IMG/VR virus record: IMGVR_UViG_3300047566_000271
Coordinates: 1-57,671 of that record
Strand: one strand, 5' to 3'
Source: a virus
Length of the DNA stretch: 57,671 bases
Below are positions 1 through 57,671 of the stretch, piece after piece. The position numbers were made by a program, and so were the translations under genes. The notes beneath the pieces are model-generated. The model was not told the DNA's origin. It saw only the letters and a list, made by a program, of their open reading frames with translations, and made no database searches. Each line of letters starts with the position of its first letter. Position 1 is the first letter of the stretch.

Positions 1-2
1 CG

Positions 3-122
3 AGCCAAGGCGGTAAGTGTTTGGATTGTCGCGCATGTTATGATAAAAATATCCCCGTCATCGGTTATGTGGCCCATGGTCGTAAGATGAACAAGATTAT
101 TCGAATTCGGACTGTTCAATGA
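3..122 (+). CDS. C-terminal end of a hypothetical protein (cut by window edge)
   Basis: An open frame enters from the left edge and stops at 120-122, giving 39 residues. It holds a Cys cluster (CLDCRACY) followed by a basic tail containing HGRKMNK. The CxxCxxC spacing suggests a small metal site, but the body of the protein is outside the window. Not recognised. Confidence 0.5.
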   Translation, partial: SQGGKCLDCRACYDKNIPVIGYVAHGRKMNKIIRIRTVQ

Positions 123-152
123 TCCGAAGGATCATGATCTGAAGGATCAATA

Positions 153-584
153 ATGAATACTAAACAAATCGAAGTGGCCCAAGCCGAAGGTTGTGTACTA
201 GATTGGCTGGTGGCCCGTTGTGAGGGTATACCAGAGAATCAATTATATGTGGATAAATGGAGCGGTTCCCTTTTTCGACTTAATCTGAATGAAGAGGGCG
301 AATTAGACGGCTCTTATACTACAGGACCTGACCTTCTATTCAGCCGGAAATGGGAAGCCGCCGGCCGAATCATCAATCGAATGCTGGCCAGTCCTGAATG
401 CCTTACAATAGAGCACACAAATCGATCCAACCCAAAGGAACGATATGTCGCATCCCTGAACAAACCTAATAGATTTAACTTTGGTCCTACCGTCCTCGTG
501 GCTGTAATGCGCTGCTATGTAGCCTCAAAGCTTGGCAGTATGACCGAAATACCAGAATGGATTGATAAAATACCGAATATTTAA
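153..584 (+). CDS. DUF2591-like phage protein
   Basis: 143 aa. The start (VAQAEGCVLDWLVARCEG) and the end (GPTVLVAVMRCYVASKLG) match the pattern I remember for DUF2591, a family of unknown function common in proteobacterial phages and prophages. The central part is shorter than usual. Purine-rich AAGGATC copies at 126-149 lie just upstream, the last serving as a ribosome site. Base composition here is richer in G+C than in the rest of the window, suggesting recent acquisition. Confidence 0.6.
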   Translation: MNTKQIEVAQAEGCVLDWLVARCEGIPENQLYVDKWSGSLFRLNLNEEGELDGSYTTGPDLLFSRKWEAAGRIINRMLASPECLTIEHTNRSNPKERYVASLNKPNRFNFGPTVLVAVMRCYVASKLGSMTEIPEWIDKIPNI

Positions 585-589
585 ATAAT

Positions 590-618
590 TTGACTAAATT
601 CCGATTATTCGATATAAT
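590..618 (+). promoter_or_regulatory. Sigma70-type promoter for the pentapeptide gene
   Basis: TTGACT at 590-595, a 17-bp spacer and TATAAT at 613-618. The block from here to the start codon is duplicated almost exactly at 978-1031. Confidence 0.75.
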
Positions 619-650
619 ACTTCCATACTGAATAAACAAAGGCGCCGGCG

Positions 651-971
651 ATGATTCAAATTAAATCCATCAACGATCAAGTCCTGTTTGAATCCAAAAC
701 AGCTAAAACGATCAAACAAGCCGTCGAGGAAGCTGTTTCCGAGAACGTAAATCTTTCCTACGCCAACCTGTTCAAAGCCAACCTGTCCGGAGCCAACCTG
801 TCCAACGCCAACCTGTCCAACGCCAACCTGTTCAAAGCCGACATGTCCGAAGCCTACCTGTTCAAAGCCGACCTGTCCGACGCCTACCTGACAGAAGCCG
901 ACCTGTACAAAGCCAACCTGACAGAAGCCGACCTGTACAAAGCCAACCTGTCCACAGCCTTGAAGCCTTAA
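651..971 (+). CDS. Pentapeptide-repeat protein
   Basis: 106 aa. The first 35 residues are a short N-terminal module (IQIKSINDQVLFESKTAKT). About 13 A(N/D)LXX repeats follow, predicted to form a right-handed quadrilateral beta-helix. Some family members mimic DNA and bind gyrase, but nothing here shows a target. The repeats are near-identical at DNA level (GCCAACCTGT units), so copy number could drift. It has its own promoter. Confidence 0.85.
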   Translation: MIQIKSINDQVLFESKTAKTIKQAVEEAVSENVNLSYANLFKANLSGANLSNANLSNANLFKADMSEAYLFKADLSDAYLTEADLYKANLTEADLYKANLSTALKP

Positions 972-977
972 TACAGC

Positions 978-1031
978 TTGACTGAATTCCTATTATTCGA
1001 TGTAATACTTCCATACTGATTAAACAAAGGC
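978..1031 (+). repeat. Second copy of the promoter-leader block, followed by a decayed gene start
   Basis: TTGACT (978-983), 17 bp, TGTAAT (1001-1006), then CTTCCATACTGATTAAACAA, matching 590-642 with a few changes. The next start codon (1040) is followed after one codon by TAG. This looks like a duplicated cassette that lost its coding part. Confidence 0.65.
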
Positions 1032-1142
1032 ATAACAAATGAATTAGATAATAATTTTTAGAATCCGTATAGTTCTTATTTTGGAAATTCAAAATAGGAA
1101 CCGGGTTGAGGGCTCCACGTGGGGCTAGTTTTGAGGAATATC

Positions 1143-1209
1143 GGTTTTTGGAAATTTTTCCGGCCAAAAAACTGGTATTTTGGTTTTTGGAAATTTTCCG
1201 GCCAAAAAA
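1143..1209. repeat. Tandem hairpin repeat
   Basis: Two near-identical copies, 1143-1171 and 1182-1209. Each can form TTTTTGG...CCAAAAA around a loop with CCGG. They sit 15-80 bp upstream of the promoter at 1225, so they may be a binding site, or a weak terminator for upstream transcripts. Confidence 0.5.
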
Positions 1210-1224
1210 TTGTATGGTTATTTC

Positions 1225-1253
1225 TTGACAAAATATGTTAATAATGTTAGAAT
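1225..1253 (+). promoter_or_regulatory. Sigma70-type promoter
   Basis: TTGACA (1225-1230), 17-bp spacer, TAGAAT (1248-1253). It precedes the gene run that starts at 1306. Confidence 0.75.
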
Positions 1254-1305
1254 TTATGTGTAGTAATTTTATTTGCCGCATGGCATGCTAAAAGGAGAAG
1301 TAAAA

Positions 1306-1563
1306 ATGAAAAAGCTAGTTGAAGAAGTTAGTGGTGAGGGTTTGGAGAAGTTGATGGGAGAGAGAGTTACATTGTTTTGTGCTAATTACATTTATACTGG
1401 CAAGTTGGTTGGTGTGAATGAGAGGTGTGTATTATTGAGTGATGCGGCTATTGTGTATGAGACTGGATCATTTGATAGTAAGGGATGGCAGGATGCACAG
1501 AAGTTGCCCAATGATTGGTATGTAAGTATTGGGGCGATTGAATCGTTTGGTATTTTGAAGTAA
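1306..1563 (+). CDS. Small beta-rich (Sm/SH3-barrel-like) protein
   Basis: 85 aa. Start chosen at ATG 1306 because AGGAGAAG lies 8-15 bp upstream; a longer in-frame start at 1273 lacks this. The sequence (GERVTLFCANYIYTGKLVGV, then CVLLSDAAIVYETG) alternates short strands as in Sm-like or SH3-barrel phage proteins. No catalytic motif is seen. Its stop overlaps the start of the next gene by one base (TAATG). Function unknown. Confidence 0.6.
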   Translation: MKKLVEEVSGEGLEKLMGERVTLFCANYIYTGKLVGVNERCVLLSDAAIVYETGSFDSKGWQDAQKLPNDWYVSIGAIESFGILK

Positions 1564-1790
1564 TGAAGCAATTAAAGAGAACAAGATTTTTGTCTTTGTC
1601 TTTGTCTAGGTCTTTGTCTGGGTCTTGGTCTGGGTCTAGGTCTTGGTCTAGGTCTTTGGCTAGGTCTTTGTCTAGGTCTTTGTCTAGGTCTTTGTCTAGG
1701 TCTGGGTCTTGGTCTAGGTCTGGGTCTGGGTCTAGGTATTGGTCTTGGTCTAGGTCTTGGTCTTGGTCTAGGTCTGGGTCTGGAAGGTGA
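1563..1790 (+). CDS. Ser-Arg/Ser-Gly repeat protein, copy 1
   Basis: 75 aa. The start MKQLKRTRF is followed by Ser at every second residue, alternating with Arg, Leu, Gly or Trp, and the end is GSGR. The DNA is a run of TCT-NGG or TCT-TTG codon pairs. The last codons and stop (GGAAGGTGA) also form a Shine-Dalgarno for the next start codon. Predicted disordered and basic; possible RNA or DNA binding by analogy with SR-rich peptides. No homologue recognised. Confidence 0.55.
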   Translation: MKQLKRTRFLSLSLSRSLSGSWSGSRSWSRSLARSLSRSLSRSLSRSGSWSRSGSGSRYWSWSRSWSWSRSGSGR

Positions 1791-1795
1791 TTAAG

Positions 1796-1975
1796 ATGAA
1801 GCAATTAAAGAGAACAAGATTTTTGTCTTGGTCTAGGTCTTTGTCTAGGTCTTGGTCTGGGTCTGGGTCTGGGTCTAGGTCTTGGTCTGGGTCTGGGTCT
1901 GGGTCTGGGTCTGGGTCTTGGTCTAGGTCTTGGTCTAGGTCTAGGTATTTGTCTAGGTCTTGGTCTGGAAGGTGA
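1796..1975 (+). CDS. Ser-Arg/Ser-Gly repeat protein, copy 2
   Basis: 59 aa from ATG 1796 (a GTG at 1787 is also in frame). It has the same N-terminus MKQLKRTRF and the same GR end as copy 1, but its own pattern of Arg/Gly/Trp/Leu between the serines. The first 24 bases and the last 20 are conserved between copies while the middle differs, as expected when short repeats slip and recombine. Confidence 0.5.
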   Translation: MKQLKRTRFLSWSRSLSRSWSGSGSGSRSWSGSGSGSGSGSWSRSWSRSRYLSRSWSGR

Positions 1976-1980
1976 TTAAG

Positions 1981-2052
1981 ATGAAGCAATTAAAGAGGAC
2001 AAGGTCTTTGTCTTGGACTGGGTCTAGGTCTGGGTCTAGGTCTGGAAGGTGA
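1981..2052 (+). CDS. Ser-Arg/Ser-Gly repeat protein, copy 3 (shortest)
   Basis: 23 aa. It starts MKQLKRTRS and ends RSGR with only six or seven repeat pairs. The same GGAAGGTGATTAAG junction follows and supplies the ribosome site for the exonuclease gene at 2058. It may be a collapsed copy kept for translational coupling. Confidence 0.45.
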   Translation: MKQLKRTRSLSWTGSRSGSRSGR

Positions 2053-2057
2053 TTAAG

Positions 2058-2636
2058 ATGTTTATTTTTGATATTGAGACATTAGGTACAAGATCGGATT
2101 CTGTAATATTATCATGGGCGTGTATATACTTTGAGAGTGGTAAGGTATATAATTATGCTGAGTTATATTCATCTGCTTTTTTTATAAAGTTGGATGTATT
2201 AGATCAGAGGAAGAGATTGAATAGGTATATTGATAGAGGAACGGTGGATTGGTGGGATAAGCAATGTGATTTGGTTAAGAGGAAGTCATTTATACCTCAG
2301 GATGGTGATATGAAGGTTGAGGATGCGTATTATAGGTTTAAGGAATGGGTGGAGGAGAGGAAGGAAGGTAATTATTATGTATGGGCTAGGGGTAATTTGG
2401 ATCAGATAGTATTTGATGATTTACAGAAGAGTATTGGTTTGGAGACTATATTTAATTACAATAGGTGGCGTGATGTAAGGACTGCGGTAGACTTGATGTA
2501 TAATCGTGCGGATGGGTATTGTGATATTGAAGGGTTTGATAGGTCGGTGGTATATAAACATGATCCGGTACATGATTGTGCATATGATGTAATGATGTTA
2601 CTTTATGGTAAGGAGGAGGTAGATGGATCCGATTGA
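2058..2636 (+). CDS. DnaQ/DexA-like 3'-5' exonuclease
   Basis: 192 aa from ATG 2058; the preceding AGGTGAT is a good Shine-Dalgarno. Exo I is DIET (FIFDIETLG) at residues 4-7, a middle acidic motif lies in ARGNLDQ, and a C-terminal HDCAYD gives the His-x4-Asp of DEDDh exonucleases. This fits the 3'-5' exonuclease fold and resembles T4 DexA. Likely role is nucleic-acid degradation or nucleotide scavenging. It is translationally coupled to the repeat micro-genes. Confidence 0.8.
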   Translation: MFIFDIETLGTRSDSVILSWACIYFESGKVYNYAELYSSAFFIKLDVLDQRKRLNRYIDRGTVDWWDKQCDLVKRKSFIPQDGDMKVEDAYYRFKEWVEERKEGNYYVWARGNLDQIVFDDLQKSIGLETIFNYNRWRDVRTAVDLMYNRADGYCDIEGFDRSVVYKHDPVHDCAYDVMMLLYGKEEVDGSD

Positions 2637-2856
2637 GAAGGCGATAGCGGAACAGCTATTGAGGATGCCGAAGGATAGGGTTATGGAGATTGCTTCGAGG
2701 GTGGATAGGGTTACTTTGGAGTTTTTCTGTAATGTATTGGAGAGGTATATTGCAGAGCATTATGGTATTGAGGATGGTTATAAGGAAGATATTACTGATT
2801 TAGGTGCGGCTAATGATTATTTGAAGAGATTTATGATTGGAAAGGGTAAAAAATGA
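2623..2856 (+). CDS. Hypothetical helical protein
   Basis: 77 aa, overlapping the exonuclease by 14 bp, with a strong AAGGAGGT ribosome site inside the exonuclease gene. It is mostly charged helix (PIEKAIAEQLLRMPKDRVM). No known domain recognised. The tight overlap suggests co-translation with the exonuclease. Confidence 0.6.
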   Translation: MDPIEKAIAEQLLRMPKDRVMEIASRVDRVTLEFFCNVLERYIAEHYGIEDGYKEDITDLGAANDYLKRFMIGKGKK

Positions 2857-2939
2857 GTGATAGTATGTCTGCTTATTATGATGATTTGGCGGATTGGCAA
2901 GGATTTAAGAGGAAGGTTTGTATTATATCAAAGTCTTAA
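2853..2939 (+). CDS. Hypothetical micro-protein
   Basis: 28 aa beginning MSDSMSAYYDDLADW. ATG 2853 overlaps the stop of the previous gene (ATGA). It is short, so supported only by coupling and phage-like spacing. Confidence 0.4.
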   Translation: MSDSMSAYYDDLADWQGFKRKVCIISKS

Positions 2940-2965
2940 GGAAAAATACGGCAAAGGAGTATAAG

Positions 2966-3178
2966 ATGACTACGAAATATACTGAAGTTGAAATAAATTT
3001 AGATTATTTTGAAGATGATGAATTGATTGAAGAACTTGAGGCGCGAGGTTATAAAGTAAGAGAATCTGCTAATGATATGGCTAATAAGTTATATGAGGCG
3101 TATGCATTAGGTAATAAGGAATTGGTTAATAGTCTTATTGAAAAATTTATTTACGAAGAGGTTGGTAGGATCGTGTAA
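2966..3178 (+). CDS. Hypothetical acidic protein
   Basis: 70 aa. ATG 2966 is chosen because AAAGGAG lies 7 bp upstream. The first half has VEINLDYFEDDELIEELEAR, a pattern often seen in short phage proteins that carry 'D-L-x-D-E-L' helices. The rest is helical. Not otherwise recognised. Confidence 0.6.
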   Translation: MTTKYTEVEINLDYFEDDELIEELEARGYKVRESANDMANKLYEAYALGNKELVNSLIEKFIYEEVGRIV

Positions 3179-3212
3179 TGATGTATAAGTAGTAAAAACA
3201 GGATCTTATAAT

Positions 3213-3374
3213 ATGAGTAATGATCAAATTTTACTAATACATGAGTATTTAACAAGGATAATGAGTCTGGATACGCATACATATCCAGAATTAAATGCTA
3301 TTATTCTTGGTCCATGTGCTGAACTTGCTAAAGAGGCACTGGAAAACTTATCTAATATAATCAACGACTTATAA
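3213..3374 (+). CDS. Hypothetical small protein
   Basis: 53 aa (MSNDQILLIHEYLTRIMSLD...), predicted helical. An AGGATC stretch upstream is a weak ribosome site. It ends at the edge of the operator-like repeats at 3374. Confidence 0.45.
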   Translation: MSNDQILLIHEYLTRIMSLDTHTYPELNAIILGPCAELAKEALENLSNIINDL

Positions 3375-3418
3375 TATCGAGGATGTCGATATCTGACACA
3401 TATCGAGGATGTCGATAT
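3374..3418. promoter_or_regulatory. Two tandem palindromic operator-like sites
   Basis: ATATCGA-ggatg-TCGATAT occurs twice exactly (3374-3392 and 3400-3418), 26 bp apart centre to centre, ending 12 bp before the -35 box of the next promoter. Perfect 7-bp arms on one face of the helix suggest a dimeric regulator binding cooperatively upstream of -35. Confidence 0.7.
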
Positions 3419-3430
3419 TTGGGATAATAC

Positions 3431-3459
3431 TTGACAAATGTCCTTTTTTATAGTATTAT
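3431..3459 (+). promoter_or_regulatory. Sigma70-type promoter
   Basis: TTGACA (3431-3436), 17-bp spacer, TATTAT (3454-3459), directly downstream of the twin palindromes. Confidence 0.7.
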
Positions 3460-3484
3460 AATGCTATAAATGAGAGAAAGAGAC

Positions 3485-3694
3485 ATGAGAGCTATTATTA
3501 TCAAGTGGGTTGCTGTTTTTATTTGTCTTGGAGGTGCGCTCGCTACTTCCTTTCGGGTATATCCGTTAAACATATATCTTTTAAATATTTCGGCGTTTCT
3601 TTTTCTCGTATGGTCGATAATGATACGGGAAAAAGCTATGATTACGGTAAATGCTGGGCTTTTGTTGTGTTATGTAATAGGACTTTTTGTATAA
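3485..3694 (+). CDS. Small two-helix membrane protein
   Basis: 69 aa from ATG 3485; an in-frame ATG at 3470 sits too close to the promoter. There are hydrophobic segments near residues 3-20 and a longer hydrophobic region from about 28 to the end, with RVY and REK loops. It probably sits in the inner membrane. Function unknown. Confidence 0.55.
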   Translation: MRAIIIKWVAVFICLGGALATSFRVYPLNIYLLNISAFLFLVWSIMIREKAMITVNAGLLLCYVIGLFV

Positions 3695-3706
3695 ATGAGG
3701 ACTATG

Positions 3707-3871
3707 ATGAGCGAAGAAAAGAAATTTTATGTAAATTACTATGATAAGGCTAATGAATGTGATGTAGTTGCGACGATTTATGCTGAAAATGCCATGGATG
3801 CATTGAATTTCTTTGAAATGGACTATTCGGGTTATGCATATGATATTATTTCTGTATCGGAAGCTTCATAA
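3707..3871 (+). CDS. Hypothetical protein
   Basis: 54 aa (MSEEKKFYVNYYDKANECDV...), alternating strands and a helix (AENAMDALNFF). GAGG lies upstream. The final TAA overlaps the next ATG by one base, so the pair is likely co-translated. Confidence 0.5.
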   Translation: MSEEKKFYVNYYDKANECDVVATIYAENAMDALNFFEMDYSGYAYDIISVSEAS

Positions 3872-4011
3872 TGTATAAAGAATACACAATAACTGTTGTT
3901 TTTATGGTAAATGGGAAGAAAATCGTATTCAGGAATATTCCATTTAATCAGGCTATGGAGATGATTAGGGGTAGGAGTGGGTATAAACTTATTTTTGGAT
4001 CTTACCAATAA
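3871..4011 (+). CDS. Hypothetical protein
   Basis: 46 aa, coupled by TAATG to the upstream gene. It starts with a beta hairpin-like VVFMVNGKKIVF and then a helix. Not recognised. Confidence 0.45.
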   Translation: MYKEYTITVVFMVNGKKIVFRNIPFNQAMEMIRGRSGYKLIFGSYQ

Positions 4012-4015
4012 CTAC

Positions 4016-4044
4016 TTGACAAGATTTTCATTGAATGGTATAAT
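4016..4044 (+). promoter_or_regulatory. Sigma70-type promoter for DNA ligase
   Basis: TTGACA (4016-4021), 17-bp spacer, TATAAT (4039-4044), 27 bp upstream of the ligase start. Confidence 0.8.
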
Positions 4045-4070
4045 GGTTGTGTAGAGAAAAAGAGTATAAA

Positions 4071-5357
4071 ATGGTATTTAAAATTATTCAAGAACTTACT
4101 GATAATTCATCTAGACTTGCTAAGGAGGACATTCTTAGGAAGAACATGAAAAATAAGGTACTTCAACGGGTATTTGATGCTGCATTGAATCCGATGAAGA
4201 ATTATTATATTCGAAAGATTCCTGATTATAGTGAATCTGAGCAGAAAGTTCATTTTGATTATATTTTTGATGTATTGGAAATGCTTTCTAATCGGGATGT
4301 AACTGGAAATGCTGCTATTGATCTGGTATCAAGAACATTAGGTCAATTACCTGAAGATGAAGCAAAGATTTTCGCAATGATTTTGAGTAAAGATTTGCGA
4401 TGTGGTGTATCTGGTAAGACTGTGAACAAGATTTGGAAGAATCTTATTCCTGAATATCCAGTAATGCTATGTGATCAGTATAGTGATAAATCAAACAAAT
4501 ACATTAAATTCCCAGCTATTGCTCAATTGAAGCTTGATGGAATGAGATTTAATGCTATTTGTAACAATAACAAGGTAGATTTTCGTACTAGGAATGGTAA
4601 AGAGATTGATCTCCTTGGATATCTTGAAAAAGAATTCATTAAACTAGCAGATGGAAAGAATGTTGTATTTGATGGCGAATTGATTTGTTGTGATGAAAAA
4701 GGTAAATTCCTTAATCGACAAACATCAAATGGTATTCTCTCTAAAACACTTAAGGGTACTATTACTACAAAAGAAGCAAGTACCGTAACCGCTACATTGT
4801 GGGACATTATTCCTATTCAAGACTTTAGGAATGGTAAGAGTAATGTTTCGTATAAGAAAAGATTTGATTATCTTCTTGAAAAGGTAATGGATAATAAGAA
4901 GATTCGATTGGTTGAGTATTACTCTATTAATAGTTTTGATGAAGCTAATGGATTATTTAATAGAATGCTTGAGCGTGGTGAAGAAGGATTGATTATCAAG
5001 AATCTGGAATCTCCATGGGAAAATAAAAGAGTCAAGCATCAAATCAAGATGAAGGGTGAATTGGAATGTGATTTAAGGATTGTTGGTTGGCAAGAAGGAA
5101 CTGGTAAGAATATCGGTAAACTTGGTGCATTGATCCTTGCTTCATCTGATAATGTTATTAATGTATCTGTTGGATCTGGATTTACTGATTGTGATAGAGA
5201 ATCTATTAAGGAAGATGTAATTGGTGGAATTTGTGCTATCAAGTATAATGCAAGAATCAAGGATGTAAAGACTGGTAATGAGAGTTTGTTTTTACCAATC
5301 TTTATTGAACTTCGTGCTGATAAGGATAAAGCTGATTCATCTAGTAATATAAAATGA
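4071..5357 (+). CDS. 30: ATP-dependent DNA ligase (T4 gp30-like)
   Basis: 428 aa. The adenylation motif KLDGMR carries the lysine that takes AMP. Further nucleotidyltransferase motifs follow in order: FDGELIC, EEGLIIKN and HQIKMKGELECDLRIVGW. An OB-fold C-terminus follows. It seals nicks in replicating phage DNA. ATG 4071 is preferred over TTG 4047, which lies at the promoter. Length is near that of T4 ligase (487 aa), somewhat shorter in the N-terminal domain. Confidence 0.92.
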   Translation: MVFKIIQELTDNSSRLAKEDILRKNMKNKVLQRVFDAALNPMKNYYIRKIPDYSESEQKVHFDYIFDVLEMLSNRDVTGNAAIDLVSRTLGQLPEDEAKIFAMILSKDLRCGVSGKTVNKIWKNLIPEYPVMLCDQYSDKSNKYIKFPAIAQLKLDGMRFNAICNNNKVDFRTRNGKEIDLLGYLEKEFIKLADGKNVVFDGELICCDEKGKFLNRQTSNGILSKTLKGTITTKEASTVTATLWDIIPIQDFRNGKSNVSYKKRFDYLLEKVMDNKKIRLVEYYSINSFDEANGLFNRMLERGEEGLIIKNLESPWENKRVKHQIKMKGELECDLRIVGWQEGTGKNIGKLGALILASSDNVINVSVGSGFTDCDRESIKEDVIGGICAIKYNARIKDVKTGNESLFLPIFIELRADKDKADSSSNIK

Positions 5358-5473
5358 AACTGACATTACACGAAAGACTCACTGGTTATAAATGGTATTA
5401 TTGGATTATATGTAGATTTACATTAGTTGAGTGGTTTGTTATTATTTTTATTGTTGAAGAGATTTTCAGATGA
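5354..5473 (+). CDS. Small membrane protein
   Basis: 39 aa. Start overlaps the ligase stop (ATGA). One hydrophobic segment (FTLVEWFVIIFIV) follows a Trp/Tyr-rich N-terminus. Its stop overlaps the start of the next gene, so three genes are chained by overlaps. Confidence 0.5.
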   Translation: MKLTLHERLTGYKWYYWIICRFTLVEWFVIIFIVEEIFR

Positions 5474-5634
5474 AATCAGGTATTGTTGAATGTATTGTAG
5501 GATTTGTTTTGATTATGTCAATTACTAGTTATTTTGAATCGCATACAGATAGTTCTTTGACATTTATAATGTTCTTTATTACGTTAGGGTTTATTTTCAT
5601 TCATATTGGATTAAGTGATCTTAAAAATGACTAA
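5470..5634 (+). CDS. Small two-helix membrane protein
   Basis: 54 aa, ATGA overlap with the gene before. There are hydrophobic stretches at residues 5-17 (IVECIVGFVLIM) and 31-47 (LTFIMFFITLGFIFIHI). Function unknown. Confidence 0.5.
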   Translation: MKSGIVECIVGFVLIMSITSYFESHTDSSLTFIMFFITLGFIFIHIGLSDLKND

Positions 5635-5815
5635 TATTATTTCTCAGTATCTTAATGATGATTCGACTAAGTATTCTGTTGTATTGATGAATGCGAAAGG
5701 AAGTACCTTTAAATATAAGACGGAATGTGTGGAAGAGGGTTATGTTGTAAAAATCGTTAATTTTCATACACTTAGCAATGCTGAGGATTTTGCTGAAGAT
5801 TTTATATTGGCTTGA
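5627..5815 (+). CDS. Hypothetical protein
   Basis: 62 aa from ATG 5627, overlapping the previous gene by 8 bp. The pattern SVVLMNAKGSTFKYKT then NFHTLSNAEDFAEDFI suggests a small alpha/beta fold. Not recognised. Its 3' end contains the -35 box of the next promoter. Confidence 0.5.
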   Translation: MTNIISQYLNDDSTKYSVVLMNAKGSTFKYKTECVEEGYVVKIVNFHTLSNAEDFAEDFILA

Positions 5816-5840
5816 CAAATATACGGAATAATAATATAAT
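5812..5840 (+). promoter_or_regulatory. Sigma70-type promoter
   Basis: TTGACA (5812-5817), 17-bp spacer, TATAAT (5835-5840). The next ATG (5844) falls almost at the expected transcription start. Confidence 0.8.
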
Positions 5841-5843
5841 TAT

Positions 5844-6008
5844 ATGGAAAATTATGCCTTACTAAACATATCATTTCAGAGTTTGAATATATTTTCATTC
5901 ATGCTTGGAATGTTTTTTGCTGCGATGATGTGGAGAGTTAGGGCAATGACATATGTGGCGATTTATTTTATTTGTCTGTCAGTTTATTATTCAATTGTGA
6001 GGTTATAG
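5844..6008 (+). CDS. Small membrane protein
   Basis: 54 aa. ATG 5844 lies only 3 bp after the -10 box, so this gene is either leaderless or starts at a later Met. There are two hydrophobic spans (about residues 12-30 and 35-52) with a short RVRA loop. No family recognised. Confidence 0.45.
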   Translation: MENYALLNISFQSLNIFSFMLGMFFAAMMWRVRAMTYVAIYFICLSVYYSIVRL

Positions 6009-6011
6009 AAA

Positions 6012-6137
6012 ATGCGTAATCAGTATGCTAAGGAAGTTCGTGAGCCCAAGTATCGGCAACGGGTTGTTCCTTTGAAGAAACTTTATAATCGAAAGAAGGA
6101 TAAAGACGCATTGCGTCGTGGTAAGTATTATGAGTGA
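6012..6137 (+). CDS. Very basic micro-protein
   Basis: 41 aa, more than a third Lys/Arg (VREPKYRQRVVPLKKLYNRK...). Such proteins in T4-like phages often bind nucleic acid, but no family is recognised. It overlaps the next gene by 8 bp. Confidence 0.45.
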   Translation: MRNQYAKEVREPKYRQRVVPLKKLYNRKKDKDALRRGKYYE

Positions 6138-6552
6138 TGTTACGTCACAGGAAGATTATGATGGATTTTATTTTGTTCCTTTTAGAGAAAAGGAAGAATC
6201 AGGATTTAATACATATTTCTTTAAGTATAATGATGATTCTGAGCGTGGAGAAAGGATTGATTCAGGATCTCCTTTAGGGGATATGTGGCATGTTGTTTTT
6301 CTAAAAGAGGATGAGAATGGTATTTTTGAGTTAGATGATAACTTTGAGGCTATTCTTTTAGAACCTCATGTGTATATTAGTCATGTAATGAGTTTAAGTA
6401 ATAGAACAGTATATGGTGGTTGTGTATTGAGGAAAACCGAAAAGTCCGATATTTGGATCAAAGATTACTTGACTAAAATCTTGGGGCGTAGTATGATTAA
6501 AAAATTAAAAGAATACGCTCAAACGATTGGAGAAAGTAATGGGAAAGTTTAA
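6130..6552 (+). CDS. Hypothetical protein
   Basis: 140 aa from ATG 6130. It starts acidic, has a beta-rich centre (GDMWHVVFLKEDENGIFEL) and ends in a Lys-rich helix. No domain recognised. It overlaps the next gene by 14 bp. Confidence 0.55.
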   Translation: MSDVTSQEDYDGFYFVPFREKEESGFNTYFFKYNDDSERGERIDSGSPLGDMWHVVFLKEDENGIFELDDNFEAILLEPHVYISHVMSLSNRTVYGGCVLRKTEKSDIWIKDYLTKILGRSMIKKLKEYAQTIGESNGKV

Positions 6553-6841
6553 TTTTCGGAATGATTATAAGAAAGAATGGTTTAAACAGTTACTTAGAAC
6601 AGAAGAAGTTGAAGTAACTTTTACTAAGAAAGATGGTACCGAAAGAGTAATGCGTTGTTCATTGAATGAGAATGATGTACCTTCATTTGATGCGACTAAG
6701 CCATCTAGCAGGCGTGTTTCTAAAGATGTTATTGCTGTTGTTGATCTAGATAAGAAAGAATGGCGGTCAATTAGGTGGGATTCCATGAAAATCATCAAAT
6801 TTTCTTTAGGAACAGCTACTTATGATGAAAATGTTGTATAA
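6539..6841 (+). CDS. SH3-barrel 'WYL-type' phage protein (DUF2693-like)
   Basis: 100 aa. ATG 6539 follows GGAGAAAG. The sequence EWFKQLL...VEVTFTKKDGTERVMRCS and the ending VVDLDKKEWRSIRWDSMKII match a small SH3-barrel protein conserved in many T4-like phages. The role is unknown, possibly regulatory or nucleic-acid binding. TATAAATAGA lies at its stop. Confidence 0.65.
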   Translation: MGKFNFRNDYKKEWFKQLLRTEEVEVTFTKKDGTERVMRCSLNENDVPSFDATKPSSRRVSKDVIAVVDLDKKEWRSIRWDSMKIIKFSLGTATYDENVV

Positions 6842-6844
6842 ATA
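6837..6844 (+). promoter_or_regulatory. Candidate T4-type late promoter
   Basis: TATAAATA (then GA), the T4 late consensus, just upstream of the tRNA-island promoter. It may give the island late expression as well. Confidence 0.45.
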
Positions 6845-6854
6845 GAAATAATGC

Positions 6855-6883
6855 TTGACAAAATAGAGATATTAAGGTATAAT
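6855..6883 (+). promoter_or_regulatory. Sigma70-type promoter of the tRNA island
   Basis: TTGACA (6855-6860), 17-bp spacer, TATAAT (6878-6883). The expected start is about 6889-6891, coinciding with the ATG of the leader peptide. Confidence 0.85.
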
Positions 6884-6889
6884 AGTTAC

Positions 6890-6994
6890 ATGAAATCGAT
6901 AATGAATAAGCCCGAACAATCAACAATTTGGACATTAGGTAATCGCTCAACATGCGATCAACTATATGCTGGATTTTTGAAGGGGTTTGTGTGA
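6890..6994 (+). CDS. Leader peptide of the tRNA island (34 aa, 19 amino-acid types)
   Basis: ATG at the predicted transcription start and TGA at 6992-6994. The peptide begins MKSIMNKPEQ and ends AGFLKGFV. It contains every standard amino acid except His, including single Trp, Cys, Asp, Tyr, Arg, Pro and Glu. Its last codons and stop overlap the left arm of the antiterminator-like hairpin at 6982-7025. This is the geometry of translational attenuation; sensing of general tRNA charging is inference. Confidence 0.6.
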   Translation: MKSIMNKPEQSTIWTLGNRSTCDQLYAGFLKGFV

Positions 6995-7025
6995 AGTAGG
7001 TAATAAAAGTTTTAACACAAACCCC
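6982..7025 (+). promoter_or_regulatory. Antiterminator-like hairpin
   Basis: GGGGTTTGTGT (6982-6992) pairs perfectly over 11 bp with ACACAAACCCC (7015-7025). The right arm shares 7020-7025 with the left arm of the terminator, so the two cannot form together. Confidence 0.7.
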
Positions 7026-7055
7026 AAGTCTAAAAAGCTTGGGGTTTTGTTTTTG
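7020..7055 (+). terminator. Intrinsic terminator (attenuator) before the tRNA array
   Basis: AACCCCAAG (7020-7028) pairs with CTTGGGGTT (7038-7046) around a 9-nt loop, followed by TTGTTTTTG. Competes with the upstream hairpin. Confidence 0.85.
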
Positions 7056-7058
7056 TAG

Positions 7059-7070
7059 TGCTCTTTAACA
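7059..7070 (+). promoter_or_regulatory. rrn-type boxA antitermination site
   Basis: TGCTCTTTAACA, identical to the E. coli ribosomal RNA boxA bound by NusB-S10. Identity continues on both sides (GTGCTCTTTAACAATT). It lies between the attenuator and the first tRNA, where it would protect a long untranslated transcript from Rho. Confidence 0.8.
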
Positions 7071-7084
7071 ATTAGGAAACACTT

Positions 7085-7163
7085 GCTCTCATCGTCTATT
7101 GGTATTGAGGACGCTGCCCTTTCAAGGCAGAAAGCGTGGGTTCGAATCCCCGTGAGAGCGCCA
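7085..7163 (+). tRNA. tRNA-Glu(TTC)
   Basis: Acceptor GCTCTCA/TGAGAGC, anticodon loop CTTTCAA, T-loop TTCGAAT, encoded GCCA. First gene of the array. Confidence 0.93.
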
Positions 7164-7296
7164 TATTGAAGCATATTAGCAGTCAATAATTAACCTGCTG
7201 ATCACAGAATTTAATTATTGAATGTCATATTTCTTCGGTGAGGACAACCTTACAATGGTTGTAGGAGGTTCAACTCCTTAGTATGCTTCAATATGG
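7161..7296 (+). ncRNA. Structured RNA element A: tRNA-like ends with an expanded D region
   Basis: Closed by a perfect 15-bp helix (7161-7175 with 7282-7296). Inside, AGCATAT/GTATGCT could be an acceptor next to a T-arm with loop TTCAACT and an anticodon-like arm with loop TTACAAT. About 69 nt replaces the D-arm; it holds a 10-bp stem CAATAATTAA/TTAATTATTG whose loop (CTGCT) can pair with upstream AGCAG, a possible pseudoknot. No CCA. Identity unknown. Confidence 0.45.
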
Positions 7297-7299
7297 TAA

Positions 7300-7345
7300 A
7301 GCAGGCTTAATTACCCTGCTCCATACTGGGAAGTCATGAGCCCAG
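7300..7345 (+). ncRNA. Two hairpins between element A and a tRNA-Leu-like sequence
   Basis: AGCAGG...CCTGCT (7300-7320) resembles the AGCAG...CTGCT segment inside element A. CTGGG...CCCAG (7326-7345) follows. Possibly processing signals or remnants. Confidence 0.35.
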
Positions 7346-7348
7346 AAA

Positions 7349-7437
7349 CTCGTAGTGATGGAATGGATAAACATAGGCTCTCATTGAGGGCCGGTGGAAA
7401 TAAACGCCACTTGCAGGTTCGAGTCCTGCCTACAATG
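7349..7437 (+). pseudogene. Degenerate class II (tRNA-Leu-like) tRNA
   Basis: TGATGGAATGGATAAACA matches Leu-type D-arms. The anticodon arm is GGCTC-TCATTGA-GGGCC, lacking T33. A variable arm (GTGG...CCAC) and a good T-arm (GCAGG-TTCGAGT-CCTGC) follow. Only 5 of 7 acceptor pairs form and there is no CCA. An alternative pairing, CTCATTG (7380-7386) with CAATGAG (7433-7439), competes. Confidence 0.45.
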
Positions 7438-7443
7438 AGTTTG

Positions 7444-7558
7444 CATATTGAAATGCTTAAGCCTCTAACTGCCAAAAGGGGTTAGATGATTAGTTGGTGG
7501 CAGCCAACACTGATCTACAATTTCTAGTCAATCTGAAAAAGTTGAGCATTTCAATATG
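7444..7558 (+). ncRNA. Structured RNA element B in a 17-bp inverted repeat
   Basis: CATATTGAAATGCTTAA (7444-7460) pairs with 7542-7558 with one G-T pair. The outer CATATTGAA/TTCAATATG is the same as in element A. Inside are GTTGG...CCAAC and TCTAAC...GTTAGA hairpins. No T-loop. Unknown function. Confidence 0.45.
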
Positions 7559-7589
7559 GTATAGAAGAAATGAAAATATTATGATTTGC

Positions 7590-7664
7590 TGACCGATACC
7601 GTTCAAGGTGAGGCGGGCTTGACTGTTAATCAAGAATAGGCTGGTTCGATTCCAGCTCGGTCAG
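7590..7664 (+). tRNA. tRNA-Asn(GTT) inside a 21-bp extended helix
   Basis: Acceptor TGACCGA/TCGGTCA, anticodon loop CTGTTAA, T-loop TTCGATT. No encoded CCA (CAA instead). The acceptor helix continues unbroken to 21 bp (7576-7596 with 7657-7677), like elements A and B. Confidence 0.85.
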
Positions 7665-7677
7665 CAAATCATAATAT

Positions 7678-7717
7678 GATTCCGTATTAGAGAGGTTCGA
7701 TTCCTCTGGGCGGAGTC
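7678..7717 (+). ncRNA. tRNA minihelix (acceptor plus T-arm only)
   Basis: GATTCCG/CGGAGTC ends flank a complete T-arm AGAGG-TTCGATT-CCTCT. D and anticodon arms are absent, leaving 40 nt. An alternative acceptor is TCCGTAT/GGGCGGA directly adjoining the T-arm. It may be a deletion remnant or a functional minihelix. Confidence 0.5.
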
Positions 7718-7724
7718 AGACAAT

Positions 7725-7798
7725 TGCCTCGTAGTGTAATGGTAAAACAATAGATTTTGAATCTATCGATCTTGGTTCGATTCCAAGCGGGGCTGCCA
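7725..7798 (+). tRNA. tRNA-Gln(TTG)
   Basis: Anticodon loop TTTTGAA, T-arm CTTGG-TTCGATT-CCAAG, encoded GCCA. The first acceptor pair is T-T, consistent with the weak 1-72 pair of Gln tRNAs. Confidence 0.9.
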
Positions 7799-7805
7799 AG
7801 AATAT

Positions 7806-7878
7806 GCGTTCATTCTCCTGGGAGAGGACACAGCCTTCCAAGCTGTCGGAGACGGTTCGAATCCGCCTGGACGCTCCA
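7806..7878 (+). tRNA. tRNA-Gly(TCC)
   Basis: Acceptor GCGTTCA/TGGACGC, anticodon arm ACAGC-CTTCCAA-GCTGT, T-loop TTCGAAT, encoded TCCA. Confidence 0.92.
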
Positions 7879-7884
7879 GAATTA

Positions 7885-7978
7885 GGAGAGGTTAGCCGAG
7901 TTGGCCTAGCGGCAGCTGTCTTGAAAACAGAGGGCCCCTGTAAGGGGTGTGGGGGTTCAAGTCCCTCCCTCTCCGCCA
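7885..7978 (+). tRNA. tRNA-Ser(TGA)
   Basis: Class II. Acceptor GGAGAGG/CCTCTCC, anticodon loop CTTGAAA, long variable arm (GCCCCTGTAAGGGGT), T-loop TTCAAGT, GCCA. Its 3' end overlaps the end of the leftward nuclease gene at 7957. Confidence 0.93.
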
Positions 7979-8253
7979 GTAATAATGTTATTATCTGTAA
8001 AATAACATTCAACGATGTTTTTAATAAGAGAAGGTGGACAATGAACATATTCACTTTCAACACGAAAAACATCTTTAATGATATCAAGAATACGTTTTTC
8101 GTGATATTTTTCAGGTATAATATAGACTGCTAAGAAATAGCAATTAGGAGCAGCCGTTTTATAAGCTTTAATACGTTGTTGTGGATCTTTAGTGATACCT
8201 AATTTACATTTATTAGGTTTATCAGGGTCGACCATAATGTAATAATAAATCAT
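7957..8253 (-). CDS. GIY-YIG (T5orf172-like) nuclease-type protein
   Basis: 98 aa from ATG 8253; a start at 8295 would run into tRNA-Asp. MIYYYIMV then 11 residues to KLGITKDPQQRI fits the GIY-YIG two-motif pattern, with a conserved Arg (QQRIKAY). T5orf172-type proteins are small DNA nucleases or mobile-element relatives. It is antisense to the tRNA array, and its last seven codons overlap tRNA-Ser. It probably entered as a mobile gene. Confidence 0.6.
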   Translation of the reverse strand: MIYYYIMVDPDKPNKCKLGITKDPQQRIKAYKTAAPNCYFLAVYIIPEKYHEKRILDIIKDVFRVESEYVHCPPSLIKNIVECYFTDNNIITGGEGGT

Positions 8254-8268
8254 AAAGTTATATATAAA

Positions 8269-8343
8269 GCCGATATAGTGTAGTGGTCTGCACATGGCCC
8301 TGTCAAGGCTATAGTCGGGGATCGTAACCCCGTATCGGCGCCA
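8269..8343 (+). tRNA. tRNA-Asp(GTC), exchanged T-loop
   Basis: Acceptor GCCGATA/TATCGGC, anticodon loop CTGTCAA, T-arm CGGGG-ATCGTAA-CCCCG, GCCA. T54 and A58 are replaced by A54 and T58. Confidence 0.9.
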
Positions 8344-8347
8344 GTCA

Positions 8348-8420
8348 ATGATCCTTTCCTATTGGGTTGATATAGGGCCGTGGGTCCGCGGCGTGTGGCC
8401 ACATATCGTAAAAGGATCAT
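8348..8420 (+). ncRNA. tRNA-sized cloverleaf-like RNA without tRNA loops
   Basis: A 10-bp closing helix (ATGATCCTTT/AAAGGATCAT) encloses three hairpins: CCTAT...ATAGG, CCGTG-GGTC-CGCGG and GTGT-GGCC-ACAT. Total 73 nt, with no T-loop, anticodon consensus or CCA. Confidence 0.4.
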
Positions 8421-8581
8421 CTTTTAATTTAAGTCAAAGAAAGCCGTGAAAATAACCGAGCATGGGGTAAACGGTAATGCGTTGATGATGGTGACCGGGA
8501 GGCACTAAAATAATCCTCCCAAGAATTCAATATATGCACAGCAGATATAAGAATGAAATTCAATCTTATATAGATAGATAT
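8421..8581 (+). other. Unassigned stretch with hairpins
   Basis: No gene seen. It holds GGGAGG...CCTCCC (8498-8520) and an imperfect 9-bp hairpin AAGAATGAA...TTCAATCTT near 8550-8568. Possibly decayed tRNA or processing sites. Confidence 0.3.
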
Positions 8582-8657
8582 CTCTCTATGGCGTAATCTG
8601 GCAGCGTTCGTGCTTTGGGAGCATGAGGTAAAGGTTCAAATCCTTTTAGAGAGACCA
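8582..8657 (+). tRNA. tRNA-Pro(TGG)
   Basis: Acceptor CTCTCTA/TAGAGAG, anticodon arm CGTGC-TTTGGGA-GCATG, T-loop TTCAAAT, ACCA. Confidence 0.92.
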
Positions 8658-8677
8658 GAATTGAGCAAACTAACAAT

Positions 8678-8763
8678 GCGTCAGCGGTAAAGTGGGAGAG
8701 TTACAACGGACTGTAAATCCGTCGCCTCAGGCTGAGTAGGTTCGAATCCTACCTGACGCACCA
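8678..8763 (+). tRNA. tRNA-Tyr(GTA)
   Basis: Class II. Acceptor GCGTCAG/CTGACGC, anticodon arm ACGGA-CTGTAAA-TCCGT, variable arm, T-loop TTCGAAT, ACCA. Confidence 0.93.
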
Positions 8764-8769
8764 ATCAAC

Positions 8770-8822
8770 GGTAGGCATATTCCGGATTCGACTATTTTCA
8801 TGAGATAGTTGGCCTACCACCA
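8770..8822 (+). ncRNA. 53-nt mini-tRNA with CAT loop, no T-arm
   Basis: GGTAGGC (8770-8776) pairs fully with GCCTACC (8812-8818), followed by A and CCA as in a mature tRNA. Inside is CTATT-TTCATGA-GATAG, a plausible anticodon arm (T33, CAT, purine 37). There is no T-arm and no real D-arm. It could be a minimal tRNA, a decoy for CCA-acting enzymes, or a deletion product. Confidence 0.55.
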
Positions 8823-8828
8823 AACAAA

Positions 8829-8905
8829 TGCGGGAGAGTGAAACGGTTTACATACTGGTCTCATAAGCCAGAGATATCAGGTTCGACTCCTGTTTCCCGC
8901 AACCA
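8829..8905 (+). tRNA. tRNA-Met(CAT), or Ile if lysidine-modified
   Basis: Acceptor TGCGGGA/TCCCGCA, anticodon arm CTGGT-CTCATAA-GCCAG, T-loop TTCGACT, ACCA. Initiator, elongator and Ile2 types cannot be told apart here. Confidence 0.88.
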
Positions 8906-8912
8906 AAATTAA

Positions 8913-9006
8913 GGAAGATTGGCAGAGTCCGGTCGATTGCAGCGATTTGCTAAATCGTAGTCCGATGAAAATCGGACCAGAGGTTCGAATCCTCTATCTT
9001 CCACCA
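8913..9006 (+). tRNA. tRNA-Ser(GCT)
   Basis: Class II. Acceptor GGAAGAT/ATCTTCC, anticodon loop TTGCTAA, variable arm GTCCGATGAAAATCGGAC, T-loop TTCGAAT, ACCA. Confidence 0.93.
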
Positions 9007-9013
9007 ATGTATT

Positions 9014-9097
9014 GCCCGAATGGTGTAATGGCAGCCACGCATGTCTTAGAAGCATGTGCCGCAAGGCGTGGGGGTTCAAGTCCCTCTTCGGGCACCA
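9014..9097 (+). tRNA. tRNA-Leu(TAG)
   Basis: Class II. Acceptor GCCCGAA/TTCGGGC, anticodon loop CTTAGAA, variable arm around GCCGCAAGGC, T-loop TTCAAGT, ACCA. Confidence 0.93.
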
Positions 9098-9105
9098 AAA
9101 ATAAT

Positions 9106-9183
9106 GTAGTGATGGCAGAGAGGCCCAATGCAAGAGTCTGCAAAACTCTAAAGCCGTCGGTTCGATTCCGACTCACTACTCCA
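9106..9183 (+). tRNA. tRNA-Cys(GCA)
   Basis: Acceptor GTAGTGA/TCACTAC, anticodon arm AGAGT-CTGCAAA-ACTCT, T-loop TTCGATT, TCCA. Confidence 0.93.
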
Positions 9184-9189
9184 AGAAAT

Positions 9190-9265
9190 GGAGATATAAC
9201 TCAATGGTAGAGTAACCGGCTCTTAACCGGGAGGTTGATGGGTTCAAGTCCCTCTGTCTCCACCA
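9190..9265 (+). tRNA. tRNA-Lys(CTT)
   Basis: Acceptor GGAGATA/TGTCTCC, anticodon loop CTCTTAA with a 4-bp stem CCGG/CCGG, T-loop TTCAAGT, ACCA. Confidence 0.88.
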
Positions 9266-9271
9266 TGAATT

Positions 9272-9349
9272 GGGAATGTAGTGTTAACGGTTAGCACAGC
9301 AGACTTTTAATCTGCCAAGTGATGGGTTCGAATCCCTCCATTCCTACCA
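9272..9349 (+). tRNA. tRNA-Lys(TTT)
   Basis: Acceptor GGGAATG/CATTCCT (first pair G-T), anticodon arm GCAGA-CTTTTAA-TCTGC, T-loop TTCGAAT, ACCA. Confidence 0.92.
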
Positions 9350-9350
9350 G

Positions 9351-9379
9351 TTGACAAAAATAATGTTATATAGTATAAT
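9351..9379 (+). promoter_or_regulatory. Internal sigma70-type promoter in the tRNA array
   Basis: TTGACA (9351-9356), 17-bp spacer, TATAAT (9374-9379). The transcript would begin just before the structured stretch at 9385. Confidence 0.8.
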
Positions 9380-9384
9380 GTACA

Positions 9385-9505
9385 GACTTCATTGAAATTC
9401 TATTGATATTATCCTTTCTCGATAGCGTGTTATTCGGGTTGTCTGCGACAATCTATCGGTCATTACGATAAAATGACTACGGAAGTTCGTAACCGTAAAG
9501 AATTT
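9385..9505 (+). ncRNA. Structured leader downstream of the internal promoter
   Basis: No gene seen. CGATAG...CTATCG encloses TTGTC-TGC-GACAA, followed by TACGG...CCGTA around AAGTTCGTAA. It precedes tRNA-Ala and may be a processing leader or a decayed tRNA. Confidence 0.35.
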
Positions 9506-9580
9506 GGGGACTTAGTATAGTTGGGAAAACATTGCGCTTGCACCGCGAAGTCGGGGGTTCGACTCCCCCAGTCTCCACCA
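9506..9580 (+). tRNA. tRNA-Ala(TGC)
   Basis: Acceptor GGGGACT/AGTCTCC, anticodon arm TTGCG-CTTGCAC-CGCGA, T-arm GGGGG-TTCGACT-CCCCC, ACCA. Confidence 0.9.
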
Positions 9581-9584
9581 ATAT

Positions 9585-9672
9585 GCTGGGTTGGCTGAGT
9601 GGCTAAAAGCACTTGCCTTGTAAGCAAGCGGAAGAAATTCCTACGCAGGTTCGAATCCTGTGCCCAGCACCA
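9585..9672 (+). tRNA. tRNA-Thr(TGT) with a class II variable arm
   Basis: Acceptor GCTGGGT/GCCCAGC and A73 look Thr-like; the anticodon loop CTTGTAA gives TGT. The D-arm (GGCTGAGTGGCTAAAAGC) and a long variable arm (GGAAGAAATTCC) look Ser-like. This is an unusual combination; charging could be Thr or Ser. Confidence 0.85.
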
Positions 9673-9678
9673 ATTAAT

Positions 9679-9753
9679 ACCACCTTGGTGAAACGAATAT
9701 CACGCTTGGCTACGGACCTTGAATTGAGGGTTTGATTCCTTCAGGTGGTACCA
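9679..9753 (+). tRNA. tRNA-Arg(ACG), weak anticodon stem
   Basis: Acceptor ACCACCT/AGGTGGT, anticodon loop CTACGGA as in Arg(ACG), T-arm GAGGG-TTTGATT-CCTTC, ACCA. The anticodon stem CTTGG/CCTTG has two T-T mismatches. Confidence 0.75.
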
Positions 9754-9769
9754 CTTTGAAAGTTATATC

Positions 9770-10291
9770 ATGGAAGCATTTAAGCAAGGAAGTTTAGATG
9801 GAATGTGTGGATTTTATTCAATAATCAATGCTTTACATTATAAGAAAGAACTAACAACAAAAAAAGCTGAGAATATACTGAATAAATTGATTACAGTAAA
9901 AGCACGAACATTCCATATGAGATATATTCAAGGTTCTTATGTTGAAGATATTATATTTCTTCTAAATGTATTAAAGAAGCAAAAAGGTTTTTCAAAAATA
10001 AAATATGATCAGACATTTGAATTGGATCATTTTGATTGTATTGAAGAATATCTTGCTTGTTTATATGAAGAACTAAGTAAGAGTGATGATAACATTGCTA
10101 TAATTTCTATAAGTAATCCTTGGTATCATTGGAGTGTAGTATCTAATGTTGATTTGGCTAAAGAGAGAGTAAGATTATTTGATTCTTATTATGATAGAAA
10201 ATATATTTCTTTTGAAGAATTGACATTAAAGAGAAAAAGAGATAAAATACAGATTAATACAGATGAAACAATAATATTAACAATAAGGTAA
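9770..10291 (+). CDS. Papain-like cysteine peptidase-type protein
   Basis: 173 aa. Q6 in KQGSLDG, C13 in MCGFYSIINAL, H120 in NPWYHWSVV and D138 in LFDSY line up as a Gln-Cys-His-Asp set, the layout of papain-fold (C39-like) peptidases. No signal peptide, so it would act in the cytoplasm. It is a single cargo gene in the tRNA array, and its stop codon lies inside tRNA-Met at 10287. Target unknown; possibly a host-defence or takeover factor (inference). Confidence 0.6.
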   Translation: MEAFKQGSLDGMCGFYSIINALHYKKELTTKKAENILNKLITVKARTFHMRYIQGSYVEDIIFLLNVLKKQKGFSKIKYDQTFELDHFDCIEEYLACLYEELSKSDDNIAIISISNPWYHWSVVSNVDLAKERVRLFDSYYDRKYISFEELTLKRKRDKIQINTDETIILTIR

Positions 10292-10361
10292 TATAGCATA
10301 ATGGTAGTGCGCCTCCTTCATACGGAGTAAGGTAGGGGTTCAAGTCCCTTTATTACCACCA
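10287..10361 (+). tRNA. tRNA-Met(CAT), second
   Basis: Acceptor GGTAATA/TATTACC, anticodon loop TTCATAC on a CTCC/GGAG stem, T-loop TTCAAGT, ACCA. Its first five bases are the end of the upstream gene. It could be elongator or Ile2. Confidence 0.87.
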
Positions 10362-10380
10362 GACTAAAAGGATATATATT

Positions 10381-10740
10381 ATGTATTGGGGTTATCATGC
10401 AATGTTTGATTGCAGTCAGGGTGAACTTGATTGTGTTAGATCAAAAGATAAGATTTATAGTTTTGTAAAAGAACTTGTTCCTGCGATTGAAATGGTTGCA
10501 TATGGTGAACCTTCTATTGTTCATTTTGCTCAACATGATCCAACCAAATCAGGATTTAGTTTGTGTCAAATGATTGAGACTAGTTCAATCACAGGACATT
10601 TTGTAGATGATAATGGTGATTTTTATATCGATGTGTTTAGTTGTAAAACAGTTGATGTAGAGATTTGTAAAGAATTAATTAATAAGTATTTCAAACCCAA
10701 GAAGGTAAGAACTAACTTTATTACAAGAAGTGCAGGATAA
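10381..10740 (+). CDS. speD-like: S-adenosylmethionine decarboxylase-like protein, variant site
   Basis: 119 aa. The overall pattern (IETSSITGHF...FYIDVFSC) follows the short bacterial AdoMet decarboxylase. At the self-cleavage site, where classical SpeD has Glu-Ser-His, this protein has E66-T67-S68. Related SpeD-like proteins in aquatic phages carry such ETS forms. If active it would make decarboxylated SAM for polyamines; loss of pyruvoyl formation is also possible. It ends exactly one base before tRNA-Phe. A second, canonical SpeD lies at 15301. Confidence 0.7.
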   Translation: MYWGYHAMFDCSQGELDCVRSKDKIYSFVKELVPAIEMVAYGEPSIVHFAQHDPTKSGFSLCQMIETSSITGHFVDDNGDFYIDVFSCKTVDVEICKELINKYFKPKKVRTNFITRSAG

Positions 10741-10816
10741 GCCTCCTAAGCTAATCTAGTGAAAGCATACGCCTGAAGAGCGTGGGAGTGTGGAGCGTAA
10801 CCACAAGGAGGCACCA
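10741..10816 (+). tRNA. tRNA-Phe(GAA), exchanged T-loop
   Basis: Acceptor GCCTCCT/AGGAGGC, anticodon loop CTGAAGA, T-arm TGTGG-AGCGTAA-CCACA (A54, T58), ACCA. Confidence 0.88.
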
Positions 10817-10821
10817 GTTAT

Positions 10822-10895
10822 ACCCGGATAGCTCAAAGGTAGAGCCCTCGGCTGATAACCGAGAGACACTGGATCGTTACCAGTTCTGGGTACCA
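10822..10895 (+). tRNA. tRNA-Ile(GAT), exchanged T-loop
   Basis: Acceptor ACCCGGA/TCTGGGT, anticodon arm CTCGG-CTGATAA-CCGAG, T-arm ACTGG-ATCGTTA-CCAGT (A54, T58), ACCA. Confidence 0.9.
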
Positions 10896-10898
10896 AAT

Positions 10899-10974
10899 GT
10901 CTCGATAGTGTTTAACGGCAGCATATTAGTCTCCAAAACTAAGGGTGGGAGTTCGAATCTCTCTCGGGACGCCA
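10899..10974 (+). tRNA. tRNA-Trp(CCA)
   Basis: Acceptor GTCTCGA/TCGGGAC, anticodon arm TTAGT-CTCCAAA-ACTAA, T-loop TTCGAAT, GCCA. Confidence 0.92.
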
Positions 10975-10993
10975 TTAACGTAGAGGTGATAAC

Positions 10994-11476
10994 ATGAAGA
11001 AAATTAATTTAAACGAAGTAAAAGCTTTCATTGACGCGCAAAGTCCTGAATCTCGTATCTATATTGGTGCAGATTCGGAAAGATTTAGAAATAATGGCGT
11101 ATGGTATGCTGATTATACTGTCGTTGTTGTTGTTCACGTTGATGGTAAACATGGTTGTCGTGTATTCGGTGAAGTAACAAGAGAACGTGATTATGATCAA
11201 CGCAAAGATAAACCTGCAATGAGATTGATGAATGAAGTATATAAAGCAAGCGAAATGTTTCAAAAACTTGCTGATGTACTGGAAGATCGTGAAGTAGAAG
11301 TTCATCTAGATATTAATCCAGATGAAATGCATGGTTCAAGCTGTGTTGTACAACAAGCTATCGGTTATATTCGTGGAACTTGTAATGTTGTTCCTCTAGT
11401 AAAACCACAAGCTTTTGCGGCATCTTACTGTGCTGATCGTTATAAAGAAGTCATGAGTCAGTATCGTGCAGCATAG
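10994..11476 (+). CDS. RNase H-fold protein, YkuK/DUF458 family
   Basis: 160 aa. IYIGADSE near residue 22, EVHLDINPDEMHGSS near 101-115 and IGYIRG match the DUF458 (YkuK) RNase H-like family. The acidic residues D27 and D105 are likely metal ligands. Nuclease activity is expected from the fold but not proven for the family. Its place among tRNAs suggests RNA processing or simple cargo status. A GGTGAT ribosome site precedes it. Confidence 0.7.
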   Translation: MKKINLNEVKAFIDAQSPESRIYIGADSERFRNNGVWYADYTVVVVVHVDGKHGCRVFGEVTRERDYDQRKDKPAMRLMNEVYKASEMFQKLADVLEDREVEVHLDINPDEMHGSSCVVQQAIGYIRGTCNVVPLVKPQAFAASYCADRYKEVMSQYRAA

Positions 11477-11483
11477 AAATAAA

Positions 11484-11520
11484 GCGGTCATGATGTAATG
11501 GTAGCCTGCCACCTTGCATG
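11484..11520 (+). pseudogene. 5' half of a tRNA-Gly-like gene, cut at the anticodon
   Basis: GCGGTCATGATGTAATGGTA gives a typical Gly acceptor and D-arm, followed by CCTGCCACCTTGC, the left anticodon stem plus the first anticodon bases. The sequence then diverges into the nuclease gene leader. No matching right half with complementary acceptor is present. Confidence 0.6.
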
Positions 11521-11521
11521 A

Positions 11522-11530
11522 CTAAATAGA
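11522..11530 (+). promoter_or_regulatory. Candidate late promoter of the homing nuclease
   Basis: CTAAATAGA, the same core as other late-promoter candidates in the window, 20 bp upstream of the nuclease start and its AGGAG ribosome site. Confidence 0.4.
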
Positions 11531-11549
11531 ACATTATAGGAGAAATATA

Positions 11550-12077
11550 ATGTTCTATACGGTATATAAAGTCACAAATAAAATAAACAACAAGTTTTAT
11601 ATCGGAATGCACCAGACAGACTGCCTGAATGACGGCTATATGGGCTCTGGAAAAATTATCAAAAAGGCCATTGAAAAATACGGCATGGACAATTTCACAA
11701 AAGAAATTCTCCATATTTTTGATAATGAGAATGATATGCGAAATAAAGAGAAAGAACTTGTGGTTTTGAATGAAAATTCATATAATATCTGTGATGGTGG
11801 TAAAGGTGGTTTCGGATATATAAATCGCTCAGGTAAAGGACTCAGAACCGGAGCAAAACTATCTGATGAAACAAAGAAAAAGATATCTGAAGCAAAAAAA
11901 GGAATTAAATTATCGGAAAACCATAAGCTAAAAATAATGGAAAATCATCCGATGAAAAATGAAAACAATAGGAAAAAAATTTCCGAAACACTAAAGGGCA
12001 GAAAAAAATCTGTTGAGCATAGAAAAAAAATCTCAGATGCTATACGAAATAGATGGAAACAAATGCGGATAGAGTGA
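11550..12077 (+). CDS. GIY-YIG homing endonuclease (Seg-like)
   Basis: 175 aa. TVYKVTNKINNKFYIGMH forms the GIY-YIG core (residues 4-20), followed by a conserved GSGK segment and E50-type acidic residues. NUMOD3-like repeats (LSDETKKKISEAKKG, then SVEHRKKISDA) form the DNA-binding tail. It lies between a broken tRNA-Gly 5' half and a complete tRNA-Gly whose first 13 bases encode its last codons. This is the pattern of an endonuclease that inserted at the tRNA-Gly anticodon and carried a repaired tRNA. Confidence 0.9.
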   Translation: MFYTVYKVTNKINNKFYIGMHQTDCLNDGYMGSGKIIKKAIEKYGMDNFTKEILHIFDNENDMRNKEKELVVLNENSYNICDGGKGGFGYINRSGKGLRTGAKLSDETKKKISEAKKGIKLSENHKLKIMENHPMKNENNRKKISETLKGRKKSVEHRKKISDAIRNRWKQMRIE

Positions 12078-12139
12078 GAATGGACGCACGAAACTTTGCC
12101 AAAGTTTAGATTCCGGATCGTTACCGGATATCCGCTCCA
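12065..12139 (+). tRNA. tRNA-Gly(GCC), exchanged T-loop
   Basis: Acceptor GCGGATA/TATCCGC, anticodon arm AAACT-TTGCCAA-AGTTT, T-arm TCCGG-ATCGTTA-CCGGA (A54, T58), TCCA. Overlaps the end of the homing nuclease gene. Confidence 0.9.
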
Positions 12140-12144
12140 GATTA

Positions 12145-12215
12145 GCCGAATTAGTTTAGTGGTAAAACAATGTTCTCGTAAAACATAGACAATGGCTCGA
12201 TTCCATTATTCGGCA
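12145..12215 (+). tRNA. tRNA-Thr(CGT), no encoded CCA
   Basis: Acceptor GCCGAAT/ATTCGGC, anticodon arm ATGTT-CTCGTAA-AACAT, T-arm AATGG-CTCGATT-CCATT (C54), then ACAT instead of ACCA. Confidence 0.85.
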
Positions 12216-12218
12216 CAT

Positions 12219-12293
12219 CTCACCGTAGTTCAATGAATAGAATAAGACACTCCTAAGGTCATGATAGAGGTTTGATTCCTCTCGGTGAGACCA
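12219..12293 (+). tRNA. tRNA-Arg(CCT)
   Basis: Acceptor CTCACCG/CGGTGAG, anticodon loop CTCCTAA on a weak stem, T-arm AGAGG-TTTGATT-CCTCT, ACCA. Confidence 0.85.
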
Positions 12294-12298
12294 ACAAT

Positions 12299-12373
12299 GG
12301 TAATCTTAGTGTAAAGGTTTAGCACCTCACTCTGTGAAAGTGATAGAATGGGATCGTTACCCATAGATTACCC
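12299..12373 (+). tRNA. tRNA-His(GTG), exchanged T-loop, no CCA
   Basis: Acceptor GGTAATC/GATTACC, C73, anticodon arm TCACT-CTGTGAA-AGTGA, T-arm ATGGG-ATCGTTA-CCCAT (A54, T58), followed by CAC rather than CCA. The -1 base is T, so G-1 would have to be added. Confidence 0.88.
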
Positions 12374-12392
12374 CACTAACATATATAAAATT

Positions 12393-12926
12393 ATGAAAAC
12401 TTTTTTAGTAGCAGATACCCATTTCGGACACCTCGGTGTTTGTAAATTTACAGGCTCTGATGGAGTTTCCAAACTCCGTCCATGGAATGATCCATTCCAA
12501 ATGGATCAAGATATGATCGCTAAATGGAATAGCGTTGTTGGTCCTAAAGATAAAGTCTATCATCTTGGTGATGTTCTTATTAACAAAAAAGCATTTCCTA
12601 CCCTCGAAAAGCTTAATGGAGATAAAGTTCTTATTAAGGGTAATCATGATATCTTTAAACTAGAAGAATATGTTAAGTATTTTAGAGATATAAGAGCATA
12701 CCATGTAATGAATAACTTTATTCTCAGTCATGTACCCGTTCATCCTGATAGTAAAGGGAGATTTGCAGGTAATATTCATGGACATTTACATGATAGGCGT
12801 GTTATGAAAGATAATAAGATCGATCCATGGTATCATTGTGTGTCGGTTGAGCATCTTGATTATACACCAATTCTTTTTGATGATTTAATGGAAAGAATTA
12901 AGAAAGAAAATGCCTCTTTAGTTTAA
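12393..12926 (+). CDS. Calcineurin-like metallophosphoesterase
   Basis: 177 aa from ATG 12393; an in-frame start at 12348 would lie inside tRNA-His. All metal motifs are present in order: D8-T-H10, GDV near 58, GNHD near 82, SHVPVH near 113 and GHLH near 130. The size fits small single-domain phosphoesterases acting on nucleotides or phosphodiesters; substrate unknown. The last five codons and stop are the first bases of tRNA-Val, so the gene is embedded in the array. Confidence 0.85.
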   Translation: MKTFLVADTHFGHLGVCKFTGSDGVSKLRPWNDPFQMDQDMIAKWNSVVGPKDKVYHLGDVLINKKAFPTLEKLNGDKVLIKGNHDIFKLEEYVKYFRDIRAYHVMNNFILSHVPVHPDSKGRFAGNIHGHLHDRRVMKDNKIDPWYHCVSVEHLDYTPILFDDLMERIKKENASLV

Positions 12927-12985
12927 TGGTAGAACTCGGTCCTTACAAGGCCGTTACGGCAGTTCGATTCTGTCAAGAGGCACCA
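12912..12985 (+). tRNA. tRNA-Val(TAC)
   Basis: Acceptor GCCTCTT/AAGAGGC, anticodon arm CGGTC-CTTACAA-GGCCG, T-loop TTCGATT, ACCA. Its 5' end encodes the end of the phosphoesterase. Confidence 0.92.
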
Positions 12986-12990
12986 AACAT

Positions 12991-13065
12991 GCTCTTATAG
13001 TATAATGACTATTACACCGCTTTGGTAAAGCGGAAATATAAGTTTGATTCTTATTAAGAGCACCA
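12991..13065 (+). tRNA. tRNA-Thr(GGT)
   Basis: Acceptor GCTCTTA/TAAGAGC, anticodon arm CCGCT-TTGGTAA-AGCGG, T-loop TTTGATT, ACCA. Confidence 0.92.
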
Positions 13066-13074
13066 AAAAAATGC

Positions 13075-13103
13075 TTGACAAAATAGTTAATTTATAGTAT
13101 AAT
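13075..13103 (+). promoter_or_regulatory. Sigma70-type promoter for tRNA-Leu/Arg
   Basis: TTGACA (13075-13080), 17-bp spacer, TATAAT (13098-13103). Confidence 0.8.
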
Positions 13104-13116
13104 GGTTGTATGAATT

Positions 13117-13201
13117 GCGAGAGTGGTGAAACAGGCAAACACATCGCGCTTAAACCGCGACGCCTTTGGGCTTGCGGGTTCGATTCCCGCCTTTCGCACC
13201 A
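13117..13201 (+). tRNA. tRNA-Leu(TAA)
   Basis: Class II. Acceptor GCGAGAG/CTTTCGC, anticodon arm TCGCG-CTTAAAC-CGCGA, short variable arm CGCCTTTGGGCTT, T-loop TTCGATT, ACCA. Confidence 0.92.
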
Positions 13202-13208
13202 GAACAAT

Positions 13209-13281
13209 ACCCCTACCGGCGAATCCGGCGGCAGGACTTCTAATCCAGCTTGCGGAGGTTTGACTCCTTCTAGGGGTGCCA
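13209..13281 (+). tRNA. tRNA-Arg(TCT)
   Basis: Acceptor ACCCCTA/TAGGGGT, anticodon loop CTTCTAA, T-loop TTTGACT, GCCA. Confidence 0.9.
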
Positions 13282-13305
13282 GTAATAAAAAGTGTTTCCT
13301 AATGC

Positions 13306-13334
13306 TTGACAAAATGCAGTAAATAAAGTAATAT
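13306..13334 (+). promoter_or_regulatory. Sigma70-type promoter of the Ro-like module
   Basis: TTGACA (13306-13311), 17-bp spacer, TAATAT (13329-13334). The expected start (about 13341) is the first base or two before RNA unit 1. Confidence 0.7.
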
Positions 13335-13343
13335 AAGTGAAAT

Positions 13344-13400
13344 AGATTCAGTTCAGCAATCAAACCAAATCCAACTGTAAATTGGCATAAAGATGAATCT
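13344..13400 (+). ncRNA. Ro-module RNA unit 1
   Basis: Stem AGATTCA (13344-13350) with TGAATCT (13394-13400). One base after the left strand comes TTCAGCAA (13352-13359). Inside is CCAA-CTGTAAA-TTGG, identical in loop to the tRNA-Tyr anticodon loop. 57 nt in all. Confidence 0.6.
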
Positions 13401-13408
13401 GTAGAAAT

Positions 13409-13466
13409 ATGGGATACATTCAGCAATTAAAAAATCTTTTATTGAAAAAAGAAAAAGATATCCCGT
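13409..13466 (+). ncRNA. Ro-module RNA unit 2
   Basis: Stem ATGGGATA/TATCCCGT (13409-13416 with 13459-13466, one G-T). TTCAGCAA at 13419-13426, exactly 67 nt after unit 1's copy. Inner hairpin TCTTTT...AAAAGA. Confidence 0.55.
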
Positions 13467-13477
13467 TGATTGAGAAA

Positions 13478-13564
13478 TGAATAGGTTCAGCAAATACATG
13501 GGCAGCGAAAGCTGCAACCGTTAGATGTTTATGATCATCTTTAAAAAATCATAACAACTATTCA
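13478..13564 (+). ncRNA. Ro-module RNA unit 3
   Basis: Stem TGAATAG (13478-13484) with CTATTCA (13558-13564). TTCAGCAA at 13486-13493, again 67 nt on. Inner hairpins GCAGC-GAAA-GCTGC (13502-13515) and AGATG...CATCT. It ends a few bases before the ribosome site of the Ro-like gene. Confidence 0.6.
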
Positions 13565-13584
13565 GATGAAAAAAGGTAAATATT

Positions 13585-15003
13585 ATGAATACTTTCGTTA
13601 ATGCTGTTATTAATCAAGAAACTCGTACCACTAATGGTATGCGAGCCCGTGTTGAAACCGCAAATAAGAATGTTGATCTTTTTTTCAAGATCGGCGCATC
13701 CCGCGGTCAAAACATTATTCCTTCTTTTGTGGGTGCTTATGTTGAAGATGCTGAAATTGCATTGCGTATTGCACAATGGGCACGTGATGTTCGCGGTGGC
13801 GCTGGTGAACGTGAAATCTTTCGGCAAATTCTAAAATATCTTGCACAAAATTATCCACAAGATGCTATTCGACTTCTTCATAAAGTTCCTGAAGTGGGTC
13901 GTTGGGACGATCTTCTTGTTTTTGAATCTGGTGATGTTCGTAATGTTGCATTTGATTTGATCAAGAATGCTCTTGATGCTGGTCATGGACTTTGTGCAAA
14001 ATGGATGCCTCGAAAGGGTGAAAAGGCTGTTGAATTGCGTTCATATTTTGGTTGGACTCCAAAATTCTATCGGAAGCGTTTGGTAGAATTGACTAAGGTT
14101 GTTGAAACTCAAATGTGTGCGAATGATTGGGAAAATATCAATTTCAGTCATGTTCCTTCTATTGCAGCAGCACGGTATAAGAAAGCATTCAATCGTCATA
14201 CTCCAAAGTATGCTGAATATGTTGATTCCCTTGTAAAAGGTGAAAAGAATGTAAAAGTGAATGCATCCGCTATTTTTCCTCATGATGTATTGAAGGGTCG
14301 TATTGGTGCTTTTGGTTTTAATCAAACTTACGATAAAGTGGAAAAGGATCTTATTCAAAAACAATGGGAAGCTTTGCCTAACTATGTTGGTAATGCAAAC
14401 ATTCTTCCACTAGTTGACGTTTCTGGATCAATGATTTGTTCTGTTGGTGGAAACAAGAATCTTACTTGTCTTGATGTATCAGTCAGTTTGGGTCTATATC
14501 TAGCTGAAAAGAATAAAGGGAAGTTTAAGGATACGTTCTTGACTTTCTCTGGTTCACCTGAATTGATGCATTTGACCGGTAATATTCACGAAAAAATTGA
14601 TCAGATGATTAGATCAAAATGGAGTATGAATACCGATATCGTTGCTGCATTTAAAAAGATTTTGAATGTAGCGGTTGCTGGTAAAGTTCCACAAAGTGAA
14701 ATGCCTGAAATGCTATTGATTCTTTCAGACATGCAATTTGATTCTTGTACTCAACACGATGACAGTGCAATTGAAATGATTCGTCGGAAGTATGAAGCGA
14801 ATGGTTATAATGCTCCTCGTGTTGTTTTCTGGAATCTACATGCACATGATAACGTGCCTGTGAAATTTAATGAATCTGGTACTGCACTTGTTTCTGGATT
14901 CAGTCCTAGTATTCTTACTTCATTGCTTAAGGGTAATCTGGATAATTTCACACCAGAATATATTATGATGGAAACTGTAATGAAAGATCGATATAGTCTG
15001 TAA
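13585..15003 (+). CDS. Ro60/TROVE-like RNA-binding protein with vWA domain (DUF2828-type)
   Basis: 472 aa. The N-terminal two-thirds is helical and HEAT-like (EDAEIALRIAQWARDVRGGA, then VGRWDDLLVF), as in TROVE/DUF2828 proteins. A C-terminal von Willebrand A domain has the metal site DVSGSM near residue 278 and a later SDMQFD. Ro60 homologues form a ring that binds misfolded RNA ends and Y RNAs. Phage DUF2828 members are known, their function is not. Here it is embedded in the tRNA island with its own promoter and flanked by four shared-motif RNA elements, making an RNA partner likely. Confidence 0.8.
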   Translation: MNTFVNAVINQETRTTNGMRARVETANKNVDLFFKIGASRGQNIIPSFVGAYVEDAEIALRIAQWARDVRGGAGEREIFRQILKYLAQNYPQDAIRLLHKVPEVGRWDDLLVFESGDVRNVAFDLIKNALDAGHGLCAKWMPRKGEKAVELRSYFGWTPKFYRKRLVELTKVVETQMCANDWENINFSHVPSIAAARYKKAFNRHTPKYAEYVDSLVKGEKNVKVNASAIFPHDVLKGRIGAFGFNQTYDKVEKDLIQKQWEALPNYVGNANILPLVDVSGSMICSVGGNKNLTCLDVSVSLGLYLAEKNKGKFKDTFLTFSGSPELMHLTGNIHEKIDQMIRSKWSMNTDIVAAFKKILNVAVAGKVPQSEMPEMLLILSDMQFDSCTQHDDSAIEMIRRKYEANGYNAPRVVFWNLHAHDNVPVKFNESGTALVSGFSPSILTSLLKGNLDNFTPEYIMMETVMKDRYSL

Positions 15004-15011
15004 TTAAAAAT

Positions 15012-15114
15012 AGGATAGGTTCTGCAACTAATTACATTTTAGATAGATATTTGAAAAATAATATCAAAGTGAGTTTCGATTTCTCACTATAAATAAAAAG
15101 TAGAAAACTATCCT
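15012..15114 (+). ncRNA. Ro-module RNA unit 4 (downstream)
   Basis: Stem AGGATAG (15012-15018) with CTATCCT (15108-15114); one base later TTCTGCAA (15020-15027). Inner hairpin GTGAG...CTCAC (15069-15087). It begins 9 nt after the Ro-like stop codon. A TATAAATA (15088-15095), possible late promoter, lies within it. Confidence 0.55.
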
Positions 15115-15122
15115 GATGTATT

Positions 15123-15199
15123 GCCTCTCTGGACAAATTGGTAAAGTCAACTCTCTCAAAAGGAGTAGTTTCTCGGTTCGAATCCGAGGAGAGGTACCA
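15123..15199 (+). tRNA. tRNA-Leu(CAA) with a short variable loop
   Basis: Acceptor GCCTCTC/GAGAGGT, anticodon arm ACTCT-CTCAAAA-GGAGT, T-arm CTCGG-TTCGAAT-CCGAG, ACCA. The variable loop is only 5 nt, while bacterial Leu tRNAs are class II. Confidence 0.83.
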
Positions 15200-15205
15200 A
15201 TAATT

Positions 15206-15300
15206 GCTCCTCAGCTTTGGTGAGCGGCTGGATCTTATAAGTCCGGGAGAGCGGTCAGATGGGCTGCAACGGCACGGTTCGATTCCGTGGGGGAGTACCA
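15206..15300 (+). tRNA. tRNA-Ile(TAT) with a long variable arm
   Basis: Acceptor GCTCCTC/GGGGAGT (G-T pairs), anticodon loop CTTATAA, a variable region of about 27 nt including GCGG...CTGC, T-arm CACGG-TTCGATT-CCGTG, ACCA. Ile tRNAs are normally class I. Confidence 0.78.
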
Positions 15301-15651
15301 CTAACTTCTAGTTATTTCTTGAATAATCCTATTAATAGGATTAAAATAATCCACAACTAAATTGAATAGACATTTTGCTTTAATAGTATTATCTTGTGAA
15401 TAATTACATACATAAACATCTAGAGTAAATCCATTTTTTTCTGGCCATGTATGAATAGCTAAATGAGATTCAGCGAGAACAATAGCACCAGTAAATCCAC
15501 CCTCATCAAATTGATGAAATATATAATTTAGTGATGTTAATCTTGATTCCTCAACATATTTCAAGCATAACGCTTGAAAATTTACAAGATTAATGAGTCT
15601 TGTATTTTCAAGACAATCACTAAAATCCCCTATTAAATGAATACCTTGCAT
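15301..15651 (-). CDS. speD: S-adenosylmethionine decarboxylase proenzyme (SpeD)
   Basis: 116 aa, leftward, with its stop abutting tRNA-Ile. LAESHLAIHTWPE carries the self-cleavage pair E61-S62 (the Ser becomes the pyruvoyl group), H67 and later C82 in VYVC, all as in class 1B bacterial enzymes. It decarboxylates SAM to supply aminopropyl groups for spermidine. It is divergent from the oxygenase at 15669 and is the second SpeD-type gene in the island. Confidence 0.9.
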   Translation of the reverse strand: MQGIHLIGDFSDCLENTRLINLVNFQALCLKYVEESRLTSLNYIFHQFDEGGFTGAIVLAESHLAIHTWPEKNGFTLDVYVCNYSQDNTIKAKCLFNLVVDYFNPINRIIQEITRS

Positions 15652-15668
15652 AGAAAATAAAATTATTT

Positions 15669-16274
15669 ATGAATCATATTTTTGATATTTTTCCAACTCC
15701 TGTATATTACTCAAATATTTTCAGGGAATGGACATCCGAGGAAAATCAATTTTTCGAAAAACTCCGTAATATTACTGTGCCCAATCTAGGCAGAAATGAA
15801 CTATCAGATGATAGATTTGTATTAAACAATCCTATCTGTGATAACATTAAAAAATTTATCGAAGCTAATCTACATACTTACATGCAAGAAATCATTAGAC
15901 CTAAGTTTGATGTTAAGTTTCAAATAACACAATCTTGGCTTAATTGGACTTCCGAGGGTCAAGCACACCACAAACATAATCATCCTAATAGTATTGTTTC
16001 GGGTGTTCTTTATATCAATGCATTGAATGATTCGATTAATTTCTATAATGAAACATTCAATCAATTAAGAATACCAGCAGAATCTAATAATCAATGGAAT
16101 TCAGTTACATGGCCATTTTCGGTCAATACTGGTGATCTTCTTATCTTTCCTTCCAGTTTAACACATGGTGTTGATTTTAAGAAAGGATCTAATGTAAGAT
16201 GTAGTCTTGCATTTAATACCTTTGTTAAGGGTACTCTTGGTTCTTATGATGAATCAACACTATTACAGATTTAA
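15669..16274 (+). CDS. 2OG-Fe(II) oxygenase-type protein (TIGR02466-like)
   Basis: 201 aa. FPTPVYY at the start, HHKHNHPNSIVSGVLYIN near residue 98, and DLLIFPSSLTHGV...RCSLAFN near 157-180 follow the 2-oxoglutarate/Fe(II) dioxygenase pattern common in T4-like aquatic phages. The distal His (THGV) and Arg (VRCS) are present; the usual HxD is HNH here. Substrate unknown. Confidence 0.8.
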   Translation: MNHIFDIFPTPVYYSNIFREWTSEENQFFEKLRNITVPNLGRNELSDDRFVLNNPICDNIKKFIEANLHTYMQEIIRPKFDVKFQITQSWLNWTSEGQAHHKHNHPNSIVSGVLYINALNDSINFYNETFNQLRIPAESNNQWNSVTWPFSVNTGDLLIFPSSLTHGVDFKKGSNVRCSLAFNTFVKGTLGSYDESTLLQI

Positions 16275-16276
16275 AA

Positions 16277-16354
16277 GGGCCTATAGCTTAAACAGTAAAG
16301 CGTTCGACTCCTTCGATCGAAGGAGTGCGGGTGCAAGTCCTGCTGGGCCCACCA
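16277..16354 (+). tRNA. tRNA with a 9-nt anticodon loop, identity uncertain
   Basis: Acceptor GGGCCTA/TGGGCCC, T-arm GCGGG-TGCAAGT-CCTGC, ACCA. The best anticodon arm is TTCGA-CTCCTTCGA-TCGAA with a 5-nt variable loop GGAGT; the triplet after T33 is CCT (Arg). The segment ACTCCTTCGATCGAAGGAGT is a perfect 20-nt palindrome, giving an alternative fold. Confidence 0.65.
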
Positions 16355-16384
16355 TTTATCAATAAAATCAATGACTTACGTTCA

Positions 16385-16413
16385 TTGACAAATATCTATG
16401 GAAATGATATAAT
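16385..16413 (+). promoter_or_regulatory. Sigma70-type promoter
   Basis: TTGACA (16385-16390), 17-bp spacer, TATAAT (16408-16413), driving the operon from 16433. Confidence 0.82.
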
Positions 16414-16432
16414 TATTATGTGAGGTGATGAA

Positions 16433-16645
16433 ATGATCCGTAAAAAAAGAAATAATAAACCTGTAATTGATCTGACTGGTCCTGAGGGTAATGCATATTG
16501 TTTAATGGGATATGCTAATCGTTATGCGAAAGAACTTGGATTAAACAAAAACGAAATCATTACCGAAATGACTTCTGGCGATTATGAGAATCTAATTCAA
16601 GTGTTTGATAAGTATTTTGGTGATTATGTGATTCTGGAACGATAA
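16433..16645 (+). CDS. Conserved T4-like phage protein
   Basis: 70 aa behind GAGGTGAT. VIDLTGPEGNAYCLMGYA and EMTSGDYENLIQVFDKYFG match a short protein widely conserved in T4-like phages, with unknown function. First gene of a rightward chain with 1-bp overlaps. Confidence 0.7.
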   Translation: MIRKKRNNKPVIDLTGPEGNAYCLMGYANRYAKELGLNKNEIITEMTSGDYENLIQVFDKYFGDYVILER

Positions 16646-16932
16646 TGGCAGGTATCTATATTCTCAAAACACTTGATGGCTATCGCGCCGGATATGTTAA
16701 AAATCTAGCTAAAGTGTATCAAGAATTCAATCCTGAAACACTATATTTCTCACTTGAACCAACGATTATCCGAGATTGTTTTGGTAATTCAGTGTCATTT
16801 GATAACATTCAAGAAGCTATGGATTATGCTGTAAGTGTTGTTTATCCGAAACATCGAAATGAAAATCTTGATGATGGTATCGGATTTGTAATTAAAGACG
16901 CACAATATAAATCATTTTTTGAGATTATTTAA
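16645..16932 (+). CDS. Hypothetical protein
   Basis: 95 aa, TAATG overlap with the gene before. Alpha/beta pattern (GIYILKTLDGYRAGYVKNL). A helix near residues 50-65 follows the strand-rich half. Not recognised beyond phage context. Confidence 0.6.
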   Translation: MAGIYILKTLDGYRAGYVKNLAKVYQEFNPETLYFSLEPTIIRDCFGNSVSFDNIQEAMDYAVSVVYPKHRNENLDDGIGFVIKDAQYKSFFEII

Positions 16933-18009
16933 ATGGCTAAAAAGCTTACTGAGCAAGAATATGAGAAAATCCTTACTGGTGGCGAACCTACCTTTAATGA
17001 TTCTATCCTTGAAAAGACAACTCTTATTCAAAGTCTCAATTGGTATTCATCTAATCGTGATTCTAAGAATGCCAAGAAGTATATTAATGATTATCTGAAA
17101 AAGAACAAAATCACTTCAACTGATAATCGAATCGATACAATGCCAAATACTTTTGGTTGGTTATGCCGTATGCTTTCTCGCGGTGCTAAACTATCTCCAA
17201 AAGATATGATTTATTTTACTGATAAGATTGATTTCCTGAAACATAAGGAAAAGAAAGCTAAGAAAGAAGTTATCAAACAAACCGTTTCGATTCGTGATAG
17301 AATTGAAGAAAAAGCGCGTGAATGTATTGGAGAACTTGAAGGTTGTATTGATGAATATGTCCATTCTTCATTCAAGAAAAGTAGTTCTCCTCTTGGTGTG
17401 ATGATTGAAAAAAACATGAAGAGCGTTCATTGTATCTTCATTGTTAAGCATTTTAAAGATATTCGTGATGATTTGGAATTTGTTTCTAAGTCTACCAATC
17501 CACAATTGATTGAAGGTTATTCTAATCTTAAAAAGAGTGGAATCAAGAAACTTATTGATTATATCCAATCGATTATTGATGATACACAAAAACTGATTGG
17601 TGAATCCAAGAAAACACGAAAACCGCGAAAACGTAAAGTAAAGACCGCTGAACAGCTTGTTGGAAAGATCAAGTATTGTAAGGAAGATAAGAAACTTGGT
17701 ATTAAATCGATTGATCCGCAGAAGATCATTGGTGCCCAAAGTCTATGGGTGTACAATATCAAAACACGGAAAGTCGGATGTTATTATGCTGATGATGTAT
17801 CTGGTTTTGGATTCAAAGGTACTTCTGTATTGAATTATTCAGAATCTAAATCTATTGCGAAAACTGTTCGGAAACCCGATCAAGTTATTAGTAAGATTCC
17901 TACAGAAGGTAAAGTGTTTTTGCGTAATTTGATCGGTAATATCAAAGCAAAAGAGATTAAACTTAACGGTAGAATCAATGCCGATACTGTTTTGCTGAGA
18001 GTATTGTAA
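16933..18009 (+). CDS. Conserved hypothetical protein (T4-like)
   Basis: 358 aa. It is mainly helical, with a Lys/Arg-rich linker (KKTRKPRKRKVKTAEQLVGK) near residues 226-245 and a beta-rich C-terminal third. Similar proteins occur beside these same neighbours in aquatic T4-like phages as far as I recall. No enzyme motif seen; the basic stretch suggests nucleic-acid contact. The stop overlaps the next start. Confidence 0.6.
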   Translation: MAKKLTEQEYEKILTGGEPTFNDSILEKTTLIQSLNWYSSNRDSKNAKKYINDYLKKNKITSTDNRIDTMPNTFGWLCRMLSRGAKLSPKDMIYFTDKIDFLKHKEKKAKKEVIKQTVSIRDRIEEKARECIGELEGCIDEYVHSSFKKSSSPLGVMIEKNMKSVHCIFIVKHFKDIRDDLEFVSKSTNPQLIEGYSNLKKSGIKKLIDYIQSIIDDTQKLIGESKKTRKPRKRKVKTAEQLVGKIKYCKEDKKLGIKSIDPQKIIGAQSLWVYNIKTRKVGCYYADDVSGFGFKGTSVLNYSESKSIAKTVRKPDQVISKIPTEGKVFLRNLIGNIKAKEIKLNGRINADTVLLRVL

Positions 18010-18383
18010 TGTTTTTGGACGATGACAGAGTATATACAGATATAATCAAGTCATGGATAAAGAGATTTAGAAATGATAAGATTTATTATCCTGGCATTAT
18101 GATATGTTTTGAAGATATAGATTCAACTCAGGAACATGAGTGTTATAATGTGTATATACATAGGGATTCATTGAAGAGTGAAGTATTTCCTCCACATCGA
18201 ACTATTCATGATATTAGAATTCATAGACCTAAAGAGGAAGTTTGTATCTGCTGTTGGTATGATATAAATAAGCATGAGATATCTGTAATTCCTTTTGAGG
18301 ATAATTTCTCGACTGAACTTGATACGGAATATGTTACACAATTAATTTTTAATATTGAGAAGAAATATAATGATCATTTTTGA
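18009..18383 (+). CDS. Hypothetical protein
   Basis: 124 aa, TAATG overlap at its start and 14-bp overlap with RNase H at its end. It carries paired Cys (VCICCWYD) and several His. No family recognised. Confidence 0.55.
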   Translation: MFLDDDRVYTDIIKSWIKRFRNDKIYYPGIMICFEDIDSTQEHECYNVYIHRDSLKSEVFPPHRTIHDIRIHRPKEEVCICCWYDINKHEISVIPFEDNFSTELDTEYVTQLIFNIEKKYNDHF

Positions 18384-19218
18384 TTTTAATCAGGTCGCTA
18401 TTTCCAATCTTATGGAACAGATTGGTTCTAGTAAGACTAAAGTGGATGTGAATTTGGTTCGGCATATGATTCTGAATACTATTCGGACATATGTAAAGAA
18501 GTTCAAACCTGTTTATGGTCCAACTGTTGTTATTGCATGTGACAATAGGAACTACTGGCGCAAGACTGTATTTCCATATTATAAAGCCAATCGAAAGAAA
18601 GATAGAAACAGTTCTGGTCTGGATTGGATCTCTATCTTTGAATGTATTAACACTATCAGGCAAGAATTAAAAGATCATTCACCTTACAAGGTAATTGATG
18701 TGGATGGGGCTGAAGCTGATGATGTTATTGCTGTTCTTTGTATGCGGTATTCTTCTGCTGCAAAGATCATGATTCTTTCGAGCGATAAAGATTTTGCTCA
18801 ACTTCAAGCTTATGAGAATGTTGATCAATACTCGCCTATTCTCAAGAAACATATTAAAGAAGAATTTCCATCTGCTCACCTGAAGCAATTAATTATTCGT
18901 GGTGATAAAGGTGATGGTATTCCGAATATTCTTTCCAGTGACGATTCAATTGTCGCTGGTATCAGACAAAAACCTATTACAGAAGCGAAGATTCTTAATT
19001 GGATGAATCAAACTCCTCAAGAGTTTTGTAGTGAAGATATGTTACGGAATTATAAGAGGAATGAATCTCTTATTGATCTGCGATTGATTCCTGCTAAGAT
19101 TCAACAAGATATCTGTGAATCATTTGAAAACAACAAACCCAAAACGAAGAATCATTTCATGAATTATATGATTGCTAATCGTTTAAAAAATCTAATTGAG
19201 GTCCTCGATGAGTTTTAA
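18370..19218 (+). CDS. rnh: RNase H / 5'-3' flap exonuclease (T4 Rnh-like)
   Basis: 282 aa from ATG 18370. It begins MIIFDFNQVA and has VDGAEADDVIAVL and LSSDKDFAQL with the conserved Asp clusters of the FEN family, then GDKGDGIPNI, the helix-hairpin segment. It removes RNA primers from lagging-strand fragments together with gp32 and ligase, both present here. Confidence 0.9.
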   Translation: MIIFDFNQVAISNLMEQIGSSKTKVDVNLVRHMILNTIRTYVKKFKPVYGPTVVIACDNRNYWRKTVFPYYKANRKKDRNSSGLDWISIFECINTIRQELKDHSPYKVIDVDGAEADDVIAVLCMRYSSAAKIMILSSDKDFAQLQAYENVDQYSPILKKHIKEEFPSAHLKQLIIRGDKGDGIPNILSSDDSIVAGIRQKPITEAKILNWMNQTPQEFCSEDMLRNYKRNESLIDLRLIPAKIQQDICESFENNKPKTKNHFMNYMIANRLKNLIEVLDEF

Positions 19219-19639
19219 TAAACTTTACCACGAAATCTTTCGTGAATTTGAAGAAGCACCAACACGGAAAGATAAGATTGCAGTTCTTCAAAAATATGGC
19301 GATAAACGATTAATGGATTTTATTCTGTTTGCTATGCATCCAGCTGTAAAGTTTGATATCAGTAAATTGCCTGAATACAAACCTTCTATTATTCCTGAAG
19401 GTCTAAACTATACCAATCTCGCATTCGAAATCGATAGATTGTATGTGTTTATTCCTGAACATCCGAAATATAGAACAAAACTACCCGTTAAAAAAGAACA
19501 AGAAATTCTTCATACAATGTTGGAATCCATGCATGCCGATGAAGCTAAATTATTGATGGGTTGTTTCAAGAAAAATCTACCCGTCAAAGGTTTAACACCA
19601 AAAATTGTTAAAGAAGCATTTCCTAATCTACCATTTTAA
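19208..19639 (+). CDS. DUF6433-like conserved phage protein
   Basis: 143 aa from ATG 19208 after GAGGTC, overlapping rnh by 11 bp. KIAVLQKYGDKRLMDFILFA and LPVKGLTPKIVKEAFPNL are typical of a protein found next to rnh in T4-like phages. Function unknown. Confidence 0.65.
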   Translation: MSFNKLYHEIFREFEEAPTRKDKIAVLQKYGDKRLMDFILFAMHPAVKFDISKLPEYKPSIIPEGLNYTNLAFEIDRLYVFIPEHPKYRTKLPVKKEQEILHTMLESMHADEAKLLMGCFKKNLPVKGLTPKIVKEAFPNLPF

Positions 19640-19641
19640 TC

Positions 19642-20373
19642 ATGAATCCTAAAGTCGCTATTGTTACTCCTACAATAGGTAATGAAACACTTAGAAAATG
19701 CATGGAAAGTGTTCAGAGTCAGACCTATGAAAACTTGACTCATTATATATTTCTTGATGGTGAGAATTACTATCATAAGATTTATCCTATTCTTTTTGAT
19801 GTTGTCGGCGATAGAGATATAAAAACAATCCAACTTCAAGAAAACATCGGTAAAGGTTGGTATGGACATAGAGTATATGCAGCATGTTCATTTTTAGTTA
19901 ATGCCGATATTATTTGCTATCTTGACGAAGATAATTTTTATAATTCTAATCATGTATCATCAATTGTGAATGCTATTGAAGGATTTGATTGGACATACTC
20001 ACTAAGAAATATCTGTGATAAAAATGGTAATTTTATCTGTGAAGATAATTGTGAATCCCTAGGAAAATGGTCAACATTCTTTGATTCTAATGTCTTTCAT
20101 ATCGATACCGCATGTTTTGCAGTTAGAAAAGAGGTTGCTGTTCGAATTGGCCATTGTTGGTATGGTCAATGGGGTGCAGATCGCCAATTTTTCTATAATA
20201 TCAAACAACATTTTTCCAATTATTCTTGTACCTTTGAACATACTGTGAATTATCGACTCGATGGTAATGATAATTCCGTTAAAGAGGAATTTTTCATAAA
20301 AGGCAATCAGATTCAAGAGAAGAAATATTCATCATTGTTTCCTTGGAAGAAAGAACAAAAGATTACTGTATGA
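19642..20373 (+). CDS. Family 2 (GT-A) glycosyltransferase
   Basis: 243 aa. VAIVTPTIGNETLRKCMESV at the start and ADIICYLDEDNFY near residue 97 (DED, the metal and sugar-nucleotide site) mark a GT-A fold. The acceptor is unknown: phage DNA bases, host surface sugar or a virion protein are all possible. It lies between replication genes and ClpP, overlapping ClpP by 4 bp. Confidence 0.8.
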   Translation: MNPKVAIVTPTIGNETLRKCMESVQSQTYENLTHYIFLDGENYYHKIYPILFDVVGDRDIKTIQLQENIGKGWYGHRVYAACSFLVNADIICYLDEDNFYNSNHVSSIVNAIEGFDWTYSLRNICDKNGNFICEDNCESLGKWSTFFDSNVFHIDTACFAVRKEVAVRIGHCWYGQWGADRQFFYNIKQHFSNYSCTFEHTVNYRLDGNDNSVKEEFFIKGNQIQEKKYSSLFPWKKEQKITV

Positions 20374-20942
20374 CTAGAGCATTAGATTGGAAATTAGCTG
20401 CTGATAAAAATGATGTAATAGATAAGTTTCTTTTTCAGAATCATATATTTTTTCTTAGTGAAGAGATTGATACTAAGAAGGTACTTGAAGTTATCAAATG
20501 GATTACCTATGAGAACTTTAATTATGAAAAAGAAAAAGTATTAAAATTATACATAAATTCAGAGGGTGGTAGTTTGTATGATGCATTTGCATTAATTGAT
20601 GTAATGCGAACAAGTAAGATACCTATTCATACCTATGGTATAGGTAATTTGATGAGTGCTGCATTTCTTATTTTTATTTCAGGTGCTCAAGGTGGTAGAA
20701 ATCTTGGCAAGAATACTAGTGTTTTATGTCACCAGTTTTCAATGGAACAAGAAGGTAAATCCCATGAGATACAAGCCACAATGAAAGAAGTTGATTTTTG
20801 TAATGAAAAGATGATTAGAGTTATACAGGATTCATGTAATATGCGTCGGGATAGTATTATTACTAAATTACTTCCTCCTTCTGATGTTTGGCTGACACCA
20901 GAAGAAGTTGTAAAGATGAAATTGGCCGATAATATTTTTTAA
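20370..20942 (+). CDS. clpP: ClpP-like serine protease
   Basis: 190 aa from ATG 20370 (ATGA overlap). YINSEGGSLYDAFALIDVM gives the oxyanion region, GNLMSAAFLIF the nucleophile Ser, and LCHQFSMEQEG the His. The length is close to host ClpP. It could form mixed or alternative Clp rings. Interesting because a tmRNA, whose tags target proteins to ClpXP, is encoded 5 kb away. Confidence 0.88.
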   Translation: MTRALDWKLAADKNDVIDKFLFQNHIFFLSEEIDTKKVLEVIKWITYENFNYEKEKVLKLYINSEGGSLYDAFALIDVMRTSKIPIHTYGIGNLMSAAFLIFISGAQGGRNLGKNTSVLCHQFSMEQEGKSHEIQATMKEVDFCNEKMIRVIQDSCNMRRDSIITKLLPPSDVWLTPEEVVKMKLADNIF

Positions 20943-20961
20943 CAGGAGAAACAGAAATAAA

Positions 20962-21120
20962 ATGATTAGTTCTAAGCAAGTAATGAGAAGTGCAAAGACA
21001 AAAGTTCGGAAAAATCGTGAGTATGATGACGAACAATCAATGAAACAACACAAAAGAAAAAAACAAGATAAGGCATTACTTCGTAGTCTAAGGCAAGAGA
21101 AAGATGGCATATCATTCTAA
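20962..21120 (+). CDS. Basic small protein
   Basis: 52 aa behind CAGGAG. Rich in Lys/Arg (KQHKRKKQDKALLRSLRQEK). Not recognised. Overlaps the next gene by 17 bp. Confidence 0.5.
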   Translation: MISSKQVMRSAKTKVRKNREYDDEQSMKQHKRKKQDKALLRSLRQEKDGISF

Positions 21121-21271
21121 CATTAAACAAAAGATTAAAGAACTAGAAGAAAAAATAGCCGCGCAACAAGGCAATATAGATGAAATGACGCGCGAGCTTA
21201 ATCGTCTAAAACTAAGCGAATTTGAAGAAGATATGCGCCTAGATGACGATAAAAAACTGCTTCTAGGCTAA
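21104..21271 (+). CDS. Small coiled-coil protein
   Basis: 55 aa. Heptad-like KQKIKELEEKIAAQQGNIDE then an acidic tail. The start lies inside the previous gene. Function unknown. Confidence 0.5.
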   Translation: MAYHSNIKQKIKELEEKIAAQQGNIDEMTRELNRLKLSEFEEDMRLDDDKKLLLG

Positions 21272-21282
21272 GTTGTTGATTT

Positions 21283-21303
21283 TCAAGGGATTTATTCCCT
21301 TGA
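21283..21303. promoter_or_regulatory. Palindrome overlapping a -35 box
   Basis: TCAAGGGA-tttat-TCCCTTGA, perfect 8-bp arms; its right arm contains the start of the TTGACA at 21300. It could be an operator, or a terminator hairpin for the upstream genes (no T-run). Confidence 0.55.
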
Positions 21304-21328
21304 CAAATATGGAATATTTTGCTATAAT
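21300..21328 (+). promoter_or_regulatory. Sigma70-type promoter
   Basis: TTGACA (21300-21305), 17-bp spacer, TATAAT (21323-21328). ATG 21335 is at the expected transcription start, implying a leaderless mRNA. Confidence 0.82.
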
Positions 21329-21334
21329 AATAGC

Positions 21335-21721
21335 ATGAACTCAAATATTCCTGCTGTTGGATCAATCGTTCGGGTTGTCACTCGACATCCCAGTATTCAT
21401 TTGTTCAACAAAGATAGATTCGAATACTTTACTTTTCAAGGTGAAGTAGTCAACAATCAACGATGGGTATCCGCTGATTCGTTTTCAGTTAAGACTGGAA
21501 ATGTCATGTATCCTGTATCCATTATTTCCAGTGTTAACGTCCATAAATTAGAGATTCTTAAGGGCAGTAAGACTCTATCATCTATTCGGAAATTCAAAGT
21601 AAAAGGTAAACATGAGTATATTGTTACCCTTTCAGGTAAGAATTATTCGTGTTCGTGCGTTGGATTCAAATTCCATTCAAAATGTAAGCATATTGAAGCT
21701 GTGAGAGATTCTATTAAATGA
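21335..21721 (+). CDS. SWIM zinc-finger protein
   Basis: 128 aa. The C-terminal YSCSCVGFKFHSKCKH is the CxCx(n)CxH SWIM zinc finger; the N-terminal part is beta-rich. Such proteins are conserved in T4-like aquatic phages; the finger suggests DNA or protein binding. No ribosome site is seen, in keeping with a leaderless start. The stop overlaps the next gene by 4 bp. Confidence 0.75.
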   Translation: MNSNIPAVGSIVRVVTRHPSIHLFNKDRFEYFTFQGEVVNNQRWVSADSFSVKTGNVMYPVSIISSVNVHKLEILKGSKTLSSIRKFKVKGKHEYIVTLSGKNYSCSCVGFKFHSKCKHIEAVRDSIK

Positions 21722-22098
21722 TTATTCATTATAGTGGTCCAAAACGTAAAGCAAAACAAAAGACAAAGCGCGAGCGCGAACAATATCAGAAATGGCTAGC
21801 CAGTCATGGTAGTACAGGAAAAAAGCAACGAAAGACTTTTGTTCCTATGAAACCTAAGAAATTCGATATCGTTCGTGCTGGCGCTAATCATAGTGATATT
21901 CCTTCCGTGGAACTTGAAAGTACGGAAGTCTTAACTAAGAATGGTATCATGAAAGATTTTCATAAACTTACCGAAAATGATCGAAAGATTATTAATGATG
22001 TGGCATCTTGTACGGCGCCGCTTCATAAAGGTCATTACACCTATGTTTCTCCTGGTACTGATCCAGCTAGTCTTGGACGTAAGAATGAGGTGCTATAG
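21718..22098 (+). CDS. Conserved hypothetical phage protein
   Basis: 126 aa. Basic N-terminus (GPKRKAKQKTKREREQYQKW) and a C-terminal APLHKGHYTYVSPGTDP motif found in homologues of T4-like phages as I recall. Function unknown. Confidence 0.6.
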   Translation: MIIHYSGPKRKAKQKTKREREQYQKWLASHGSTGKKQRKTFVPMKPKKFDIVRAGANHSDIPSVELESTEVLTKNGIMKDFHKLTENDRKIINDVASCTAPLHKGHYTYVSPGTDPASLGRKNEVL

Positions 22099-22102
22099 TG
22101 AC

Positions 22103-22131
22103 TTGACAATAATATGAATATATGTTATAAT
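22103..22131 (+). promoter_or_regulatory. Sigma70-type promoter
   Basis: TTGACA (22103-22108), 17-bp spacer, TATAAT (22126-22131). Confidence 0.8.
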
Positions 22132-22174
22132 AATCATGTGAAGTACAAATTATTCAAACTTATGGAGTTATATT

Positions 22175-22606
22175 ATGCGTATTAAATCTACTGAAATGAA
22201 GGGTTGGGAAAAGCTTTTGGTTTTTATGGCTGATGGAAAGCCCGTTAATAAGGCCGACATTGAGAAGGCTTTGGGTAAGCAAATTGAAATGTATCGCATT
22301 TCATGTTATCTTGTTGAATGTAAGATTCATGCAAAGGCTATCATCAAGTCCACGCGCATTGGTCGCAAGATTGATACTTATCAGATTATCAATCCTGAAG
22401 CAATGAATATCGTTGTGGAAAAAATTCACAAGCGTATTGCCGATGCCAAGATTGCTTCTGCACCCGTGGCTAAGATCAAAAAGAATGTAAAGCCTGTGAA
22501 GAAGGTGGCAAAAAAGCCCACTAAGATCAAGAAGATTGCTGATCTTGGTATTACTCAAAAAACTGAAAAGCAAGAGGAATCTCTTACTGTTGAAGAAATC
22601 AAGTAA
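22175..22606 (+). CDS. Putative wHTH protein with a basic tail
   Basis: 143 aa, GGAG ribosome site. MKGWEKLLVFMADGKPVNKA followed by short helices resembles a winged-helix start. The second half is Lys/Ala/Pro-rich, histone-like (KKNVKPVKKVAKKPTKIKK). It is a stand-alone gene with its own promoter and terminator, suggesting high or timed expression; perhaps DNA binding. Confidence 0.55.
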   Translation: MRIKSTEMKGWEKLLVFMADGKPVNKADIEKALGKQIEMYRISCYLVECKIHAKAIIKSTRIGRKIDTYQIINPEAMNIVVEKIHKRIADAKIASAPVAKIKKNVKPVKKVAKKPTKIKKIADLGITQKTEKQEESLTVEEIK

Positions 22607-22625
22607 TAAAACAGTGACACAGGAG

Positions 22626-22649
22626 AGGGACCTAAATGGTCCCTTTTTC
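22626..22649 (+). terminator. Intrinsic terminator
   Basis: AGGGACC-taaat-GGTCCCT followed by TTTTC. Confidence 0.88.
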
Positions 22650-22651
22650 AT

Positions 22652-23236
22652 ATGAACATATTTTATTTAGATAATAATCCACGGCTTTGCGCTCAATATC
22701 ATTGTAATAAGCATGTGGTTAAGATGATTCTCGAAAGTTGTCAGTTACTTTCTACTGCCCATCGCGTATTGGATGGCAATTTGATAATTGGTAAAAGTGG
22801 AACTGGTAGAAACGTAAAGCGGTGGCCATTGAATGATTTGCGTGAAGGCATTTTGTATAATGCGACGCATATTAATCATCCCTCTGCCATTTGGTGCCGT
22901 GAGAATATATACAACTATAGATGGTTACATGATCTTTTATGTGAATTATTGATTGAATATACCCATAGGTATGGTAAGAATCATAAATGTGAGACTATTA
23001 CTAAGTATCTTGCTTATGCTCCTTATGCATTGAATGATATTGATAAAGAATTCACTGAACCGCCACCAGCAATGCCTGAAGAATGTAAAATATCTGGTAA
23101 TTCTGTTTTGTCGTATCGGAAATACTATATAGATCATAAGGCAAGTTTTGCAAAATGGACTAATCGGAAAGTGCCAGTATGGTTTTCTGATGGTTTGAAA
23201 GGAAAGATAGAGAATGCCGACGTACTTATTTCATGA
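22652..23236 (+). CDS. Conserved phage protein (often labelled pyrimidine-dimer glycosylase-like)
   Basis: 194 aa. MNIFYLDNNPRLCAQYHCNK then HVVKMILESCQLLSTAHRVL, INHPSAIWCRENIYNYRWL and FAKWTNRKVPVWF match a family frequent in T4-like phages. Some annotations link it to DNA glycosylases acting on pyrimidine dimers; I cannot confirm the active site here. Overlaps the next gene by 23 bp. Confidence 0.65.
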   Translation: MNIFYLDNNPRLCAQYHCNKHVVKMILESCQLLSTAHRVLDGNLIIGKSGTGRNVKRWPLNDLREGILYNATHINHPSAIWCRENIYNYRWLHDLLCELLIEYTHRYGKNHKCETITKYLAYAPYALNDIDKEFTEPPPAMPEECKISGNSVLSYRKYYIDHKASFAKWTNRKVPVWFSDGLKGKIENADVLIS

Positions 23237-23531
23237 TACAGAAGAAAATGAATACTTTGAAATGAAGATGAAGATTTCTGAAAGAGAGCAGTATCTTGCA
23301 GAAAACAAACATATTCAGCCGATTTTAACAGCACCAGCGATAGTATCTGGTACTGGCAGTAGCAAGAAAGTGCCCGATGGATTTAAAGATGTTTTAACAA
23401 AGATTTCTGATGCACATCCTTCAAGTCCTTTAGCAAATAAACATAAAAGAAAAACAATTAAGGAGGCAAGAACTGCAAGGGTTGTCGAATCTCATGTCAA
23501 GAAAATATCTAACAGAATAAAAAATTCTTGA
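23214..23531 (+). CDS. FmdB-like / T4-type conserved protein
   Basis: 105 aa. MPTYLFHDTEENEYFEMKMK and DGFKDVLTKI recall a short phage protein with an FmdB-type start but without the Cys pairs of true FmdB. Basic C-terminus. Function unknown. Confidence 0.6.
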   Translation: MPTYLFHDTEENEYFEMKMKISEREQYLAENKHIQPILTAPAIVSGTGSSKKVPDGFKDVLTKISDAHPSSPLANKHKRKTIKEARTARVVESHVKKISNRIKNS

Positions 23532-23551
23532 TGTTAACCGAAGTTTAACGT

Positions 23552-23585
23552 AAGGGAATATTCGCAAGAGTATTCCCTTTTTCTT
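23552..23585 (+). terminator. Intrinsic terminator
   Basis: AAGGGAATA-ttcgcaagag-TATTCCCTT followed by TTTCTTTT. Confidence 0.88.
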
Positions 23586-23599
23586 TTGAAAGGCGTAAG

Positions 23600-24280
23600 A
23601 TGGGAAAGAAATTACAAACACAACAACATTTCTCTTTAAAAAAAATAAAGCCTTTGACAATTAATCAGGAAGATACTTTCAGATCATTTTTTGAAGGAAA
23701 AAATCTTCTACTACATGGTGTGGCTGGAACAGGTAAGACTTATATTTCATTATATCTTGCATTAAATGAAGTGTTGAAAGGTAATGCGATATATGATAAA
23801 ATCGTCATATTACGTTCTGTTGTTCCCAGCAGAGATATGGGATTTTTACCTGGTAATATAAAAGAGAAAACAAAAGTATTTGAAGAACCGTATCGTGAGA
23901 TTTGTGATGATTTATTTGGACGCGGTGACGGATATGATATACTTAAGAATAAATTTATTGTACAGTTTGCTACAACATCTTACTTAAGAGGAATAACATT
24001 CAGGAATGCTATCGTAATAGTTGACGAATCACAGAATATGAATTATCATGAGTTGGATACAGTCATTACAAGAATAGGTGATAACTGTAGAATTATTTTT
24101 TGTGGTGATTTCCGTCAAAGTGATTTGATGAAACAAGAAAAGACTGGTCTATTAGATTTCATGAAGATTGTTGAAAAGATGGGTTGTTTTGAAAAAATTG
24201 AATTTGGTATTCATGATATTGTTAGATCAGAATTGGTTAAAAATTATATTGTTACTAAAATGGAGTTAGGATTTGCATAA
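23600..24280 (+). CDS. phoH: PhoH-like P-loop ATPase
   Basis: 226 aa. LLLHGVAGTGKTYIS is the Walker A motif, VIVDESQN the Walker B, and IIFCGDFRQSD the sensor-like segment of PhoH. Common in aquatic phages. ATP hydrolysis is likely; proposed roles include RNA handling. Overlaps the next gene by 8 bp. Confidence 0.9.
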   Translation: MGKKLQTQQHFSLKKIKPLTINQEDTFRSFFEGKNLLLHGVAGTGKTYISLYLALNEVLKGNAIYDKIVILRSVVPSRDMGFLPGNIKEKTKVFEEPYREICDDLFGRGDGYDILKNKFIVQFATTSYLRGITFRNAIVIVDESQNMNYHELDTVITRIGDNCRIIFCGDFRQSDLMKQEKTGLLDFMKIVEKMGCFEKIEFGIHDIVRSELVKNYIVTKMELGFA

Positions 24281-24956
24281 TTTTGTGATTGAGAAGTTAC
24301 CGCAGTTAGATTTTGATTTATCTGCGGTAACTACGGAACAAGGAAGATTTTATAGTACACCTGATGGTAAAAAATATCCATCAGTGACAACTATTCTTTC
24401 ATCATATAATAAAGATGTTATTACAGAGTGGAAACTGAAAGTAGGTGAAGAAGAAGCTGTTAAGATAGCTGGAAGAGCGGCTAGAAGAGGTACAGCACTT
24501 CATGATATATGCGAAAAGTTTTTATTGAATGAAATGACTGACATGAAGATTAGGATGTTAATGCCTAATATAAAGGAGTTATTTCTTCAAGTAAAACCTG
24601 TTTTGTTGGATAATATAGGTAAGATATATTGTTTAGAGCAGGCTTTATACTCACATAAGATGATGATTGCTGGAAGGGTTGATTGTATTGCTTATTGGAA
24701 TGGTGTATTATCTGTTATAGACTTTAAGACTTCTAACAATAGTAAGGAGAAAGATAAAATCAAGAATTATTTCATGCAATGTAGTGCATATGCTGAAATG
24801 TTTGAGGAACTGACTGATATACCGATTAATGATATAGTTGTCATTGTTGCGACGCAATCAGAACTTAAACCACAAGTATTTATGGAAAAAAAGCATAAAT
24901 ATATAAACGATTTGACAAAATATGTAGATAATGCTAAAATTAATCAACTTCCTTAA
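24273..24956 (+). CDS. RecB/Cas4-type PD-(D/E)XK exonuclease
   Basis: 227 aa, TTG start inside phoH. RGTALHDICEKF supplies the leading His, then MIAGRVDCIAYW (D) and LSVIDFKTSN (D-x-K) complete the nuclease core, with a QCSAYAEMF motif after. Similar exonucleases follow phoH in other T4-like aquatic phages. The end of the gene contains a promoter. Confidence 0.82.
   Translation: MHNFVIEKLPQLDFDLSAVTTEQGRFYSTPDGKKYPSVTTILSSYNKDVITEWKLKVGEEEAVKIAGRAARRGTALHDICEKFLLNEMTDMKIRMLMPNIKELFLQVKPVLLDNIGKIYCLEQALYSHKMMIAGRVDCIAYWNGVLSVIDFKTSNNSKEKDKIKNYFMQCSAYAEMFEELTDIPINDIVVIVATQSELKPQVFMEKKHKYINDLTKYVDNAKINQLP
24912..24940 (+). promoter_or_regulatory. Sigma70-type promoter inside the exonuclease gene
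   Basis: TTGACA (24912-24917), 17-bp spacer, TAAAAT (24935-24940), upstream of the outer-membrane protein and tmRNA. Confidence 0.65.
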
Positions 24957-24968
24957 AAGGAGATTTTT

Positions 24969-25412
24969 ATGAAGAAAGTTATTGGTATTTTAATGATGCT
25001 TGTTAGTTTTAGTGCTTTTGCTGTTGATGTTGGTGTGAAGGATAATCATGATTATTCTACGCATGATCGTTCTAGTTATGGTATTAGTGTTGGTCAAAAG
25101 TTTGGTGCATATGGTGTAACTGCGAGTTTTGATGATTACACTAAGAATATGAATCAGAAGAAGTTTAGTGTTATTGGTTCATATGATGTTACTAAGTTTG
25201 GTCAAGCTAGTGTTGCTGTAAAGGGTGGTGTTGCTTATCTTGATAATAAGAGAGCACAAGATGGATATGCTGGAGTTGCAGGTGTTGGAGTTAGTTATCC
25301 AGTTATGAATAAGGTTTCTGTTACCGCTGATCTAATGCGTCAATATGGTCAGGACAAGGTACAGAGTTTTGATGGTAATAAAGTTTCTGTTGGTTTGAAG
25401 TATTCTTTCTAA
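24969..25412 (+). CDS. Outer-membrane beta-barrel protein with signal peptide
   Basis: 147 aa, AAAAGGAG ribosome site. MKKVIGILMMLVSFSAFA is a clear Sec signal with cleavage after AFA. Alternating strands follow and the protein ends in GLKYSF, the terminal Phe used by BAM to insert outer-membrane barrels. Proposed eight-stranded barrel of the OmpX/Lom size class. In a phage this may alter receptors or block superinfection (inference). Same strand as the tmRNA and probably co-transcribed with it. Confidence 0.75.
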   Translation: MKKVIGILMMLVSFSAFAVDVGVKDNHDYSTHDRSSYGISVGQKFGAYGVTASFDDYTKNMNQKKFSVIGSYDVTKFGQASVAVKGGVAYLDNKRAQDGYAGVAGVGVSYPVMNKVSVTADLMRQYGQDKVQSFDGNKVSVGLKYSF

Positions 25413-25720
25413 TCAATAGTAGATATTGCTGTATGAAGTGAAGTAAAAAGTATTCTGGACGCGGGTTCGATTCCCGCCGCTTCCACCAGATACATATTCT
25501 GGTCAATCTTCTCGGTGCCAAGCGGCAACGGAGTATGTATCTGATGGGGGCGACAAGGTTTCGACAGGGTAAAGAGTAGCGGATCGGACAGCACGATAGG
25601 CGAAGAACGTAATTCTAGCAAAACTTATAAACGCAAACGACGTTTATTTTGAGGAACTTAAGCTAGCCGCTTAATGTAACTCACGGGGATTCTGAGGTGT
25701 TCCTTGTTATCAAAACACCT
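25413..25720 (+). ncRNA. ssrA: Circularly permuted (two-piece) tmRNA
   Basis: The acceptor half comes first: TTCTGGACGCGGGTTCGATT, T-arm GCGGG-TTCGATT-CCCGC (25461-25477), acceptor CGCTTCC, ACCA to 25488. A 57-nt spacer closed by GATACATA/TATGTATC follows. The coding half starts GGGGGCG (25546-25552), which pairs with the upstream CGCTTCC, then GGTTTCGACAGGG. The tag frame (25634-25675) encodes ANDVYFEELKLAA plus TAA. In one-piece tmRNAs the T-arm half comes after the tag, so this is the permuted order. Ends are approximate. Confidence 0.88.
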
Positions 25721-25736
25721 CTCTTCCATTTTTTAA
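25694..25736 (+). terminator. Probable terminator after the tmRNA
   Basis: GAGGTGTT...AACACCTC, 8-bp stem with a 12-nt loop, then TCTTCCATTTTTT. The T-run is displaced by a few bases, so the hairpin may also belong to the tmRNA 3' structure. Confidence 0.6.
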
Positions 25737-25751
25737 TAATCGGAGATACAA

Positions 25752-26297
25752 TTGTACAAAAAGTTGATTCTCTTGAGTATTGTTTTATCTTTAACTATAC
25801 TATACAGTTTTTATTCGTTATCAGATTTTTTTGTTACTTATCCTTTTAAGGTAGCATATAATCGATTATCGACACAGGCACAAAAGGAAGTTTTGTGTTT
25901 AGCTGATAATATCTATTTTGAATCTGCAACTGAACCTCGTGAAGGACAAATTGCTGTTGCTTATGTCACAATGAATAGAGTAAATTCTGGTATTTTTGAA
26001 AATGATATTTGTGGTGTTGTTAAGCAAAAGATAAATGGTGTATGTCAATTTTCTTGGTGGTGTGAAGATAAACCATATTCAATTTCTAATTCAAAAGTCT
26101 TGACAGAAGGTCGGAACATCGTTTATAATGATGTTATGCAATTAGCCATCTATTTTTATGTTAATCATGAAAAGATGATTGATCCAACAAACGGTGCTTT
26201 ATTTTATCATGCTGATTATGTAAGTCCTGGTTGGAAAAATGTAAAAAAGAGTGTTCAAATAGGTAGACATATTTTTTATCATAAAGTTAAGACATAA
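25752..26297 (+). CDS. SleB-like cell wall hydrolase with N-terminal anchor
   Basis: 181 aa, TTG start after CGGAG. Residues 4-24 form a hydrophobic segment (signal or SAR anchor). The Hydrolase_2 domain follows: LADNIYFESATEPREGQIAV with the catalytic Glu, VTMNRVNSG, and CQFSWWCEDKP. It cleaves peptidoglycan and is the likely endolysin. Confidence 0.85.
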   Translation: MYKKLILLSIVLSLTILYSFYSLSDFFVTYPFKVAYNRLSTQAQKEVLCLADNIYFESATEPREGQIAVAYVTMNRVNSGIFENDICGVVKQKINGVCQFSWWCEDKPYSISNSKVLTEGRNIVYNDVMQLAIYFYVNHEKMIDPTNGALFYHADYVSPGWKNVKKSVQIGRHIFYHKVKT

Positions 26298-26307
26298 GGA
26301 GTTATAA

Positions 26308-26577
26308 GTGGAAAAGCTATTAGTTTGTGTTTCAATTTGCGTGACTATTATTCTTTTATCGATCATTAGTGGGTTTACATTCTATAAGATTAATGATAGG
26401 CGATTAATGTCTGGAAATATTGACAATGCTATTAGTAAAGGTATTGATCCTATTTCTGTAAGATGTTCATTTGCAGAGAGTGATGATTCTATTTGTGTGG
26501 CTATGGCAGCATCGCAACAATATAATCGTGTTGTTGTTTCGGCTGCTACTGGTGCTGTTGTTGCGCCTAAAAAATAA
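26308..26577 (+). CDS. Membrane-anchored small protein, possible lysis partner
   Basis: 89 aa, GTG start after AGGAG. One transmembrane helix (residues 4-26), then a soluble part with two Cys (VRCSF, SICVAM). Position next to the wall hydrolase suggests a lysis role, such as a spanin or antiholin; not proven by motif. Confidence 0.55.
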   Translation: MEKLLVCVSICVTIILLSIISGFTFYKINDRRLMSGNIDNAISKGIDPISVRCSFAESDDSICVAMAASQQYNRVVVSAATGAVVAPKK

Positions 26578-26586
26578 GGAAATATT

Positions 26587-26871
26587 ATGAGTGTTCAACA
26601 AGTAAATACTACCCTTTCAAATCCAGAGGATCGGAAACAATTACAAGATATGCTTAAAGAAGCATCTGGTGCATTGACACGAATTTCTGGTGAGAAAGAT
26701 TTTATTAAAGAGGCTGTTAAGAAAGTTTGTGATGATTTAGATTTGCCTAAACGACTTGTCAATAGGCTTGTAAAGGTGTATCATAAGCAATCTTTTGATG
26801 AAGAAGTGGCTAATCATGAACAATTTGAAAAGATTTATGAAATCATTGCAAGAAATGCCAACAAAGAGTGA
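26587..26871 (+). CDS. dsbA: DsbA-like dsDNA-binding protein of late transcription
   Basis: 94 aa. Pattern LKEASGALTRISGEKDFIKE, then DDLDLPKRLVNRLVKVYHKQ matches T4 DsbA (about 89 aa), which binds double-stranded DNA near late promoters. It directly precedes gp33, as expected for a late-transcription pair. The stop overlaps the gp33 start region. Confidence 0.75.
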   Translation: MSVQQVNTTLSNPEDRKQLQDMLKEASGALTRISGEKDFIKEAVKKVCDDLDLPKRLVNRLVKVYHKQSFDEEVANHEQFEKIYEIIARNANKE

Positions 26872-27076
26872 AATGCTAGCCTTTGCTAAGGCAGTTGAAG
26901 AAATTGCTTTAAAGTATGAAATGAATTATATTGATGCAATAGTTGAGTATTGTAATGAGACTGGAATGGAAATTGAGGTTGCTGCCACATTAGTTAATCA
27001 TAATTTAAAGTCTAAATTAAAATTGAATGCTCAAGAATTGAATCTTCTTCCGAAAACTTCTAAACTTCCTTTATGA
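26855..27076 (+). CDS. 33: gp33-like late-promoter coactivator
   Basis: 73 aa from ATG 26855 (26873 is the alternative). KYEMNYIDAIVEYCNETGME resembles the T4 gp33 core (a helix-rich EFGMSYLEA segment) that bridges RNA polymerase, gp55 and the sliding clamp. The C-terminus ends in KTSKLPL where T4 gp33 has its hydrophobic clamp-binding tail. Its presence supports T4-type late promoters. Confidence 0.7.
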   Translation: MPTKSEMLAFAKAVEEIALKYEMNYIDAIVEYCNETGMEIEVAATLVNHNLKSKLKLNAQELNLLPKTSKLPL

Positions 27077-27669
27077 CAGGTTTTGAAGCATACTCAATTT
27101 TTAATTCTCTCAAACTTCATTTTAATCAAGATTCCTATGATTATTTCAAATATCAAGGAAAAACCAAAACATCAATAGAAGCTTTTGAGAATAAGAAAGA
27201 GAAGTATTTTTTCTATAAACTTTCACGGAAATTTGTCGATAAGAAAGAATATGAATATTTTCTTATTGCTAATTTTCTCAATAGACCTAAGTTCTGGGTT
27301 GGAAAGTTATTGGAAGATGATGCAATGTCTCTTTACAGAGATAGAATGAAAGTGATACAATCACTAACGTACACTTTCAAAAATGATTGTGGTGTTTTAT
27401 TTGAAAATCATAATAATCCTAATGATGTATTAATGACAGCAGGTGATTATCCGATTCTTTTAGTTAAAGCATTACATAGAGAAGTTAGTCAGGAAACATT
27501 GATAATTTTAAATGGTATATTGAAGTTTTTTCCTTTATGGACAAAAAGAATAACTGATACTATCAGATGGCCAGAATATAGATTACAATGTTTAAAGTAT
27601 GAACCGTTTATTGGATATAATAAACAAACATATGAAAATTTACTCAGGTCTTGCTTGAAACTGAGCTAA
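27073..27669 (+). CDS. 59: gp59-like helicase loader
   Basis: 198 aa, ATGA overlap with gp33. YFFYKLSRKFVDKKEYEYFL and FWVGKLLEDDAMSLYRDRMK follow T4 gp59 (217 aa), the two-domain loader of gp41 helicase onto gp32-coated forks. The gene lies just before gene 32, as in T4. Confidence 0.8.
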   Translation: MTGFEAYSIFNSLKLHFNQDSYDYFKYQGKTKTSIEAFENKKEKYFFYKLSRKFVDKKEYEYFLIANFLNRPKFWVGKLLEDDAMSLYRDRMKVIQSLTYTFKNDCGVLFENHNNPNDVLMTAGDYPILLVKALHREVSQETLIILNGILKFFPLWTKRITDTIRWPEYRLQCLKYEPFIGYNKQTYENLLRSCLKLS

Positions 27670-27674
27670 ATAGA
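27666..27674 (+). promoter_or_regulatory. Candidate late promoter before gene 32
   Basis: CTAAATAGA, 62 bp upstream of the gp32 start, sharing the TAAATAGA core. Confidence 0.4.
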
Positions 27675-27735
27675 TTTATATTATGATATTGTGGACAAGC
27701 AAATATATTAACATATTAACATACGAGGTATAAAA

Positions 27736-28635
27736 ATGAATTCATTCGCAAATCTTAAACGTAACCGCGGTTCTTTAGATAAGCTTACAAAAGCTATCGA
27801 AACTCTCAATACAAATGAGACTGGTCGTAATGACGATAGATTTTGGTTGCCGACAGTTGATAAAGCTGGTAATGGAACTGCTATTATTCGATTTCTTCCT
27901 GCTGCATCCGTAGATGGTGAAGATGCACTTCCTTGGGTAAGAATTTTCTCTCACGGTTTTCAAGGTCCTGGTGGTTGGTACATTGAAGATTGTTTAACAA
28001 CTATTTCTGGTAAGTGTCCCGCTTGTGAACATAACAGTGTTCTTTGGAATTCTGGTATTGAAGCGAACAAGGAAATTGTTAGGAAACAAAAGCGTAGATT
28101 GAATTATATTTCTAACATTCTTGTTATTTCTGATCCTGCAAATCCAGAAAATGAAGGACAAATCAAACTATTCAAATATGGTAAGAAAATCTTTGATAAG
28201 ATTTCTGATCAAATGAATCCTGAGTTTGAGGATGAAAAGGCTGTTAATCCTTTTGATTTCTGGGAAGGTGCTAACTTCAGAATGAAGATCAGGAATGTTG
28301 AAGGTTATCGTAATTATGACAAGTCTGAGTTTGCATCTCCTTCTGCTCTTTTTGATGGTGATGATTCAAAGATTGAAGACCTATGGAAGAAAGAATATGG
28401 ACTTCAAGAATTGATTGATCCAAGCAAGTTTAAGAGTCCTGAAGATTTGCAAAAGCGTTTGAGTAAGGCACTTGGTAGCGATGGTATTGCTCCTAAGACT
28501 GTTGCAGAAAACACTAAGGTTGTTAGTCATGATACTGTAGAGGAACTTGTGGCTGCACAAAGGAAATCATCTGCCGATGTTGATGCCGATGATGAAGCTA
28601 TGGATTACTTTAAGAATCTAGCTAATCAAGCTTAA
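27736..28635 (+). CDS. 32: gp32-like single-stranded DNA-binding protein
   Basis: 299 aa. The N-terminal basic LAST-type segment is replaced by FANLKRNRGSLDKLTKA. A zinc site H-x(n)-C...C-x2-C lies in FSHGFQGPGGWYIEDCL and GKCPACEHN, then the OB-fold core (FDFWEGANFRMKIRNVEGYR), and an acidic tail (DVDADDEAMDYF). It coats ssDNA in replication, repair and recombination. Confidence 0.93.
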   Translation: MNSFANLKRNRGSLDKLTKAIETLNTNETGRNDDRFWLPTVDKAGNGTAIIRFLPAASVDGEDALPWVRIFSHGFQGPGGWYIEDCLTTISGKCPACEHNSVLWNSGIEANKEIVRKQKRRLNYISNILVISDPANPENEGQIKLFKYGKKIFDKISDQMNPEFEDEKAVNPFDFWEGANFRMKIRNVEGYRNYDKSEFASPSALFDGDDSKIEDLWKKEYGLQELIDPSKFKSPEDLQKRLSKALGSDGIAPKTVAENTKVVSHDTVEELVAAQRKSSADVDADDEAMDYFKNLANQA

Positions 28636-28639
28636 AAAG

Positions 28640-28664
28640 AGGGAGCGAAAGCTCCCTTTTTTTT
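28640..28664. terminator. Bidirectional terminator
   Basis: AGGGAGC-gaaa-GCTCCCT followed by a T-run. The reverse strand also reads hairpin plus TCTTTTT, serving the convergent gene at 28666. Confidence 0.9.
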
Positions 28665-28665
28665 A

Positions 28666-30582
28666 TTATGTTGGTATGTAAGCTGATTGGAGATAATCCA
28701 TAAATGAAGTATTTCTTGCTGTTTCTGCTGTAAGTAATTGATCTTTTCCGGATTGTGATTGTTGTCTTGGTGTACTTTGTTGTGCAACAACGGATGGTGT
28801 AGCTGCTGATTGTGATGCGGCCATTTCTTGTCTTTGTGCTGTTGCTACTTGTGTTGATGCTGAAGAAATTGACGATCCAGTTGTAGGTGCTGAAGCTACT
28901 TGTGCTATATTTGTTGAACTTTCTTTTTGTGATTTTTTACCTATATCAAAATATTCTGAAATTTTTGTACCAAAAGCATCTTTACTTTCTTTACCACCAA
29001 GAATAAAATCTTTTGCGCCGCCTGGTCCTTTTAAATGTGCAGCACTTAAAGCTCCTGCAATATCTTGTTCCGAGGAGTTATCATTTATAACATTTAATCT
29101 TTTTAAAGAACTTAAATTCATCATAGTATATTTTTTCATAGCATCTTCTTGCATTTTTGGATTATTTAAAAATGATTGATAACCTCCATTAATATTCCAA
29201 TTTGAAGAATCATATGTTGATTTAAAACCTTTTTTCCCAGATCCAGGTTTCATTAGCCCTACACTTTCAAGTGCCATTGATCCTAATTGATATTTTCCAA
29301 TATATCCTAGATGATTATCTGCGTTATAATTGTTACTACTTTCTCTTTTTCCTAAAGCATTAGCATATGAATTATAATCAAAGTTCATACTAGAAGGAAC
29401 TTTTGTAGTATCTGTAACACCGCCAGCTTTTGTCTCTGCAAATTTAGTTGGTGCTGTAGCTGCTGGTGTTGATGTACTGCCTGTAGCTGCTGGTGTTGGA
29501 ACAGGAGTTGGTGCTGGTGTTGGAGCAGCTTCAGTAGGTTCAGTGGGTTCAGGACCATATCTTTTTTTGTTGGCTTCTAAAGCTGCTTTTCTTGCTTCTC
29601 CTGGTGTTCTATATACGTTTTTTTTATGTAATTCTTCAATTCTTTTTTTATCTGCCTCACTTCTGTCTGCTTCAGGTTTTTTTTCTAAATTTTCTAATTC
29701 TTTTATTTGATCTTTTTTACCAGTAAATACATCTTTTATAGCTTTAACACTATTTTCAATAAAATCAACAATAGGAGTTATAATATTATCTTGAAAAAAC
29801 TTTTCATCTAAAAATCCAAACGTAAGTCCGCTTAAAAATTTTAATGCTGCTTTTCCTAATTCACCACTTTCCTGCCATTCTTTAAATCCATCAATAAATC
29901 CATTAGCTATCGAACCGATCAATATGGCTAATGGGAATTTTGTTACCAACTGTTTCAATAAATTAGCAGGGCTGAAAAAGGATGTTATAGAACTAATTAT
30001 ACCGTTCATCATAGATGAAATTATTTCATTAGATATTTTTCCTAAGATGCCGCCGCTTTTACTTTCTTTAGTAGGCTCTTCTTTAGTAGGTTCTTGTTTT
30101 TTAGCATTTTCTTTATTAAATTGATTTTCATAAGCTTCTTCTCTTTCTTTCGACTTCAAGAAATACATATCTGTTTTTCTAGTAGCCGTTCCACCCATGA
30201 GCTTAACTATCTTACTTACATTTTGTCTAATAATATTTGTATCTTGATGAATTGAAGGAAGAACTAATGATTTTTTTGCTATTATTTTTAGATTTGTATT
30301 TGTATCATCTAATTTTGTGCCAACATCATTCATTGAAGATACAAGATATCTAGAACCATCAGAAATAGTTCCTGTTCTATCTTTCATACCACCGCTTTTA
30401 TAACCTTTACCAAAAATCTTTTCAGAAATAGCACCAGAGAATCCACTTTTTGGCAAAAGCCAATTACGAGGATCTAATTTCTCTTTAGTTCTTTCTTTTG
30501 CGGTTGTTGCAAAAGAACTGAGAATACCTTGATTTTTTAATTGTGATCGAAATATTTCTGCTGCTCTAGATTCTTTTGCCAT
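28666..30582 (-). CDS. 29: Tape-measure/hub protein with transglycosylase-like domain (gp29-like)
   Basis: 638 aa. The N-terminal half is helical, with a hydrophobic stretch near residues 190-240 (SMMNGIISSITSFF, AILIGSIANGF) typical of tape-measure proteins. A charged and Pro/Thr-rich linker follows. Residues about 405-545 look lysozyme/SLT-like (ANALGKRESSNNYNADNHLG with the catalytic-type Glu, IGKYQLG, ALSAAHL). Position after gp26-gp51 fits T4 gp29. The wall-cutting domain may replace the lysozyme absent from the gp5-like spike. Confidence 0.65.
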   Translation of the reverse strand: MAKESRAAEIFRSQLKNQGILSSFATTAKERTKEKLDPRNWLLPKSGFSGAISEKIFGKGYKSGGMKDRTGTISDGSRYLVSSMNDVGTKLDDTNTNLKIIAKKSLVLPSIHQDTNIIRQNVSKIVKLMGGTATRKTDMYFLKSKEREEAYENQFNKENAKKQEPTKEEPTKESKSGGILGKISNEIISSMMNGIISSITSFFSPANLLKQLVTKFPLAILIGSIANGFIDGFKEWQESGELGKAALKFLSGLTFGFLDEKFFQDNIITPIVDFIENSVKAIKDVFTGKKDQIKELENLEKKPEADRSEADKKRIEELHKKNVYRTPGEARKAALEANKKRYGPEPTEPTEAAPTPAPTPVPTPAATGSTSTPAATAPTKFAETKAGGVTDTTKVPSSMNFDYNSYANALGKRESSNNYNADNHLGYIGKYQLGSMALESVGLMKPGSGKKGFKSTYDSSNWNINGGYQSFLNNPKMQEDAMKKYTMMNLSSLKRLNVINDNSSEQDIAGALSAAHLKGPGGAKDFILGGKESKDAFGTKISEYFDIGKKSQKESSTNIAQVASAPTTGSSISSASTQVATAQRQEMAASQSAATPSVVAQQSTPRQQSQSGKDQLLTAETARNTSFMDYLQSAYIPT

Positions 30583-30584
30583 TT

Positions 30585-30728
30585 TTACCTTCTTTTTCTA
30601 ATTGCATTTTTTTGTTCTATTCTTTCTTTTTCTTCTTTCAAATAACTGATTAAAAGTCCCAAATATATCTCTCTTTCCCACGGTATCATTTCTTCAAGTT
30701 CCGTAAGACTGTATTTGTGATGCTGCAT
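30585..30728 (-). CDS. 51: gp51-like hub assembly chaperone (likely made by -1 frameshift)
   Basis: From its only ATG (30728) it gives 47 aa (MQHHKYSLTELEEMIPWERE...). The frame is open farther upstream to the T TTT TTC site in gp26 (30791-30785) and encodes a plausible extension (SLYYDNLQNYYKTNFAL). T4 gp51 helps assemble the baseplate hub. Translation as a gp26-gp51 frameshift fusion is more likely than internal initiation. Confidence 0.6.
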   Translation of the reverse strand: MQHHKYSLTELEEMIPWEREIYLGLLISYLKEEKERIEQKNAIRKRR

Positions 30729-30778
30729 TAGAGCAAAATTAGTTTTATAATAATTTTGCAAATTATCATAATATAAAC

Positions 30779-31516
30779 TTATCCGAAAAAATTCTGGATT
30801 CCTTGTATTGTAATATTCTCATTATATCCACATTTTTTACATTTATATTCAATATCTTTTTTCATTTTTGGCATAGTCTCAAAAAACTTTTGCATTTTTT
30901 CAAGTGTCTTTTGTTGAAGATTATCAACAAATTCAATAATTTCATCTTTTGATTGATCTTTTGCATAGTAAATCTCATCTTCATCCCATACATAATCTAT
31001 AGATGAATATATTAAATCAAGAATCATTTCATTTTCAGATTTGCCTTGGGCTTTCTGCATAACTTCAAAAGTAGGATATTTCATCACAATACCCATTTTA
31101 TCTGTAATACTGATCTTATTGTCATGATCTGTTGATGTTGCTGGTTTAATTTCTAGAAGATTAAAAGAAATATCATTAACTGTACCACAAACAGAATCTT
31201 CTTTTTCATCTCCATTCTTTATGGTATTATTGCAACGATATTTTAATTCAACGACTTCTGATACAGACCTTGCACGAAGATTTACAAAAAGATACTCAAG
31301 ATCAAAAACTGGCAAATTATCTATGTCAATTTCAGTTAGAACACAATTCTTTAAGACTTGTCGTATAACATTTACTGTAGAATTTGTATCATCGTCCTCA
31401 TTATTCATTAAGAATAATTTTTGCTCTTTTACTAGAAAAGGACGAAATTTAATCTTTTGTTTTGATGATAGTAGTTTTAGTTCATAAATAGGCACATCAA
31501 TTTTTGGCAAAGCCAT
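30779..31516 (-). CDS. 26: gp26-like baseplate hub assembly protein
   Basis: 245 aa. LPKIDVPIYELKLLSSKQKI and KFRPFLVKEQKLFL are the opening of the T4 gp26 family. A C-x(n)-C in the middle (YRCNN, VCGTV) and a C-terminal YKCKKCGYNE may bind zinc. It ends NFFG-stop at a U UUU UUC slippery site. It precedes gp51 as in T4. Confidence 0.8.
   Translation of the reverse strand: MALPKIDVPIYELKLLSSKQKIKFRPFLVKEQKLFLMNNEDDDTNSTVNVIRQVLKNCVLTEIDIDNLPVFDLEYLFVNLRARSVSEVVELKYRCNNTIKNGDEKEDSVCGTVNDISFNLLEIKPATSTDHDNKISITDKMGIVMKYPTFEVMQKAQGKSENEMILDLIYSSIDYVWDEDEIYYAKDQSKDEIIEFVDNLQQKTLEKMQKFFETMPKMKKDIEYKCKKCGYNENITIQGIQNFFG
30785..30791 (-). other. -1 ribosomal frameshift site (gp26 to gp51)
   Basis: On the minus strand T-TTT-TTC read as AAT-TTT-TTC-GGA-TAA. 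Slipping back one base at the heptamer enters the gp51 frame two codons before the gp26 stop. The arrangement parallels the G/GT tail-chaperone frameshift of lambda. Confidence 0.65.
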
Positions 31517-31532
31517 ATTATTTCTCCATTAA

Positions 31533-32354
31533 TTAAAAAATCAATCTTCCAAGTTTTTGTCCAGCAGAACTTCCAATTATTTTGTTGATTGGATTTGATA
31601 TTGTATTTGAAATTCCTTTTGTTGCTTTTGAAAATAGTTTAGCACCAGCAGCGCCAAATATAGCACTTGCAGCATCTTCAAGATTATATGCAGAATCGTA
31701 TAGAATTTCATATCGTGTATATGCAAAATTTATAGACATAGTATGAAATCCATCTTGTGACCAAGATAATTGCATTGGTGCTATACCAATAGGAAATGCA
31801 TCAAGAAGTTTTACAGAATAAATTCTTTTGATCGAATCATCATATTGAATTATTGTAATGTCAGTCATAAAACCATCTTTGCCTTTAGCAAATCTGGCAT
31901 TGTTCGTTTCCCACGATACCATTGAATTAAGCCACATCTCAAATAATTTTCTTTCAAAAAACTCATTTGTAACTAAGAAATTTAGTGAAATATCATTATA
32001 TTGTTGTTTATAAGGTATTTTATATGAAGGTCCATAAATCTTTTGATCTATAGTCATTATACTTTTACCTGGTAATTCAGCTTGTTCACATTGAAATGCA
32101 AGCCATCTCGTAACATCCGTTTGTTTTACATTATTCTGTAATTCTTCTTTACCGGTATCTGATTGACTATTAAAAAAGAAAGCCTTTACTGCACTTACTG
32201 GATCTCTAATCGCGTCAACCAATTGTCCTAGAAATGGTGTTTTTGCCTCACCAATACCTTGAGGAATAGGAATAACTACTTCAAATCTATTAGGACGTGC
32301 AAGTCCATCATGAGCATTAATATTAGAAATAAATTGTCCGGGAGCGAATGGCAT
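31533..32354 (-). CDS. 54: Baseplate tail-tube initiator (gp54-like)
   Basis: 273 aa. PNRFEVVIPIP and AFQCEQAELPGKSIMTID are hallmarks of the gp19/gp54 tube-fold family; a beta-rich core follows (YNDISLNFLVTNEFFERK). The length is close to T4 gp54 (320 aa), not to the 163-aa tube gp19. It caps the baseplate to start tube growth. Confidence 0.72.
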   Translation of the reverse strand: MPFAPGQFISNINAHDGLARPNRFEVVIPIPQGIGEAKTPFLGQLVDAIRDPVSAVKAFFFNSQSDTGKEELQNNVKQTDVTRWLAFQCEQAELPGKSIMTIDQKIYGPSYKIPYKQQYNDISLNFLVTNEFFERKLFEMWLNSMVSWETNNARFAKGKDGFMTDITIIQYDDSIKRIYSVKLLDAFPIGIAPMQLSWSQDGFHTMSINFAYTRYEILYDSAYNLEDAASAIFGAAGAKLFSKATKGISNTISNPINKIIGSSAGQKLGRLIF

Positions 32355-32947
32355 TAGAACATCTTTCTTGAGTCGGTAAATACTTTGTTTTTAGTTACAG
32401 GTCTATTTTCACTTCTGAAATACTCAACAGGCAATAATGCTGCAATATCCCACTTATCAGCGGTTATTTCAAGAAAACGCGATTCAATGTGTGTGAATAA
32501 ATATCTCTTTATACATGGTGTTTTTTCAAAAGCTTTTGCCGCTCTACTTAAAATAGGATAATTCCAACGAAATCGTGTTGTTTCATCCCATTTGTCATTA
32601 TTGAGAAATGATCTACTTAGTTTGTCTAATAAAATTATTCTATATTTAGGATGAATATAATGCAAATTCAAACCTAGAAATCCATCTGGATATCGTTGAA
32701 TGGGTAAAACTAGAGGAAATCGATCATAATAAGGTAATGTTTCTTTTGTTTTAGGATCATAGAAAAAGAAGTACATTCTTCCAATCATTGTCTTGCTTCG
32801 AAGATTTTCACGATCCTTCATCATTAAACGTCTATCTGGACGCAATGATTTTACTTGTGCCTTAAGCCATTCCCTCGAATTTCTAGTTCTCGATTCAAGT
32901 CCGGTTTTAGCTAATTGTTCGTTTATTCTGTCTATTAAATAAGCCAT
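32354..32947 (-). CDS. Conserved T4-like structural-region protein
   Basis: 197 aa. MYFFFYDPKTKETLPYYDRF and DGFLGLNLHYIHPKYRIILL are conserved in aquatic T4-like phages between gp4 and tail genes. Function not assigned. It overlaps the tube-type gene by one base. Confidence 0.6.
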   Translation of the reverse strand: MAYLIDRINEQLAKTGLESRTRNSREWLKAQVKSLRPDRRLMMKDRENLRSKTMIGRMYFFFYDPKTKETLPYYDRFPLVLPIQRYPDGFLGLNLHYIHPKYRIILLDKLSRSFLNNDKWDETTRFRWNYPILSRAAKAFEKTPCIKRYLFTHIESRFLEITADKWDIAALLPVEYFRSENRPVTKNKVFTDSRKMF

Positions 32948-32962
32948 ATTATATTTATCTTA

Positions 32963-33394
32963 CTATAAACCTAAATTCTTTTCAGTTATAACTTTGAACG
33001 TCCAGCCATGATCCAGACAGAATTCTGTTGCTGCTTTCCATTTGGCCTGATTTATTGCGTAAGTCATTGCTTCAGTTATAAATCGTTTTGTTTTTCTTTT
33101 TGGTTCTCTTAAAGTTGTTTGTGCTTCAGGTTTTACTTCAAGAATATATGTTTTTTCTGTGCCATCGCGGGTTTTTACACGCACTATAAAGTCTGGAAAG
33201 TATCTGTGTACTTTTTTATCGACTGGAGAATAGTATGGAATTGGTAATTCTTCTGATGCCCACCAGATTATGGATGTGTTTGTGTCGAGATATTTCATGA
33301 CACGAAGTTCCCAAGACGATCTAAAAACAATGTTCGATGCATTGCCTTTGTATTTTTTAGGGTTTTGAGGATGGAATTTACCGTGATAAGTCAT
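32963..33394 (-). CDS. 4: gp4-like head completion nuclease
   Basis: 143 aa. HGKFHPQNPKKYKGNASNIV and FRSSWELRVMKYLDTNTSI match T4 gp4. PD-(D/E)XK-like residues are seen: E (SSWELRV), D (FPDFIV), E-x-K (YILEVKPE). It finishes packaged heads before tail joining. First gene of the leftward block. Confidence 0.88.
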   Translation of the reverse strand: MTYHGKFHPQNPKKYKGNASNIVFRSSWELRVMKYLDTNTSIIWWASEELPIPYYSPVDKKVHRYFPDFIVRVKTRDGTEKTYILEVKPEAQTTLREPKRKTKRFITEAMTYAINQAKWKAATEFCLDHGWTFKVITEKNLGL

Positions 33395-33401
33395 ATAAAT
33401 A
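33394..33401 (+). promoter_or_regulatory. Candidate late promoter for the rightward tail block
   Basis: TATAAATA 26 bp upstream of the gp48 start, in the divergent gap of 32 bp. Confidence 0.6.
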
Positions 33402-33426
33402 TTATATATTTCAAGGAAATTGAATA

Positions 33427-34686
33427 ATGTCGATTTTCACACTTACAGACGTAAAAATTAAACCTAAAAAATCAACAACTTCTAAAAAAGAACTTGTTGA
33501 TTCTCAATATTCTCAAGAACTTAAAAGATTTCCGTCTGTTTTAGGATCAGATCCACAATACTTACACTACATGGTTTTTTATATTAATGAGCAAGAGAAA
33601 ACACAATTTAAAACTGAACTGGCAACAAATGCAACACAGGTGGCCATCAACAGACAATCTATTGATAGTTTAAGAGGTGCTGGCACATCGACTGCTGGAC
33701 TTGGTAATTTAAGAGAAGCTTTTTCAGAAACAGCTATTGGCAACGCAATAACATCGGTATCGGATTCGGTTACAAATTTCGCAAGTAAAGTAGGAAATTC
33801 TTCGGTAGGACAATTAGCTGGCAACTTTTTAAGTCATATACCTGGTGCCAGTATCATTAGTGGAGGAATGTCGGCTGTAAAAACTATAGCGGAAGAAGGA
33901 TCAAAAGGCATTCAATTTGCTGAACAAAATTTCTTCAGATCAACAAAAAGAACTACATCAGCTATAGCACTTTATATGCCTGACACATTACAATTTAATT
34001 ACGGTCATAATTTTAATGATATTTCAGTGGGTGAAGCTTTTGGACAGACTGCAACACAAGTAGCACAAGCTATGAATTCGGGTTTAGAGGAATATAATAA
34101 AACAGGAACTGTTTCTGATAAAATTAGAAATTTGTCTCCATTTTTAGCTGAAGTTGCTACATCAAAACTTGCCGGATTAACTGGTGGAAATGCTGGAGCT
34201 ATGTTTACAGCATTCACTGGAAATGTACCTAATCCACAATTAGAACTATTATTTCAATCTACGTCAAGAAGAACATTCTCGTTTGATTTTTCATTAACTC
34301 CTCGCTCTCAAAAAGAAGCTCAAGATATAATGGAAATTGTTCGTTTATTTAAATTTCACGCAGCGCCAGAAATACTTGCAAACGTATCTGGTAGATTTTT
34401 AGTGCCTCCATCAGAATTTGATATTCAGTTTTTTTATAACGGTAAAAACAATCCTAATATACCTAAAATATCTACTTGTGTATTAACAAATATTAGTGCA
34501 AATTATTCACCGGATGGTTGGGCAGCGTTTGAAATATCAGATGATCAAGAACCTAAGATTGGTGGTACTGGTATGCCAGTTTCTATAAGATTATCACTTC
34601 AATTTACAGAAACACAAATTATTACAAAAGAATATTTAGCTTCAGATATAGGTGGTATAAATGTTAGCGGATCAGGATCTTACTAA
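33427..34686 (+). CDS. 48: gp48-like baseplate tail-tube cap
   Basis: 419 aa. The start (MSIFTLTDVKIKP, RFPSVLGSDPQYLHYMVFYI) and the C-terminal half (LLFQSTSRRTFSFDFSLTPR, VLTNISANYSPDGWAAFE) agree with T4 gp48 (364 aa). A helical Ser/Ala/Gly-rich middle explains the extra length. It joins the baseplate to the first tube ring. Overlaps gp53 by one base. Confidence 0.82.
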   Translation: MSIFTLTDVKIKPKKSTTSKKELVDSQYSQELKRFPSVLGSDPQYLHYMVFYINEQEKTQFKTELATNATQVAINRQSIDSLRGAGTSTAGLGNLREAFSETAIGNAITSVSDSVTNFASKVGNSSVGQLAGNFLSHIPGASIISGGMSAVKTIAEEGSKGIQFAEQNFFRSTKRTTSAIALYMPDTLQFNYGHNFNDISVGEAFGQTATQVAQAMNSGLEEYNKTGTVSDKIRNLSPFLAEVATSKLAGLTGGNAGAMFTAFTGNVPNPQLELLFQSTSRRTFSFDFSLTPRSQKEAQDIMEIVRLFKFHAAPEILANVSGRFLVPPSEFDIQFFYNGKNNPNIPKISTCVLTNISANYSPDGWAAFEISDDQEPKIGGTGMPVSIRLSLQFTETQIITKEYLASDIGGINVSGSGSY

Positions 34687-35303
34687 TGGCAAATTTCTTC
34701 GGTTATTTTCCACAAACACTCTATACGTTAAGTGATGTTCCAAATAGTTTGGATCTTATTACTAATTTAAATTTTCGATTCATATTTCAAGATGCTTTAA
34801 AAACTAATACAGCAGCTTATTATGAATATGTTATTCAAGATGGTGATACACCGGAAATATTAGCAAGTAAATTATATGATTCTCCTGAAAGACATTGGAT
34901 CATTCTTTTATTCAATGATATTATTGATCCTTTATTTGATTGGCCGATGCAGCAGTCTGTTTTGAATGATTATATTGAGAATAAATATGGATCTATATCA
35001 TGGGCCCAGAGTCATGTGAAAAATTATCAACAAATTACTACACGAACAGACAATTATTCTGGCACAGTACAAACGGATACCATTATTGTAGATGCTAATA
35101 CATATGCTAATGTTATTACCAGTACATCATCATACACATTAGCTGATGGCAATTCTATTGTTGTCGAGGTATCTAAAAATACGCAATCATATTATGATTA
35201 TGAAGTTGATTTGAATGATTCAAAGAAAAATATAAAGATATTGAAAACTGAATTTGTTCAACCAGCCGAACAAGAATTTAAAAAATTAGCAGCTAAAGCA
35301 TAA
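34686..35303 (+). CDS. 53: gp53-like baseplate wedge protein
   Basis: 205 aa. YYEYVIQDGDTPEILASKLY and SPERHWIILLFNDIIDPLFD match the LysM-like core of T4 gp53 (196 aa). The gp53 ring clamps the wedges around the hub. TAATG overlap with the next gene. Confidence 0.88.
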   Translation: MANFFGYFPQTLYTLSDVPNSLDLITNLNFRFIFQDALKTNTAAYYEYVIQDGDTPEILASKLYDSPERHWIILLFNDIIDPLFDWPMQQSVLNDYIENKYGSISWAQSHVKNYQQITTRTDNYSGTVQTDTIIVDANTYANVITSTSSYTLADGNSIVVEVSKNTQSYYDYEVDLNDSKKNIKILKTEFVQPAEQEFKKLAAKA

Positions 35304-36649
35304 TGTCAATAGAAACAATTAGACAGTCCACTGATTTTGTAATAAATGATTTGTCAATAGTAAGTAAAGTGTTAGACAAACCATATTCTATTCAAAATCT
35401 ATTTACAGAATTAGACATATATGAAAGTTTTTTCAGTCCTGTTATGACTGGACAAATAATGATGCGTGATTCTGTCGGATTGCTTAGTAAAATCAACTTT
35501 GATGGAACAGAGTATATTAATATAGACATTTCTAAAACTGGTAGTGATTTCGCTTCTTTAAAAAAGACTTTTAGAATATACTCCGTAACAGATAGAAAAA
35601 ATATAGGTCAATCTAGTGAAGTTTATATTCTTAATTTTGCATCCGAAGAATTCATATTATCTGAACAGATGAAAATTAACAAATCCTATTCAGGACTTTA
35701 TTCTGATGTTGTAATTGACATATTAATGAATAAATTAAATGTGTCTGAAGAAAAAATGGGCGGTGTTTTTGAATCATCTTTAGGATTGAATGATATAGTT
35801 ATTCCTAATTATAAACCAATAACAGCTATATTATGGTGTCAGAATAGGGCTTTAGATATTGATCAGAATCCATCATTTTTATTTTTTGAGAATGTAAATG
35901 GATTTAATTTTGTTTCATTATCATCATTAAATAGTAATCCTATTGCAATTCCTTTAAACTTTAGACCCAAAAATGTGGCAGGTTCAAGAAATGGTGAAAA
36001 AGGACAAGGTATACTTGGTGTTCAATCAAGTACAGTTACCGAACAAGTAAATATATTGAATAGAGTGTCAAAAGGTATTGATGCCAGTAGTTTTCTAGCT
36101 TTTGATACGTTAACAAATAGTTATGGAGTATATCAAAAGAATATTGCAGATACTTTAGGTAATATGAAGCCTATTGATGATGTAGAAAGTTTAAATTTTA
36201 GTTTATCAACAGATAGAGATGGAATATCTAATATAAATTTATATGATAGTCATGTTATATTAAGACATACTGACTCTCTTTCAACGGGTAGTTCATATAT
36301 CAAGAAAAGAATGCCATATTTTAAACCTGAAGGTATGGAAAAGATTATTGCACAGAGAAAAGCTATAATCTATTCATTGATGATGAAACAGATAACTTGT
36401 GTTTTACCCGGCAATTTTACTCTAGCCGCTGGCACAAAAGTTGATTTACAATATCCAGATTATTCTTTCAAAGACATGAAAAGTGATAACATAGACGCAA
36501 GTTTAGCTGGTAAATATTTGATTACTGATACGAGACATATAATAACATACGAAAAACATTCAACAATAATTAATGTTGGATCTGCTTATAGTCAACAACC
36601 GATAATCGCAGGTACAAGTAATGCACAAAGAGAAGCGATGAATGGATAA
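35303..36649 (+). CDS. 27: gp27-like baseplate hub protein
   Basis: 448 aa. SIETIRQSTDFVINDLSIVS, YESFFSPVMTGQIMMRDS and the later PITAILWCQNRALD follow gp27, which forms the trimeric hub torus carrying gp5. Overlaps gp5 by 8 bp, a typical hub/spike pairing. Confidence 0.82.
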   Translation: MSIETIRQSTDFVINDLSIVSKVLDKPYSIQNLFTELDIYESFFSPVMTGQIMMRDSVGLLSKINFDGTEYINIDISKTGSDFASLKKTFRIYSVTDRKNIGQSSEVYILNFASEEFILSEQMKINKSYSGLYSDVVIDILMNKLNVSEEKMGGVFESSLGLNDIVIPNYKPITAILWCQNRALDIDQNPSFLFFENVNGFNFVSLSSLNSNPIAIPLNFRPKNVAGSRNGEKGQGILGVQSSTVTEQVNILNRVSKGIDASSFLAFDTLTNSYGVYQKNIADTLGNMKPIDDVESLNFSLSTDRDGISNINLYDSHVILRHTDSLSTGSSYIKKRMPYFKPEGMEKIIAQRKAIIYSLMMKQITCVLPGNFTLAAGTKVDLQYPDYSFKDMKSDNIDASLAGKYLITDTRHIITYEKHSTIINVGSAYSQQPIIAGTSNAQREAMNG

Positions 36650-37619
36650 ACAGTTTAAAGAAAGTTCCATTAATCCGGAATGGTTTGTTGGTATTGTTGA
36701 GGATAGACAAGATCCTTTAAATTTAGGAAGAGTTCGTGTTCGTATTCTCGGTAGACATACAAATAATAAAAATGAACTTCCAACATCAAGTTTGCCTTGG
36801 GCTCAATCATTATTACCTGTAAATAATAGTAATCCTTATGCTCCGAAAGAATCTGATCAAGTATTTGGAATGTTTATTGATGGGAAAAATGCTCAACAAC
36901 CAGTCATTTTGGGCGTATTTCCATCCATACCACTAAATGCTGCTATTCCTAATAGTGGATTTAATGATGGTAGAACACAAGAACAACTAAATGCTGCACC
37001 AGTTAAACCCAATGAATCAGCCACAAATTATCCTAGAAATCTAGATGAACCTACTTCATCTAGACTGTATAGAAATGAATCAAACGATAAATCTATCAAC
37101 GCTCTAAAAGCTGCTCGAAAAATTGATCAAGAACCGGCATCAGGTTATGCTGCTGTTCCACCTTATAATAATGTATATGAATCTGAATCAGGACATGCTA
37201 TTGAGATAGACGATACTCCGGGTGCAGAAAGACTGCATTTTTATCATCGTTCAGGTTCTTACACAGAATATCAAGCCGATGGTACTAGAGTGGAAAGAAT
37301 TCAGAAAGATAAATTTACCGTAGTTATAGGTAATGATAATGTTTATGTTGAGGGTGATGTTAATGTCAAAGTTAATGGAAATTTTAATATTGCTGGTACC
37401 GTTGTATCATTGAATGATAAGACAGGTAAATCCGGTATTGAAATAAAGGACGGTAATATAAAAATAAGTTCTCCAGCTAGAGTCATATTACAAGCTGCTG
37501 TTGTTGAAGTTCCTACTGGTTCATCTTTTGGTGTTACTGATGCTGCTAGTGGTACTATAACAACATCAACAGGTCAAGTTGTTACTATAGAAAAAGGTAT
37601 TATTACTAATATATTTTAA
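36642..37619 (+). CDS. 5: gp5-like central spike without lysozyme
   Basis: 325 aa. The N-terminal OB fold (EWFVGIVEDRQDPLNLGRVR) is like gp5/VgrG; then a linker and a C-terminal beta-helix (GNDNVYVEGDVNVKVNGNFN). The lysozyme domain of T4 gp5 (575 aa) is absent. It punctures the outer membrane; peptidoglycan cutting must come from elsewhere, perhaps the gp29-like protein. Confidence 0.88.
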   Translation: MDKQFKESSINPEWFVGIVEDRQDPLNLGRVRVRILGRHTNNKNELPTSSLPWAQSLLPVNNSNPYAPKESDQVFGMFIDGKNAQQPVILGVFPSIPLNAAIPNSGFNDGRTQEQLNAAPVKPNESATNYPRNLDEPTSSRLYRNESNDKSINALKAARKIDQEPASGYAAVPPYNNVYESESGHAIEIDDTPGAERLHFYHRSGSYTEYQADGTRVERIQKDKFTVVIGNDNVYVEGDVNVKVNGNFNIAGTVVSLNDKTGKSGIEIKDGNIKISSPARVILQAAVVEVPTGSSFGVTDAASGTITTSTGQVVTIEKGIITNIF

Positions 37620-37622
37620 TTT

Positions 37623-38324
37623 ATGGATGATACAACAAAAATTATAAAAGATGTGCAAGCCAAAGCTGAAGAAGCTAAAGCTAGTGCTGAAGAATTATTG
37701 AAAGTAACAAATTCTTCTATTGAAAATTTGCGAAGTTCATTGCCACAATTTTCAATACCTACTGGAACAAATTTATTGCCTACAGGTAATATAACTGCTT
37801 TATTGGATAGAATTAAAAAAGCATCAAATCTGAATTTAAATGATTCTGAAAATTTGAACGAATTAAAAAATGCGATAAAAGAATATACGGATCAAATGGC
37901 CACTATGCAAAGTGCTATTTCAGCAAAGATATCTGAATTAGCTCCTTTTCTCTCTTTATTACAAGGACCGTCTAATATAACACAAGTTATAACTTGGATT
38001 AAGAATTTTATATCAACTTTTCTTGGACCATATATTAAACCTTATTTTACTTCAATTGCCCAATTAGCACAATTGACACAACTTCAAACCCAAGGTTTGA
38101 GTGTAATACAAGATGCATTAAATAAAGTATCTAGCTTGAATCCAACATCACAATTAAAAACAATAAAAGATAGTGTTGTGGGATCTATAAATGATACAAT
38201 ATCAAATATTAGTTCTAATTCATTACCAACAGCAAATACGTTAACTGATGCAGTTAATTCTTTCAAATCTGCTGGAATTTCTTTACCCTCAGGTGTAACA
38301 GATCCTACAGCAAACACAGCATAA
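37623..38324 (+). CDS. Hypothetical helical structural protein
   Basis: 233 aa. Long helices rich in Ala/Ser/Gln/Leu (VQAKAEEAKASAEELLKV, SIAQLAQLTQLQTQGLSVIQ). No family recognised. Its position between the spike and gp25 suggests a small baseplate or spike-associated component. Confidence 0.6.
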   Translation: MDDTTKIIKDVQAKAEEAKASAEELLKVTNSSIENLRSSLPQFSIPTGTNLLPTGNITALLDRIKKASNLNLNDSENLNELKNAIKEYTDQMATMQSAISAKISELAPFLSLLQGPSNITQVITWIKNFISTFLGPYIKPYFTSIAQLAQLTQLQTQGLSVIQDALNKVSSLNPTSQLKTIKDSVVGSINDTISNISSNSLPTANTLTDAVNSFKSAGISLPSGVTDPTANTA

Positions 38325-38327
38325 ATA
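38320..38327 (+). promoter_or_regulatory. Candidate late promoter before gp25
   Basis: CATAAATA just before gp25. One mismatch to TATAAATA. Confidence 0.35.
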
Positions 38328-38331
38328 AGAG

Positions 38332-38736
38332 ATGATTACAGTTCAATTAGACAAAGTTAGAGATTATAAAGATTTGGATTTGAACTTTATTGTTCATCCA
38401 GTCAAAAAAGACATTAATAAAAATGTCGGACCTATGGCTGTTATTAATTCCATTAAAAATCTTATTTTGACTAATCATTATGAGAAACCATTTAATCCTG
38501 ATATAGGTTCAAATGTGAGGAAATTGCTTTTTGAGCCTATTGATATGATTACAGCAGGATTAATCCAACGAGAAATAACCGATACTATATCAAATTTTGA
38601 ACCTCGCGCTGATGTTTTAGATATAACTCTAATACCTAATTATGAAGAAAGTGGATATCAAGTGAAAATGACAATTCAGATTGTCAACTTAACAGATCCA
38701 GTAACCATTTCATTTCAATTAGAAAGATTGCGATAA
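38332..38736 (+). CDS. 25: gp25-like baseplate wedge protein
   Basis: 134 aa. Lysozyme-like gp25 fold with the EPR signature (NFEPRADVLDITL) used in the conserved wedge core; DIGSNVRKLLFEPID fits too. It anchors the sheath to the wedge. TAATG overlap with gp6. Confidence 0.92.
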   Translation: MITVQLDKVRDYKDLDLNFIVHPVKKDINKNVGPMAVINSIKNLILTNHYEKPFNPDIGSNVRKLLFEPIDMITAGLIQREITDTISNFEPRADVLDITLIPNYEESGYQVKMTIQIVNLTDPVTISFQLERLR

Positions 38737-40772
38737 TGACGCAAAGATTAAGAATAACAGAACTTGATTTCGATACAATCAAGACTAATTTAAAAAATTA
38801 TCTTCAAAGTCAGAGTGAATTTACAGACTATAACTTTGACGGCGCTGGTCTTAGTTATCTGCTTGATATTCTTGCATACAATACACATTATCAAGCATAC
38901 TATCTTAACATGGTTGCTAATGAAGCATTTTTGGATACCGCAGTTACAAGAGATTCTGTAGTATCACATGCAAAAAATTTAAATTATATTCCTAAATCAA
39001 AATCCTGTTCAATTGCAACTGTTACAATCACTATAGATTCCGGTACAACAACTCCAGATATACTAACATTACCTCGGGGCACAACCTTTTTATCAAATCT
39101 AATTGATGGAAAATCTTATAATTTTATTGTGAAAGATAGTCTGAATGTTAGCAAATCAAATACTAGTTTTATTTTTGATAGCGTAGATATCTACGAAGGA
39201 AATCTTACATCGATTTCTTTTGTTCAAAATAATAACTCAAATCCTAAACAAGTATTCACGATTCCTGATAATAATATAGATACAACAACAATTAAAGTAT
39301 TGGTTACAGATGTTTCCTCAAATACTTCATCAGAAACATATACACTCGTAACAGATGCAACAGAATTATCAACCACTTCACCCGTTTATTATCTTCAAGA
39401 GGGAATAGGTGGTTATTTTCAGATATATTTCGGTGGAGATAACGTGGGGAAAAGTATCCCAGATGGATCAACCGTAACAGTATCTTACATTGTTAATAAT
39501 GGTGCTGAACCAAATGGAGCTAATGCATTTGTCGGCGCAATGCCAATTGGAATATACACAAATTACACTGTAACTACCATTTCTAATGCATCAGGTGGCG
39601 ATGAAAGAGAAACATTAGCATCGATAAAAAATAATGCCCCTTTAACATACGCCGCACAAAACAGATTGATAACAACAAGTGATTATAAAGCATTATTAAG
39701 TAAAGAATATCCACAAGCATCTTCAATAGCTGTTTGGGGAGGTGAAGAACAAAATCCTAAAGTTTATGGTAAAGTTTTCATATCAATTAAACCAAAAACT
39801 GGATATTATGTCTCTGAAACTGAAAAACAAAGAATCATTGATCAAATCATTTTTCCAAAATCTGTTCTCTCTGTAAAGAGTGAGATTGTTGATCCAGATT
39901 ATGTTTATCTCCATCTGAATGTGGAAGTTAAATATGATAAAAATAAAACAAATTCATCTTTAGATTCTTTAAGCAATTCTATAAGAACAGCGATAAATTC
40001 ATATCAAGTTACAGATTTGGATAAATTTGATGGCATCTTCAATACATCCACACTAATACAAAGTATATTAGCTATTGATAAATCATTTCAAGCTTGTGAC
40101 ATAAACGTAAGATTAAATAAAAAACTTGAACCAACACTAAACACAAAAAGATCATATACCCTAAATTATAAAAATAAACTCCTTCGCGGCGGCATAGATA
40201 GTCAATTAACAAGCGATGAATTCTACGTTCTAGATTCCGGCAATACTTCAAGATTGGTAACCCTAGCAGAAGTACCTAATTCATATACAGGCATCGAAAG
40301 CATCACAGTAACCAATCCCGGCTTTAACTATACAGAAACACCTACAGTAACAATAACGGGTGATGGCACAGGAGCTACAGCAGTTGCTACCATTGTCAAC
40401 GGAAAAATACAAAAAATAACCGTTACAAACAGAGGAATAGGATATAGCAGAGCATTAGTAGCTATCTCTGGAAATGGCACATCAGGAGCAGCCATCGCTA
40501 TTATAACAGCAAAAACAGGTATCTTAGAAACATTCTACTATGATTCAAATCAACAAAAACAAGTTGTTAATGCAGAAGCCGGTATAATAGATTATGATAA
40601 CGGAATTATCCAGATTAATAATCTAACTATTGCAAATACAACTTCTTCCGATGGTAATTTAAATATATCAATTGAATCAGCAGAACATTTCTTGAAATCA
40701 CAACAAAATCAAATTCTAACAATTGATGAAAATGATGTAACATCAATTGAAATATCCATTACTGAAGTTTAA
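38736..40772 (+). CDS. 6: gp6-like baseplate wedge protein
   Basis: 678 aa. ELDFDTIKTNLKNYLQSQSE and GAGLSYLLDILAYNTHYQAY are the N-terminal gp6 signature. The central domains follow (RDSVVSHAKNLNYIPKS, EYPQASSIAVWGGEE). Near residues 510-580 a Gly/Thr-rich repeat module (GFNYTETPTVTITG, GIGYSRALVAISG) is inserted. gp6 dimers form the wedge ring. Confidence 0.9.
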   Translation: MTQRLRITELDFDTIKTNLKNYLQSQSEFTDYNFDGAGLSYLLDILAYNTHYQAYYLNMVANEAFLDTAVTRDSVVSHAKNLNYIPKSKSCSIATVTITIDSGTTTPDILTLPRGTTFLSNLIDGKSYNFIVKDSLNVSKSNTSFIFDSVDIYEGNLTSISFVQNNNSNPKQVFTIPDNNIDTTTIKVLVTDVSSNTSSETYTLVTDATELSTTSPVYYLQEGIGGYFQIYFGGDNVGKSIPDGSTVTVSYIVNNGAEPNGANAFVGAMPIGIYTNYTVTTISNASGGDERETLASIKNNAPLTYAAQNRLITTSDYKALLSKEYPQASSIAVWGGEEQNPKVYGKVFISIKPKTGYYVSETEKQRIIDQIIFPKSVLSVKSEIVDPDYVYLHLNVEVKYDKNKTNSSLDSLSNSIRTAINSYQVTDLDKFDGIFNTSTLIQSILAIDKSFQACDINVRLNKKLEPTLNTKRSYTLNYKNKLLRGGIDSQLTSDEFYVLDSGNTSRLVTLAEVPNSYTGIESITVTNPGFNYTETPTVTITGDGTGATAVATIVNGKIQKITVTNRGIGYSRALVAISGNGTSGAAIAIITAKTGILETFYYDSNQQKQVVNAEAGIIDYDNGIIQINNLTIANTTSSDGNLNISIESAEHFLKSQQNQILTIDENDVTSIEISITEV

Positions 40773-43279
40773 TGACAACCAATAATAAAACATCACTCGT
40801 CGTAAATAAACAACTTCCTGGTTTTATCCAAGATGATTATCCACTATTTGTACGTTTTCTTGAAGCATACTACGAATTTCTTGAAAATCTACAGACCGGC
40901 GAAAATAATGATCTGATCACTCAAGCAAAAAATATTCGCTATATCAAAGACGTTGATACTTCCATAGACGCATTCCAAGATCAATTCTTTAATGATTTTG
41001 CGGCATTATTTCCAAAAGATAATAACGTAGATTCTGCATTCCTTATTAAAAACGTAATGCCACTCTACAAGGCCAAAGGTAGTGCTAATTCTTTCCGATA
41101 TCTTTTCAATCTTCTCTATGGAAAAGATATCGAATTATTAAGTCCAAGAAACAGTATTCTCAGAGCATCCGATGGTAAATGGATTGTCGAAAACGTATTA
41201 AGAGCTATACCAACAATATATTCACAATATACCTACACAACAAGCAATACTTTTTATCTCGCACAACAATGCCTAAACTCAGATATTGTCGTTTATAAAA
41301 ATGATGTTCAAATTACAACAGGATTCAATACCCTAAAAGAATACTATAAGATTGTATTTGATACTGGTATTTTAACTTCCGGCGATGTTATTAAGATTTA
41401 TTATAATAATTTTAATTCAGATTTATTGACTAACCGAGAAATAAAAGGTACTTTGTCTGACGCATATGCCATTATTGAAAGAGCAGAGTATTCTTATTTC
41501 AAAGGACAAAGATGCCTGGAAATGATTATTATCGAAAAAACAAAATCAGGCAACTTTGTAACCGCAGAACTTTTAAATACAAATATTCTTGCACCCGATA
41601 ATCAAACACTAATCCAATGTTATATGAGTGGATTATCCGTTCTAGAAGTATCATTGACCTCTGGCGGCGCATCATATAATATTGGTGATCCTGTAACACT
41701 ATCTGGCGGTGAATTTAGTACCGAAGCGGTTGTTGTTGTCGGTGATGTTTATCAAGGCACTATTGATAATGTTAGTGTTGTGTTTGGTGGCGCAGGATTC
41801 ATGACCTCCGATGAAATTCTTGCACCAGCAGTATCTAACGCTTCATTTTTAGCCATTGTATCTAACACAGATACATCTGGCGCAAACTCAGCAAATACTC
41901 TAACAGTATTTACCGATATTATAGCTAATAGTGCTTCTATAAACATCGCTAATACCATATATGTCAATACATCATCAGGACTGCCAGTGTTTGTGGGCAA
42001 TGCTACAGCTAATATGGCAGCAACATTGGCCAATACTTTAAACTCTGTAACATACACAGTTGGACCTATTTCCAATGCGGTTTTAGTGATATCTAATGTT
42101 CTTTTCCCAACAAAACCTGTATTAAATGCTGTAGCTAATACTTCTATTCATGTACCATTTATACCATTGGGAATTTTGGGTAGAATCGATATAAACAATC
42201 CAGGTAGTAATTATGCAGTTGGTGATGAAGTCATATTTACTAATCATGTAGGATCAGTTGGACTAGGTGCAGCAGGTAGAGTTGCCGCCGTTAATACATC
42301 CAATACCAATTCTATTGTTCGTGTTGATTTTGAGCCAGCAAGAATTACAGGTACAGCAAATACTAATGGTTCTATATTCGTAGTTGGTACTGGTACAGCA
42401 TTCAACACCGAATTGAGGGTTGGCGATAGAATTATGATTAATGGTGAATCTCGATATATTAATAGTATTTCATCAGCAACAAGAGTTAATGTTAATGTGT
42501 CATTCAGCGGCACCAGTACAAATAAGAAAGTGGGCAAATATGGAACTTATATTATTGGTGGACAAGGATATGCAAATAATAATTTCCCAACCATTTCGAT
42601 AACATCTGTTTCGGGTACCGGTGCCAATTTAACTATTCGTTGTTTAATGGGTGATGGTGAACAATTTGATACTTCTTCAGCTACAGAACCGGGTCAGATC
42701 AAATCACTATCTGTTCTTTCACAAGGTGAAAGATATCGTTATGCTCCAGCATTAGATTTGACGGCAAAAGGTGATGGAACAGCTAAAGCAACTGCAAGCT
42801 TATTAGCTTCGTATAGTGTATTGAAAGGTAGATATAGAGGATCTGATGGTATTATTTCAGATAATGCTATTAGGATTCAAGAAGGTAATATATATCACGA
42901 TTTTTCATATCTGATTAAATCGAAAGTACAGTTTGATCAATATAAACAGACACTAAAAACACTTGCACATCCATCAGGATTTTCAATATTTGGTAGATAT
43001 TTGATAGATTCTAATGTTTCGGGTAATAGCTCATATTCTAATGTTTCAGTTAGAAAGACTATTGCTGGTACTGTAAGTGTGACAAATAATTCAATTTATG
43101 TGACAGGAACTAATACCAAGTTTAATATAGCTAATTCACTGGGTATTATATCAACAGGAAGTACAATATCCGTTAATAATGTTATTCGCGTTGTTGCAAA
43201 TATCATTAATAATACTAATATTTCAGTAACATCCGCATACACATCAAACGTATCCAATGTAGGAATAATCGTTTTATGA
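40772..43279 (+). CDS. 7: gp7-like baseplate wedge protein
   Basis: 835 aa. FIQDDYPLFVRFLEAYYEFL and VMPLYKAKGSANSFRYLFNL are typical of the gp6-neighbour wedge protein of T4-like aquatic phages, equivalent to T4 gp7 in place. The central part has repeated beta modules (SLTSGGASYNIGDPVTLSGG). TAATG overlap with gp6. Confidence 0.72.
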   Translation: MTTNNKTSLVVNKQLPGFIQDDYPLFVRFLEAYYEFLENLQTGENNDLITQAKNIRYIKDVDTSIDAFQDQFFNDFAALFPKDNNVDSAFLIKNVMPLYKAKGSANSFRYLFNLLYGKDIELLSPRNSILRASDGKWIVENVLRAIPTIYSQYTYTTSNTFYLAQQCLNSDIVVYKNDVQITTGFNTLKEYYKIVFDTGILTSGDVIKIYYNNFNSDLLTNREIKGTLSDAYAIIERAEYSYFKGQRCLEMIIIEKTKSGNFVTAELLNTNILAPDNQTLIQCYMSGLSVLEVSLTSGGASYNIGDPVTLSGGEFSTEAVVVVGDVYQGTIDNVSVVFGGAGFMTSDEILAPAVSNASFLAIVSNTDTSGANSANTLTVFTDIIANSASINIANTIYVNTSSGLPVFVGNATANMAATLANTLNSVTYTVGPISNAVLVISNVLFPTKPVLNAVANTSIHVPFIPLGILGRIDINNPGSNYAVGDEVIFTNHVGSVGLGAAGRVAAVNTSNTNSIVRVDFEPARITGTANTNGSIFVVGTGTAFNTELRVGDRIMINGESRYINSISSATRVNVNVSFSGTSTNKKVGKYGTYIIGGQGYANNNFPTISITSVSGTGANLTIRCLMGDGEQFDTSSATEPGQIKSLSVLSQGERYRYAPALDLTAKGDGTAKATASLLASYSVLKGRYRGSDGIISDNAIRIQEGNIYHDFSYLIKSKVQFDQYKQTLKTLAHPSGFSIFGRYLIDSNVSGNSSYSNVSVRKTIAGTVSVTNNSIYVTGTNTKFNIANSLGIISTGSTISVNNVIRVVANIINNTNISVTSAYTSNVSNVGIIVL

Positions 43280-43281
43280 TA

Positions 43282-43290
43282 GATAAATAA
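43282..43290 (+). promoter_or_regulatory. Candidate late promoter before gp8
   Basis: GATAAATAA in the 16-bp gap before gp8. Confidence 0.3.
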
Positions 43291-43295
43291 AAGCT

Positions 43296-44864
43296 ATGGG
43301 AACATCATACAAATCTTACAAATCAGGCTATAATACAGCCCAACAGTTCAAAGAATCATTCTTTGAGCCAGAACCAGCAACTTTGGGATATGTAATCATA
43401 TCAGACCATGTTACTTCCAATGCTACTCCCAATTCAATAGTCGATACGGTAGCTACAGAGAAAAATATATGGGACAATATGATTGGTGGCAAAAGAGTTA
43501 CTGGCAATGATATTTCATTAGTTATTCCTCGGGTAAATTGGACAGGAAATACCAAATATATTGCTTATGATGATACTATTGAGTATTCAAGTCTTTTAAT
43601 AGCTAATACCACCCAGAATTTGAAGCCAATGTATGTAATGACTTCAAATTTTGATGTTTATAAGTGTCTTTCTAACAATAATAGCGCAAATAGTACAGTA
43701 GAACCCACAGGAACATACACTTCATCAAATGGAAGAATTCATACTTCCACAGATAATTATGTTTGGCAATATATGTACAATGTCAAACAATCAAATAAAT
43801 TCTTAGATAATGACTGGATGCCCGCGCCTTATTCCACCAGTCAAACAGATTTTACAGTAAATACCGAAGGTGTTGTAGATGGTATCATATCTTCAACAAT
43901 CGTAGTAAATGGCGGAAATAACTATACTGATGGTGTTAATGTTACAGCACTCACATATCCAGCAGGAAACAGTTCTATTCAGTTCTCTAATACATTTAAT
44001 CTCACAGCAAATGGATTTAATCTAAGTAATGTAGTCAATATGTACGTTACCGGCAATGGAATATCTTCAGGAACTTATGTAAGTAGTGTTTCGCTAGTGT
44101 ATGGCTCAATTACCCTTTCAACACCAACATCCAGTTCAGGTAATGGTCAGATTAATTTCCAAACAAGAGTATCAATAGATGGTGATGGCATATCAGCTAC
44201 AGGTTCTTCTGTAATAACGAATAATTCCATAGCAAGAGTGGACGTCAATAATCCGGGTTCAGGCTATGGATATGCTAATGTATATGTTTATGGTACAGGA
44301 AGTGGAGCTAATGTAAGGGCAGTATTGCCGCCAAAGTATGGTCATGCTTATAATCCAGCTCTTGAATTGGGTGCTAACAATGCCATGATTTCAGTGATTA
44401 TAGGTGAAAATGATACCTCTGAGAGCGGTTTAATATCAGCAAATACTAATTTTGGAACATATGGATTGCTTGTAAACCCATATAAATATAACGAAACAAG
44501 TGCTGAAACTGTATCTGTTTCTAATACTGTGATTTCTCAGACAACAGATGTTACGGTTTCATATGGTAGTGATTACACATTAAATGAGTACGTTTATCAG
44601 GGTAGTTTGACTGCTCCTACATTTAGTGGATTTGTTGTTGATTCATTAGCATCAGGAACAATAAAATTGACCAATGTGAGAGGAACACCTTCTGTTGGAC
44701 GTGCTTTATATGGACAAACATCGGGGATATACAGATTTGTTGTTTCTTACACGAATCCAGAGTTTGAACCATATTCTGGTGATATATTGTATGCAGAAAA
44801 TGTGTCGAAAGTTCAAAGAGTTGATGGTCAATCAGAGAATATTAGACTTGTATTTAAATTTTAA
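43296..44864 (+). CDS. 8: gp8-like baseplate wedge protein
   Basis: 522 aa. YVIISDHVTSNATPNSI, WDNMIGGKRVTGNDISLVIP and DNYVWQYMYNVKQSNKFLDN follow gp8. A beta-rich insertion with GGNNYTDGVNVTAL-type repeats sits in the middle. Wedge component binding gp6 and gp7. Confidence 0.8.
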   Translation: MGTSYKSYKSGYNTAQQFKESFFEPEPATLGYVIISDHVTSNATPNSIVDTVATEKNIWDNMIGGKRVTGNDISLVIPRVNWTGNTKYIAYDDTIEYSSLLIANTTQNLKPMYVMTSNFDVYKCLSNNNSANSTVEPTGTYTSSNGRIHTSTDNYVWQYMYNVKQSNKFLDNDWMPAPYSTSQTDFTVNTEGVVDGIISSTIVVNGGNNYTDGVNVTALTYPAGNSSIQFSNTFNLTANGFNLSNVVNMYVTGNGISSGTYVSSVSLVYGSITLSTPTSSSGNGQINFQTRVSIDGDGISATGSSVITNNSIARVDVNNPGSGYGYANVYVYGTGSGANVRAVLPPKYGHAYNPALELGANNAMISVIIGENDTSESGLISANTNFGTYGLLVNPYKYNETSAETVSVSNTVISQTTDVTVSYGSDYTLNEYVYQGSLTAPTFSGFVVDSLASGTIKLTNVRGTPSVGRALYGQTSGIYRFVVSYTNPEFEPYSGDILYAENVSKVQRVDGQSENIRLVFKF

Positions 44865-44872
44865 GGGTTAAG

Positions 44873-47800
44873 ATGATAACAGATTTTAATATAAATCCAT
44901 ATTATGATGATTTTGATGAAGCGAAAAAGTTTCTTAAAATTCTATTTCGTCCAGGTTATGCAGTTCAAGCCCGTGAACTTACTCAAATTCAATCTATTCT
45001 TCAAAATCAAGTAAGTCGTTTTGGTAATAACATATTCAAAAATGGCTCATTAATAACAGGTGGCGAACAAACATATTCAAATTTTGTTAAATATCTAAAA
45101 CTTAAAACAACTGACGCTAATGGCAATTTCATTGTTGCTAATAATTTCAATGGCAAAATCATTACCAACGATCTAGGCAATTCAAGTAATGCAGGTATCG
45201 CTAAAGTCCTAGCCGTTGATGAAACAGATACAGCTAATGGTCCTACCCTGATTATTCAATATACAGTACCTTTTTCTACCAATTCATTCACATTCAGTAC
45301 AAGCTCAAACGTATATACACTCGAAACTTCAACAAATACAGCTATAACAGCAGCTTCAACACAAACAGGCAATTCGAGCAGTTTCAGTATAAATGATGGC
45401 ATTTATTACGTTGATGGCTATTTCGTCAAAGTTGATGCACAAACAATCTCTCTTGATACATACAGTAGTAGTCCTTCTTATAGAATTGGTTTAACTTTAA
45501 CTGATGAAATTGTCACAGAAGTAGATGATGTTTCATTACTAGATCCTGCTCTAGAAGCTTCAAATTATCAAGCACCGGGTGCTGCACGTTATAAGATTAC
45601 AGCTACCCTTGATAAACGCTCTCTTACATCAACAGATGATTCAAAGTTTATTGAAATTGCCCGTGTTGAAAATGGTGTTTTGACTAAATCCGTTGTATAT
45701 ACAAGCTATGCCGATCTAGAAAAAACACTAGCTCGTAGAACATACGATCAATCAGGTAATTTTACCGTAAAACCATTTACAATTAATTTAAATGAACATA
45801 TACCAGACGCTGGTCAAACAGCAAACACAGAATTATTTACAGCAACATTATCTGCTGGTAAAGCGTATGTAAATGGTTTTGAGTTTGAAACTATTTCGCC
45901 CACAAACATTGCTGTTGACCGAGCAAGAACCAAACAAAATGTTTCAAACTATGATATCTCCACAACATTGGGAAATTACTTTGTTGCAGCTAATGTATCA
46001 GGCACTTTCAATATCTCAACATTCCAGATTGTTGATTTACATAATGTAATTGCATCTAGTATCGATAAGACTAGCAATTCGACATATCAAGGAACACGAA
46101 TTGGTACAGCAAGAGTAGCACAAATTGACTATGTTGCAGCTTCTAATACCCAATTATCAAACACATACACATATGATGTATATCTAACAGATACAAGATT
46201 TACTGCAAATAATATCCAGAATGTAAAATCTATTGTTGTTGCAACAACAGGTACACCAACAACATTCACAGCAAATGCTGATGTAAGCACTACAAATAAA
46301 GATGCTTCAGGTAATACATTCTTATCTGATACCAATTATAACAAACTCGTATTCAAAGTACCACAAAGTTTTGTTGCATATGGAATGGCAGATCAAAGTT
46401 ATCGCGGAAAGAAAGTATTTACAGCACAATCTCCAGTATCTAATGTTGTAACAATCAATACTGGCTCTGCATCAAATTACTTTGTTGGCAATGGTTCACT
46501 TGCCGATACAGATAGACTTAATCACTTCATGGTTGTAACAAGAACCGCCGCTGCCGGTTTTGCTGCTAACTCAGTAATTCCATTGGTTTCTGCAACAGGC
46601 AGAACAGTTACAGTAACAGGAAGTACACAAGCAGCTATTAATCTAGGCAACAATCAATTTACTTCTATTGATGTTATTGCAACAGTTGATTATTCTGCTT
46701 CTACACCAAGAACAAAAACACTTAACTTAGCCAATACAACAAACGTGGCTGTTTCTGGTGGAACAACTATCGGTAATACAACCATTTATTCAGCAAATGG
46801 TCAAGTTGCTATCAGTACTCCTAATAAAGTACCTGGCAATACTGATGTTCTTTATGTGTCAGATGTTTATAAACTTGACGGTAAGTTTGAAGAAAATTAC
46901 GGTTATTTCACTATAACAAAAGCAGACGGCACAACAAGAAAATCATCATTTAAAGTTATTGATTCACAAAATACCGCTGTTGCAGTAAGTGTGTCTGATT
47001 TAACCAATACATCAAAAGATATTACATATCGCTATACATTGGATGATGGTCAACGCGATACTTATTATGATCATGGTGGTATTGTATTGAATCATGGTGC
47101 TACACCACCATCTGGACAGATTCTTGTATTGTTTAATTACTTTACTCATAGCGGATCTGGTTATATCTCTGTCGATTCATATACTGATACCAACTTGGGT
47201 GCTAACAGTTCTATCAGGTATGCAAAGATTCCTAATTATACAAGTCCAACAGACGGTCAAGTATATGCATTAAGGGATTGTATTGATTTTAGACCAATTC
47301 GTGCTAATGCTGCTAATACAACACCAGACTTTACATTAAGCGGTATATCATTACCAAAAGAAGATCAATATGTACAGTCTGATTACTCATATTATGTTCC
47401 TAGAGCAGATCGTCTAGTATTAACACCCGAAAGACAATTTAGAATAATTGAGGGTACTCCCGATCTATATCCTCAAACACCATCAGAGCCATCTAATTCA
47501 ATGACTCTGTACACCCTTGGTGTTCCACCATATACATTCTTTCCAAGTGATGTAACTGTTCGTTACTTTGAGAACAAGCGTTACACAATGAATGATATTG
47601 GTAAATTAGAGAAAAGAATCAATAATCTTGAGTATTATACTACGCTTAATACTTTAGAAAAACAAGCTTCTGATATGTCTATTCTTGATTCTGCTGGTTT
47701 AGAGAGATTCAAGAATGGTATTCTTGTTGATGCATTTAAGGGACATTCGGTTGGTGACGTACAAAATCCTGATTATGTATGTTCAATTGATACTAATATT

Positions 47801-49966
47801 AACGAATTACGTCCATCATTCATTTCAAATTCTATTGATTTTTCAATTGATTATGCTAATACTGTATATGGATCAATATATGCGAATAATATAGTATCAA
47901 TGAAGTTCTCGGAAGTTTCGTTGGTTTCACAGAATGTTTATAGTTCTTCGGTTGCTATTAATCCATTCATGTTCTCTAACTTTACAGGAACAGTTCAATT
48001 AGATCCTCCCGGAGATTCGTGGATTGATACAAATCAACGTCCTGATGTATTAGTTAATCTTGAAGGTAATAATGATGCGTGGGCAGCTATTGGTCAAGCA
48101 TTGAATGATTCGCGTGCGCCAGGTTGGGGTACTGTATGGAACGATTGGCAAACAATAAGTCAAGGAACACCTTTTGTTACTGATCAATCTTCATTCACAC
48201 AGAATAGAACTGAAGGTTATTTGACTTATCAAGATACTATTACAAGAACTACAACACAAGTAAATTCTGTTCAAACACGAACAACACAACCATTCAATAC
48301 TTTGGTACCAGAATCTGTTATCAAGAGTATTGGAAACAGACAAGTTGATTTATCAGTTGTTCCTTATATGAGAGCAGAAAAAGTATATTATTCAGCAAAG
48401 AATATGATGCCTAATATGCGCTCATATCATTTCTTTGATGGTACTAATGTTGATAATTTTATTGAAAAACCTTCATTCCTGTCTATTTACGATAAGAATG
48501 GTAAGTTTAAAGTAAATCTGAGTGATTCGGAAACAATCACATCAACATCAGGCGGTACAGCTAAAGTGTTAAAAGTTGTTGATAATAGCTGGAGTTCACC
48601 TGCAACAAAGCTTTATATTGTTGATGTTCAGGGTACTTTTGCTGCAAATGATACTATTACAGGATCAATAAGTGGTGTGACTGCAAAGATTGACGTTCCT
48701 GTTATTATATCAGGTAATGTGGCATCAGCAAATTCAAGTAATGTTACATTGTACAATGGTATGACATATGATAACATTTACAATGATTTTGCTAATACAA
48801 TGACTTCATTAGTTGCAGCCGATACATTCTTTAAGACAAAAACATTTAATTATGGTGAAAACATTACCGCGGCTAATTACAATAGTTTGACAGGTTTTAA
48901 TACAATAAAGATTGTAAGTGGAAAAGGTTTAGGTCAAACAAGAATTATTACAGCATATAATGGTACAACAAAGACTGCAACTATTTCATCAAGTTGGTCT
49001 GTAATTCCTGATTCGACTTCTGTATATTCTATTGGTTATGCATCTGTTGATGATGTTGGTGGTGAAGTAGGTATATTTCATTTACCTTCTTATAATGCAA
49101 CATCATATGATAATGGATATAAGTTCAGGACAGGTGAAAGAAAATTCCGTATATGTGATGATAGTTCTGACAATGAAAATAATATTAGATCATTTGCTGA
49201 TGCTAATTACTATGCACAGGGTTATTTGAATACTGTTGAAGATGTATCTGTTTCTGTAAGAGTACCTGTGATACAGTCAAAGACTATTTCCGACACAAGA
49301 AATCAGACAAGTTATGCTGTTACGGATTCATTGGTAGGAACTACTATTATTAGTGATAATACGCCAGCTCCTGTTCCTGGTATGCCTGCACCGACTCCGG
49401 ATAATGATAATTATTTGATATTATGTTATGCTGGTGCGCCTGTTGCTTATACTGCTGTTTGGGATGTAAGTCAGAGAGATGGTGGACAACCCATGGGTGC
49501 ATTTGGTGGTTTAATAGCATGGAGAGTTGTATATATTGGTTCTAAATATACAGGAATTGCTTCAAGTGAGTATAATCCTACAATAGCTAATGATGCATCT
49601 ACTGGACCATATTATCGTAGAGCAGCAACACCTGGATCAGAAAATGGTTTAGTTGTTGGTAGTTTGATATTAACATCAACAGGAGTTTCTCCATCATCTT
49701 GGTCTAGTTATTGGAAAACACAGAATGTTGCTTGGCAAGGTGGATTCTCATATGATGGTCATTTTTATTCAGGTAATAATCCTAATATAGGTGCATTCTA
49801 TAATTGGTATCCAGTTAGCTGGGATATTGGTCCAACACCTTGGATTTTAGGATTACCATCGGGATCTGATCCACTAACATCAGGTGCGCCAGCTTCATAT
49901 ACTTCAATAATTCCATATGCCGATACAGGATCTTCATCATATGGATATGGTGCACCAAGCGATTAA
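44873..49966 (+). CDS. DUF4815 giant baseplate/tail protein
   Basis: 1697 aa. DFNINPYYDDFDEAKKFLKI and LFRPGYAVQARELTQIQSIL are the DUF4815 opening. A long beta-rich body follows, a coiled segment (DIGKLEKRINNLEYYTTLNT) near residue 905, and a Gly/Ser/Tyr/Pro-rich C-terminus. Found as a large virion protein in aquatic T4-like phages, peripheral to the wedge. The usual C-terminal 'VAQTFFV' part is a separate gene here. Confidence 0.8.
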   Translation: MITDFNINPYYDDFDEAKKFLKILFRPGYAVQARELTQIQSILQNQVSRFGNNIFKNGSLITGGEQTYSNFVKYLKLKTTDANGNFIVANNFNGKIITNDLGNSSNAGIAKVLAVDETDTANGPTLIIQYTVPFSTNSFTFSTSSNVYTLETSTNTAITAASTQTGNSSSFSINDGIYYVDGYFVKVDAQTISLDTYSSSPSYRIGLTLTDEIVTEVDDVSLLDPALEASNYQAPGAARYKITATLDKRSLTSTDDSKFIEIARVENGVLTKSVVYTSYADLEKTLARRTYDQSGNFTVKPFTINLNEHIPDAGQTANTELFTATLSAGKAYVNGFEFETISPTNIAVDRARTKQNVSNYDISTTLGNYFVAANVSGTFNISTFQIVDLHNVIASSIDKTSNSTYQGTRIGTARVAQIDYVAASNTQLSNTYTYDVYLTDTRFTANNIQNVKSIVVATTGTPTTFTANADVSTTNKDASGNTFLSDTNYNKLVFKVPQSFVAYGMADQSYRGKKVFTAQSPVSNVVTINTGSASNYFVGNGSLADTDRLNHFMVVTRTAAAGFAANSVIPLVSATGRTVTVTGSTQAAINLGNNQFTSIDVIATVDYSASTPRTKTLNLANTTNVAVSGGTTIGNTTIYSANGQVAISTPNKVPGNTDVLYVSDVYKLDGKFEENYGYFTITKADGTTRKSSFKVIDSQNTAVAVSVSDLTNTSKDITYRYTLDDGQRDTYYDHGGIVLNHGATPPSGQILVLFNYFTHSGSGYISVDSYTDTNLGANSSIRYAKIPNYTSPTDGQVYALRDCIDFRPIRANAANTTPDFTLSGISLPKEDQYVQSDYSYYVPRADRLVLTPERQFRIIEGTPDLYPQTPSEPSNSMTLYTLGVPPYTFFPSDVTVRYFENKRYTMNDIGKLEKRINNLEYYTTLNTLEKQASDMSILDSAGLERFKNGILVDAFKGHSVGDVQNPDYVCSIDTNINELRPSFISNSIDFSIDYANTVYGSIYANNIVSMKFSEVSLVSQNVYSSSVAINPFMFSNFTGTVQLDPPGDSWIDTNQRPDVLVNLEGNNDAWAAIGQALNDSRAPGWGTVWNDWQTISQGTPFVTDQSSFTQNRTEGYLTYQDTITRTTTQVNSVQTRTTQPFNTLVPESVIKSIGNRQVDLSVVPYMRAEKVYYSAKNMMPNMRSYHFFDGTNVDNFIEKPSFLSIYDKNGKFKVNLSDSETITSTSGGTAKVLKVVDNSWSSPATKLYIVDVQGTFAANDTITGSISGVTAKIDVPVIISGNVASANSSNVTLYNGMTYDNIYNDFANTMTSLVAADTFFKTKTFNYGENITAANYNSLTGFNTIKIVSGKGLGQTRIITAYNGTTKTATISSSWSVIPDSTSVYSIGYASVDDVGGEVGIFHLPSYNATSYDNGYKFRTGERKFRICDDSSDNENNIRSFADANYYAQGYLNTVEDVSVSVRVPVIQSKTISDTRNQTSYAVTDSLVGTTIISDNTPAPVPGMPAPTPDNDNYLILCYAGAPVAYTAVWDVSQRDGGQPMGAFGGLIAWRVVYIGSKYTGIASSEYNPTIANDASTGPYYRRAATPGSENGLVVGSLILTSTGVSPSSWSSYWKTQNVAWQGGFSYDGHFYSGNNPNIGAFYNWYPVSWDIGPTPWILGLPSGSDPLTSGAPASYTSIIPYADTGSSSYGYGAPSD

Positions 49967-49991
49967 TAGATAAAAATTTATAGGAAAAATA

Positions 49992-51512
49992 ATGATCAAT
50001 CCAGTAGCACAAACATTTTTTGTTGATTCATCAGATTGTCCGCAAGGTATTTTTGTAAGTTCTATTGATATCTGCTTTAAGAAAAGAGATAATCTGACTT
50101 TCATGCCATTTACTCTTCAATTACGTCCAACAGTAAATGGCTTTCCTCATGCTTCTACTGTATATCCTTTTGGTCAAGTATCACTTCAATCATCACAAAT
50201 TATTATCTCAGATTATCCTAATCTAGATTATCTATCTGGACCAAGTTTTACAAGATTTACTTTTCCTACACCAGTTTATCTAGTACCAGGCGAACATGCT
50301 ATAGTTCTTTCAACAAATTCCGATCAATATGAAGTATATGTGGCCCAAATTGGTCAAACAATGGGTGATGGTTCAGAGAGATTAATTTCTCAACAACCAT
50401 ATACCGGATCATTCTTTAAATCGCAAAATGGTTCAACATACACCCCATATCAAGATATCGATTTGATGTTCCGAGTAAATCGTTGCGATTTCTCATACTA
50501 CACGTCAAATACCGCATCATTTACATTCAATGATGTTGGACCATCTTCAGAAGTATATGCCGATGTTATTAATATAGGCACACAAGATTTGACTTTCAAA
50601 AATACCGAAATTGATTATTATTTTGAGGGTACAGATAATACTTCAAGCGTTTTATCAAGTTTTACACCATTAAAGACACAAACAAACATCCAACTTAATA
50701 ATAGAATAAAGATCGATCCAACAGGCAATACTTTCATTCTTCGTGCGAATCTTTCATCAACTGATGCTAATGTATCTCCAATGATCGATTTGACCAGATT
50801 GCATCTTATTGCAGTAGAAAACATTATTAATGACGGTGGATTAAAAGCATCTGATTTTACAATTACTAATAGTGGTAGTGGATATACAGCTAATGCGTCA
50901 ATTACTCTTTCTGGATCAACTGGTTCAGGAGCTAATGCTTATGCTGTTGTAGCTAATGGTAATGTTGTTAGTGTTATAGTAGATTCTGTTGGTAGTGGTT
51001 ATTTGGGTTCTATTACGGGTACTATTGCAGCACCTTCTGTACCTTCTGGTAATACAACAGCAACTATTTCGATTGCTAATGAATTGGCAGCTAAAGGTGG
51101 TAATGGATTAGCTAGATATATAACAAGAAGAGTGACATTAAATGATGGTTTTGATGCTTCTAATTTAAGAATTTATATTGATGCGGTTAATCTAGCCGAA
51201 ACAGATATTACTGTTTATTACAAGATATTATCTGCGGAAGATCCTGATTTATTTGACAATCGACCTTATGTGGTAATGCAATGTGTTCAGCAAGGAAATG
51301 AAACTCTTTTAGATACTGCTAAATCGCAACATGATTTAGATTATCGTGAATATCTGTATGTTCCTACTACAACTACTTGCAGTTATGTGGGTTCGAATGG
51401 TGTTACCTATAACAATTACAAGACGTTTGCAATTAAGATTGTAATGACAAGTTCGGATACGACTAAAGTGCCTAGAATAAAGAATTTTAGATCAATTGCA
51501 TTGAATAATTAA
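49992..51512 (+). CDS. Structural protein continuing the DUF4815 module
   Basis: 506 aa. INPVAQTFFVDSSDCPQGIF and VSSIDICFKKRD normally occur near the end of DUF4815 proteins; here they begin a separate gene 25 bp after the giant one. The end (YNNYKTFAIKIVMTSSDTTK) is strand-rich. Probably assembles with the upstream product. Confidence 0.7.
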   Translation: MINPVAQTFFVDSSDCPQGIFVSSIDICFKKRDNLTFMPFTLQLRPTVNGFPHASTVYPFGQVSLQSSQIIISDYPNLDYLSGPSFTRFTFPTPVYLVPGEHAIVLSTNSDQYEVYVAQIGQTMGDGSERLISQQPYTGSFFKSQNGSTYTPYQDIDLMFRVNRCDFSYYTSNTASFTFNDVGPSSEVYADVINIGTQDLTFKNTEIDYYFEGTDNTSSVLSSFTPLKTQTNIQLNNRIKIDPTGNTFILRANLSSTDANVSPMIDLTRLHLIAVENIINDGGLKASDFTITNSGSGYTANASITLSGSTGSGANAYAVVANGNVVSVIVDSVGSGYLGSITGTIAAPSVPSGNTTATISIANELAAKGGNGLARYITRRVTLNDGFDASNLRIYIDAVNLAETDITVYYKILSAEDPDLFDNRPYVVMQCVQQGNETLLDTAKSQHDLDYREYLYVPTTTTCSYVGSNGVTYNNYKTFAIKIVMTSSDTTKVPRIKNFRSIALNN

Positions 51513-51513
51513 T

Positions 51514-51726
51514 ATGAAGATACAGACTGAAAATAGTAATTTACAAAGAGATTTGCATTCCAAAGCTCTTCTAAATAGAAATAGAGGTGATTTGGCTTTG
51601 AATAATCAGAAAAGAGAGTTACATCTACATAAAGAGCATAGAATCGAGACTCTTGAAAAAGATGTTTATGAGATAAAAGAAATGATAAAAGCTGTATTAA
51701 ATCACATAGAAAATAAAGGTAAGTAA
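51514..51726 (+). CDS. Small helical structural-region protein
   Basis: 70 aa, 1 bp after the previous stop. Charged helix ending in a coiled coil (RIETLEKDVYEIKEMIKAVL). Similar micro-genes precede fibre genes in related phages. TAATG-type overlap with the next gene. Confidence 0.6.
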   Translation: MKIQTENSNLQRDLHSKALLNRNRGDLALNNQKRELHLHKEHRIETLEKDVYEIKEMIKAVLNHIENKGK

Positions 51727-52373
51727 TGGCTATTCAACAGATTACAACAGCTAATACATTTCAGCAATGGTTAATTGCCACTCAGAATTTAATTACTGTT
51801 GCAAATAATCTTACTGATGGACCCGCATTAAATACTTCTGCTGTTATTAATATAACAGGTTCTGGTAATACTCTTAATGTAGCAGATAGTATTGTAGTTA
51901 CAGGAAGAGGTTATATATCCACGGCTAATATGTCTGGTGCTTCAATAACGACATTGAATGCATCTGGTGTCAATGCTGTAACTTTGAATGTTTCTAGTGA
52001 CGTATTAATTTCTGGTAATCTTGTTGTTTCAGGTAATGTGACTCTTGATGCTATTGGATTTGATGATTTAGTTGTTTCGGGTAGTGGTAGTTTTGCTAAT
52101 AATCTTTCTGTTGTTGGCAATACATCTTTGAATACAACCAGTATTACAGTTGCAACCATTACAAGTGCTAATGTTACATCGAGTAATTTAACTATAAGTA
52201 ATATTACAACCGCTAATATTACGACGGGTATAGTGGCTACTGGTAATATTAGTACGATTAATTCAAATACTGCGAATATAGTTAATTTAATTGGTACTGC
52301 AAATACAGGAATATATAATGCTATAGATAATGCTGTTGGAACCGCTTTAGCTTTTTCTATTGCATTAGGATAA
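51726..52373 (+). CDS. Tail-fibre or neck fibre-type protein
   Basis: 215 aa. MAIQQITTANTFQQWLIATQ is a common attachment segment of fibre-like proteins, followed by Thr/Asn/Ser-rich short repeats (ITTANITTGIVATGNIST) expected to form a trimeric beta structure. It ends in a hydrophobic ALAFSIALG. Confidence 0.7.
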   Translation: MAIQQITTANTFQQWLIATQNLITVANNLTDGPALNTSAVINITGSGNTLNVADSIVVTGRGYISTANMSGASITTLNASGVNAVTLNVSSDVLISGNLVVSGNVTLDAIGFDDLVVSGSGSFANNLSVVGNTSLNTTSITVATITSANVTSSNLTISNITTANITTGIVATGNISTINSNTANIVNLIGTANTGIYNAIDNAVGTALAFSIALG

Positions 52374-52381
52374 TATAAATA
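52374..52381 (+). promoter_or_regulatory. Candidate late promoter
   Basis: TATAAATA followed by GA, 20 bp before the next start. Best match to the T4 late consensus in the fibre region. Confidence 0.6.
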
Positions 52382-52400
52382 GAATATCTTAGGAAAATAA

Positions 52401-52730
52401 ATGGCAACTAATACTTTTAAATCGAACGTAGCTGCAAACATTGTAACAACAGGTAATACTGTATATACAACTCCGGCTGCTACACAAACCACATTGATTG
52501 GTTTGACATTATGTAATAAATCTACAAGTGCTGTTACTGCTACTGTTTCGTTAACAAGGTCTGCTGTTAATTATCAGATTGCTTCTAATGTGTCTATTAG
52601 CAGTAATACGACAGCGATTATTGTTGGTGGAGCACAGAAGATTGTATTACAGGCATCGGATAGTTTAACAATTAGTGCTTCAGCTAATGCTGCTGTGGAT
52701 GCTGTAGCATCATTACTTGAGATAGCATAA
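52401..52730 (+). CDS. Small beta-rich virion protein
   Basis: 109 aa. Alternating strands (TTLIGLTLCNKSTSAVTATV, SLTRSAVNYQIASNVSI) resemble small tail or capsid accessory proteins. Its own late promoter suggests high expression. Not assigned. Confidence 0.6.
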   Translation: MATNTFKSNVAANIVTTGNTVYTTPAATQTTLIGLTLCNKSTSAVTATVSLTRSAVNYQIASNVSISSNTTAIIVGGAQKIVLQASDSLTISASANAAVDAVASLLEIA

Positions 52731-52731
52731 C

Positions 52732-53025
52732 ATGGATAGATATGAATATATTGGTAATGATTTACCTGGATCATCTAATACACAAATTCAATATAATTTG
52801 AATGGAAGACTATCAGGTAGTGCGAATTTAACATGGAATAACACTACAGGAGAAGCTAAAGCTCCCGCGTTTGTTGATAATAATGGTATATTGGTACATT
52901 CTGCTAATGTAACGGCTAATTACACGATAAGCACTGGATATAATGGATTGTCTGTAGGACCTATTACTATTGCTAATAATATAACTGTTACTGTATCGGC
53001 AAATCAACGTTGGATTATATTGTAA
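52732..53025 (+). CDS. Fibre-type protein
   Basis: 97 aa. DLPGSSNTQIQYNLNGRLSG then LTWNNTTGEAK is a fibre shaft motif; GLSVGPITIANNITVTVSAN is a frequent tail-fibre end segment. Probably a small distal or chaperone-linked fibre piece. Confidence 0.62.
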   Translation: MDRYEYIGNDLPGSSNTQIQYNLNGRLSGSANLTWNNTTGEAKAPAFVDNNGILVHSANVTANYTISTGYNGLSVGPITIANNITVTVSANQRWIIL

Positions 53026-53035
53026 GGGATATTGA

Positions 53036-53761
53036 ATGAGTACGATAGCATCAGGAAATACATCAACAACAGGATTGGTTCAATCATCTGATACTACAGG
53101 TAATTTGGTATTTCAGACTAATGGTACGACAACTGCATTGACTCTTGGAACAAATCAAAATGCTACATTTGCAGGTGGTATAACTGTAGCGGGTGCTGCA
53201 ACTTTTACAACTGCATTGGCAGGTTCTACAGGTGCTTCACTGGTGCTGATCCAATCTCAAACAGCAAGTGGCAGTGCTACTTTAGATTTTACCAGTGGTA
53301 TTAGTTCAACATATTTACATTACTTATTTTTTCTACAAAATGTAAAACCAGTTAATGCTAACGCTGGTTTATACATGCGTTTTTCTACAGATGGTGGAAT
53401 CAATTATCAAACCACAAACTACACTTACAACAATCAAGCGCAAAACTCTAACGGCACAGACGTTTCTGGCTATAGCGCAGGAAGCGGAATTACGTCAGCT
53501 ATTGTTTTTGGTGATCAAATATCAAACAATGCTGGCGAAGGTGGTATCAACGGAATTATTCAGATTTTTGACCCTGCAGGTTCAAACCAAAAATTTGCTT
53601 GTGGAAACGGTGGTTATTTGAGAGCGGCAAGTCTCAATACCTCTTGTTCAATGGCTGGTTTGTGGTCATCAACAACAGCAGTTAATGCCGTTCGATTTTT
53701 AATGGGTAGTGGAAACATTGCTTCTGGCACAATATCTTTCTTTGGAGTTAAAAAATCATGA
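53036..53761 (+). CDS. Tail-fibre protein, cassette 1
   Basis: 241 aa. The N-terminal part is shaft-like; from residue about 60 a shared block (LAGSTGASLVLIQ) leads into a beta-rich receptor-type domain ending FFGVKKS. A 43-bp DNA segment (53212-53254) is identical to one in cassette 2. Overlaps its partner gene by 4 bp. Confidence 0.75.
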   Translation: MSTIASGNTSTTGLVQSSDTTGNLVFQTNGTTTALTLGTNQNATFAGGITVAGAATFTTALAGSTGASLVLIQSQTASGSATLDFTSGISSTYLHYLFFLQNVKPVNANAGLYMRFSTDGGINYQTTNYTYNNQAQNSNGTDVSGYSAGSGITSAIVFGDQISNNAGEGGINGIIQIFDPAGSNQKFACGNGGYLRAASLNTSCSMAGLWSSTTAVNAVRFLMGSGNIASGTISFFGVKKS

Positions 53762-54009
53762 GTGACAGATTACATAGAATGGTTGATGGGATAAAAGTTT
53801 ATCTCACTCCAGAAGAAGAAGCAGAAATTCGTGCAGAATGGGCGGCTAATGAAGCTAAACAACAAGCTACTGCATATATCGAAAATCGCAGAATGTCATA
53901 TCCTCCAATTACGGATTATATTGATGGTATAGTTAAAGGCGATCAAGCACAGATTGATGCTTATATACAAGCTTGTCGTGATGTTAAAGCTAAGTATCCA
54001 AAATCATAA
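53758..54009 (+). CDS. Fibre-partner protein, cassette 1
   Basis: 83 aa. LTPEEEAEIRAEWAANEAKQ and a YPKS end. Short proteins of this type follow fibre genes and are presumed assembly factors. Shares a 48-bp near-identical block (53841-53888) with 54773-54820. Confidence 0.65.
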   Translation: MSDRLHRMVDGIKVYLTPEEEAEIRAEWAANEAKQQATAYIENRRMSYPPITDYIDGIVKGDQAQIDAYIQACRDVKAKYPKS

Positions 54010-54021
54010 GGAACAATAATA

Positions 54022-54699
54022 ATGCCTCTAGTCCTTGATGGAACAAATGGTGTAAATGCTAGTACAGGTTCGTTAAACCTTCAAACTAGTGGAATCAATG
54101 CCGTAACTGTTAACTCGGCACAAGCAGTTACTTTTGCAAATGCATTGGCAGGTTCTACAGGTGCTTCACTGGTGCTGATCCAACGCCAAACCCCATCATC
54201 GGTTGCAACTTGCGACTTCACCACGGGGATTGACTCGACGTATGACGAGTATCTGTTCACTTTAAATAACGTGGTTCCTGCAAACGAGGCATCAGGTCTT
54301 GTTGTCCGTGTTTCTGAAGATTCTGGCTCTACTTGGAAAAGCGGGGCTTCAGATTACTCTTGGGCGACAAACGGCACTAATGATTCTGGAGGGTCGGCAA
54401 GTACCGGTACTGCTTCAGACACATCGATGTATCTGGCTGCGTCTGGTGTTAGTAACACCGCTTCAGAAGGTGGGTATAACGGAGAAATGCGGATTTTTAA
54501 TCCATCAGGATCAACTGCAAAAAAAGTAATTACTGCATTGGGTGGTTACTACCGTACCACAAGCACAATACTTCTTGTAAACGCTATGTCTGGTAGATAC
54601 AAAGGTAGTAGTAACGCAGTTAATGGTATTCGATTTTTATTTGCTTCTGGCAACATCACTAGCGGCACTATTGCCCTCTACGGAGTTAAGAAATCATGA
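54022..54699 (+). CDS. Tail-fibre protein, cassette 2
   Basis: 225 aa. The N-terminus differs from cassette 1, then the same LAGSTGASLVLIQ block, then a receptor-type domain that is richer in G+C and codon-wise distinct. It ends LYGVKKS. The G+C shift suggests recent acquisition of the tip. Confidence 0.75.
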   Translation: MPLVLDGTNGVNASTGSLNLQTSGINAVTVNSAQAVTFANALAGSTGASLVLIQRQTPSSVATCDFTTGIDSTYDEYLFTLNNVVPANEASGLVVRVSEDSGSTWKSGASDYSWATNGTNDSGGSASTGTASDTSMYLAASGVSNTASEGGYNGEMRIFNPSGSTAKKVITALGGYYRTTSTILLVNAMSGRYKGSSNAVNGIRFLFASGNITSGTIALYGVKKS

Positions 54700-54938
54700 C
54701 ATTGAAGAAAATGATCGATGGGGTTGAAGTTGAATGCAACCCCGAAGAAGAAGCTGCCATTCGCGCTGAGTGGGCGGCTAATGAAGCTAAACAACAAGCT
54801 ACTGCGTATATCGAAAATCGTAGAATAGAATATCCAAGTATTGGTGATCAATTAGATGATTTGTTTCACAAAGGTTATTTTTCTGACAATATGGCTGCTA
54901 AGATACAAGCAGTAAAAGACAAATATCCAAAGTCATAA
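54696..54938 (+). CDS. Fibre-partner protein, cassette 2
   Basis: 80 aa. The N-terminal half matches the cassette 1 partner (IRAEWAANEAKQQATAYIEN); the C-terminal half (YPSIGDQLDDLFHKGYF, then AAKIQAVKDKYPKS) matches the cassette 3 partner, so it looks like a recombinant of the two. Confidence 0.65.
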   Translation: MTLKKMIDGVEVECNPEEEAAIRAEWAANEAKQQATAYIENRRIEYPSIGDQLDDLFHKGYFSDNMAAKIQAVKDKYPKS

Positions 54939-54955
54939 TTAAAGGATTTTTATAA

Positions 54956-55498
54956 ATGGCAACAACAATTAATGCCGATAATGGTGTAAGTTCTGGTAGT
55001 GCTGGTTTAAAATATTCAGCAGATAATTCTGGTATTCTCACTTTACAGACCAACGGCAATACAGCACTCTCAATCAGCACAGGACAAATTTTAACACTTA
55101 CCAATGCCTTGACTGCATCTGGCGTGGTAAATTACACAACAGGCGATGCCAGCTACAGTGGAGCAATTCAAGATATTACTGGGGCAAGTATTACGCTTAC
55201 CACTCAGGCGCGACGTGTGCTGATTGGTTTTACGGCAAGTGTTATTGGTAATGCTAGTCAAGCATATTTCAACCTTACGGTAGATGGCACAAATTTGCTT
55301 GGCACAACGGGAGTTTATTTCACAGGTTCTACTTTTGGTGGAAGCGATAATGGAATTACGCTTACGGCAATGACTTCTGTGTTGTCGGCTGGTTCGCACA
55401 CTTTCAAAGCGCGTATAGCAACTACAGGTGGATCAACTTGGACAGTGCGGGGCGGCAGCAGCCAATCCTATCAATTTTGGGCACAGGAGATTGCATAA
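54956..55498 (+). CDS. Tail-fibre protein, cassette 3
   Basis: 180 aa. Short shaft (TINADNGVSSGSAGLKYSAD) and a compact beta-rich tip (FNLTVDGTNLLGTTGVYFTG) resembling phage fibre tips. TAATG overlap with its partner. Confidence 0.72.
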   Translation: MATTINADNGVSSGSAGLKYSADNSGILTLQTNGNTALSISTGQILTLTNALTASGVVNYTTGDASYSGAIQDITGASITLTTQARRVLIGFTASVIGNASQAYFNLTVDGTNLLGTTGVYFTGSTFGGSDNGITLTAMTSVLSAGSHTFKARIATTGGSTWTVRGGSSQSYQFWAQEIA

Positions 55499-55728
55499 TG
55501 ACACAAAGATGGTTTGATATTAATAATAATTCTCATGATTTTCCAGATGAATGGATCAAGAATGATGATCCAAAATGGAAAGATGAATATCTTGTACCTC
55601 TCTCAATGGCAAGACGAATTATGTATCCAAGTATTGGTGATCAATTAGATGCTTTATTTCATGCTGGAATGTTTCCTGCTGATATGGCAGCTAAGATACA
55701 AGCAGTAAAAGACAAATATCCTAAATAA
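55498..55728 (+). CDS. Fibre-partner protein, cassette 3
   Basis: 76 aa from ATG 55498. MTQRWFDINNNSHDFPDEW then the shared YPSIGDQLDALFHAGMF and AAKIQAVKDKYPK end. Confidence 0.65.
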   Translation: MTQRWFDINNNSHDFPDEWIKNDDPKWKDEYLVPLSMARRIMYPSIGDQLDALFHAGMFPADMAAKIQAVKDKYPK

Positions 55729-55739
55729 AGGAATAACAA

Positions 55740-55922
55740 ATGTTTAAATCTAAAACAATCTGGTTCGCAATTTTTCTAGCCGTAGCTGGTATTTTAGAAC
55801 AATCACAAGCAGTTATTACCCAATTTGTTGGACAACAAAATACCGGTCTAGTAATGCTTGTTATTTCAATTGTCGTCGCAATTCTTAGAATAGTCACAAC
55901 TCAACCATTAAACGCAAAATAA
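55740..55922 (+). CDS. Holin-like small membrane protein
   Basis: 60 aa. Two hydrophobic helices (IWFAIFLAVAGILEQ and TGLVMLVISIVVAILRIV) with a short loop and charged ends. This fits a class II-type holin, though the wall hydrolase is 30 kb away. Followed by a terminator. Confidence 0.6.
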   Translation: MFKSKTIWFAIFLAVAGILEQSQAVITQFVGQQNTGLVMLVISIVVAILRIVTTQPLNAK

Positions 55923-55935
55923 TATCTTTTTTTTC

Positions 55936-55966
55936 TTAAAAACCCTCGCCTGTCGAGGGTTTTTTA
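55936..55966 (+). terminator. Intrinsic terminator
   Basis: ACCCTCG-cctgt-CGAGGGT with flanking A-run and T-run, so it may also work on the other strand. Confidence 0.9.
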
Positions 55967-55991
55967 TTGTCAAAGTCAAATAATACTTTGA

Positions 55992-56000
55992 CTAAATAGA
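55992..56000 (+). promoter_or_regulatory. Candidate late promoter
   Basis: CTAAATAGA, 26 bp upstream of the next gene and right after the terminator. Confidence 0.45.
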
Positions 56001-56025
56001 GAATAATCGAAAATAGGAGTTTATC

Positions 56026-56358
56026 TTGGCTGGCTATGTAGAATTAATACTTGAACAAGCTGCAACATTCAATACTACCGTGAATGTTAATGGTGCCGAT
56101 GGATCAACCGTTAATTTAGCAAATCATTATGCTAATTCACAGATAAGAAAATCATATTATTCTACCACAGCATATGATCTAGATGCGGCAATCACAGATG
56201 CTTATGATGGAGTAATAACTTTGTCCATGACAGCAGCTAACACTTCTAATTTACGTCCGGGTAGATATGTTTTTGATTTAACAACAACAGATGCAAATAA
56301 TGTGGTAACAAGAGTTGTAGAAGGTATTGTAACAGTTACACCAGGAGTTACAAAATAA
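56026..56358 (+). CDS. Virion-type beta protein
   Basis: 110 aa, TTG start after a GGAG site. ELILEQAATFNTTVNVNGAD and LRPGRYVFDLTTTDANNVV look like a small Ig-like structural protein seen in aquatic T4-like phages. TAATG overlap with the next gene. Confidence 0.6.
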   Translation: MAGYVELILEQAATFNTTVNVNGADGSTVNLANHYANSQIRKSYYSTTAYDLDAAITDAYDGVITLSMTAANTSNLRPGRYVFDLTTTDANNVVTRVVEGIVTVTPGVTK

Positions 56359-56600
56359 TGAATGTGGTAGTTAATACAAACACTTCTCAAACTGTTTCTC
56401 TCAAACAATCAGGTGGTATTAAAGCAACGGTATCGACTGTTGCAAAACCTATTGTTTCGCTTACAGAATTAAGTGATGTGACTATAGGTACACCAAATGA
56501 TCATGATATATTAATGTACGATGCAGGAACCGGAAAATTTCAACCAAGATCCGGACAAGGTCTTGTTACAGTTGATAATGTAAATGGCGGCTCATTCTAA
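56358..56600 (+). CDS. Hypothetical structural-region protein
   Basis: 80 aa. VSLTELSDVTIGTPNDHDIL and YDAGTGKFQPRSG form a short motif also used at fibre N-termini (L-x-D-V...L-x-Y-D). Probably fibre related. Confidence 0.55.
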   Translation: MNVVVNTNTSQTVSLKQSGGIKATVSTVAKPIVSLTELSDVTIGTPNDHDILMYDAGTGKFQPRSGQGLVTVDNVNGGSF

Positions 56601-56609
56601 GGAAAAATA

Positions 56610-57671
56610 ATGGCTAATACAGTAATTCAATTAAAATGGTCAGAAACAACATCTATACCACCTTCCCTCAATGTTGCTGAACCAGCATATTCTAATAATT
56701 CAAACAAATTATATATTGGTTTATCAGATAACCAAGTAATAGCTATTGGTGGAAAATACTATACAGACATTGTTGATGCTGCCACAAATTCTAATACAGC
56801 AACAACAATAGTAAAACGTGATGTAAATGGTGCATTTTATGGAAGATTGTTTGGTATCGCTAATAATGCTAATCAATGGACAACAGCACGAACAATAGGT
56901 GTTTCTGGTGATGCAACCGGTACCGTTTCCGTTGATGGTTCTGCTGATGCTAATATTCCATTAACTCTTTCAAATTCTGGTGTATCGGCAGGAACATATG
57001 GTGGTGCAACACAAGTACCTACATTTGCTGTAGATGCAAAAGGTAGAATCACTTCAGCATCCAATGTTGCAATTTCAACAACATTGAATTTTGCCAACTC
57101 AACAGTTAGTGGTTCTCTTTCATTAGCAACAGACACATTAACTGTTAAAGGTGGTTCAGGTATTACATCAACAGTATATGATGCAAACAATACTTTTGTT
57201 CTTGATGTTGATAATACAGTTATCCGTACAACAGGTAATCAAACAATTACTGGTGATCTTGGCATTACAGGTAATTTAACACTTACTGGTAATACAACTC
57301 TTATTAATGTATCAACACTTCAAGTTAATGATCCATTAATTTATCTAGGTGAGAATAATTATTCCTCAGATTTAGTTGATATAGGTTTTGCTGGTAATTA
57401 TTATGATGGTGCAACACAAAGACATGCTGGTATTTTCAGAAAACACGGTTCTAATACATTTTATGCATTTACACAATATACACCAGAACCTAATACAACC
57501 AATATTATTGATACAACAGATCCAAGCTTTATGGTTGGTACTCTTGTTGCTAATATTACAAGTGCTAATGTTTCAGGTTTATTGAATCCTATTGCGGTTG
57601 CAGATGGTGGTACTGGAGCAGCAACATTTAGCTCAGGTAGAATTCTTGTTGGAAATGGAACAGGTGCATTA
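56610..57671 (+). CDS. Long tail-fibre protein, N-terminal part (cut by window edge)
   Basis: 354 codons remain open to the right edge. IQLKWSETTSIPPSLNVAEP is a common fibre start; repeats typical of gp34/gp37-like or cyanophage fibre shafts follow (GVSGDATGTVSVDGSADANI, TGDLGITGNLTLTGNTTL, VADGGTGAATFSSGRILVGN). The AGAGIFRKHG-like segment (RHAGIFRKHGSNTFYAFTQY) is frequent in these proteins. Confidence 0.85.
   Translation, partial: MANTVIQLKWSETTSIPPSLNVAEPAYSNNSNKLYIGLSDNQVIAIGGKYYTDIVDAATNSNTATTIVKRDVNGAFYGRLFGIANNANQWTTARTIGVSGDATGTVSVDGSADANIPLTLSNSGVSAGTYGGATQVPTFAVDAKGRITSASNVAISTTLNFANSTVSGSLSLATDTLTVKGGSGITSTVYDANNTFVLDVDNTVIRTTGNQTITGDLGITGNLTLTGNTTLINVSTLQVNDPLIYLGENNYSSDLVDIGFAGNYYDGATQRHAGIFRKHGSNTFYAFTQYTPEPNTTNIIDTTDPSFMVGTLVANITSANVSGLLNPIAVADGGTGAATFSSGRILVGNGTGAL

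What the first reader, a model, noticed from the sequence alone, without database searches (positions are those of the whole stretch)
13306..15114. Ro60/TROVE-like gene flanked by four RNA elements with a shared stem plus TTC(A/T)GCAA motif
Seen: three units upstream (13344-13400, 13409-13466, 13478-13564) and one downstream (15012-15114). Each has a 7-8 bp terminal helix of different sequence, so pairing rather than sequence is kept. Each is followed 1-2 nt later by TTCAGCAA (TTCTGCAA in the last) and then internal hairpins. The three upstream motifs start at 13352, 13419 and 13486, exactly 67 nt apart, and transcription should begin at unit 1. Known: Ro60 proteins bind Y RNAs, and bacterial Y RNAs can be tRNA-like. 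Inference: a phage Ro-like protein with its own small-RNA set, or an autoregulated 5' leader, inside a tRNA island.
Basis: partly seen in the sequence, partly recalled or inferred. Interest (0 to 1): 0.95.

Follow-up and report, generated by a model that had tools for sequence, protein, structure and literature searches.

The report
Phage Ro60-linked small RNA family
Next to a Ro60-like RNA-binding protein gene this phage carries four small structured RNA elements that belong to a widespread phage RNA family, which probably serves as the protein's own partner RNAs and looks unexpectedly like an orphan RNA class of social amoebae.

Summary
The four elements are real and belong to a large RNA family with strong covariation. 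Each has a 7-bp closing helix of free sequence, a 3-nt linker, CNGCAA (here TTCAGCAA or TTCTGCAA), a variable interior, then the 3' arm and an invariant G. The gene between them (DUF2828/DUF7788) has the predicted Ro60 fold. A covariance model found the element in 73 of 79 further loci of this gene, chosen by protein alone. All 137 matches lie on the gene's strand; in 61 loci one unit ends 11-34 nt before the start codon. Four control phages without the gene have no convincing unit; KVP40, picked blindly, has both. In relatives, longer units enclose a circularly permuted tRNA, as in bacterial YrlA Y RNAs. I conclude that these are Y RNA-like partners of a phage Ro60, and that the start-proximal unit is probably also an autoregulatory leader. 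Binding and expression are inferred, not shown. Phage Y RNAs are known in kind, so this is a new variant. The striking extra: Rfam's Dictyostelium Class I RNA model, for RNAs reported only from dictyostelids, picks out these same phage units (up to 40.4 bits, E 3e-8).

The parts
13306..13334 (+). sigma-70-type promoter-like site (TTGACA, 17 nt, TAATAT); start of transcription expected at unit 1
   Evidence: consensus scan, 10 of 12 matches; such sites are as frequent in shuffles, so it rests on position
13344..13400 (+). unit 1: arms 13344-13350 and 13394-13400, TTCAGCAA 13352-13359
   Evidence: model R1 E 9.0e-9 (but in R1's training set); Rfam RF01414 20.9 bits over full length
13411..13464 (+). 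unit 2: arms 13411-13416 and 13459-13464 (extended to 8 bp at 13409-13466 with a G-T pair), TTCAGCAA 13419-13426
   Evidence: R1 E 5.8e-10, not in training; RF01414 20.0 bits
13478..13564 (+). unit 3: arms 13478-13484 and 13558-13564, TTCAGCAA 13486-13493; ends 20 nt before the start codon of the Ro-like gene
   Evidence: R1 E 0.013, not in training; fold z -2.6; same position in 61 of 79 related loci
13585..15003 (+). Ro60-like protein, 472 aa (DUF2828 + DUF7788, PHROG 850; DVSGSM MIDAS motif at residues 278-283)
   Evidence: AlphaFold2 model and fold searches
15012..15114 (+). unit 4: arms 15012-15018 and 15108-15114, TTCTGCAA 15020-15027; 8 nt before tRNA-Leu 15123
   Evidence: R1 E 0.0063, not in training; fold z -4.5

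Best explanation
The four elements are small RNAs, or RNA modules within a longer transcript, that act as Y RNA-like ligands of the phage's own Ro60-type protein. Each has one recognition end: a 7-bp helix joining its 5' and 3' ends (second pair G-C, an unpaired G just 3' of it), a short linker and CNGCAA. The interior is free to vary: short and plain, with private hairpins, or, in relatives, a circularly permuted tRNA as in bacterial YrlA. The unit whose 3' arm ends beside the ribosome-binding site of the Ro gene probably also makes production self-limiting: excess protein bound to its leader would hinder translation. Shown: the RNA family, its helix covariation, its strand and linkage to the gene, the start-proximal position, and the protein's predicted fold. 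Inferred: transcription as separate RNAs, protein binding, autoregulation, and the downstream role (most likely RNA surveillance, or a tether to a nuclease as for bacterial Ro60 RNPs).
For: Helix register test. Covariation 0.908 against 0.207 shuffled in 31 units, and 0.697 against 0.176 in 119 distinct rows. 137 of 137 R1 matches on the gene strand, in 73 of 79 loci found by protein alone; 61 have a unit 11-34 nt before the start codon. 23 of 24 Ro-phage records have a match; T4, phiKZ, SPO1 and S-PM2 lack both gene and convincing unit, KVP40 has both. Ro60 fold, VIA Z 17.9 to 12.5 over nearly the whole chain. Permuted-tRNA interior with covariation in relatives and sub-threshold YrlA matches.
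Against: No expression or binding data. The window's own four units lack the tRNA-like domain, and Rfam finds no YrlA there. Six of 79 loci have no R1 match (some are cut close to the gene start, e.g. L100). Many units lie tens of kilobases from the gene. The closing module differs from the stem of bacterial YrlA.
Confidence: 0.8

Rival explanations
1. The elements are purely cis-acting: repeats of one protein-binding or processing site in mRNA that control the Ro gene and its neighbours, with no free small RNA.
For: In 61 of 79 loci one unit ends beside the ribosome-binding site of the Ro gene; window unit 3 does the same. All matches are on the gene strand.
Against: Units also occur in arrays, downstream of the gene, among tRNAs and tens of kilobases away. 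Long units carry a tRNA-like body that a simple operator would not need.
Confidence: 0.12
2. The elements serve another RNA-binding factor or an RNase (for example maturation of tRNA-island transcripts), and merely sit beside the Ro-like gene.
For: The units lie within tRNA islands and are spaced like tRNAs; unit 4 ends 8 nt before a tRNA.
Against: They follow the DUF2828 gene across very different phages and hosts and are not convincing in tRNA-rich T4, which lacks the gene.
Confidence: 0.07
3. Chance: short helices and an 8-nt word in AT-rich DNA.
For: Unit 1 is no more stable than shuffled sequence.
Against: Register test, covariation, strand bias 137 to 0, and presence in mycobacteriophage Rose5 with GC-rich helices.
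Confidence: 0.01

Closest known systems
Bacterial Y RNAs / YrlA (Rfam RF02553; Chen et al. 2014 and Wang et al. 2018, cited from memory and through PMC8394870)
   Same: Encoded with a Ro60-type gene; ends joined by a stem; in relatives a permuted tRNA-like body (T-arm, capped acceptor stem, D-arm).
   Different: The closing module is a 7-bp helix plus CNGCAA, not the stem of the YrlA model; Rfam scores stay under the cut-off of 69 (best 44.9); the window's own units have no tRNA-like body.
Dictyostelid Class I RNA (Rfam RF01414; Kjellin et al. 2021, PMC7919456)
   Same: Median 56 nt against about 60 nt; end-joining stem kept by compensatory change; A(A)G start and CUGU-like end; conserved ...CAGCAA motif right after the 5' arm; variable interior.
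   Different: Linker one nucleotide shorter in most units; best score 40.4 bits against a curated cut-off of 41.5; found in phages beside a Ro-like gene; the one tested amoebal partner protein is an RRM protein (Rnp1A).
Ro60 / Rsr / TROVE proteins (PDB 9kop, 9l5y, 9nen, 2nvo)
   Same: Match over nearly the whole predicted structure (VIA Z 17.9-12.5): helical repeats plus vWA domain with a MIDAS motif.
   Different: Sequence belongs to Pfam DUF2828/DUF7788, not TROVE; the TROVE-type phage phiLo record has no unit of this family.
Phage 'Ro-like RNA binding protein' genes (e.g. mycobacteriophage Rose5 gene 53, Ochrobactrum phage OC)
   Same: Same gene family; already annotated as Ro-like by others.
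   Different: The RNA elements beside them are not annotated in the 16 records I opened.

Membership tests
Ro60 superfamily (protein) | ring of helical repeats plus vWA domain | tested here: met
   AlphaFold2 pLDDT 80.8; Ro60/TROVE structures fill the top ten VIA rows, Z 17.9 to 10.8, next rows 8.8; a predicted model, not a solved structure
Ro60 superfamily (protein) | MIDAS motif DxSxS in the vWA domain | tested here: met
   D278, S280 and S282 invariant in 24 aligned relatives
Ro60 superfamily (protein) | match to the Pfam TROVE model (PF05731) | tested here: not met
   Pfam scan at E <= 0.01 gives only DUF2828 and DUF7788
Ro60 superfamily (protein) | binds Y RNA or misfolded RNA | not testable with these tools
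   needs biochemistry
Y RNA | 5' and 3' ends paired in a stem | tested here: met
   7 of 7 pairs covary; 99.6% of cells paired in 119 rows
Y RNA | encoded near a Ro60-type gene | tested here: met
   73 of 79 loci
Y RNA | bound by the Ro60 protein | not testable with these tools
   no binding data
YrlA (RF02553) | tRNA-like domain, window units | tested here: not met
   no YrlA match in 13202-15122 at E <= 5
YrlA (RF02553) | tRNA-like domain, long units of relatives | tested here: met
   T-arm, capped acceptor stem and D-arm with covariation; YrlA 44.9 and 40.1 bits
YrlA (RF02553) | Rfam gathering score of 69 bits | tested here: not met
   best 44.9 bits
Dictyostelium Class I RNA (RF01414) | short stem joining the ends, kept by compensatory change | tested here: met
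Dictyostelium Class I RNA (RF01414) | conserved motif after the 5' arm (CCUUACAGCAA; T3, C6, C9, A10, A11 nearly fixed) | tested here: inconclusive
   C, C, A and A of CNGCAA are 98-100% fixed; the linker is one nucleotide shorter, so T3 cannot be placed for certain
Dictyostelium Class I RNA (RF01414) | Rfam gathering score of 41.5 bits | tested here: not met
   best 40.4 bits, E 3e-8 for its genome
Dictyostelium Class I RNA (RF01414) | dictyostelid origin and DUSE promoter element | tested here: not met
   these are phage sequences; DUSE itself was not searched for
Dictyostelium Class I RNA (RF01414) | a Ro60/DUF2828-type partner protein in the same organism (predicted by the novel reading) | not testable with these tools
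   no eukaryotic genomes are held

The most novel reading that the evidence does not exclude
Phage DUF2828-Ro RNAs and dictyostelid Class I RNAs are one RNA family, or share one recognition module. Class I RNAs, whose function is unresolved and which are reported only from social amoebae, would then be Y RNAs that bind an amoebal Ro60-like (DUF2828-type) protein. A model built only from Dictyostelium RNAs places its top hit within 1 kb of the Ro gene in 10 of 22 phage records, where 0.29 were expected (P 5e-14).
Probability: 0.45. Interest if true: 0.92.

Novelty: new variant of a known kind. Interest (0 to 1): 0.82.

Why it matters
It turns a 'domain of unknown function' gene, found in at least 681 phage records, into a candidate RNP system with a searchable RNA partner and a clear recognition motif, in laboratory-friendly phages such as KVP40 and the Felix O1-like, Staphylococcus and Mycobacterium phages. 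It separates the recognition end from the interchangeable body (plain, hairpin, or tRNA mimic). If the amoebal parallel holds, it gives a testable partner class for the orphan Class I RNAs and joins two fields with no link in the papers I could search.

Tried and rejected
Rfam at gathering level gave only tRNA and tmRNA in the window; relaxed E-values gave the Class I RNA hint. The first MAFFT alignments with uneven ends (A1, A2) misaligned the 3' arms and were not used for statistics. A profile of the 24 most diverse proteins was too variable for the bacterial collection; the closer alignment A5 worked. A search for TROVE-type bacterial loci as a contrast found nothing, and its positive control did not ring either, so it says nothing. 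Thermus phage phiLo, the one TROVE-type phage tested, has no R1 or Y-like Rfam match: suggestive only, n = 1. Degenerate tRNA was rejected because ARAGORN and the Rfam tRNA model do not call the units. A 67-nt repeat period was rejected because spacing differs elsewhere. The primary Y RNA papers (Chen 2014; Sim 2018, 2020; Wang 2018) are not held, so I could not check whether this phage module has been drawn before. No held paper that I found links Class I RNA with Ro60.

Full report
WHAT WAS CHECKED. The window is a 57,671-base virus record with about 30 tRNAs and a tmRNA. They flank a 472-codon gene (13585-15003) that matches Pfam DUF2828 and DUF7788 and PHROG 850 'RNA-binding protein'. A TTGACA-17-TAATAT promoter-like site precedes unit 1.

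THE ELEMENT IS A FAMILY. Relatives of the gene were fetched from viral contigs (41-63% identical in alignment A5), and 16 more regions from named phages. A scan for CNGCAA with a helix found units beside most of them: Listeria, Enterococcus, Klebsiella, Staphylococcus, Campylobacter, Synechococcus and Salmonella (Felix O1-like) phages, and mycobacteriophage Rose5. The consensus is AG-N5, a 3-nt linker, CNGCAA, a variable interior, N5-CT, then G. A test that does not presuppose the helix asked how many CNGCAA motifs near the gene have a 7-bp helix at each distance: 43 of 98 at distance 3, against a mean of 4.3 with shuffled downstream sequence (maximum 12 in 200 shuffles), 2 of 42 on the other strand and 4 of 73 inside the gene.

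COVARIATION. In 31 aligned short units all seven pairs show double changes: 99.5% of cells are paired, and the covariation score is 0.908 against 0.207 for shuffles and at most 0.14 for slid partners. These units were chosen through helix scans or Rfam hits, so pairing as such was partly selected. The independent check is the covariance model R1 on 79 new loci found by protein similarity alone: 137 matches, every one on the gene strand, in 73 loci; 61 loci have a unit ending 11-34 nt (median 13, three flanking bases included) before the start codon. In that set of 119 distinct rows 99.6% of cells pair and the second pair is G-C in all; that alignment is fitted to the model, so the strand and position counts carry more weight than its pairing percentage. 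The base after the helix and the motif are nearly fixed. R1 also recovers window unit 2 (E 5.8e-10), unit 4 (E 0.006) and unit 3 (E 0.013), none of which was in its training set.

CO-OCCURRENCE. R1 matches 23 of 24 Ro-phage records, including Pseudomonas phage Milchi, which was not used in training. I picked well-known phages as controls: T4, phiKZ, SPO1 and S-PM2 lack the gene and have no convincing unit (best T4, 19.9 bits, E 0.047); KVP40 turned out to carry the gene (158 bits) and a unit (49.5 bits, E 1.4e-9). Relatives in bacterial assemblies and in a Bacillus plasmid record also have units. In several phages with no unit beside the gene (Vibrio D480, Serratia BF, Aeromonas phiAS5, Ochrobactrum OC, Acinetobacter ME3), candidate units occur elsewhere.

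THE PROTEIN. A model from 18 aligned relatives (pLDDT 80.8) gives helical repeats followed by a vWA domain. The four best Foldseek matches and the ten best VIA-align matches are Ro60/TROVE structures, among them Ro60 of Thermus phage phiLo (Z 16.9), human Ro60 (14.8) and Deinococcus Rsr (12.7); the next rows are vWA-type domains at 8.8. Sequence similarity alone is weak (E 0.0095).

LONG UNITS ARE tRNA MIMICS. In relatives the longer units contain, in order, a T-arm (GGTTCGANTCC), an acceptor stem closed by a small loop, and a D-arm: a circularly permuted tRNA. Of 24 predicted pairs in seven sequences, 15 show double changes. Rfam's YrlA model matches some of them below its cut-off of 69 (44.9, 40.1, 34.2 and 32.5 bits). 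YrlA is described as a Y RNA with a tRNA-like domain that is modified by tRNA enzymes, and the Rsr-YrlA complex works with PNPase (PMC8394870). The window's own units lack this domain.

THE AMOEBAL PARALLEL. Rfam's Dictyostelium Class I RNA model matched window units 1 and 2 end to end, weakly. Those RNAs have a short stem joining their ends that is kept by compensatory change, AAG and CUGU ends, an 11-nt motif after the 5' arm and a variable rest; they are reported only from dictyostelids (PMC7919456). The phage consensus fits most features, with a linker one nucleotide shorter. Over 22 phage records the model's best hit lies within 1 kb of the Ro gene 10 times, where 0.29 were expected. Its best phage score is 40.4 bits, just under the curated 41.5. 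A caution: about half of R1's training units were found through this Rfam model, so overlap of the two models' hits is partly circular; the near-gene test is not. Common descent and convergence are both open. The obvious bridge, a DUF2828-type protein in dictyostelids, could not be tested because no eukaryotic genomes are held.

MECHANISM. The simplest reading is a phage-encoded Ro60 RNP with several Y RNA-like ligands that share one recognition end and differ in their bodies. Ro60 with Y RNA is known to handle misfolded RNA (general knowledge) and, in bacteria, to alter PNPase specificity (PMC8394870). A phage that remodels host RNA and brings about 30 tRNAs could use it for RNA surveillance or decay; that step is inference. 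The unit beside the ribosome-binding site suggests feedback on the protein's own synthesis; also inference, but the position is conserved in 61 of 79 loci.

NOVELTY. Y RNAs near Ro genes in phages have been reported in general terms (Chen et al. 2014, abstract from memory; the paper is not held), so the kind is known. The CNGCAA closing module tied to DUF2828-type Ro, its wide spread, its start-proximal copy and its match to Class I RNAs were not found in any paper I could read.

Noticed in passing
window 25381-25765: A tmRNA gene that matches Rfam's permuted tmRNA family best (139.9 bits; tag ANDVYFEELKLAA) lies in this phage genome.
   Followed up: no
L053-L059 and G007:103131-119482: Some phages carry many dispersed 55-65 nt units, tens of kilobases from the Ro gene (five strong R1 matches over 16 kb in G007).
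   Followed up: partly
window 13209-13278: A weak tRNA-like gene (22.6 bits) between tRNA-Leu and unit 1 that ARAGORN does not call.
   Followed up: no
window 7266 and 7693: T-loop-like GGTTC(A/G)A sequences outside called tRNAs: possible degenerate or unusual tRNAs.
   Followed up: no
window 15301-15651 (-): An S-adenosylmethionine decarboxylase gene, followed by a 2OG-Fe(II) oxygenase gene (15669-16274), in the tRNA island.
   Followed up: no
L069 909-1172 (phage T4): T4's stable RNAs rnaC and rnaD also sit in a tRNA cluster, but T4 has no Ro-like gene and they did not match the unit model.
   Followed up: partly
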